Assembly (NCBI GenBank): GCA_005801425.1
Contig: SYDY01000022.1
Location: 1-34,587 of the forward strand
DNA length: 34,587 bases
Reading direction: 5' to 3'
Source of the DNA: Bdellovibrionales bacterium
GTDB taxonomy: Bacteria; Myxococcota; XYA12-FULL-58-9; SYDY01
A program made the position numbers and the translations under genes. Of the stretch, positions 1 through 34,587 are shown in pieces. Every line of letters begins with the position of its first letter. The stretch's first letter is position 1. The notes below the pieces were generated by a model that saw only the letters and a program-made list of their open reading frames with translations, was not told where the DNA came from and did no database searches.

Positions 1-21
1 GCTTCGCGAAGCGCCCCTACA
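1..21. repeat. Right end of a palindromic double-hairpin repeat (cut by window edge)
   Basis: The first bases form a small palindrome (GCTTCGCGAAGC) followed by GCCCCTACA. That is the right-hand half of the repeat family seen complete at 8479-8551, 14401-14470 and 30668-30735. The left half would lie outside the window. Confidence 0.6.
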
Positions 22-131
22 CAAGAAAAAAACGTGGCAAGAATGTATAGTACACAATAGATTATTCTGATTCACCATGGCATAGACTAAAACCCACCTC
101 GTTTGCCGCATACGCCTTGGGGAGGCCGCAC

Positions 132-1580
132 GTGGTCGCAACAAGTTTTATTCTTTTTTTATTGGGTTTCGTTTTTGTCGGCATGCTCGCATCACGCGGT
201 AAACAAAATACATCCAGCGATTATCTGCTCGCCTCGCGCGACATTCATCCTGTGTTTGCAGCGCTTGCAGGCATTGCCACCAATGCTTCGGGATTTATGT
301 TTATTGGTTTGATTGGTGAAACTTATACCAAAGGACTGTCATCCATTTGGATTATGATCGGATGGATCGTGGGCGATTACATTATGTGGCATTCAGGCAT
401 TCACCAAGCCCTTCGTAAAAAATCCGAAGAAACCAATACCGAGACCATTGGTGGATTTATAAGTCACGGACTTAAAAACAAACGTCTTGTCTCGGCCAGC
501 ATCGCCATCATCACCGTCATCTTTTTAGGCACGTACGCTGCCGCACAACTCAAAGCAGGCAGCAAGGCTTTGCATGTTATTTTTGGATGGCACGATTATG
601 CCGGCGCCATCATCGGTGCTATCATCGTGACCATCTATTGTTTTGCCGGTGGCATTCGCGCATCCATTTGGACCAATGTCGCACAATCCTTTGTGATGAT
701 GTTGTCCATGGGCATTATCATGACCACCGCATTGATCGCATGCGGTGGATTTGGCGGTTTATGGGAAACACTGCGCCAAATTGATCCTAGCTTGCTTTCA
801 TTCAACCCCACCGATTCAACCACGGCATTTATTTTCTTTGTTTTAGGATGGCTTGCCGCAGGGATGGGCGTGGTGGGCCAACCCCATATCATGGTTTGCG
901 TCATGACCGTCCGATCGGAAAAAGACATCGCCGCAACACGCACGATTTATTTTATTTGGTATGTTTTGTTCACCGCATCGGCCATCATGGTGGGCTTGTG
1001 CGCACGCGCGCTGTTGCCCATGACCGCAGGATTTGATGCAGAACTTGCGCTTCCTGTCATTGCACAAAAGTTACTGCCTGATGTGTTGATCGGATTCACC
1101 CTCGCCGGCCTTTTTGCCGCCACCATGTCCACCGCCGATTCACAAATTCTTTCATGCTCCGCGGCCATCACCCAAGACTTGGTCCCAAAATGGTCACGCA
1201 GCGTCAAAGCGCTCAAAGCAAGCACCCTGACGGTATCCTCCGTGGTACTCATCATCGCACTTCTCGGTAACAGTGTCTTCACCATGGTGGTCTTCTCATG
1301 GTCGGTTCTTGCCGCAAGCATCGGACCGCTTGTGATCTTGCGCTGCCTCGGTGCCCCGCTTACCGGTCCCATCGCCATGGCAACCTCCATGACAGGCCTC
1401 GTCACCGTGATCCTCTGGCGCAGCGTGCTGCAATGGTCGGGCAATGTGTACGAAGTGTTGCCCGGGATGGTCGCAAGTTTTGTGGTGTATGAGATCTGCC
1501 GCCGTATATTTCAGATAACACATGATATCGCAGAAAAGAGTGCGAACGCATCACAAGGCCTATCAGCCAATCGCGCGTAA
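132..1580 (+). CDS. PutP-like sodium:solute symporter
   Basis: Integral inner-membrane transporter of the SSS family (LeuT fold), expected to couple Na+ entry to uptake of a small solute. The protein is hydrophobic throughout, with about a dozen membrane segments. Best family matches by eye are to PutP: a TNASGFMFIGLIG segment near the N-terminus, VGQPHIMVCVMT in the middle and AATMSTADSQILSCSAAITQ towards the C-terminus; the last corresponds to the Na+-binding Ser/Thr helix of PutP. At about 482 residues the length is normal. I chose the GTG at 132 because GGGGAGG (119-125) sits 6 bases upstream; an in-frame TTG at 117 would overlap that site. Proline as substrate is only a guess. The gene is alone, with the protease fragment 26 bases downstream. 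Confidence 0.85.
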   Translation: MVATSFILFLLGFVFVGMLASRGKQNTSSDYLLASRDIHPVFAALAGIATNASGFMFIGLIGETYTKGLSSIWIMIGWIVGDYIMWHSGIHQALRKKSEETNTETIGGFISHGLKNKRLVSASIAIITVIFLGTYAAAQLKAGSKALHVIFGWHDYAGAIIGAIIVTIYCFAGGIRASIWTNVAQSFVMMLSMGIIMTTALIACGGFGGLWETLRQIDPSLLSFNPTDSTTAFIFFVLGWLAAGMGVVGQPHIMVCVMTVRSEKDIAATRTIYFIWYVLFTASAIMVGLCARALLPMTAGFDAELALPVIAQKLLPDVLIGFTLAGLFAATMSTADSQILSCSAAITQDLVPKWSRSVKALKASTLTVSSVVLIIALLGNSVFTMVVFSWSVLAASIGPLVILRCLGAPLTGPIAMATSMTGLVTVILWRSVLQWSGNVYEVLPGMVASFVVYEICRRIFQITHDIAEKSANASQGLSANRA

Positions 1581-1592
1581 ATAAAAATCTCG

Positions 1593-1606
1593 TGCGATAA
1601 TAAAAT
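1593..1606 (+). promoter_or_regulatory. Extended -10 for a leaderless start of the protease gene
   Basis: TGC followed by GATAAT (1596-1601) lies 5 bases before the ATG at 1607. No Shine-Dalgarno sequence is present in the gap (AAAAT). A start site about 7 bases after the hexamer would fall on or next to the ATG, giving a leaderless mRNA. No convincing -35 is seen, in keeping with an extended -10. Confidence 0.45.
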
Positions 1607-2140
1607 ATGCACTTTCGTTGTTGTTTTTTATTATGCACACTCATCGCATGCACAAATTCTGTGACAGACGATCTCATTGCGCCACATCACAACGATGCAC
1701 AACCTATCCGTGGCGGCATCCTCATCGCCGCCACCGAGTTTCCGGCAGTGGGTGCTGTCCTCGATAAAGACAATAACCATCATTGCACCGGCACCTTGAT
1801 CGGTGACAACTTGGTGATCACCGCCAATCATTGCGTGGATCCCAATATTACGAGTAATCCACCCAAATATTTTCTTCTTGGTGCTGTAAATGCAACGACC
1901 CCTAGCACCAATGCAGCGTATGGCGAGGTGAATGGCACCACTATCGTCCCCAGCACACCAGGCACTTCCGCCCGCCGATTTCGTGTCATCGCCGCAGGGG
2001 GATCATCCACCTACGACATCGCTTTCTTAGATCTAGCACAAGAACCTGCAAAATTCATTCAAGGCATTGTCCCTGTCCCTGTATTGGCTCCCGCACTTCT
2101 GGATATGAACAATGGAAAAGAGCCGAAATCACCATGGTAG
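1607..2140 (+). CDS. Trypsin-like serine protease, N-terminal part (frameshifted gene, piece 1 of 3)
   Basis: N-terminal half of a secreted S1-family protease. Residues 1-15 are a lipoprotein signal peptide with lipobox LIAC (Cys15), so the product should be lipidated and exported. The trypsin fold is shown by a His site (ITANHC, His75, with a probable Cys60-Cys76 disulfide) and an Asp site (TYDIAFLDL, Asp137). The frame ends at 2140 in sequence that no longer looks like protease, while the next frame carries on with AEITMVGFGRT, a normal trypsin segment. The switch is best placed at the AAAA run at 2116-2119, where one missing A restores the frame. The gene is therefore a recent pseudogene, or this is a sequencing error. 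Confidence 0.75.
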   Translation: MHFRCCFLLCTLIACTNSVTDDLIAPHHNDAQPIRGGILIAATEFPAVGAVLDKDNNHHCTGTLIGDNLVITANHCVDPNITSNPPKYFLLGAVNATTPSTNAAYGEVNGTTIVPSTPGTSARRFRVIAAGGSSTYDIAFLDLAQEPAKFIQGIVPVPVLAPALLDMNNGKEPKSPW

Positions 2141-2550
2141 GCTTCGGAAGAACCGAACAACCCACAAACATCGTACCCGGCGGAACGAAACGAAAATTTG
2201 TCACAAAAATTTATGATTTCGCGAAACTATCGGCCGATGACACCAGTCCTGAACCCGCATATTTGCTTTTTAAATCCAACTACGATCCGAACCACATCGG
2301 GGGTTCATGCCCTGGTGATTCAGGCGGCCCTGTGATGTGGCGCGATCCCAACAATCAATATTTTATCGCGGGTGTTTCCCATGCAGGAAGCACAAGCGAT
2401 TGTTCCAATATTCCCAACAAAGATTTTTATATCCAACTCTACTCACGGATTGATCTCCATATCCCTCTTCTATGCGGTGCATCTACCGACTCGCCCAATT
2501 GCAGTTGTCCCAGTGAGATCACACCCAGAAACAAGTCGAAGGATTCATAG
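2134..2550 (+). CDS. Trypsin-like serine protease, catalytic-Ser part (piece 2 of 3)
   Basis: Continues the protease of 1607-2140 after a -1 frame change. The catalytic serine motif GGSCPGDSGGPV is intact near residue 63 of this piece, followed by a substrate-pocket region (FIAGVSHAGS). The true coding stretch begins around 2120; the ATG at 2134 is merely the first Met codon in frame and has no ribosome site. The last residues (NCSCPSEITPRNKSK) lead into an EGF-like unit but run out of frame. A second -1 change between about 2517 and 2550 is needed to join the EGF repeats. Confidence 0.7.
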   Translation: MVGFGRTEQPTNIVPGGTKRKFVTKIYDFAKLSADDTSPEPAYLLFKSNYDPNHIGGSCPGDSGGPVMWRDPNNQYFIAGVSHAGSTSDCSNIPNKDFYIQLYSRIDLHIPLLCGASTDSPNCSCPSEITPRNKSKDS

Positions 2551-3431
2551 GAATAACCTGCGAAACCAACGTCAACGATTGCGCAAACAATCCGTGTGCA
2601 AATGGAGGAACATGCAACGATGGCATCAACGCATTCAGTTGCACATGCATCAATGGGTATACTGGCGACACCTGCCAATGCCCACCAGGATCTTCAGGAC
2701 CCACATGTGCAAATATCGACGACTGCGCAAACCATCCATGCCACAATGGAGGCACATGCGTGGATGGCATCAATACATTTACATGCCAATGCGCCATCAA
2801 TTTCTCAGGCAATTTATGTGATACAAATCTTGACGATTGTGCAAACCATCCGTGTCTCAACGGGGGGACATGCGTCGATCAAGAAAACGATTTTACCTGC
2901 ACATGCCCCACGCGATACACCGGAATGACATGCGCCGTGGACATCGGTTATTGTGAACCCAACCCATGTCTTCACCATGGATTCTGTACCAACGACGGTG
3001 ATGATTTTACATGCACATGCCCATCGGGCTACACAGGCGAAACCTGCGAAATATACCACGACCCACGTACATCCAATCCCTGTCAAAATAATGGGACATG
3101 CACCGCCAATGGCGGAGATTTCAGCTGTGAGTGCACATCAGGTTTTCACGGAGATATTTGTGCCGATGATATCAATGAATGCACACAGGGTCACGCGCCC
3201 TGCGATCCCCATGCCCTATGCAGCAACATTCTTGGAAGTTTTACATGCACATGCCTTGAAGGTTACAGCGGCAATGGGAACACCTGCACGGCCATTCCCT
3301 CGAAATCAGGCGGAGGCTGTACTTTAGGAACCGCGTACAACCCTTTTCTTTTTATTATTTCATTTTATGCATTTCTACGCTGCCGTCGATCGCAGCATCA
3401 ATTCATCACGAATTTTTTCGATCAACCGTGA
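2517..3431 (+). CDS. EGF-like repeat tail with C-terminal sorting-type anchor (piece 3 of 3)
   Basis: Open frame encoding six EGF-like modules with the usual six-cysteine spacing, of the form DDCANHPCHNGGTC...FTC.C...G..C; several look calcium-binding (NDC, DDC, NEC starts). The end is GGGCTLG, then a hydrophobic stretch (FLFIISFYAF), then RCRR. This Cys/Gly-rich + membrane + Arg layout resembles the MYXO-CTERM and JDVT-CTERM class of sorting tails. There is no start codon in this frame before the GTG at 2760, so it only makes sense as the continuation of the protease. The 3' end overlaps the converging gene on the minus strand by 57 bases. EGF modules usually serve adhesion or binding, so a surface protease is likely. 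Confidence 0.75.
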   Translation, partial: DHTQKQVEGFIGITCETNVNDCANNPCANGGTCNDGINAFSCTCINGYTGDTCQCPPGSSGPTCANIDDCANHPCHNGGTCVDGINTFTCQCAINFSGNLCDTNLDDCANHPCLNGGTCVDQENDFTCTCPTRYTGMTCAVDIGYCEPNPCLHHGFCTNDGDDFTCTCPSGYTGETCEIYHDPRTSNPCQNNGTCTANGGDFSCECTSGFHGDICADDINECTQGHAPCDPHALCSNILGSFTCTCLEGYSGNGNTCTAIPSKSGGGCTLGTAYNPFLFIISFYAFLRCRRSQHQFITNFFDQP

Positions 3432-6185
3432 TTGAAGCAAAACGCGTGAGGGGCGAAATGTCAAAAACTTAGGATGCCATCGCTGCCACCAAGGCCATGC
3501 CTGACGTTCACTTCCCGTGAGATAATCAAGCCACATATTAAGTTTCGATTCAGGAACCGAACCCAAACTTACCATGCTCCTCACATCGTTTCGCATTTCA
3601 TCAAGCGAGGCAATGCGCATACTTACAAAATGTTCACCCTCACGACTGGCATGCTTTCGTAAATGTTTTTTCTCGCAATCAATGGCATTTTCCAAGCATC
3701 CAATACGTTTTAATCGCAACAACACAGATGAAAGACTTTCATTCACACGTACCGGTTCAGGATAAATCTGTTTCATCTGCAATACTTTGTGACTTGCCCA
3801 ACGTGGTTTAATTTGACTCAAAATCATGTTGCGTTCGTACTCAGAGACTACCGCGTTTAAATCAATCACACGCAAAGCGGTCTCACCCAATTCTTTAAAT
3901 CGACGATGGCGCGCACGCCACTCATGCGGCATAAGTGTTTGGCTTGCCACCGAATCGTCATGTTCAAGAAGCGCCTGTTCTACAAGTTCAAGAACATCAT
4001 AGGCACGACGAAACCTTTCTTTTAAACCAGGATCCGACGCAGACATCACATCCGGATAATCCGCAACCAAGGCCAATACCTCGGGTTCCAGACGGTCATA
4101 CACACCACGTTCTTCAAACCCTGTCAGCTTGGGAGGTGGTGTCCGTGCTTTGTCGCTTTGAAAAAGACGATACAATACGAATAGCCCCGTTTTGTCGGTG
4201 GATCGTATAAATGTTTGTATTGCTTCGCCGCGCTCGCTATCCGTATAGCCATGTGTTCGGATGCGTTTTCCAAGTTCAACAAATGCCTCAGGCAAACGCC
4301 AAGGCGGTATTGCATATTCAAACTCGTCGCAAAGCTCCTCAAGTTGTTCGACCGTCAAACTTGAAATGGTTGCAAAATGATTGCGTTCAATACGGTATTC
4401 AAGACGCATTTTTGCACTGTCGGATCCACCTTCACGGGACATTTTAGGAAATTGAATTTTGAGTGCACGGCTTAAGCGCTCAAGCACCTCTGAGATCTCA
4501 TTGCCTGTTACCTTCGTATCGGAAAAGGTGATCCCCACCACAACACATTTGAATGGGTCACCTTCAGCCACGCGCCCATCACCCATGGCACGTTCAATGG
4601 TACTCGTCACAGCGTATGATTCATCACCGCTATGCACAGTCTCAGTCGTCTTGGTATTGGCACGAGTTCGGCGTTCCATCACACGATGCCCATCGCTTGC
4701 GACAAAACCACGCACTTCCCGCTCACGTTGCCATCCAAAGAGGCGAAACAAAACGCCAAAACCCCATCGCACACGCCGTCTGTGGATTTCTACTTTTTCT
4801 AAATAACGTCGTTCAATCCCAAGTCCACTCAATTTGCCGGCTTCTTGGCCCCACGCCTGCAGCAGTGCTTCCGATTCTTCTTTCCCGTTTTCAGGACGAA
4901 GTTCCAACCGCCCAGGAAGTTGCCCATGCAATGCCATGGCGTAACTATCGCGTGCGGCAGGATTGTTCATATTAAAACGGAAAACCTGGGTTCCTGCCAT
5001 CACCGCCACATCGGCGACAGATGCATCAGCAAGACCTTTGACATTAGTAAAAACACCCTTGCCGTACAATCGAAGCGGACGATACGCCACCTCCATGGCG
5101 TATCCATCGGAGAGTGCAATTTTTCGGACACTGCGTTCAAAGGACCCTTTGACGGATCCTGTCAGCCCCACCGTGGTGGGTCCTGCCGTAAAACACAATG
5201 CGCCGCTCAATGTCCCTGATGTTTGTGTGCGCACCACACCATCCATGGGAACAGTATCGGGATTGCGTAAATCGGCAGCAATGCCCCATTCTTTGCGTGA
5301 TGCCACACCATTGGAAAGATGATGCCCTTTGGCATCACTCATGGCATGCAGTTCTTCTTGACTCAACCAGCGTTCAACAATCACCGCGCGATGTTTGGCA
5401 AGGCCCATCGAGCCCTTAAGGCCTAACCCACCTACCGTCACAAAGCCTGCCGAAAATCCACCGGCCCGCGACACCACCGTGCTCATGCGCGCACGCCATC
5501 TGTCTTGTGACGGATCTTTTCCTAAAAGCTGAACCGCATCGCGGCTATTCATGGACACCCAAGCGCTGCCGGAGACTGCAAAATCCTGGGCCATATGGGC
5601 AACACCCCAAATGGCCGTTCTCAGTCCCCCAAAATCTCGATCAATGTGCGTGCTGCAACCGATGGATCCACCGGCCCATGCGATTTCCTGCTGCAATGAT
5701 TCAATCCCATCCTGCAGCTGAGGGACTAAATCAACAAGCGCATCAGCACCATAATCGCTTCCAAGCTGCAGACTTTCATCATCGTCCGCCATCACTCGAT
5801 TGCGATATGCGTCACCCCACAGATTTTCACACGCATCAAGCGAACTTATCGATGTTTGACGTACGCGTACGTGATCACCACCACGCGTACGCCATTGATC
5901 CATCGATTTCCTGATCCAAGACGCACCCGATTCTTCATGTTCTTCGGAATTCGGGAATATCAATTTGATCGTATGTGTATTTTCCACACGAACATGAGGA
6001 GCCCGCACGGGCGACGATGGCCGAGAACCTGAATTTGAACTCGCATCAAAGAATTGGTCCCCGGTTCCTGACGCATCGTCAGGAAAAAAAGCGGAATTCG
6101 TAGACGGCGATCTTGGCGCATCATCATTGTGCGTATTCGCCAATAGAAGCCGGGGACTTGCGGATCTGCTGCGGACCGAAGCCAT
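3375..6185 (-). CDS. Large unknown protein, Ser-rich N-terminus (936 aa)
   Basis: I do not recognise this family. The first ~90 residues are low-complexity, rich in Ser, Pro, Asp and Asn. A Gly/Ala-rich region follows at roughly 240-290 (VTVGGLGLKGSMGLAKHR), then a mixed alpha/beta region and a long charged, probably helical C-terminal half. No signal peptide, membrane segment or catalytic motif is evident, so a cytoplasmic location or export by a dedicated secretion system is possible. I start it at the ATG at 6185, preceded by GGGGAGAGG (6187-6195); the upstream TTG at 6197 overlaps that site. It lies downstream of rpsA on the same strand, separated by a hairpin at 6259-6293. Its 3' end overlaps the end of the EGF frame. 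Confidence 0.75.
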   Translation of the reverse strand: MASVRSRSASPRLLLANTHNDDAPRSPSTNSAFFPDDASGTGDQFFDASSNSGSRPSSPVRAPHVRVENTHTIKLIFPNSEEHEESGASWIRKSMDQWRTRGGDHVRVRQTSISSLDACENLWGDAYRNRVMADDDESLQLGSDYGADALVDLVPQLQDGIESLQQEIAWAGGSIGCSTHIDRDFGGLRTAIWGVAHMAQDFAVSGSAWVSMNSRDAVQLLGKDPSQDRWRARMSTVVSRAGGFSAGFVTVGGLGLKGSMGLAKHRAVIVERWLSQEELHAMSDAKGHHLSNGVASRKEWGIAADLRNPDTVPMDGVVRTQTSGTLSGALCFTAGPTTVGLTGSVKGSFERSVRKIALSDGYAMEVAYRPLRLYGKGVFTNVKGLADASVADVAVMAGTQVFRFNMNNPAARDSYAMALHGQLPGRLELRPENGKEESEALLQAWGQEAGKLSGLGIERRYLEKVEIHRRRVRWGFGVLFRLFGWQREREVRGFVASDGHRVMERRTRANTKTTETVHSGDESYAVTSTIERAMGDGRVAEGDPFKCVVVGITFSDTKVTGNEISEVLERLSRALKIQFPKMSREGGSDSAKMRLEYRIERNHFATISSLTVEQLEELCDEFEYAIPPWRLPEAFVELGKRIRTHGYTDSERGEAIQTFIRSTDKTGLFVLYRLFQSDKARTPPPKLTGFEERGVYDRLEPEVLALVADYPDVMSASDPGLKERFRRAYDVLELVEQALLEHDDSVASQTLMPHEWRARHRRFKELGETALRVIDLNAVVSEYERNMILSQIKPRWASHKVLQMKQIYPEPVRVNESLSSVLLRLKRIGCLENAIDCEKKHLRKHASREGEHFVSMRIASLDEMRNDVRSMVSLGSVPESKLNMWLDYLTGSERQAWPWWQRWHPKFLTFRPSRVLLQSRLIEKIRDELMLRSTAA

Positions 6186-6258
6186 ACCTCTCCCCAATCG
6201 TTAAGAGCGGTACGGGGGCATTTAGAATTATCGGAGAAGAAGTGCGTAAGGTGTGTGA

Positions 6259-6293
6259 TTTGTCGGAGCGGATGTAAAATCCGCCCCGACAAA
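6259..6293 (-). terminator. Strong hairpin after rpsA (terminator or palindromic repeat)
   Basis: Two 15-base arms (TTTGTCGGAGCGGAT and ATCCGCCCCGACAAA) pair with one G-U around a 5-base loop, 13 bases beyond the rpsA stop. No long U-run follows on the minus strand, so it is not a classical intrinsic terminator. Its CCCCGACA end resembles the dispersed palindromic repeats, notably 30726-30736. Confidence 0.5.
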
Positions 6294-6305
6294 TATTAGA
6301 AACTA

Positions 6306-8057
6306 TTATTGACGATCTGTGCCGCCGATATTGCCGAGTTTGCCTGCAAGTGCAGCACCCAATGAGCCTAAGCCCGAACCGCTTGCGGCGGCACTCGGTG
6401 TGCCGCTTGTTGCAGCCGCTGCGTGATCTTGCATGTACGCGCGATAATCGCTCGTGCCCTCTTGCGCTGCCTTGATGGACAACGAAATGCGGCGTTCTGC
6501 GGGATCAAGATCAAGCACAAGGACTTCCACTTGATCACCGGCTTTAAGAACATCGCTGGCTTTTTCTACACGGCTTTCCGAAAGCTCGGAAATATGACAG
6601 AGGCCGTCGATACCTGGCTCGATTTCAACAAACGCACCGAAATCGGTAAGTTTGATGACTGTGCCCGTCACTTTGGTGCCGCGTGGGAAGCGTCGTGGTA
6701 ACGTTTCCCATGGATCATCGGTCAACTGCTTGATGCCGAGGCTGAAACGCTCATTGTCAACATCAATATTGAGAACAACCGCTTCAACACGATCGCCCTT
6801 GTTGAACAACTCGCTTGGATGCTTCACACGATGGGTCCAGCTCAAGTCGGACACGTGCACCAAACCATCGATGCCATCTTCCACACCGACGAAGATACCG
6901 AAGTCGGTGATATTGCGCACAACGCCTTCGAGAACCGCGCCCACTGGATAACGCTCGCTGATGAGTGTCCATGGATTGGGTTCGCACTGCTTCATGCCGA
7001 GGCTGATGCGCTTTTGGCTGAGGTCGACATCGAGCACCTTGGCTTCGACTTCGTCGCCCACGTTCACAAGTTTGGATGGGTGCTTCACGCGTGCCGTCCA
7101 GCTCATTTCTGAAACGTGTACCAAACCTTCAACACCTGGCTCCACTTCGATGAACGCGCCGTAATCGGTCATGCTCACGACTTTGCCGGACACATGTTTG
7201 CCGATGGGGTACTTCTCAGAAGCATTGGCCCATGGATCTTCGGTGATTTGCTTGTAGCCGAGCGATACGCGTTCGCTCTCGGCATCAAACTTAAGCACTT
7301 TGACTTTGATCTCATCACCCACTTTGAACATTTCGGAGGGGTGATTGATACGGCCCCAGCTCATGTCGGTGATGTGCAAGAGACCATCGATACCGCCCAA
7401 ATCAACGAACGCACCGTATTCGGTGAGGTTCTTGACTTGGCCCAACATCGTCTCGCCTTCGGAGAGTTTCTTGAGGGTCTCTTTTTTGTGCTCTTCGCGC
7501 TCTTCTTCAAGAAGCACACGACGCGACAACACGATATTGCCACGTTTTTTGTTGAACTTGATCACTTTGAACTTGAAGGTTTGACCGACAAGGCTTTCGA
7601 GATTGCGAATAGGACGGAGATCCACCTGGCTGCCTGGCAAAAATGCCTTGACGCCGATGTCCACCGACAAGCCGCCTTTGACGCGGCCAATGACGGTACC
7701 ATCCACCAAATCACCGCGCTCTGCGGCAGCGGTGATGTCGTCCCAAACACGCAGTTTGTCCGCTTTTTCTTTGCTGACCACCACGAGGCCGGAATCGTCT
7801 TCGCGGCTTTCGATATATACATCAATCAGGTCACCGACATTGACGTTGGGCTTTCCGTCAACGGTCATGAACTCTGACATAGGAAGCGTGGCTTCGCTTT
7901 TGTAACCGATATCCAAAAGGATAAAATCTTTGCTTACTTCAAGGATGCGGCCTTTGACGATTTCGCCTTCGCGCACTGCTTCTTGGCGAGCCATGCTCTC
8001 TTCAAACATTTCTGCGAAGGACATGTCATCAACGGGACTTTGGGTTTGGGTTTCCAT
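6306..8057 (-). CDS. rpsA: 30S ribosomal protein S1
   Basis: RNA-binding protein of the small subunit that helps place structured or weak-SD mRNAs on the ribosome. The 583-residue product has six S1 (OB-fold) domains, beginning at about residues 30, 115, 200, 285, 372 and 459. The central copies carry the typical [20 protein letters not shown] pattern, followed by HPSE and VGDE/KGD signatures. The C-terminal ~45 residues are Ala/Gly/Ser-rich and likely disordered. Length and domain number match the proteobacterial form. The ATG at 8057 has only a poor SD, which is common for rpsA and fits S1 autoregulation. A hairpin lies in its leader (8081-8104), and the upstream gene is rpsU with its own terminator. 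Confidence 0.97.
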
Positions 8058-8080
8058 GGATTTAAGTTCTCTACCAAGTG

Positions 8081-8104
8081 CCCCATGTTTTGAAAAACAC
8101 GGGG
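8081..8104 (-). promoter_or_regulatory. Hairpin in the rpsA leader
   Basis: CCCCATGTTTT pairs with AAAACACGGGG (one G-U type pair) between the rpsU terminator and the rpsA start, 24 bases before the ATG. It is flanked by A/U-rich sequence, which S1 is known to bind. A role in S1 autoregulation is inference; it could also be a simple structural spacer. Confidence 0.4.
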
Positions 8105-8127
8105 GAAAAATTTAAAAAAAATAAGAC

Positions 8128-8152
8128 AAAAAAAGGGGGATTGCTCCCCCTT
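8128..8152 (-). terminator. Intrinsic terminator of rpsU
   Basis: On the minus strand AAGGGGGA pairs with TCCCCCTT around a GCAA tetraloop (GNRA type), followed by a run of T. It begins 5 bases after the rpsU stop codon, so rpsU is probably transcribed separately from rpsA. Confidence 0.88.
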
Positions 8153-8157
8153 CGAAA

Positions 8158-8364
8158 TTAACTAGGACGCGTCACCGAGCGGGCTGCGCTTCGGCGCGTT
8201 CGTTTTTCTGCCGCGCGTACTTTTTCTTTTTTACGCATCGACGGTTTGAGGAAGTGCTCGCGACGACGGAGCTCTTTCAAAATTCCTGAGGCCTCTACTT
8301 TTTTCTTGAAACGCTTGAGCGCTTTTTCGAAGTGTTCGCCTTCGCGAAGAATCACTGTGGCCAA
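8158..8364 (-). CDS. rpsU: 30S ribosomal protein S21
   Basis: Small basic protein of the 30S subunit, 68 residues, with the family pattern EHFEKALKRFKKKVEASGIL followed by ELRRREHFLKPS and a Lys/Arg-rich tail. The start is a TTG at 8364. It is supported by a very strong ribosome site, AGGAGGT at 8372-8378, 7 bases upstream, and by the family N-terminus (ATVILREGE compares with the usual PVIKVREGE). It has its own terminator at 8128-8152. TTG starts are unusual for such a highly expressed gene. Confidence 0.95.
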   Translation of the reverse strand: MATVILREGEHFEKALKRFKKKVEASGILKELRRREHFLKPSMRKKEKVRAAEKRTRRSAARSVTRPS

Positions 8365-8478
8365 AGAAAATACCTCCTCACGTGCCAGGTTGGCGAGAAC
8401 GCGGGTTTATGACAGCTAGAACCGGGGGGGTCAATACTAGGCCTATCGCGTTCTAAAAACGTGTATGCATGTTATGGG

Positions 8479-8551
8479 TAGGGGCGGTTCGTGAACCGCC
8501 CTTGCGGCGCTTGTAGTATGAAAACAGGTCGGTTCGCGAACCGCCCCTACA
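8479..8551. repeat. Double-hairpin palindromic repeat (REP/BIME-like)
   Basis: The left hairpin has arms around GGTTCGTGAACC and begins TAGGGGCGG. The right hairpin is built on GGTTCGCGAACC and ends CCGCCCCTACA. The ~28-base linker is not conserved. The outer ends are inverted copies of one another. It sits between the 3' end of the pseudouridine synthase gene and the rpsU promoter region. Related copies are at 1-21, 14401-14470, 30424-30471 and 30668-30735. Confidence 0.85.
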
Positions 8552-8565
8552 TGAGGGAATGAGCA

Positions 8566-9336
8566 TCACCACTGCCTAAGCGCGGCCACTTCGGCTTTGG
8601 TCAAAAAGCGCCACCCGCCGGGAGGCAGGTCATTGACGTCGAGGCCGGCAAATTCAATGCGAATAAGGCGACTGGTGCGATGGCCAATGGCCTCACACAT
8701 GCGTTTGACTTGGTGATTGCGGCCTTCGGCCAAGGTGATTTCGATCCATGTGTTGTTGGGACCACGTTTGGCAACGCGCACGCCCGATGCCTTGGTACGA
8801 AAACCATGACCAGGACGCTTGGGATCGCCCACGTACACACCATCGCGCAATTTTTTGAGCTCTGATTCTTCGGGATGTCCCTGCACTTTGGCCATATACA
8901 CTTTGGGCACGTGATGGCGTGGATGCAGCAATTTCTGGCTTAGTTCACCGTCGTTGGTCAGCAAAATCGCACCTTGGGTATCGTAATCGAGACGCCCCAC
9001 CGGATACACACGCGGCAACATGCCTTCGTAATTGCGACTGCCCTGGGCACGGCTGTTTTGCAAAAGATCAATCACCGTGGTGCGGCGCTCAGGATCGGAC
9101 ACCGTGCACACCACGTGCGGTGGCTTGTGCAACAAGATATAAACGCCCTCTTCAGGCTCCACACGGCCGTAACCGTCGATTTCGACCACTTGGGTGCTGA
9201 GATCAGCCTGAGCACCAAGCTCTGACATGACCTTGCCGTCCACGCGAACGCGGCCTTCGGTAATGTAGGCTTCGGCCTTACGTCGTGACGTGATACCAGC
9301 TCGGGCAATGATCTTCTGTAGGCGCTCTTTAGGCAT
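8566..9336 (-). CDS. rluB: RluB/RsuA-family rRNA pseudouridine synthase
   Basis: Converts a specific uridine of rRNA to pseudouridine. Residues 1-60 form an S4 RNA-binding domain (LQKIIARAGITSRRKAEAYI). The catalytic domain follows with the motif GRLDYDTQG (residues 114-122), whose Asp117 is the expected nucleophile, then LLTNDG, HPKVY-like HVPKVYMAKVQG, and LAEGRNHQVKRM near the C-terminus. At 256 residues it is the size of RluB/RsuA enzymes without long tails. The assignment to RluB (23S) over RluE or RsuA is by general likeness only. The ATG at 9336 has no clear SD. Its 3' end is next to the repeat at 8479-8551. Confidence 0.9.
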   Translation of the reverse strand: MPKERLQKIIARAGITSRRKAEAYITEGRVRVDGKVMSELGAQADLSTQVVEIDGYGRVEPEEGVYILLHKPPHVVCTVSDPERRTTVIDLLQNSRAQGSRNYEGMLPRVYPVGRLDYDTQGAILLTNDGELSQKLLHPRHHVPKVYMAKVQGHPEESELKKLRDGVYVGDPKRPGHGFRTKASGVRVAKRGPNNTWIEITLAEGRNHQVKRMCEAIGHRTSRLIRIEFAGLDVNDLPPGGWRFLTKAEVAALRQW

Positions 9337-9435
9337 GGGGGGGCATGTCTAATAAAATAGGAGAAGCCCGTCAACGGACGGGGATGTGGGACAATTGTTA
9401 TGAATAATTTTACGGTAACGAGGGGCGGGGGGCGG

Positions 9436-9447
9436 TAGAATATAAGG
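9436..9447 (+). promoter_or_regulatory. -10 hexamer placed for a leaderless start
   Basis: GGTAGAAT followed by a 6-base gap (ATAAGG) leads straight into the ATG at 9448. The same GGTAGAAT with a 6-base gap precedes the paralogous gene at 12386. There is no -35 of note. The gap contains AAGG, too close to the ATG for a normal SD. Confidence 0.5.
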
Positions 9448-11313
9448 ATGTCGACATATAGAGCGGATGGGCGTAGTTCTGTGAGCTCAAATACATCTTT
9501 ACTGCCAGATGAAACTACTGCTTCCCCTAGTCGGAGAAAAGGACATAAACCTCGTCCTACTGCTCAGGAAGTATTTGAGAATCAACCTCCACCGCCACCT
9601 CCGATGCCGCTACCACCCTCTACTCACAGTGCGCTGGCCAGACCCCCCGCAAGTTCTCAGTCATTCCAGAGCCAATTGGCACAACGAACCGAGGAATTTC
9701 AAAACAAAACAATTCAGCATGTACGCGATTTTCAGTGTGACGCAGCCAGCAACAAAGCGTCACTCACTTTCAAAGGCCGTGATGGCACCGATTACAATGC
9801 TACCGTTGATCTCAGTGCGTACAAAAGATTGAAGCCTGGCGCTACCCCTGCTGACCTACAAGCGGAAGCAACAAAACAGATCAATAGCGCTATGAGTGCT
9901 GCTGCAAAACTGCAATCGGGACTTGGTGGTGCTGATACGGCAACGTGCATTGGCAGCAAACCTGGCGATGCATTCGATTTTTCTAAAGGCTTTTCATACG
10001 GCGGAGGCCCACCACCCACGCTTTCCGGGCAGATAACAAATGCGACCCACGGGCCGGGAAGCATTGCAGCAACGTTCGATGCAAAAGCAAATGGGGACCC
10101 AAACAAAGTGACGGGATTCACGATTACCCGGCCCCCTGCCGGTGCATCAACTCATACGCCGACAGTGACAATTGCACCGGTGGCGTCGGCGGATACGAGA
10201 CGCTTGGCAGAGAATCAAACGTACGATACCCGAACAGGCGTATTAGGTAGTGGCCCTCACGATGTAGACGATCATGGCCTTGCTGCATTTCATCATGATC
10301 TTGATAGATTACAGGGGCAATTGCATCCTTTAAATAGCCAAATTGCTCAAGTAGAAAGTCAGTTAACTGCGCTAGAAGCAAAGCTGGTCGGTCGCGGTTC
10401 AGAGGCAGACGGCCTCAGAGCAGAACTTGCAACGGCCAAGGACAAACTACGTGATCTGAAGGCGAGTGTTCAGACATTGAACGAACAAATCCGGCCGATG
10501 TTGCTCGATCATGACGGTTTGCCGGATCAACCTGATAACGTAATGGAAGCGCTACAACTACAGCACGCAGGTCTCGTACTGCATATAAACGCAGCCGTGA
10601 GCAATGCTACGGCGTTGGGAGAGAGAGTAAATCATTTACTATCACCGCTTCAGGACCCAAGTTCGCAACGACCTCCCCATCCTACTGCTACCGCGCTGAG
10701 CAGGCACTCTGACGGCACTGACCATGTGTTGCAAAGAGCACCTGCATCTGAGTTAGGACTGGAATTTGCCCGAAGAGAAGCCCTGCGGCGTGCGAGTGAA
10801 GGACAACCTCCAGCGGGTCTGCAACAACGTTTGCAAGCAGATGATGCCGCCAGGGCTCAAGCATCACCGCTTCCACGTCCTACAGCTGGGGCAATGCATA
10901 ATTTCGGTCCAAGAAAAACCGATTTTGATACGACAGCTTTTAATCAGATGTTTCATGATCCTGTGTACGCACAGACAGATGCCATTGGTCCACAAAAGGC
11001 GCTGGCACTGGCAAATGCTGCTGCATTCATAGACAGGCACAGTGGTCACATATCGAAGCAACCCGCTACAGAGAGGTCATGGACTCGCATCCCTACAGAC
11101 CGCAATGGAAATCCGATCAATATCGATCTCCGAAAAGACCCAAGCGGCACGAAATATGCGCTTTTTCAACATGAAGGCAAATACTATGCTGCGCAATTCA
11201 AAACCCCTTCAAAGGAAATTATATACGGTTATGTGCCTCCTGCGAAATGGGAGGTAAGATCCATTTCACCGGAACAGTATGTGCAGTTTCTTTCTGGGAA
11301 GCCAGCGCAATAG
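9448..11313 (+). CDS. Unknown coiled-coil protein, paralogue A (621 aa)
   Basis: Unrecognised family; paralogue of 12386-14251. Layout: residues 1-100 Ser/Pro-rich and disordered, with a run of six prolines at 47-52; about 105-230 a beta-rich domain (TDYNATVDLSAYKRL, INSAMSAAAKL, GDAFDFSKGFSYG, IAATFDAKANGDPNKVTGF); about 276-350 a coiled coil (LDRLQGQLHPLNSQIAQVES); and a C-terminal domain at about 500-621 ending near GTKYALFQHEGKYYAAQFK. No signal peptide or membrane segment. The Pro-rich start, coiled coil and solubility resemble secreted effector or scaffold proteins, but no function can be assigned. The start is the ATG right after a -10-like hexamer. Confidence 0.8.
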   Translation: MSTYRADGRSSVSSNTSLLPDETTASPSRRKGHKPRPTAQEVFENQPPPPPPMPLPPSTHSALARPPASSQSFQSQLAQRTEEFQNKTIQHVRDFQCDAASNKASLTFKGRDGTDYNATVDLSAYKRLKPGATPADLQAEATKQINSAMSAAAKLQSGLGGADTATCIGSKPGDAFDFSKGFSYGGGPPPTLSGQITNATHGPGSIAATFDAKANGDPNKVTGFTITRPPAGASTHTPTVTIAPVASADTRRLAENQTYDTRTGVLGSGPHDVDDHGLAAFHHDLDRLQGQLHPLNSQIAQVESQLTALEAKLVGRGSEADGLRAELATAKDKLRDLKASVQTLNEQIRPMLLDHDGLPDQPDNVMEALQLQHAGLVLHINAAVSNATALGERVNHLLSPLQDPSSQRPPHPTATALSRHSDGTDHVLQRAPASELGLEFARREALRRASEGQPPAGLQQRLQADDAARAQASPLPRPTAGAMHNFGPRKTDFDTTAFNQMFHDPVYAQTDAIGPQKALALANAAAFIDRHSGHISKQPATERSWTRIPTDRNGNPINIDLRKDPSGTKYALFQHEGKYYAAQFKTPSKEIIYGYVPPAKWEVRSISPEQYVQFLSGKPAQ

Positions 11314-11375
11314 GATAGGAATCAGGAATCATGCCGGGTATTGCAATGTGCAGTTCTGTACATTGTGCGACATCG

Positions 11376-11453
11376 AACACCCCCACCGATCGCTTTGCGA
11401 GCGACTTTCCCAACGCAATCGCGCTACGCGCTCATGCTGGGAGAGTTTTATCG
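11376..11453. repeat. Dispersed ~78-bp palindromic repeat, copy 1
   Basis: Begins AACACCCCCACCG and ends in CTCATGCTGGGAGAGTTTTA, with an internal palindrome around CGCGCTACGCG. A second copy lies at 14287-14366, and both follow the 3' end of a 621-residue paralogue (62 and 35 bases after the stop). The similarity is high in the right half and looser in the left half. Confidence 0.8.
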
Positions 11454-11534
11454 AAAGGATCACGCCGCAGTGTGCAATGATATTCCCAACAACACGCTTG
11501 TTCTTGTTCCCGTTCTTCACTACCCCCATAGACC

Positions 11535-12059
11535 ATGCGCAATAGCATTAACCGCACGCTCCTTAAGCAAGTAATGCAAGCCCTCGGCGCACACGTTCTC
11601 GGATTTGGATCGATATATTTTGTGGGAAGCGCTACCGCCCTGCTTTATGGTTGGCGCGAAAGTACCGTGGATATCGACATCGCCCTTGCGCCCGAACCCA
11701 AGGGTTTGTTTCAGGCCATCGAACACATCAAACGATCACTCGGTGTTAACATCGAATTGGCATCCCCCGACCAATTCGTTCCACCACTGCCAGGATGGCA
11801 AACACGCAGTCATTTTATTGCACGTATCGGTCCCATCGATTTTTATCATTACGATCTCTACACCCAAGCCTTGGCCAAGCTCAGCCGTGGACACGCACGC
11901 GATTTAGATGACGTGCAATGCATGGTCCAATCGGGCGAGGTTCTTCCTTCGGAATTACTGCGCTTGTTTGATCAAGTGCGCGATGAAGTGGTGCGCTACC
12001 CTGGTCTCGATGCAGAACGTTTGCGCACACGCATCGTTCAATGGAAACCCCATGTTTGA
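11535..12059 (+). CDS. DUF6036-type nucleotidyltransferase-like protein
   Basis: 174 residues with a minimal nucleotidyltransferase signature: YFVGSATALLYGWRESTVDI gives the G-S motif and the D-x-D carboxylates (DIDIAL). Further family matches as I recall them are NIELASPDQFVPPLPGWQ, DFYHYDLYTQALAKLSRGHA and DLDDVQCM. Related proteins are often grouped with AbiEii/MNT-like antitoxin or toxin nucleotidyltransferases, but activity of this one is not established. The ATG at 11535 has no good SD. Its end overlaps by 8 bases the start of a small partner gene that is frameshifted here, suggesting translational coupling. The gene lies between the two 621-residue paralogues, just after a dispersed repeat. 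Confidence 0.8.
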   Translation: MRNSINRTLLKQVMQALGAHVLGFGSIYFVGSATALLYGWRESTVDIDIALAPEPKGLFQAIEHIKRSLGVNIELASPDQFVPPLPGWQTRSHFIARIGPIDFYHYDLYTQALAKLSRGHARDLDDVQCMVQSGEVLPSELLRLFDQVRDEVVRYPGLDAERLRTRIVQWKPHV

Positions 12060-12336
12060 ACAACTCCCCAGCGGAAAACTCATTGCACAGGTCCTTGATG
12101 ATCTTGAAAAAGGACGCACCACACAGGCGTCGCTCTTGGTGCCATTGGCGCGCCCAAGCTGCGATGGCTTGGCGTTGATGTTCCAGCCGATTCGAACCCG
12201 ACCCCCAAGTATCCCGAAGAACGGTTGTTTGTACTATTGTACGCAGAAGACCCACAAAGCGCCCATGCACGCTACAATGCGCTTGTTTGGGGTGAGCTTG
12301 TGAGTTTTGAGAATACACTCGAATCCACGCCATGTA
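12052..12336 (+). pseudogene. Small partner of the DUF6036 gene, frameshifted
   Basis: Starts at the ATG at 12052, overlapping the nucleotidyltransferase gene. The first frame reads MFEQLPSGKLIAQVLDDLEK and on to TTQASLLV. The matching continuation lies one frame back: GAPKLRWLGVDVP, then YPEERLFVLLYAEDPQSAHA, then RYNALVWGELVSFENTL. Restoring one missing G near 12143 gives LLVAIGAPKLRWLGVDVP. I recall small ~95-residue proteins of this type beside DUF6036 genes (SGKLI..., LL..IGAP.LR.LG..VP, SAH.RYNAL...LVSFE); function unknown. No in-frame stop follows directly, so the end is approximate. It is a decaying gene or a one-base sequence error. Confidence 0.6.
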
Positions 12337-12370
12337 GGTTGAATATTTTATCAGAAAAAAATTTGGGTGT

Positions 12371-12385
12371 TGGTAGAATGTATGG
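12371..12385 (+). promoter_or_regulatory. Extended -10 for a leaderless start
   Basis: TGG TAGAAT (hexamer 12374-12379), then a 6-base gap (GTATGG), then ATG at 12386. Both hexamer and spacing match the site before the paralogue at 9448. No SD at a usable distance. Confidence 0.5.
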
Positions 12386-14251
12386 ATGGGCGACCAGCAC
12401 TCACGATTTCCTATTCCTCCGCCATCAAGACCAGTTTCTTTCGCTGAAAGTGAGGATGGCGCACCACTCCTCCAACCAGGCCAGGGAAACCCGTCAAGGC
12501 ACGCTGCCTGGGAAGATACTTACGGGGAGAACACTGGCCGACCGCGGATGCCAACACCTCTCAGTCGTGAATCATCCTTCTCTGATGTCCCGCCAGGACC
12601 GAGAAGAACAGCGTCCACGCACACGCCGCCGCCTGACTTCTCTGAATATCAATATGTAACAAATCCCCGCGATCCAACGGCGGGTGTCAGCGATGGACCC
12701 CCGTCCAAGACACAAGCCACCTTTACTTTTGACTTACCGCCAGATGGCATGCCGCACACCGCCACCGTGGATATTACCGCGATACTCAAAAAAAGAGGCA
12801 TGCCGCCTCTCGCTGACGGCGATGCGATCCCGCCGGCACTGCACGATCACCTCATCAAAGAAGTAAACACCGCCATGAAAGCGGCGTTTGCATTGGAACA
12901 TCTTTTGAGAACGGAAAATCCAGGCCCTGCCGCTCATGAGGAGTATGGAGACTGGAAACAAGGCGATCAACTCGACTTAAACAAAGGCATCCATCTACAA
13001 CGTTCGGCGAATGGGGCGATGAAACTTTTCGGTGCTGTGCGCAATGACTTTTTCAATGACACAGCTACTATCGAAGCGAAGTTTAATAAAAAGGGCGATA
13101 TCACATTTAAGATTGGAGCACGTACGGACGGAGAGCAACTTTACGGTGAGTTGCCTGGTGATTTTGACGTGAGTGTGCAGCCTCACAGGGCCGCTCATCC
13201 AAGCACATTGCCCTTTCAAAATGGCGGACCCAATCCAACATACTGGTCATCAAGAGAGCATGGCGAAGACCCATATCAAGTCGTGGATCAAGAAGAGATG
13301 AGGTTAAGAAGAACTTCGACGGCATCCAGCATCCACGACGAGCCACTGTCCCCTGTTGATACCCGACAAATCGCTGCGTTGCATCGAGAGAACAATGCCA
13401 TCAGATTAGAACTAAGAAAACAGAATGAAATTATCTCCCAGCTCCATGCTCTCATCCAAAATTCAACTGCAGACCTTGATGAGGTTCTACAACACTTGGA
13501 TCAGACTGGACGCACAATTTATTCTCTGGAACAGCGTGTTACGCGTCTGGAAGGTAATATAGCGTTACTGCATGCTCAGTTTAATGACGGTGACCAGGGA
13601 CTAACAACGACCGTCGACGCGCTACGTGAGGAGCTAGGCCGATCAAAAGCGAATGTGCTGGCATTAATAGATGAAGCAGCACGCTTGCAGCAAGCAGCAG
13701 CGAGACCTCTTTCGGCACTGACCGTGGATGACGAAGAGGAAGAGGATGCTGATCCTTTCTCTGCCCATTTCTCGCCTGCCTCATCTCCCGTATTTCCGTT
13801 GACTCGAAGGATTTCTGAGGACGAAGATGCCCTGCATTCACCGCCCCTCACCGTTATCGTTGCGCCACCATCCTGGACTGAACAACAGCAGGGTTTTATT
13901 CCTCACGCGAACGAAAGCGCTGTTATAGGTTTTTTTAATAGCCCTAGAGGAGCACCCCCTGAAAGGCATTTCCAGGAAGTGAAAGAGTCAGAGATTAAAC
14001 GCCTAGCCCAACTGGCACATACAAGTATGAGCAAGAGTTCCAAATTAGCGAATAAATGGACTGAGCGTGCTGGGGACCCACCTCGCGATAGTGGGATTTC
14101 GGAACTCCGAGCAATACGGCCCTCGCGGGGCAGCGCTGACTATCTCATAAAGTTCAAATATCAAAATGAAATCTACTATGCTTCCATGGTCAAAAATGAG
14201 GGCGTCGTAGGAAATCAACGCAATATCAAAGTATTCAAAGCCGTGCAGTAA
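12386..14251 (+). CDS. Unknown coiled-coil protein, paralogue B (621 aa)
   Basis: Diverged paralogue of 9448-11313, of the same length. Residues 1-105 are Pro/Ser/Arg-rich and disordered. Residues ~110-250 match the same domain (HTATVDITAILKK, VNTAMKAAFALEHLL, GDQLDLNKGIHLQ, TATIEAKFNKKGDITFKIG). Residues ~327-440 form a long coiled coil (EQRVTRLEGNIALLHAQF). An acidic DDEEEEDAD patch lies near 447. The C-terminal domain ends with the counterpart of the A tail (YLIKFKYQNEIYYASMVKN). No signal peptide or membrane segment. Function unknown; a structural, scaffold or exported effector role is possible but not shown. Confidence 0.8.
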   Translation: MGDQHSRFPIPPPSRPVSFAESEDGAPLLQPGQGNPSRHAAWEDTYGENTGRPRMPTPLSRESSFSDVPPGPRRTASTHTPPPDFSEYQYVTNPRDPTAGVSDGPPSKTQATFTFDLPPDGMPHTATVDITAILKKRGMPPLADGDAIPPALHDHLIKEVNTAMKAAFALEHLLRTENPGPAAHEEYGDWKQGDQLDLNKGIHLQRSANGAMKLFGAVRNDFFNDTATIEAKFNKKGDITFKIGARTDGEQLYGELPGDFDVSVQPHRAAHPSTLPFQNGGPNPTYWSSREHGEDPYQVVDQEEMRLRRTSTASSIHDEPLSPVDTRQIAALHRENNAIRLELRKQNEIISQLHALIQNSTADLDEVLQHLDQTGRTIYSLEQRVTRLEGNIALLHAQFNDGDQGLTTTVDALREELGRSKANVLALIDEAARLQQAAARPLSALTVDDEEEEDADPFSAHFSPASSPVFPLTRRISEDEDALHSPPLTVIVAPPSWTEQQQGFIPHANESAVIGFFNSPRGAPPERHFQEVKESEIKRLAQLAHTSMSKSSKLANKWTERAGDPPRDSGISELRAIRPSRGSADYLIKFKYQNEIYYASMVKNEGVVGNQRNIKVFKAVQ

Positions 14252-14286
14252 AGCGAATCAGCGCCGTTTGATATTGCTTTGATTCA

Positions 14287-14366
14287 AACACCCCCACCGC
14301 CGCGCTTCGCTTGGCGACTCCCCCAACGCAATCGCGCTTCGCGCTCATGCTGGGAGAGTTTTAGCG
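14287..14366. repeat. Dispersed ~78-bp palindromic repeat, copy 2
   Basis: Second copy of the element at 11376-11453: AACACCCCCACCG start, CAACGCAATCGCGCT core, GCTCATGCTGGGAGAGTTTTA end. It contains GCGCTTCGCGC. It follows the stop of paralogue B by 35 bases. Confidence 0.8.
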
Positions 14367-14400
14367 CCTTTGTACGAGACTTCAAATCATATTTCATAGG

Positions 14401-14470
14401 TAGGGGGGGCGCGAACCGCCCTGTTTGCATATTACAAGCGCCGCAGGGCGGTTCACGAACCGCCCCTACA
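14401..14470. repeat. Double-hairpin palindromic repeat (REP/BIME-like)
   Basis: The left arm is degenerate (TAGGGGGGGCGCGAACCGCCC). The right arm is a perfect hairpin, GGGCGGTTCACGAACCGCCC, ending CCCCTACA. It lies between converging genes, just beyond the 3' end of the helicase gene, where it may act as a transcript end. Together with the repeat at 14287-14366 it fills most of the 245-base gap. Confidence 0.8.
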
Positions 14471-14496
14471 AGAGAGCACTTACTCAATTCAAGTTT

Positions 14497-17271
14497 CTAC
14501 CGCAACAACGACAACACATCCGCGCTGGATAGGCTGATGCGGTCGCCGGAGGCTTCTTGATTGAGCAATGTATCGGCCAGGTCGCGTTTGCTTTGGGCAA
14601 GCTGCTGGACACGCTCTTCGATGCTGTCGCTGCAAATCAAACGATACACAAGCACAGGATGCAATTGACCAATACGGTGGGTACGATCGGTGGCCTGCTC
14701 TTCTACAGCTGGATTCCACCACGGTTCGTAATGAATGACTGTATCGGCGCGTGTTAAAGTGATCCCTGTGCCACCCGCACGCAAGCTGACCACGATCACC
14801 GGTGGACCACTCGGATCTTGAAAAGCCGCAACCACTTTATCACGATCGCGGGTTTTGCCGTGCAACCACAAGGGATCAACCCCTGCATGCTGCCGTATGG
14901 CCTGCACCAAGCGTTTTTGCATGCTTACAAACTGGCTAAACACCACGATGGCACGGCCACTGCCCACCGCTTCACGAACGATCTCACCAAACAATTCGAG
15001 TTTAGCCGACGGAGGCGCTGGTGTTTCGCTGCCCGCAATCAAAGCCGGATCACAGCATATTTGGCGCAAACGCGTAAGGGCCGCCAAAATATCCATGCGC
15101 AATTGCTCGACGCCCAAACGTTGCAAACGTTCAGACAACGAATCGCGCAATGTTCCCGCCACATGCTCGTACAAAGCACGCTGCATAGGGCCCATCGTAC
15201 ATCGTGCAATCACCGTTTGTTTCGGTGGCAATTCTTTGGCCACGGTGTCTTTGCGGCGACGCAAAATAAAGGGACGCACCCGCGCACGAAGCACATCGGC
15301 CGCGATTTGAGATCCTTGCGAAATGGGCTTTGCATAACGTCGACGGAATGCATCGGCCGATCCTAAGAAACCCGGCGCAAGAAAATCAAACAAGCTCCAC
15401 AATTCTTCGGGACGATTTTCAATGGGCGTACCGCTTAACGCAAGACGGTGCTTTGCATTGACACTGCGCACCGCATGGGCACTTCGACTTTGACGATTTT
15501 TGGTTTGCTGCGCTTCATCAAGAATCAAGTAATAAAACTTTTTATCCTGAAGCGATTCGAGATCTTGGCGCAAGGTTCCGTAGCTTGTGATCACCAAATC
15601 GTAGTCTTCGATATTAATCGCACGGCGCTTGTCACGACCGCCGTACCACAAAACACATTTAAGTTCAGGTGCGAACTTTTCAACTTCATCGCGCCACACG
15701 GTAAGCACCGAGGTTGGCGCAATCACCAACGACGGCATACCGCCCGAAAATTCGGTAATGGCAGAAAGAAGCGCCAAGGTTTGAAGCGTTTTCCCAAGAC
15801 CCATGTCATCGGCCAGAACACCGCCCAAATGATGCCGATGAAGCATCATCAACCAGTAAAAACCTTGACGTTGGTAGTCGCGTAAAACACCATCAAGACG
15901 CGGCGGAATGGGAACCTCTTGCGGTCCACCATGTTCGGAAAGCTCAAGCAACCACGCTTGGGTTGCTTCATCGGTGGCCTTCACCGACATCAGATCCGAA
16001 AGGCTGTGCAACACGCCGACGCACATAGGACTCACATCGGCTTCCGTATGCATCACACCCAAATCGCCCAGGGCCATGAGCGCATGCACCGTGTTCCCAC
16101 GGGCGGGGATGTACGATCCATCTTTGAGTTTAAGATACTTCGCGCCTGCCTGAATTTGTTTGAGCAGGGACTTCATATCCACAAGGGCGTTGATCAGTTC
16201 ATCTTCGTCGTGGATATTAAGTTGAAGGGCCAAGAGGCCGCTGTCCGAATGCCGTGTGATCTCGGCATCCATGGCAAAACCGGTGCGCAGGCGAATACCG
16301 CCATGACCCACATCAGAACGCAGCCAATCGCTGGGGAAAAAGCCCGATCGTCCATCCAAGACCGCCAACGCTGTTTCGCCGCGTGCAAGAAAACCACCGC
16401 GCTCAGCATCGTAGCTCAGTCGTCGCGAACGCATCCAATCAAGGGCCTCGCGCTCCGATGCCAAATCGCGTTCAATGGCACCATCATCACCACGTTCGAG
16501 ATCACCGGATTGAGAGGGCGGCGTAAGCCATGTAAACCAACCAGGATATTGAACACGACAACGCACCAGCGCCATCGGCTCACCATTTTCGTCTTCCATG
16601 GCCTCGACATCAAGGCTGAATTGCTCTGGAGGACCACGTCGTGTTTTGATTTCTTCGAGGGCTTCCTCGGGCACACCGAGATCCACAAGCTGGCGCACGA
16701 TATCGTCGCGCTCTGCGACGCTCATGTTTTTATGAATGTGACGCTGGGGCCGAATCGCCCACTGATTCAAAAGCCAAGGCGCCGGTGTCTCTACCGGGAA
16801 AGCCCAACCATTGCGCAAAAATGCCGCGCTTGAGCCTGCAATCAAACGCCCCGTGGAAACATCCATAGGCACGCCCGCAGCATCGAGCAACAGCATATGG
16901 ATCACATAACCGCCCGCCAATTTTTCGATGCGAACATGGGGCCGAAGTGATTCTTCATCGTAACGAAGCTTGCTCTCTTCAATAAGGGTATCACGTTGAG
17001 CCAATAAAGGGAGCATGCCTGCAAGCTGCGTACTGTTGAGCTGGCCAAACATATTGGCCGCGAGCACTTCACGGATGATCGCCATGTCGAGGGGCGATAA
17101 TTTATTCATGATGCGACGCAGCGTATTAGAATCCAACGGCGCGCGGTCTGCATCAAAAACAAGAATAGTAAATCCGCCCGCCCGACCATCGATCTCGTAA
17201 ATAAGACGCATCAGCGTCTTACCGGACGACGTCGGGTGAACATGCAGGGAGGATCGCGGAGAAAAAGCCAT
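14497..17271 (-). CDS. SNF2/HepA-family helicase-like ATPase
   Basis: 924-residue double-RecA ATPase of superfamily 2. The first ~450 residues are an uncharacterised N-terminal region. Motif I ADDMGLGKTLQ is near residue 490, motif II LDEAQQTKN (DEAQ box) near 585, motif III ALSGTPIEN near 615 and motif VI ATDRTHRIGQ near 866; the SNF2 helicase C-domain includes VVFSQF and LRAGGTGITLT. Such proteins translocate on double-stranded DNA and remodel protein-DNA complexes; bacterial members include RapA/HepA-like proteins and some defence proteins. No nuclease or methylase partner lies nearby, so a housekeeping role is more likely. No clear SD precedes the ATG at 17271. TGG TATCCT lies 9 bases upstream. 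The gene is divergent from the bio operon. Confidence 0.93.
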   Translation of the reverse strand: MAFSPRSSLHVHPTSSGKTLMRLIYEIDGRAGGFTILVFDADRAPLDSNTLRRIMNKLSPLDMAIIREVLAANMFGQLNSTQLAGMLPLLAQRDTLIEESKLRYDEESLRPHVRIEKLAGGYVIHMLLLDAAGVPMDVSTGRLIAGSSAAFLRNGWAFPVETPAPWLLNQWAIRPQRHIHKNMSVAERDDIVRQLVDLGVPEEALEEIKTRRGPPEQFSLDVEAMEDENGEPMALVRCRVQYPGWFTWLTPPSQSGDLERGDDGAIERDLASEREALDWMRSRRLSYDAERGGFLARGETALAVLDGRSGFFPSDWLRSDVGHGGIRLRTGFAMDAEITRHSDSGLLALQLNIHDEDELINALVDMKSLLKQIQAGAKYLKLKDGSYIPARGNTVHALMALGDLGVMHTEADVSPMCVGVLHSLSDLMSVKATDEATQAWLLELSEHGGPQEVPIPPRLDGVLRDYQRQGFYWLMMLHRHHLGGVLADDMGLGKTLQTLALLSAITEFSGGMPSLVIAPTSVLTVWRDEVEKFAPELKCVLWYGGRDKRRAINIEDYDLVITSYGTLRQDLESLQDKKFYYLILDEAQQTKNRQSRSAHAVRSVNAKHRLALSGTPIENRPEELWSLFDFLAPGFLGSADAFRRRYAKPISQGSQIAADVLRARVRPFILRRRKDTVAKELPPKQTVIARCTMGPMQRALYEHVAGTLRDSLSERLQRLGVEQLRMDILAALTRLRQICCDPALIAGSETPAPPSAKLELFGEIVREAVGSGRAIVVFSQFVSMQKRLVQAIRQHAGVDPLWLHGKTRDRDKVVAAFQDPSGPPVIVVSLRAGGTGITLTRADTVIHYEPWWNPAVEEQATDRTHRIGQLHPVLVYRLICSDSIEERVQQLAQSKRDLADTLLNQEASGDRISLSSADVLSLLR

Positions 17272-17380
17272 GAGAGGTCAAGGATACCAGGATCCCCACA
17301 ACTGACAATGGTGTATAAGCATATCACGGTTGTTTGTGTGCGATGATTGCGTTAGTTATCGCGTCCGGGAGTCCCAAGGC

Positions 17381-18316
17381 ATGAATATGACAACACTTCG
17401 CGACTTGCACGATCTGCCCTTGCCCGAACTGCTATATCGTGCACAGACCGTGCATCGCCTACACAATGATCCGAACAAAGTGCAGCTATGCACCTTGCTC
17501 AACATTAAGTCAGGCGGCTGTCCTGAAGACTGCGCCTACTGTCCCCAGAGCGCCCGCTACAACACGGGCATCGATGCAGAAAAACTGATGCCGCTCGATG
17601 GCGTCATCGCTGCCGCACAAAAGGCCAAGGCCGGCGGCTCAACCCGTTTTTGCATGGGTGCTGCGTGGCGCCAAGTGCGCGATAACAATGATTTCGACCG
17701 CGTACTCGACATGGTCCGCGCCGTGAAAAAATTCGATTTAGAAGTATGCTGCACCTTAGGAATGGTCACCCAAGATCAGGCCAACCGATTGGCCGAGGCT
17801 GGCATCACCGCCTATAACCACAATTTGGATACAGGACGCAGCTACTACGACAATGTCATATCAACCCGCCAATACGACGATAGAATCAATACCTTGGACG
17901 CCGTGCGCGCAGCAGGGATCCAAGTATGCTGCGGCGGCATCATCGGGATGGGCGAAAGCATCGAACATCGTTTGGAAATGCTTGCAGAGCTTGCTGCTAT
18001 GGATCCACATCCCGAGAGTGTCCCCGTCAATGCCCTCGTACCCGTACAAGGCACCCCCCTCCAAGATCAACATCCTGTGGATCCCATCGAGATGGTCCGC
18101 ATGATCGCAACCACACGGATCACCCTCCCAACCACCCGCGTACGCCTTTCGGCTGGACGCCAGCAAATGAGCGAAAGCACCCAAGCCCTGTGCTTTATAG
18201 CGGGCGCCAATTCGATTTTCACCGGAGAAAAACTGCTCACCACACCCAATCCAAGTCACGATGCCGATCACGCGCTCTTGCATAAATTGGGGATGGAAGC
18301 GATGCATGCGGCGTGA
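17381..18316 (+). CDS. bioB: Biotin synthase
   Basis: Radical-SAM enzyme that inserts sulfur into dethiobiotin, the last step of biotin synthesis. The [4Fe-4S] cysteine motif is CPEDCAYC (Cys47, Cys51, Cys54), followed by the family pattern [21 protein letters not shown] and the C-terminal [20 protein letters not shown]. At 311 residues the length is normal. I start at the ATG at 17381 because the extra N-terminal 17 codons in frame are not family-like; ATG at 17387 is an alternative. First gene of a four-gene operon; its TGA overlaps the bioF GTG. I could not find a BirA-type operator in the 109-base gap to the divergent helicase gene. Confidence 0.96.
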
Positions 18317-19470
18317 ACCACACAATTCTTCACGAATTACATACCCAACTCCAAAACCTTGACGCCCAAGGTTTGCGGCGGCGTATGGCCGAGCCCCTTG
18401 GCCTCGATTTTTCGTCCAATGATTATTTGGGTTTTGCAAACGATAGCGAACTCGAAAAACGATTTTTTGAAAAACTTAACCAGGATCTGTATCGGCACAG
18501 GGCCCCTGCTTCGCGTTTATTGCGTGGACATCTCCCCTGCCATACTGCCCTCGAAAAACGACTCGCCCAATGGAAAGGCACCGAAGCCGCGCTTCTTTTT
18601 TCCAGCGGGTATCTCGCAAATCTTGCCACACTAAGTACGCTTGTATCATCCCATGATCGCGTGATCTCCGATGCACTCAACCATGCAAGTCTCGTCGATG
18701 GGATCCGCATGACAAAATGCCACAAAGTCATTGTTCCACACCTTGATCTGGACGCCATCGAAGACACCCTCAAACAACCCCACCCAAGCGGCCATACCTT
18801 CGTTGTTACCGAAAGCCTGTTCGGCATGGATGGCGACATTGCCGACATCGACAGACTCGCGTCACTTTGCGAAACCTACGGTGCCGGGCTCATCGTGGAC
18901 GACTCCCACGGGGTAGGCGTTTACGCACCTCTTGTATGTGCCAATCAATGCCTCGCGGTGATCTCAACCTTTGGTAAGGGCCTTTCCGCCAGCGGCGCGT
19001 GTGTCTCGGGTCCTCAGGTGGTCATCGATTCGCTCATCAATCGCGCACGCAGTTTTATTTTTACCACCGCCATCGCACCGTGGAGTGTGGCGTCCATTGA
19101 TGCATCGCTCGACCATTTAAACCAATATCCAGATCGTGGTGCACGTGCTTGCGCGCTTGCGGCACGTTTACGGTCTTCTTTAAGAGATACGGGACTTCAA
19201 GTGCTCGGTGACCACAGCCCCATCGTCCCTGTGATCATCGGCGACAACGACACGGCCATGGCATACGCAACACAGATAAGTAACGCAGGTTTTGATGTGC
19301 GCGCCGTACGACCGCCAACGGTCCCACAAGGCACAGCGCGTTTGCGAATTTCGGTTCATGCGGATCGGACGAAAGAAGAAATTGATCAACTTGTTGATGA
19401 AATTTGGACCCCCACCCGCCGCAACGCGACAACCTCCCCCTCGCGTTGCGAAGTGGAGGTTAAGAAATGA
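18313..19470 (+). CDS. bioF: 8-amino-7-oxononanoate synthase
   Basis: PLP enzyme condensing pimeloyl thioester with alanine. Recognised by [31 protein letters not shown] and the PLP lysine in [11 protein letters not shown] (Lys222). Starts with GTG at 18313 in a GTGA overlap with bioB and ends in an ATGA overlap with bioD. The last ~20 residues (from [13 protein letters not shown]) do not look like the family and are encoded by a palindromic sequence (19420-19461) that also contains the bioD ribosome site. Confidence 0.96.
19420..19461 (+). promoter_or_regulatory. Palindromic structure over the bioF end and bioD ribosome site
   Basis: CGCAACGCGA (19420-19429) can pair with TCGCGTTGCG (19441-19450), and AACCTCC (19431-19437) with GGAGGTT (19455-19461). 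The two pairings interlock, as in an H-type pseudoknot, or AACCTCC/GGAGGTT can close its own hairpin over TCGC/GCGA. GGAGG is the bioD SD, 7 bases before its ATG, so the structure would mask it. The composition resembles a short palindromic repeat inserted in the bioF tail. Confidence 0.5.
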
Positions 19471-20066
19471 GTTTCGTTGTTTTAGGGACAGACACCGATG
19501 TGGGCAAAACAGTGGTGTGTGCCATGCTGCTTGCAAAACTCCGCACACAATATTGGAAACCCATCGCCACCGGTTATCCAGAGATGGATGATGCGACCAC
19601 CGTGCGGGAACTCACCCAAAATCAATATCCGATTTTAGAGACACTTTATGTGTTTTCATTGCCTGCATCACCCCATCTTGCAGCCCAAAAAGAAAACAAA
19701 GAAATTGATATCACGCGACTTGTTGAAGCATTAAAGCAAGCCCCACCGGGAACAATCATCGAAGGCGCGGGCGGTGTCTTGGTGCCGCTGAACGATCAAG
19801 GCGTGTGTTACGCCGATGTCATCGCAAAAACAGATCTTCCAGTTATTTTGGTCACACGCGGAACTCTCGGAACCATCAATCACACGCTTCTTTCACTTGA
19901 AGCCCTAAGAATGCGTGATGTGAAGATCAAGGGCGTGATCATCAACGGCGATATCACGCAAGACAATGCACGGGATATCGAACATTTTGGCAACGTTTCC
20001 GTCCTTGGAACAATACCCAAGTTTCAATGTCTTTCGCCGGAGGTGATCACCCATGGACTGGCGTGA
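19467..20066 (+). CDS. bioD: Dethiobiotin synthetase
   Basis: ATP-dependent carboxylation of 7,8-diaminononanoate to dethiobiotin. Recognised by the N-terminal P-loop GTDTDVGKTVV, then KPIATGY, EGAGGVLVPL, VILVTRGTLGTINHTLLSLE and VIING. 199 residues, at the short end for BioD. ATG at 19467 overlaps the bioF stop, with GGAGG at 19455-19459. The 3' end overlaps bioA by 14 bases. Confidence 0.95.
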   Translation: MSFVVLGTDTDVGKTVVCAMLLAKLRTQYWKPIATGYPEMDDATTVRELTQNQYPILETLYVFSLPASPHLAAQKENKEIDITRLVEALKQAPPGTIIEGAGGVLVPLNDQGVCYADVIAKTDLPVILVTRGTLGTINHTLLSLEALRMRDVKIKGVIINGDITQDNARDIEHFGNVSVLGTIPKFQCLSPEVITHGLA

Positions 20067-21294
20067 TTTGGATGCCCGCTACGTGTGGCATCCGTTTACA
20101 CAAATGCAAACAGCCCCTGCACCGCTTCCTATCGCGCGTGCCGAAGGTGCCTATTTGATCACCGACGATGGCCGTCGTATTTTGGATGGCATTTCATCGT
20201 GGTGGGTGAACATTCACGGACACGCCCATCCATTTCTCAATGCAGCACTTGCCGCACAAGCGCAAAAGATGGCGCAAATTATTTTTGGTGGTTGCGCCCA
20301 CGAACCCGCGGCGCGCCTGGCCGAACAATTGGTTCTGCGAACACCTCACGGTCTCAATCACGTTTTTTATTCCGACAATGGTTCCACCGCCGTGGAAGTG
20401 GCCTTGAAGATGGCCTATCAGGTGTGGCGCAATCGCGGTGAAACAAAGCGCACACGCTTTGTGGCCCTTGAGCACGCGTACCATGGCGATACTCTCGGAG
20501 CCATGGCCGTGGGTGGCGTTCCCGTGTTTCATCGAACCTATCATGATTTGATGTTTGATGTGATCCGCATTCCAGCATCGGCAGAAACCCTCGAAACAAT
20601 ATTAGAGAACGATCCGACGATTGCTGCTGTGATCCTCGAACCCATGGTACAAGGCGCAGGTGGCATGCTCATGTGGCCCGCGTCGTTTCTTGCCGATGTC
20701 CGCCGCATCACAACAGAACATGATGTGTTGCTTATTGCCGATGAAATATTCACTGGATTTGGACGCACAGGCCGCATGTTTGCATGCGAGCACGCGAACA
20801 TCACACCCGACATCATGTGTTTGTCCAAAGCACTTACCGCAGGCTATTTGCCCCTGTCTGCCACACTCACCACCGACGATGTCTACAACGCATTTTTAAG
20901 CGACGACCGCGCCAAAACATTTTTTCATGGCCACTCCTTTACAGCCAATTCCTTGGCCTGCGCTGTGGCCCTTGCGAGCCTCGAACTTTTCGATAGCAAC
21001 CAATGCCTCACTCGCATTACTGAACTCGAAAAATTATTTCGCACACGACTTGATGCCTACGACAATCGTCCCAGCGTCAAAACCACACGCAACATCGGCG
21101 GCATTGCCGTGGTTGAATTTCATGGGCAAGGCTACCTTGACGACATCGGGCCACGGCTTGCCGAGCACTTTCTAAAAAACAATATTCTGCTTAGACCGTT
21201 GGGCAATGTTTGGTATTTTTTGCCGCCCTATGTCGTCACCGATGACGAAGTGCACCGGGTGTTTGATGTCTTAGATCTTATTATGCACAAGTAG
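20053..21294 (+). CDS. bioA: Adenosylmethionine-8-amino-7-oxononanoate aminotransferase
   Basis: PLP aminotransferase making 7,8-diaminononanoate, normally with S-adenosylmethionine as amino donor. Recognised by RYVWHPFTQMQTAP, DGISSWWVNIHGHAHP, YSDNGSTAVEVALKMA, LIADEIFTGFGRTGRMFACE and the PLP lysine in CLSKALTAGYLPLS (Lys259). 413 residues. The ATG at 20053 lies inside bioD with a strong SD, GGAGGTGA at 20039-20046. Last gene of the operon; no bioC or bioH follows. Confidence 0.96.
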   Translation: MDWRDLDARYVWHPFTQMQTAPAPLPIARAEGAYLITDDGRRILDGISSWWVNIHGHAHPFLNAALAAQAQKMAQIIFGGCAHEPAARLAEQLVLRTPHGLNHVFYSDNGSTAVEVALKMAYQVWRNRGETKRTRFVALEHAYHGDTLGAMAVGGVPVFHRTYHDLMFDVIRIPASAETLETILENDPTIAAVILEPMVQGAGGMLMWPASFLADVRRITTEHDVLLIADEIFTGFGRTGRMFACEHANITPDIMCLSKALTAGYLPLSATLTTDDVYNAFLSDDRAKTFFHGHSFTANSLACAVALASLELFDSNQCLTRITELEKLFRTRLDAYDNRPSVKTTRNIGGIAVVEFHGQGYLDDIGPRLAEHFLKNNILLRPLGNVWYFLPPYVVTDDEVHRVFDVLDLIMHK

Positions 21295-21315
21295 ACCATA
21301 TAGCGTGTATTGACT

Positions 21316-21360
21316 TTCCGCACACGGAATAGCCCATGGCTATTTCGATACTATTAGTAT
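21316..21360 (+). other. Three back-to-back hairpins after bioA
   Basis: TTCCG/CGGAA, AATAGCC/GGCTATT and ATACT/AGTAT follow each other almost without gaps, with loops of 3-4 bases. They lie 22 bases after the bioA stop and before the MORN gene. They may end the bio transcript, although no long T-run follows. Stems are short (5-7 pairs), so chance is possible. Confidence 0.35.
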
Positions 21361-21400
21361 TTGATGATGCAAATATTATATGGTAAAAAGAAATGCATGA

Positions 21401-21415
21401 TGTTATGTTCCTTCC
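21401..21415 (+). promoter_or_regulatory. Extended -10-like site at a leaderless start
   Basis: TGT TATGTT (hexamer 21404-21409), a 6-base gap (CCTTCC), then ATG at 21416. No SD. The hexamer is a weaker match (4 of 6) than in the other leaderless candidates. Confidence 0.35.
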
Positions 21416-22825
21416 ATGGCATCAAGAATTACTGCGACCACGGATTATTTTCTTCCCTCGCTTACTCGGGCCCCTCGCCCCACTGAGAATTATTCCCAAC
21501 TTCCATTGGGTGATTCCTACCATTTGCGAACTCCAGAGCGGACGTCGCATCCCGCACAACCTATCCATATGCTTTCAGCGGCGCTCGTTGCACCTGTGAT
21601 TCATCAACCCAACAGCCCGCAGACACTCACATTCCCAAACGGTGAGGTTTACTTTGGCGAATGTGTGAACGGGCTCCCCAACGGTCATGGAATGCTCATA
21701 CTCCCAGGCGGCAACTCATACGTTGGTACATTTTTGAACGGGCAATTTCACGATCATGGAACGATGACATTATCAAACGGGATCTCCTTTGTAGGACTGT
21801 TTGTGCATGGTCAATTTCTCGGCACATTTATTGACGGCCCCAACGGCCAAGGAACACTTGCATTCGCAAATGGCAACACATACGTCGGAACATTCCTGAA
21901 TGGGCAATTCGACGGACAAGGAACGATCACATTCGCAAACGGCAACAGATATGTAGGAACATTTCTGAATGGGCAATTCAACGGACAAGGAACGTTCACA
22001 TTCGCAAACGGCAATAGATATGTCGGAACATTCCTGAATGGGCAATTCAACGGACAAGGAACGTTCACATTCGCAAACGGCAATAGATATGTCGGCGATT
22101 TTCTGAACGGAAAACCCAATGGACAGGGAACATTCACATTCGCAAATCACGACGTATACATCGGGACATTTGTAAACGGACAGCCTATCGGACAGGGAAT
22201 GCTCACATTCGCAAACGGCAATAAATATGTCGGAACATTTCTGAATATGAAATTAAACGGACAGGGGACGCTCACGTTCACAAACGGCAATAGATATGTC
22301 GGCGATTTTGTGGACGGACAGCGCACTGGCCAGGGAACGTACACATTCGCAAACGGCGCAACACACGTCGGCGAATTTCTGAACGGAGAGCCCAATGGAC
22401 AGGGAACACTCACATTCGCAAATCACGACGTATACGTCGGCGCATTTGTAAACGGACAGCGTACCGGACAGGGAACACTCACATTCGCAAACGGAAAAAC
22501 ATATGCCGGAACATTTCTGAATGGGCAATTCAACGGACAAGGAACGCTCACGCTCACAAACGGCAATAGATATGTCGGAACATTTCTAAACGGACAACGC
22601 ACTGGACAGGCGACGTACACATTCGCAAACGGCGCAACACACGTCGGCGAATTTCTGAACGGAGAGCCCAATGGACAGGGAACACTCACATTCACAAATC
22701 ACGACGTCTACGTCGGCGCATTTGTGAACGGGCAACCCAACGGCCATGGGACGTACACTTTCGCAGACGGCACAACACACGTCGGAGAGTTTTTGAACGG
22801 GCAAATCATCAATGGGCAGGGTTGA
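21416..22825 (+). CDS. MORN-repeat protein 1 (469 aa)
   Basis: After a ~77-residue N-terminal module the protein is made of 16 full and one partial 23-residue MORN repeats, of the form YVGTFLNGQFNGQGTFTFAN. MORN repeats form a beta-hairpin rod and in eukaryotes act in membrane or protein binding; bacterial roles are mostly unknown. The N-terminal module (FLPSLTRAPRPTENYSQ, RTPERTSHPAQ, MLSAALVAP) is shared in outline with MORN protein 2 at 23034. No classical signal peptide. Unit 3 has an 8-residue insertion (LGTFIDGP). Function not assignable; a surface-related role is possible. Confidence 0.88.
   Translation: MASRITATTDYFLPSLTRAPRPTENYSQLPLGDSYHLRTPERTSHPAQPIHMLSAALVAPVIHQPNSPQTLTFPNGEVYFGECVNGLPNGHGMLILPGGNSYVGTFLNGQFHDHGTMTLSNGISFVGLFVHGQFLGTFIDGPNGQGTLAFANGNTYVGTFLNGQFDGQGTITFANGNRYVGTFLNGQFNGQGTFTFANGNRYVGTFLNGQFNGQGTFTFANGNRYVGDFLNGKPNGQGTFTFANHDVYIGTFVNGQPIGQGMLTFANGNKYVGTFLNMKLNGQGTLTFTNGNRYVGDFVDGQRTGQGTYTFANGATHVGEFLNGEPNGQGTLTFANHDVYVGAFVNGQRTGQGTLTFANGKTYAGTFLNGQFNGQGTLTLTNGNRYVGTFLNGQRTGQATYTFANGATHVGEFLNGEPNGQGTLTFTNHDVYVGAFVNGQPNGHGTYTFADGTTHVGEFLNGQIINGQG
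21647..22822 (+). repeat. Tandem 69-bp coding repeats (MORN units)
   Basis: The MORN units are 69 bases each and very alike at DNA level. Units 5 and 6 are nearly identical. Units 10-12 recur as units 14-16 at a distance of 276 bases (4 x 69) with only a few changes, showing a recent block duplication. Confidence 0.9.
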
Positions 22826-22999
22826 AATGCAGCAAAGTATATCCTGCCCGGCTCCTAAAAACTGAGAGACACGTAAAGTTTCAGCGCTTCAAGGTCTCTT
22901 CAGTGTGAATGGGCGAGACTACTTCGACAACATCGATCCAAGGCGCAAAGATGTGCGATAATACTCTCGCACTACTTATTTTATATCAAATAATATGGT

Positions 23000-23033
23000 T
23001 TTAAATTGAGGTATATTGAGCGTATAACATCGC
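23000..23033 (+). promoter_or_regulatory. Promoter with leaderless start before MORN protein 2
   Basis: TTTAAA (23000-23005), 17-base spacer, TATAAC (23023-23028), then 5 bases (ATCGC) to the ATG at 23034. Both boxes are fair matches with ideal spacing, and there is no SD. This is the best supported of the leaderless candidates. Confidence 0.5.
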
Positions 23034-23663
23034 ATGACCTCAACAATTTCTGCACTCGCGAAATGCCTTTTCCCATGCCTCACTCGGCCTACTGCGCAAG
23101 CACCCACAAGAACTTCTCTCGCTGATGACGTCTACGTACGAACGCCAGCAGGGGCATCTAATCTGGCACAAACCCTCCCTTTGCTTTCAGCAATAGTTCC
23201 TGAGGACAGCCAGCGCACCGGCCAGAGAACACTCACATACGCAAACGGTGACGTTTATGTCGGCCATTTTGTGAATGACCAGCGCACCGGCCAGGGAACA
23301 TACACATTCGCAAACGGCAATAAATATGTCGGCCATTTTGTGAGTAACCAGTTCAACGGGCAGGGAACCCTTACATTCGCAAACGGCAACGTCTATGTCG
23401 GCGATTTTGCGAATAACCAGCGCACCGGCCAGGGAACATACACATTCGCAAACGGCAACATCTATGTCGGCAATTTTGTGAATGACCAATTCAACGGGCA
23501 GGGAGCGTTCACATACGCAAACGGCAACGTCTATGTCGGCGATTTTGTGAATAACCAATTCAACGGGCAGGGAACCCTTATATTCACAAACGGCAACGTC
23601 TATGTCGCCCTATTTGTGAACGGGCAATTAATCAATAACGGATTTAGGATAAACAGAGGTTAG
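23034..23663 (+). CDS. MORN-repeat protein 2 (209 aa)
   Basis: Shorter relative of 21416-22825. Residues 1-~58 match its N-terminal module in outline (LFPCLTRPTAQAPTRTS, VYVRTPAGASNLAQ, PLLSAIVPED). About six MORN units of 23 residues follow (VYVGDFVNNQFNGQGTL). The units use NDQ/NNQ where protein 1 uses NGQ, so the two arrays have expanded separately. It ends in NGQLINNGFRINRG, like the other protein's NGQIINGQG. Unknown function. It lies between the bio and pur gene groups. Confidence 0.85.
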   Translation: MTSTISALAKCLFPCLTRPTAQAPTRTSLADDVYVRTPAGASNLAQTLPLLSAIVPEDSQRTGQRTLTYANGDVYVGHFVNDQRTGQGTYTFANGNKYVGHFVSNQFNGQGTLTFANGNVYVGDFANNQRTGQGTYTFANGNIYVGNFVNDQFNGQGAFTYANGNVYVGDFVNNQFNGQGTLIFTNGNVYVALFVNGQLINNGFRINRG

Positions 23664-23836
23664 AATGCTGCGAGACCATCGTGAATCGCCGCCGCCAAGA
23701 CATACAAAGACACACAAATCAGCATGGCCTCAAAAATTTCTACACATAGGAACCGCAAGATAGAAGCACAAACCAAATAGAGTCTTGACACCACTGCATC
23801 CATCAAGCATCTCGTGGAGCCCCCAAGGGGTAAATA

Positions 23837-25210
23837 TTGAGCACGTGCCATATCGATAAGCCTGAAGAATATTGCGGTGTTGTGGCTGTGTATCGCCGTG
23901 GCGGCGACGCCTCGCATCTGATCCACCGCGCCCTTTTTGCACTCCAACATCGCGGCCAAGAAGCCGCCGGTATTGTAACCGCAGGCGACGACGGCGAAGT
24001 ACAGCATCTGCGCAGCCGTGGTCTTGTGGCCGATGCACTCCCAACCTATCGCGTCAAAGAATTGACGGGGACCTCAGGCATCGGGCACGTGCGGTATTCC
24101 ACCGTCACCATGGACCGAACCGAAAACATTCAGCCGTTTATCGCAAGTGTGCCCTACGGACGCTTCGCCATCGCCCACAACGGCAACCTCAAAAATGCCG
24201 ATGCCTTGCGCGAATTGCTTGAATACGAAGGCGCACTTTTGTCCACCACCATGGACACGGAACTTATCGTGCATTTGATCGCCCGAAGCGGTGCGCCCGA
24301 TCTTCGCGCGGCGCTTAAATACACGGCAAGTCGCATCGAAGGTGCCTATTCGCTCACCATGCTCTGCGACGGAAAATTGTATGCCCTGCGCGATCCCCAC
24401 GGGATCCGTCCCTTGGTGCTCGGTGAACTCGACGACGGTTATGTGATTGCATCGGAAACATGCGCACTCAATATCGCGGGCGCAAAGTTTATCCGTGAAA
24501 TTTTGCCGGGCGAATTGGTCGAAATAGGTCCCGATGGCGTTAAAGCCGAACAGCTTTTGGAAGCTGCTCCTACCCCGGCCCCCTGTGTTTTTGAATTGGT
24601 GTATTTCGCCAGACCCGATTCCAATGTGTTTGGGCAGGTGGTCCACAGCGCACGCACACGCATGGGCGAAGAGCTTGCACGCGAAGACCATGGCCTCGAA
24701 GCCGATATGATCGTGCCTATCCCTGACTCAGGATTTCCCGCAGCCTTGGGATACTCCCGTGCAAGCGGGATCCCTCTCGAAAAAGCAATCATCCGAAGTC
24801 ACTACATCGGTCGAACATTTATTTTGCCTGATCAAGATTCACGCACCCACAGCTTGCATCTCAAATTGTCGGTGATCCGTGAACTTGTCGAAGGCAAACG
24901 CGTGGTACTTTTGGATGATTCGATTGTGCGCGGCAACACCTCGCGTTTGATCGTCGAAATGGTTCGCGACGCAGGGGCCAAAGAAGTGCATATGCGCATC
25001 GCATCGCCTGCTTTGGGTTGGCCCTGTTACCTCGGCATTGATACACCGAACCGCGAAGAATTGATCATCAATCGCCATCCCGATATCGATAGCATTGCCA
25101 AAGAACTCGGCGCGGACAGTCTTCATTATTTATCGTTGGAAGGCCTCAAAAAAGCCACAAATCAGAAACCATTCTGCTTTGGCTGCATGACAGGAAAGTA
25201 TCCCGTATGA
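23837..25210 (+). CDS. purF: Amidophosphoribosyltransferase (Fe-S type)
   Basis: First committed step of purine synthesis: PRPP + glutamine to phosphoribosylamine. The Ntn-type glutaminase nucleophile is Cys13 (EEYCGVVAVY), so a 12-residue propeptide should be removed. PRPP-binding motif VVLLDDSIVRGNTSR. Cysteines in APCVFELVYF, GWPCYLG and the C-terminal FCFGCMTG match the [4Fe-4S] cluster ligands of the Bacillus-type enzyme. 457 residues. The start is a TTG at 23837 with AAGGGG at 23825-23830, 6 bases upstream. Its end overlaps purM (ATGA). A perfect TTGACA at 23785 has no matching -10. Confidence 0.96.
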   Translation: MSTCHIDKPEEYCGVVAVYRRGGDASHLIHRALFALQHRGQEAAGIVTAGDDGEVQHLRSRGLVADALPTYRVKELTGTSGIGHVRYSTVTMDRTENIQPFIASVPYGRFAIAHNGNLKNADALRELLEYEGALLSTTMDTELIVHLIARSGAPDLRAALKYTASRIEGAYSLTMLCDGKLYALRDPHGIRPLVLGELDDGYVIASETCALNIAGAKFIREILPGELVEIGPDGVKAEQLLEAAPTPAPCVFELVYFARPDSNVFGQVVHSARTRMGEELAREDHGLEADMIVPIPDSGFPAALGYSRASGIPLEKAIIRSHYIGRTFILPDQDSRTHSLHLKLSVIRELVEGKRVVLLDDSIVRGNTSRLIVEMVRDAGAKEVHMRIASPALGWPCYLGIDTPNREELIINRHPDIDSIAKELGADSLHYLSLEGLKKATNQKPFCFGCMTGKYPV

Positions 25211-26232
25211 ACAAAACACCCGGTCTTTCCTATCGTGATGCAGGTGTCGATATCGCAGGTGCCGATCTGTTTGTTCACACCATCTCGGCGCTTGCCAAAC
25301 AAACCCACAATGCCGACGTCTTGCCCGACGTAGGCGCCTTTGCGGGCTTGATGCAACTCAACACCCAAGGCATGCAAAAGCCGGCATTGGCCGCAGCGTG
25401 CGATGGTGTGGGCACCAAACTTTTGGTCGCACGCAAAGTCGGTTGGTACGAAGGCCTCGGACAAGATCTTGTGGCCATGAACGTGAATGACCTGTTGCCC
25501 GTCGGCGCACGGCCTTTATTTTTTCTCGACTATATCGCCACAGGCAAACTCGAACCCGAGATCCTTACGGAAGTTGTGCGCGGTATCGCCAATGCGTGCA
25601 AAGCCGTAGGCTGCGTGCTCTTGGGTGGTGAAACCGCTGAGATGCCGGGATTGTACCCCAAAGGTGATTTCGATCTCGCAGGATTTACGGTGGGTATTTT
25701 TGATGCGGCCGATAAGCGCGTCAAAGGGCCTGTTCAAAAAGGCGATCGCATTTTTGCACTCCCCTCAAGCGGCGTGCATGCCAATGGATTGTCCTTGGCA
25801 CGCAAAGCGTTGTTTGAAAGCGCCGGACACGATGTCAACACCATGCTTCCTGGCTTAAAAAACAAACTCGGCATGGAACTGCTCACACCGACCCGACTGT
25901 ATGTCAACGAAGTGCTCGCGCTCTTGCAAGATTGCAGACCTCACGCCGCCGCACACATCACCGGCGGTGGCATTTTAAACCGCGTGCGCCGCATGATCCC
26001 TGATGGATTGTCTGCACAATTTAATCCGAGTGCCTATCCATGCCCCGAAATTTTTCATGCCATTTCTCAAGCAGGCAATGTATCGGCCCTCGAGATGCAT
26101 CGCACGTTTAATATGGGCTTGGGTTATGTGATCATCGTCCAAGCAGACGACCATCCACCCGCACCTTGGCTCGAAGTAGGCGAAGTCACCGATGGCGACA
26201 CCCACGTGTGCATCGGAGGCTTGTGTGTCTGA
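25207..26232 (+). CDS. purM: Phosphoribosylformylglycinamidine cyclo-ligase (AIR synthetase)
   Basis: ATP-dependent ring closure of FGAM to AIR. Family marks: YRDAGVDIAGAD, CDGVGTKLLVAR, DLVAMNVNDLLPVGARPLFF, GGETAEMPGLY, LPSSGVHANGLSL and HITGGGILNRVRRM. 341 residues, normal length. ATG at 25207 overlaps the purF stop, and its 3' end overlaps the purN start by 8 bases, so purF-purM-purN are translationally coupled. Confidence 0.97.
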   Translation: MNKTPGLSYRDAGVDIAGADLFVHTISALAKQTHNADVLPDVGAFAGLMQLNTQGMQKPALAAACDGVGTKLLVARKVGWYEGLGQDLVAMNVNDLLPVGARPLFFLDYIATGKLEPEILTEVVRGIANACKAVGCVLLGGETAEMPGLYPKGDFDLAGFTVGIFDAADKRVKGPVQKGDRIFALPSSGVHANGLSLARKALFESAGHDVNTMLPGLKNKLGMELLTPTRLYVNEVLALLQDCRPHAAAHITGGGILNRVRRMIPDGLSAQFNPSAYPCPEIFHAISQAGNVSALEMHRTFNMGLGYVIIVQADDHPPAPWLEVGEVTDGDTHVCIGGLCV

Positions 26233-26848
26233 GCCCACTCGTTTTGCACTCATGGCATCAGGCAAAGGCAGCAATGCACGTGCACTGTTGCAAGCATGGG
26301 GCACGGAAATACTTCCCAAAGAGTTGATTGCATTTGTGGGCATCGTAAGCGACCAGCCCGAAGCTTTGGCATTGCAATTGGGCGCAGAATACAACATCGA
26401 TGCCACATGCATCGCCCGCACAGGATTTACGCGCCAAGACCACGAAATGCGCATTCTTCAGCATCTCAAAAACATCGGCGTTGAGCATCTAATACTTGCA
26501 GGCTACATGCGCCTGCTCTCACCTTTTTTTCTCGAACAATTCCCGGGGAAAATCATCAACATTCATCCATCCCTCTTGCCTGAATACCCGGGGCTCCACG
26601 CCATTGAACGCCAATACGAAGCCGGCGTGCGCATCACAGGCGCCACCGTGCATTATGTGGATGCAGGTATGGATACTGGCGATATTATTTTACAAAACAG
26701 CATCACCATGACCGGCGATGAAAACCTAGAACAATTCCAGAAGCGAATTCAGTGTGAAGTGGAACATGTGATCTATCCGCAGGCAGTACGAATTTTCATC
26801 GAGCAGTGCGCAAACACCTGCGCCAAAAATCTATCAACGAAAAGTTAA
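26225..26848 (+). CDS. purN: Phosphoribosylglycinamide formyltransferase (folate-dependent)
   Basis: Transfers the formyl group of 10-formyl-THF to GAR. Motifs: ASGKGSNARALL near the N-terminus, AGYMRLLSPFFL, the catalytic INIHPSLLPEYPGLHA (Asn and His) and HYVDAGMDTGDII (catalytic Asp). About 207 residues. I use the GTG at 26225 because GGAGG at 26215-26219 lies 5 bases upstream; an ATG at 26192 would add 11 residues of non-family sequence inside purM. Confidence 0.95.
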   Translation: MSEPTRFALMASGKGSNARALLQAWGTEILPKELIAFVGIVSDQPEALALQLGAEYNIDATCIARTGFTRQDHEMRILQHLKNIGVEHLILAGYMRLLSPFFLEQFPGKIINIHPSLLPEYPGLHAIERQYEAGVRITGATVHYVDAGMDTGDIILQNSITMTGDENLEQFQKRIQCEVEHVIYPQAVRIFIEQCANTCAKNLSTKS

Positions 26849-26883
26849 AACGCTAATAACATCCAGTTATCGAATCACATGGT

Positions 26884-26897
26884 TGGTATATTGCCTT
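26884..26897 (+). promoter_or_regulatory. Extended -10 for a leaderless start inside the pur cluster
   Basis: TGG TATATT (hexamer 26887-26892), a 5-base gap (GCCTT), then ATG at 26898. No SD. This suggests the unknown gene has its own promoter and is not simply read from purF-purM-purN. Confidence 0.5.
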
Positions 26898-27515
26898 ATG
26901 GAATCAGTTAAACGCCCAAGTGAAGACAAGGCATTATCTCAGGCAGCAGCGCATCAGACCGCTGCCCAATATTCAGAAAAGCCCCTCAGAAACGATGGAT
27001 TACCCGTTTTCAAATACGCGTTCGATGCTTCGATAACCCAAAGCATGCCCGTATCCCACCGCATTGCAGCGGCGTTAATGAAACCTGAGCGACCCAAAGC
27101 AAGGACAACAGAGCCCCCTTTGCTAAAACAGCTGGCGCAGCTTCAATTGTCAGAGAACCCCACGATCGCCTTAAATATGATGCACATGACAAATGCCCAG
27201 GCTGCTGCCTCGCAAGCTGCAAAGGCAGTGCAAGATCTTCATGCAAGATTGAAAACACTGCACCCTGAAACACATCAACTGATCATCGAAAAACGTGAAT
27301 TTACGTCCGTATACCGTCGTTTAACAGCGGCTGTACGAGATGCTGAAAAAGCTCTTCCAAATATGATGCAGGCGCAAACGACTGCCCAGCTTCAAGAGGG
27401 AGCCACCATCGCCCAAAAGGCATGTAGGAAAGCCCAACAAGAAAAGTATGCTGCAGAGAGAATTATTGATCAACAGTTTGATGTCTACGATGGCTCCGTT
27501 TGCAGCATTTCGTGA
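26898..27515 (+). CDS. Unknown Ala/Gln-rich helical protein between purN and purH
   Basis: 205 residues, unrecognised. It is predicted to be mostly helical. The part from about residue 95 on (NAQAAASQAAKAVQDLHARL, then TAAVRDAEKALPNMMQAQ) has heptad-like spacing of a coiled coil. No signal peptide, membrane segment or catalytic motif. It splits the purine cluster between purN and purH but shows no sign of a purine function. Its leaderless-type start matches the unknown proteins elsewhere in the window. The ATG at 26898 is chosen; a TTG at 26883 is in frame but lies in the putative promoter. Confidence 0.65.
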   Translation: MESVKRPSEDKALSQAAAHQTAAQYSEKPLRNDGLPVFKYAFDASITQSMPVSHRIAAALMKPERPKARTTEPPLLKQLAQLQLSENPTIALNMMHMTNAQAAASQAAKAVQDLHARLKTLHPETHQLIIEKREFTSVYRRLTAAVRDAEKALPNMMQAQTTAQLQEGATIAQKACRKAQQEKYAAERIIDQQFDVYDGSVCSIS

Positions 27516-27593
27516 TCTCATCATAGATCAACCTGCGCACCTTGAAAATTAGCATTCACAGTGTCATGACGTTCTGGCAACACGGAGCCCACC

Positions 27594-29135
27594 ATGACCA
27601 TCAAAAACGCGCTTCTATCCGTTTCCGACAAAACCGATCTCACCCTGCTTGCCCAGGGGCTTGTTTCCCGCGGCATACAGCTCTTTGCCTCCGGTGGCAC
27701 AGCCCAAGCGCTGCGCGATGCGAACATTCATGTTCAAAGCATCAGTGCACTAACCAACGCCCCTGAAATGCTTGGCGGGCGGGTCAAGACGCTGCATCCT
27801 GGCGTGCACGGTGGTATTTTGGCCGACCGTCGCAATGCAGAGCATCTCGCCGATCTCGTTGCAAACAATATTCAAACCCTCGATCTTGTTGTTTGCAATC
27901 TCTACCCATTTGAAGAGACGCGAAAAACAACCAACGATCGCGCAACGCTCATCGAAAAGATAGACATCGGTGGTCCCACCATGGTCCGCGCCGCTGCCAA
28001 AAATTGCGAAGGCGGTGTGACGGTGGTGGTCGATCCTGCGGATTATACCGAGGTGTTAAACGCCATGGCAGAAGAAGGATCTGTCAACATCGCGTTGCGC
28101 AGAAAACTCGCCGCCAAAGCATTCAAGCGCATCGCAGCCTATGACATCGCCATCGCCGATTGGATCTGCAATCTTGATGATGATGCAGTGCAAGGCTTCC
28201 CTGTTCATCTAGACACAGCAGAACGCAGCGAAATTCTGCGCTACGGTGAAAATCCTGAACAACGGGCTTTTGTTTATCGCGCATCCAACGAAGGCGGTGT
28301 CGCGAACGGCGCCGTGCTGCAAGGCAAAGCTGTTTCTTACAACAATTATCTAGATCTCGATGCGGCACAACGTTGCGCAACTGCGTTTGATGCCCCCGCA
28401 TGCGCCGTAATCAAACACACCAACCCATGCGGTCTTGCACAGGCCGAAACATTGCCCGAAGCCTTTGCACGTGCACTTGAAAGCGATCCGGTCAGTGCCT
28501 TTGGTGGTATTTTAGGATTCAATCGCGAGGTGGATGCCAACACAGCCGAAGCCATCCGCGTATCCAAATTGTTTGTGGAATGCATTGTAGCACCAGGATT
28601 TTCCGATGAAGCACGCGCGCTCTTTGCGCCTCGGGAAAATCTGCGACTCATGCAAGCCATCGCCCCACAACCAAACAGCGATTTCCATGGGCATCGCATC
28701 GGCGGTGGTTGGCTTGTGCAAACGCGCGACAACGGACCACAATCAACAGAGCATTGGAAAACTGTCACCGAAGCACAACTCCAACCGGGCTTTGCCGATG
28801 AGCTATTATTTGCCATGCGCGCTGCCTGGCTTTTAAAAAGCAATGCCATTGCCATCGCACGCCATGGGCAACTGCTCGGCACCGGCATGGGACAAACCAA
28901 CCGGGTGGACGCCGCAAAACAAGCCATTGAACGTGCAGGCGATAAAGCGCGCGGGGCCTTTTTGGCATCCGATGCATTTTTCCCCTTTGCCGATTGTGTG
29001 GCGCTTGCGCGCGATGCGGGCATTCTGGCCATTGTGCAACCCGGCGGATCCAAACGGGATCAAGAATCCATTGACGTATGCAATGCGGCTGGAATTGCCA
29101 TGGTATTTACAGGACAAAGACATTTTAGGCATTAA
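27594..29135 (+). CDS. purH: Bifunctional AICAR transformylase / IMP cyclohydrolase
   Basis: Last two steps to IMP. The N-terminal MGS-like IMP cyclohydrolase domain (~1-145) has ALLSVSDKTDL, FASGGTAQAL, VKTLHPGVHGGILADR and NLYPFEET. The C-terminal AICAR transformylase domain has LRYGENPEQRA, CAVIKHTNPCGLA, DPVSAFGGIL and the terminal AKQAIERAGDKARGA...ASDAFFPF, ending in VFTGQRHFRH. 513 residues. ATG at 27594 with GGAG 6 bases upstream. The gap to the previous gene (78 bases) may hold a promoter (TTGAAA at 27542) but no good -10 is seen. Confidence 0.97.
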   Translation: MTIKNALLSVSDKTDLTLLAQGLVSRGIQLFASGGTAQALRDANIHVQSISALTNAPEMLGGRVKTLHPGVHGGILADRRNAEHLADLVANNIQTLDLVVCNLYPFEETRKTTNDRATLIEKIDIGGPTMVRAAAKNCEGGVTVVVDPADYTEVLNAMAEEGSVNIALRRKLAAKAFKRIAAYDIAIADWICNLDDDAVQGFPVHLDTAERSEILRYGENPEQRAFVYRASNEGGVANGAVLQGKAVSYNNYLDLDAAQRCATAFDAPACAVIKHTNPCGLAQAETLPEAFARALESDPVSAFGGILGFNREVDANTAEAIRVSKLFVECIVAPGFSDEARALFAPRENLRLMQAIAPQPNSDFHGHRIGGGWLVQTRDNGPQSTEHWKTVTEAQLQPGFADELLFAMRAAWLLKSNAIAIARHGQLLGTGMGQTNRVDAAKQAIERAGDKARGAFLASDAFFPFADCVALARDAGILAIVQPGGSKRDQESIDVCNAAGIAMVFTGQRHFRH

Positions 29136-29145
29136 GCCTTAGGGC

Positions 29146-29322
29146 CTAACGTTTGGAGGACGGATAATTCGCCCGGCCGAACTTGGTCTTAGCTGTACCC
29201 CGATCTTCATGAATATCCTTGGATTGTTTAAAATTGTTATCGCTCTTGCGATGCTTAACCGCTTCTTCATTGCGTTTATCTCCCCGTTTGTGGGAAGCGA
29301 CTGCGTTGCGTCTGTGTGCCAT
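29146..29322 (-). CDS. Small basic protein, antisense between purH and purD (58 aa)
   Basis: A 58-residue frame of mostly polar, basic residues: MAHRRNAVASHKRGDKRNEE at the start, KSDNNFKQSKDIHEDRG in the middle, KFGRANYPSSKR at the end. The ribosome site is excellent: TAGGAGG on the minus strand at 29328-29334, 5 bases before the ATG at 29322. The frame fits exactly into the gap between purH (10 bases from its end) and purD (44 bases from its start). A TATCAT box on the minus strand (29338-29343) could serve as -10. It lacks hydrophobic residues and is likely disordered and RNA- or DNA-binding. Function unknown. Confidence 0.7.
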   Translation of the reverse strand: MAHRRNAVASHKRGDKRNEEAVKHRKSDNNFKQSKDIHEDRGTAKTKFGRANYPSSKR

Positions 29323-29366
29323 GCGATCCTCCTACCCTATGATAGTAACACAATGGAGTTCTCCCC

Positions 29367-30662
29367 GTGAAAATACTTCTCGTCGGCGGCGGTGGCCGTG
29401 AACATGCCATGGCAAAAGCCCTAACATCCGCAAGCAACATCACACTGCTTGCAGCGCCTGGAAATCCTGGCATCGCCGAACATGCACGATGCATTCCCAT
29501 CGCGGCCGATGATGTTGCCGAGCTTGTGCAATTGGCCCGCGATGAAAAAGTGGATCTTGTGGTGGTGGGGCCCGAAGCGGCACTCGTCGGTGGCATTGCC
29601 GATGCCTTGGCCTATTTCAAAATCCCCTGCTGCGGCCCAACATCCCAGGCGGCCATGCTCGAAGGCTCCAAAGCATTCACACGTACCCTTGCAGCACAAG
29701 CAGGTGTCCCCCAACCACGATTTCACGTGATTGATAATACAAAAGATCTCAATGCTGTTGTCCGCACATGCGCCGAAGAGTGGAATACCCTTCCTGTCAT
29801 CAAAGCCGACGGATTGGCCGCAGGCAAAGGCGTCATGCTCCCCGATTCTCTCGAAGAATGCATTGACGCCACACGTGCCCTTTTAGAAGGCAGCATGAGC
29901 GATGCGGGCTTAACCGTTGTTCTTGAAGAGCGCATCGTAGGCACTGAAGCCTCTTTGTTTTTTGCGTGCAACGGAACCTCGTGGGTGGCACTCCCCCACG
30001 CACGCGATCACAAACGCCTTCTTGATCATGACAAGGGACCCAACACCGGCGGCATGGGTGCCTACAGTCCCAACCCTGACATCACACCCGAAATCCAAAC
30101 ATACGTAGAAAACACCATGCTCAAGCCCGTACTTCAGGCCTTGGCAAACGACGGAATGCCCTACGTTGGATTTCTCTACATCGGGATCATGCTCACAGCC
30201 ACCGGACCACAGCTGATTGAATTCAACTGCCGTCTCGGCGACCCCGAAGCCCAAGTGATTTTACCGCGGTTGCATGACGGTGATTTCATATCGCTTTGTC
30301 AAGCCACCGCCTGCGGAACATTGGGAGCGGTTCATCTTCGCGTGGATCCGCGGCCTGTGTGTGCTGTTGTAGTGTGCGCCCATGGGTATCCTGAGGACCC
30401 ACGAAAAGATGACATCATCACCGTAGGGGCGCAGCTTGCTGCGCCTAAGGGCAGGGATTGCCCTGCCCCTACAACCACATGGCTCATCCATGCTGGCACC
30501 CGCCTCGATGACACAATCTTGCGAACCTGCGGCGGCCGTGTTCTGGCAAGTGTAGGACGCGGCACCACCCTTGCCGAAGCCAAGCAGCACGCATACGACG
30601 GATTGCGGAACGTTCACATCGAAGGCGCACATTGGCGGACGGATATAGCGAAGACATGTTAA
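29367..30662 (+). CDS. purD: Phosphoribosylamine-glycine ligase (GAR synthetase)
   Basis: ATP-grasp ligase joining phosphoribosylamine and glycine. N-terminal ILLVGGGGREHAMA, VVGPEAALVGGIADA, ATP-grasp KADGLAAGKGVMLP, DHKRLLDHDKGPNTGGMGAY, and EFNCRLGDPEAQVILPRL. 431 residues. GTG start at 29367 with GGAG at 29355-29358. Odd feature: residues ~353-369 (VGAQLAAPKGRDCPAPTT) are encoded by an in-frame copy of the dispersed palindromic repeat, at a surface-loop position before the conserved IHAGTRLDD. It lengthens that linker by about 9 residues compared with the E. coli enzyme as I recall it. Confidence 0.96.
   Translation: MKILLVGGGGREHAMAKALTSASNITLLAAPGNPGIAEHARCIPIAADDVAELVQLARDEKVDLVVVGPEAALVGGIADALAYFKIPCCGPTSQAAMLEGSKAFTRTLAAQAGVPQPRFHVIDNTKDLNAVVRTCAEEWNTLPVIKADGLAAGKGVMLPDSLEECIDATRALLEGSMSDAGLTVVLEERIVGTEASLFFACNGTSWVALPHARDHKRLLDHDKGPNTGGMGAYSPNPDITPEIQTYVENTMLKPVLQALANDGMPYVGFLYIGIMLTATGPQLIEFNCRLGDPEAQVILPRLHDGDFISLCQATACGTLGAVHLRVDPRPVCAVVVCAHGYPEDPRKDDIITVGAQLAAPKGRDCPAPTTTWLIHAGTRLDDTILRTCGGRVLASVGRGTTLAEAKQHAYDGLRNVHIEGAHWRTDIAKTC
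30424..30471. repeat. Palindromic repeat inserted in frame within purD
   Basis: Starts TAGGGGC and ends GCCCCTA. It holds two perfect hairpins, one around GCAGCTTGCTGC and one with arms GGGCAGGG/CCCTGCCC. It is 48 bases long, a multiple of three, and has no stop codon in the purD frame. It is built like the intergenic repeats but with different hairpin cores. Confidence 0.8.
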
Positions 30663-30667
30663 CCGTG

Positions 30668-30735
30668 TAGGGGCGGTTCGCGAACCGCCCTTGATGAATA
30701 CGAAAGAACACGGGCGCTTCACGAAGCGCCCCGAC
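30668..30735. repeat. Double-hairpin palindromic repeat (REP/BIME-like)
   Basis: The left hairpin is TAGGGGCGG followed by TTCGCGAACCGCCC. The right hairpin is GGGCGCTTCACGAAGCGCCC, ending CCGACA. The linker is ~27 bases. It fills most of the purD-purE gap. Confidence 0.85.
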
Positions 30736-30766
30736 AAGAACAGCAGCGCAAAACGGGAGTTTGAAC

Positions 30767-31261
30767 ATGGAAAAACCTTGGGTCGCAGTGATGGTAGGCT
30801 CCGTATCCGATGCCGACGTGGTCGCGGCATGCCGCCGTGCCCTCGATATGTTTGGCATTGCCCATGAAGCGAAAGTTTTATCGGCTCACCGCACACCTCT
30901 TGAGGCCGTGGAATATGTTGCCGGTCTCGATGAACGCGGTTGTTCCTTAATCATCGCCGCAGCAGGTCTTGCGGCACATTTGCCCGGCGTTGTCGCCGCG
31001 CATACTGCATTGCCCGTTATTGGGATCCCCGTGGTTTCTGGATCATTGGGCGGTGTCGATGCATTGTTGTCGATTGTGCAAATGCCACCGGGCGTTCCTG
31101 TCGCCTGCGTGGGTACCGGCGCTGCCGGTGCAAAAAATGCTGCGTTTCTTGCCGCACGCATCATCGCCTTAAGCGATACACGCGTTGCAAAATCGTTGCG
31201 TGAAATCATGCTGTCTGAAAAACAAAAAGTGCTCGAAAGCCAATTGCCGGAGACCTATTAA
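30767..31261 (+). CDS. purE: N5-carboxyaminoimidazole ribonucleotide mutase
   Basis: Rearranges N5-CAIR to CAIR. Motifs: VMVGSVSDADVV, VLSAHRTPLEAVEYV, GLAAHLPGVVAAHTALPVIG and GGVDALLSIVQMPPGVPVA. 164 residues. I use ATG at 30767, with GGGAG at 30755-30759; an in-frame TTG at 30761 is less likely. The HLPG region suggests the bacterial class I mutase, which needs PurK; no purK lies in this window. Its TAA overlaps the purB ATG by one base. Confidence 0.95.
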   Translation: MEKPWVAVMVGSVSDADVVAACRRALDMFGIAHEAKVLSAHRTPLEAVEYVAGLDERGCSLIIAAAGLAAHLPGVVAAHTALPVIGIPVVSGSLGGVDALLSIVQMPPGVPVACVGTGAAGAKNAAFLAARIIALSDTRVAKSLREIMLSEKQKVLESQLPETY

Positions 31262-32562
31262 TGATCCCACGCTATCAAACCGACGCCATGGCCGCCATCT
31301 GGGATGAAGAATCCACTTTTGCACGCTGGACCCAAGTGGAAGTGGCTGCCTGTGAAGCATTTCATGCACGCGGCGAAATTTCCGACGAAGACATAGATGC
31401 CATTCACACCCTCGCCCATCACCAAAGCGCCGAGCGGGTGCGCGAAATAGAACAAGAAACCGACCACGATGTGGTCGCGTTTTGCCGCGCAGTGTGTGAA
31501 CGCATAGGCCAACCTGCGGCGCGCCATTTTCATCGCGGTCTTACAAGCAGCGATGTGGTGGACACAGCACTTGCCATGGCCATGGTTGAGAGTCTCGATC
31601 AGATCTTGGGCCGCATTGAAGAAGCACTCACGGTCGTTGCAAAACGCGCACGTGAATTCAAACATACCCTTTGCATGGGACGCACCCACGGGATCCATGC
31701 CGAACCCACCACCTTTGGGATCCGTCTCGCAGGCTGGTACACCGAACTCACCCGCGCACGCACAAGGCTCGAACAAGCCAAAGAAGGCATTGCATTTGGC
31801 AAAGTGTCTGGCGCTGTCGGGACATTCAGTCAAACCGATCCGGCCTTTGAAGCCTTTGTGATGGAACGACTTGGACTCCAGTGTGAGCCGGTCGCAACGC
31901 AAGTGATACCGCGCGATCGCCATGCCGAAGTGTTTTGTGCATTGGCTCTTCTTGGCGGTGGCATCGAACGTGCCGCCATTGAGATCCGAAGCCTTCAGCG
32001 TACCGAAGTTCGCGAAGTGGAAGAAGCGTTTAAGCATGGCCAAACCGGATCGTCGGCCATGCCCCATAAACGCAATCCCATCACAAGCGAACGCCTCACA
32101 GGCATGTCACGTTTGCTGCGCGGTTATGCCGTCTCTGCCCTCGAAAACATGGCCCTGTGGCATGATCGCGACATTTCCCATTCCTCGGTAGAACGCATCG
32201 CATTGCCCGACGCATTTCATCTTGCCGATTATATGCTCATGCGATTCACCCGTTTGGTCGATGGCCTTCGCGTGTACGAAGAAACCATGCTGCGCAATAT
32301 TACGATCACACGCGGCCTTGTCTTTAGCCAAAGTGTTCTCGGCGTATTGCTTAGCCAAGGTCTCGATCGCACCATCGCATACAAAGCCGTGCAAAAATCC
32401 GCCATGCAGGTATGGGAAGGCACGCAGCCCGATTTTCGAACGGCACTTCTCGCCGACGATGACATTGCCGTGCAGATCAAAGACGAACAACTTGATGTTG
32501 CCTTTGATCTCAGCCGATACACAGAACACATCGATGCTATTTTTGCCCGTGCAGGGCTATAG
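31261..32562 (+). CDS. purB: Adenylosuccinate lyase
   Basis: Cleaves SAICAR and adenylosuccinate, releasing fumarate. Fumarase/aspartase superfamily member with the signature GSSAMPHKRNPITSE (catalytic Ser at about residue 263), an upstream LTSSDVVDTALAM and GRTHGIHAEPTTFG (catalytic His). 433 residues, the compact Bacillus-like form. Coupled to purE by a TAATG junction. Confidence 0.97.
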   Translation: MIPRYQTDAMAAIWDEESTFARWTQVEVAACEAFHARGEISDEDIDAIHTLAHHQSAERVREIEQETDHDVVAFCRAVCERIGQPAARHFHRGLTSSDVVDTALAMAMVESLDQILGRIEEALTVVAKRAREFKHTLCMGRTHGIHAEPTTFGIRLAGWYTELTRARTRLEQAKEGIAFGKVSGAVGTFSQTDPAFEAFVMERLGLQCEPVATQVIPRDRHAEVFCALALLGGGIERAAIEIRSLQRTEVREVEEAFKHGQTGSSAMPHKRNPITSERLTGMSRLLRGYAVSALENMALWHDRDISHSSVERIALPDAFHLADYMLMRFTRLVDGLRVYEETMLRNITITRGLVFSQSVLGVLLSQGLDRTIAYKAVQKSAMQVWEGTQPDFRTALLADDDIAVQIKDEQLDVAFDLSRYTEHIDAIFARAGL

Positions 32563-32573
32563 GGACCATTATT

Positions 32574-33845
32574 ATGCCAACCGTAGTCATTGTAGGGGCC
32601 CAATGGGGCGATGAAGGCAAAGGCAAAATCACCGATTACCTCGCAGCCGAGGCCGATTGCGTGGTTCGCTACCAGGGTGGCAACAATGCGGGTCACACCA
32701 TTGTGGTCGGCAATGTGACACACAAATTTCACCTCATTCCTTCAGGCATGCTCTATGAAGGCAAGCGCTGCATGCTCGGCAACGGCGTCGTGGTGGATCC
32801 CGAGATTTTATTGCAAGAACTTGATGCCTTGATGGCCAAGGGCATCGATATTGCGCGTTTTGGCGTATCCCTTGCCGCACACTTTATTTTGCCCACCCAC
32901 AAATTTCTTGATGTCGCCGCCGAAGCCTCAAAAGGCGACCAAAAGATCGGGACCACGGGACGTGGCATCGGTCCGGCCTATCGCGACAAAGTGAATCGTT
33001 GCGGGGTGCGCATTCATGATCCGGCCGATCCCGTACGCTTGCGCCATGCAGTGGCCGAACATTTTCGTGAACACGAAGGCAAACTCAAAGGTTGCGATTG
33101 GACCGAAGAGCGCACGGTGGCACATCTCGAAGCTTGCTATGCACGCCTCGCACCCCATATTTGCGATGCTTCGCTTGAGATCAACAATATCCTCGACGCA
33201 GGTGGCAAAGTACTGCTCGAAGGCGCACAAGGTACCTTGCTTGATATCGATCATGGCACCTATCCCTACGTAACATCATCCAACCCCATTGCGGGCGGTG
33301 CATGCATCGGCGCAGGCGTTGGTCCCACACGCATCGATCGTGTTCTTGCGGTAACCAAAGCATACAGCACACGCGTTGGCGAAGGCCCCTTCCCTTCCGA
33401 ACTCGACAATGAAACCGGTATTTTATTTAGAACCAAAGGCGGTGAGTTTGGCACCACCACAGGGCGTCCACGCCGCTGCGGATGGCTCGACCTCGTGGCA
33501 CTCAAGTATGCAGTGCGGGTTAACGGTGTCACCCACCTCGCCGTCACCAAACTTGATGTTCTCGATTCATTTGATGAACTCAAAATTTGCACGGCCTACA
33601 AAATCGGCGACACGATTATCAATGACTATCCCGTGGGTACCGATCTTTCCCTTGTAGAACCCATCTACCAAACCATGGAAGGCTGGCGCACCAGCACAGA
33701 ACAAGCGCGCAAATGGAGCGATCTGCCTCCCCACGCAACCGCCTATATTTCGCGCATCGAAGAAATATTGCGCGTCCCCGTGGCCATCGTAAGCGTAGGT
33801 GCCGAGCGCACCGCCACGTTCTCACGCCTTGCCATTTGGCGTTAA
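32574..33845 (+). CDS. purA: Adenylosuccinate synthetase
   Basis: GTP-dependent ligation of IMP and aspartate, the first step from IMP to AMP. N-terminal GTP-binding GAQWGDEGKGKITDYLA, GGNNAGHTI, HKFHLIPSG; later TTGRGIGPAYRDK, LLEGAQGTLLDIDHGTYPYV and TTGRPRRCGWLDL. 423 residues. ATG at 32574, preceded by AGGGA (32561-32565) and 11 bases after purB, so probably in one transcript with purE and purB. Confidence 0.98.
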   Translation: MPTVVIVGAQWGDEGKGKITDYLAAEADCVVRYQGGNNAGHTIVVGNVTHKFHLIPSGMLYEGKRCMLGNGVVVDPEILLQELDALMAKGIDIARFGVSLAAHFILPTHKFLDVAAEASKGDQKIGTTGRGIGPAYRDKVNRCGVRIHDPADPVRLRHAVAEHFREHEGKLKGCDWTEERTVAHLEACYARLAPHICDASLEINNILDAGGKVLLEGAQGTLLDIDHGTYPYVTSSNPIAGGACIGAGVGPTRIDRVLAVTKAYSTRVGEGPFPSELDNETGILFRTKGGEFGTTTGRPRRCGWLDLVALKYAVRVNGVTHLAVTKLDVLDSFDELKICTAYKIGDTIINDYPVGTDLSLVEPIYQTMEGWRTSTEQARKWSDLPPHATAYISRIEEILRVPVAIVSVGAERTATFSRLAIWR

Positions 33846-33916
33846 GATCGCCCTGACACCCGCGCATCGTTTTTGGATAAAAAAAACAAGGAAATTCGCC
33901 AAACACGTGGGTAGGA

Positions 33917-33922
33917 TATAAT
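33917..33922 (+). promoter_or_regulatory. -10 box (TATAAT) before the small gene at 33953
   Basis: Perfect TATAAT hexamer 30 bases before the ATG. No good -35. An SD-like AGGTGG (33943-33948) lies 4 bases before the start, so this gene has a short leader, unlike the leaderless candidates. Confidence 0.45.
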
Positions 33923-33952
33923 CGACCTCAGAAACCGTGTATAGGTGGATGT

Positions 33953-34345
33953 ATGACAACAAGCATCTCAGCAGTGCAGCAATTGCAAAAGAGCATTAGC
34001 GTGCTGCCGATTACCCAGGCAGGACAGCCACGCGAAGTCCTTGCAACAAGCATCATGGATAGCCTGCGTTCGATTTTGCATGAAACCCAAGGGAATTTGC
34101 CCCCCGGACTTAAAAGCGCCCTGATCGCCGCCCTTCCGCTTTTGGAAGGCCCAGCGGGATCCGAAATCAAAGCACTGCGCGGCACTTTTCCTGAAGCATT
34201 CCACGATCCTATCGCCGCCAGCCGTATTGTGCGTTCATCACCCGGTGATCATGCTCTTGCACCGACGCTGCGCTCCAAAGACTTCCAGTTACCTGAAGCC
34301 TCCCTCACAGAACATCTTCTTGCGGCAGAGAAATTGCGCGGCTGA
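33953..34345 (+). CDS. Small unknown protein (130 aa)
   Basis: Unrecognised soluble protein, probably helical, with no signal peptide or motif. It begins MTTSISAVQQLQKSISVLP and ends LTEHLLAAEKLRG. The Ala/Leu/Ser composition is like that of the unknown protein at 26898, but no clear homology is seen. ATG at 33953 is backed by AGGTGG and a TATAAT box upstream. It follows purA by 107 bases on the same strand, with its own promoter. Confidence 0.6.
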   Translation: MTTSISAVQQLQKSISVLPITQAGQPREVLATSIMDSLRSILHETQGNLPPGLKSALIAALPLLEGPAGSEIKALRGTFPEAFHDPIAASRIVRSSPGDHALAPTLRSKDFQLPEASLTEHLLAAEKLRG

Positions 34346-34587
34346 GAATTAAATAACTGACCTTACGCGGTCACACATCAAACAAGCTGCATATTCATCA
34401 TGAAAATGGAATCGCATATCGTTCTTTCGCCATTGCGTGTGCAGTTTCCTCCCGCCTTCCACAAAAGCCACGTGACGCGCATGGTTGTTTGTATTGCTTG
34501 AATGCGTTGATCGCGTCACAACGCTTTTGTGGGAATGCGGTCCGGTCCGTTTACACTGCAATGGCGATGCCAACGTTTTTAGCTGTA
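34346..34587. other. Unassigned end of window
   Basis: 242 bases with no convincing gene. A 74-codon minus-strand frame (34349-34573) has no ribosome site and an ordinary out-of-frame composition. Near the edge, TTACACT followed by ATGGCGATGCC (ATG at 34561 or 34567) might be the start of another gene, but only a few codons are visible. Confidence 0.3.

Follow-up and report, generated by a model that had tools for sequence, protein, structure and literature searches.

The window analysed here, a stretch of 34,587 nucleotides from a Bdellovibrionales bacterium, contains purD, whose reading frame carries a palindromic repeat, together with further repeats of similar build between genes. The features are as follows.

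29367–30662, plus strand: purD (phosphoribosylamine--glycine ligase), 431 aa, the genome's only copy (one match in its own genome); NCBIfam TIGR00877, 418.7 bits over residues 1–429; Pfam GARS_N, GARS_A and GARS_C
30423–30472, plus strand: 50-bp heterodimer of two GTAG REPs, arranged head to head and in frame, encoding VGAQLAAPKGRDCPAPT (residues 353–369); from sequence, translation, folds and 87–88% identical genomic copies
30423–30445, plus strand: first REP unit, GTAG plus stem-loop GGGCGCAGCTTGCTGCGCC; from the hairpin scan, with near-exact copies of 23–25 bp at many genome sites
30449–30472, minus strand: second REP unit, in opposite orientation, GTAG plus stem-loop GGGCAGGGCAATCCCTGCCC; from the hairpin scan
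30667–30738, no strand assigned: intergenic REP pair between purD and the next gene (GTAGGGGCGGTTCGCGAACCGCCC ... GGGCGCTTCACGAAGCGCCCCGAC); from sequence
8478–8550, no strand assigned: intergenic head-to-head REP pair, 73 bp; from sequence
14442–14469: intergenic repeat of tag-plus-palindrome build

Elsewhere in the window, two adjacent ORFs are made of 69-base (23-residue) repeats (21776–23657). Two ORFs of equal length (621 aa; 9448–11313 and 12386–14251) are each followed by a similar 53-base sequence (11401–11453 and 14314–14366, 92% identical), and this ORF pair is possibly a duplication.

The purD element reads GTAGGGGCGCAGCTTGCTGCGCC TAA GGGCAGGGATTGCCCTGCCCCTAC, 50 bp including the outer GTAG and CTAC tags, and its first base opens a codon of the purD ORF. 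Its two units, separated by a spacer of 3 bases, are both GTAG-tagged with the tags facing outward, and the hairpin scan gives them 8-bp stems with loops of 2 and 4. As single-stranded DNA the element folds into two hairpins at −19.1 kcal/mol (z −3.9; 0 of 200 shuffles as good), and as RNA it reaches −34.4 kcal/mol (z −4.1; 1 of 200 shuffles as good). An earlier note on this DNA had described a 48-base repeat with two hairpins at 30424–30471, lying in frame in purD and encoding most of residues 353–369. Sequence and translation confirm the repeat and its frame, and both folds, with z about −4 against shuffles, confirm the hairpins, but the span was one base short at each end, where the outermost bases complete the GTAG and CTAC tags. 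The likeness that the note saw to the window's intergenic repeats holds for the tag-plus-palindrome build common to them, although the stem of those other repeats is mostly GGTTCGCGAACC, unlike that of the purD element.

The element belongs to a repeat family of this genome. A 60-base query around it returns 43 matches there, the best non-self match having 87% identity across 53 bases (E 4.5e-12) and another 88% (E 1e-10); the same combination of two stem types recurs in four siblings of 49–52 bp, one of which lies in mutL. Genome-wide, the tag GTAGGGGC is present 346 times and the reversed string 163 times, and a sample of 1.33 Mb, chosen partly by tag positions and therefore not for extrapolation, holds 154 tagged REP hairpins against 1 with the reversed tag. 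By its genomic copies and by these excesses of tags and tagged hairpins, the purD element is more than a product of chance. Order-level relatives mostly have fewer copies of GTAGGGGC than of its reverse (for example, 70/181 and 89/430), so the expansion seems to be specific to this lineage. A copy of the tag at 32592–32599, in purA, was rejected as a REP: it is a false tag formed by conserved VGAQWGDEGKG codons, with no palindrome. Among the sampled loci (L049–L149), outward-tagged REP pairs of exactly 75 bp in total recur 9 times, which suggests a REPIN-like unit whose spacer is constant in length.

Within PurD, the encoded residues lie in a variable loop before the conserved HAGT segment of this single-copy housekeeping enzyme, as the earlier note had proposed. 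At the position of ITVGAQLAAPKGRDCPAPTTTW in this protein, the closest complete relative (58% identity) has ITVDPALATADRW, with 13 residues between the flanking landmarks rather than 22. In a PurD fragment from a different family within this order the loop reads IKVSDKIDSGSCW, and in solved PurD structures (PDB homologues) it is likewise shorter; the REP-coded loop is absent from the aligned relatives and from the PDB homologues alike. The conservation in distant PurD proteins that the earlier note had named as refuting evidence is thus not seen. The AlphaFold (AF2) model, computed from a four-row alignment, has a fold that matches PurD structures and a mean pLDDT of 81. Its lowest values, below 50, fall at residues 360–371, and DSSP assigns no secondary structure to residues 354–377, which places the element in a loop predicted to be flexible. 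The idea of an in-frame insertion stands insofar as relatives lack the repeat loop, but this is no plain insertion: the net gain is ~9 residues from an element of 17, with about 8 older loop residues gone. The closest relatives are only about 54–58% identical in PurD and thus show no recent empty site; a PurD scan of genome contigs gave distant relatives only (32–36%).

The purD element is not an isolated case. A search for further elements inside genes placed 34 of the 154 hairpins of the 1.33 Mb sample within 28 predicted genes, and for 16 of these, spread over 14 genes, the sequence on either side is clearly coding. Genes were called with a home-made ORF caller and a coding flank required a score above 3 on both sides; several N-terminal cases may stem from wrong start calls. 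Family searches identify the hosts as thiD, nqrA, a DEAD/Hrq1-type helicase, an exosortase/CAAX protease, an MFS transporter, dnaG, dctM, addA (with a pair), addB, mutL, a GT4 glycosyltransferase, a formyltransferase, a MurD-like ligase and a biotin carboxylase, among others. Pfam domains span the REP in purD, thiD, nqrA, dctM, the MFS transporter and the Mur ligase, and the intact frames and domains suggest that the host proteins are functional. A homologue search with the MFS transporter found no close relative. An FHA/TPR protein (L121:3532–5241) contains the same in-frame REP (VGAVREPP) twice, at a distance of 28 residues, and the biotin carboxylase (L129:16011–17801) has two in-frame REPs between its carboxylase C domain and its biotinyl domain.

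Coding sequence makes up 89% of the sample and holds only 22% of the REP hairpins, a strong depletion that fits arrival anywhere followed by strong purging. Among the intragenic REPs the GTA frame (VGA...) is over-used, at 17/34 where about one in five would be expected (p 9e-5) and at 8/16 in the strict set with coding flanks (p 0.007), statistics in which paired elements are not independent.

How a REP comes to lie in a gene bears on all these hosts. The REP-bearing loops that we compared are all variable. In thiD (about −4 to +2 residues relative to relatives) and nqrA (−1 to +5), the residues that the REP encodes overlie pre-existing loop sequence and lengthen it little or not at all; the dctM loop gains about 4 relative to its closest relatives, and the helicase loop 10 to 15, apart from one relative whose loop is equally long. 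Loop length varies widely around the REP of the MurD-like ligase, whose loop exceeds that of some relatives and falls short of that of others. The small gains in PurD, thiD and nqrA and the mixed lengths of the MurD-like loop mean that simple insertion fails as an account. One alternative is that REPs enter genes by replacing local coding sequence, through template switching or conversion-like copying, with peptides that overwrite loops and lengthen them little; we regard this as unlikely, and the relatives are so distant that comparison does not separate replacement from insertion followed by trimming. At least 14 genes with coding sequence on either side of the REP form a natural series in this genome for studying insertion versus replacement, the protein loops that accept REPs and possible selection on the frame; the first of these questions is the one most worth pursuing.

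With good confidence, we interpret the purD element as a GTAG-family REP dimer of the RAYT-mobilised type, tolerated with its frame kept in a permissive surface loop of PurD. It would be a mobile but non-autonomous palindrome, of a type ascribed to RAYT (HUH tyrosine) transposases, and would have ended up in this permissive loop of the C-terminal domain, where the about 8 ancestral loop residues may have been lost on arrival or trimmed later. The dimer would have persisted because the reading frame was kept and the encoded loop is soluble and disordered. Its presence is probably selectively neutral and its arrival probably recent, because both palindromes are intact in the DNA though synonymous drift would erode them.

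A RAYT is the likely mover, and the genome encodes RAYT-like proteins. Two score 73 and 67 bits against NF047646, just below the cut-off of 80. A third, TIRYT-like copy (L004, about 820–1800, on contig C1 of the same genome) is broken, its gene split by a 185-bp insert with inverted ends of about 27 bp; the whole unit, 983 bp with terminal inverted repeats of about 35 bp, resembles the TIRYT units described in a published survey (Di Nocera, De Gregorio, Rocco 2013, PMC3733652). No matching REP pair lies beside any of the RAYT-like genes examined, and no REPtron with a purD-type REP was found among them; GTAGGGGC is absent from the stored flanks of the genes at L002 and L003 and occurs once beside the broken L004 copy.

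Tolerance is also a simpler reading than exaptation, in which the REP-coded loop would serve PurD in regulation or protein–protein contact, or an mRNA hairpin would tune translation of the purD–purE transcript. The strong RNA fold could speak for the latter, and the over-used GTA frame could mean that the encoded peptide matters. However, the loop is not conserved across relatives and is predicted to be disordered, REPs occur in many unrelated proteins, and a frame bias can also arise when worse peptides are purged or through a bias in orientation, in data where pairs are not independent; a service to PurD or to its transcript is therefore decidedly improbable. Far less probable still is an assembly artefact joining two loci at a repeat: the genome is in 121 contigs, several of which end at REP tags, but PurD homology runs through in a single frame on either side of the element, other copies match it exactly over only about 24–25 bp, and the pattern recurs in at least a dozen genes. 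That old PurD sequence resembles the repeat by chance can be practically dismissed, for although the purA case, arising purely from conserved codons, indicates that a tag alone can be coincidental, here 50 bases match a genomic family with both hairpins intact and PurD relatives lack the loop.

By the definitions in the accessible part of the 2013 survey, the purD element is a head-to-head heterodimer of GTAG REPs. The GTAG REPs described there, sorted into families GTAG-1 to GTAG-24, likewise have a GTAG tag, stems of 6–13 bp, short loops and many copies, and they form head-to-head heterodimers with tags outside and partners sometimes 1–5 bp apart. Some also lie within ORFs, many of them in replication and repair genes, with dimers encoding 20–30 residues; against that description, the PurD host and a net gain below the element's length are features of the case presented here. 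Inverted REP pairs in many copies recall REPINs and BIMEs, as do the recurring 75-bp pairs, but the 3-base spacer of the purD pair is shorter than theirs. The earlier note's analogy with Rickettsia RPE is apt for the phenomenon, palindromes in frame within genes for functional proteins (as cited in PMC3733652), but not for the family: on the survey's account, R. conorii RPE-4 and RPE-6 are CGTC-tagged and have no associated transposase, the purD element is a GTAG dimer, and no sequence relation is shown. Nor are such insertions rarely reported outside Rickettsia, as the note had supposed, since the same survey covers intragenic GTAG and CGTC REPs in several species. The phenomenon is thus already known, and the novelty lies in the heavy load of intragenic REPs in this genome, which joins the small number of genomes whose housekeeping enzymes contain translated mobile palindromes.
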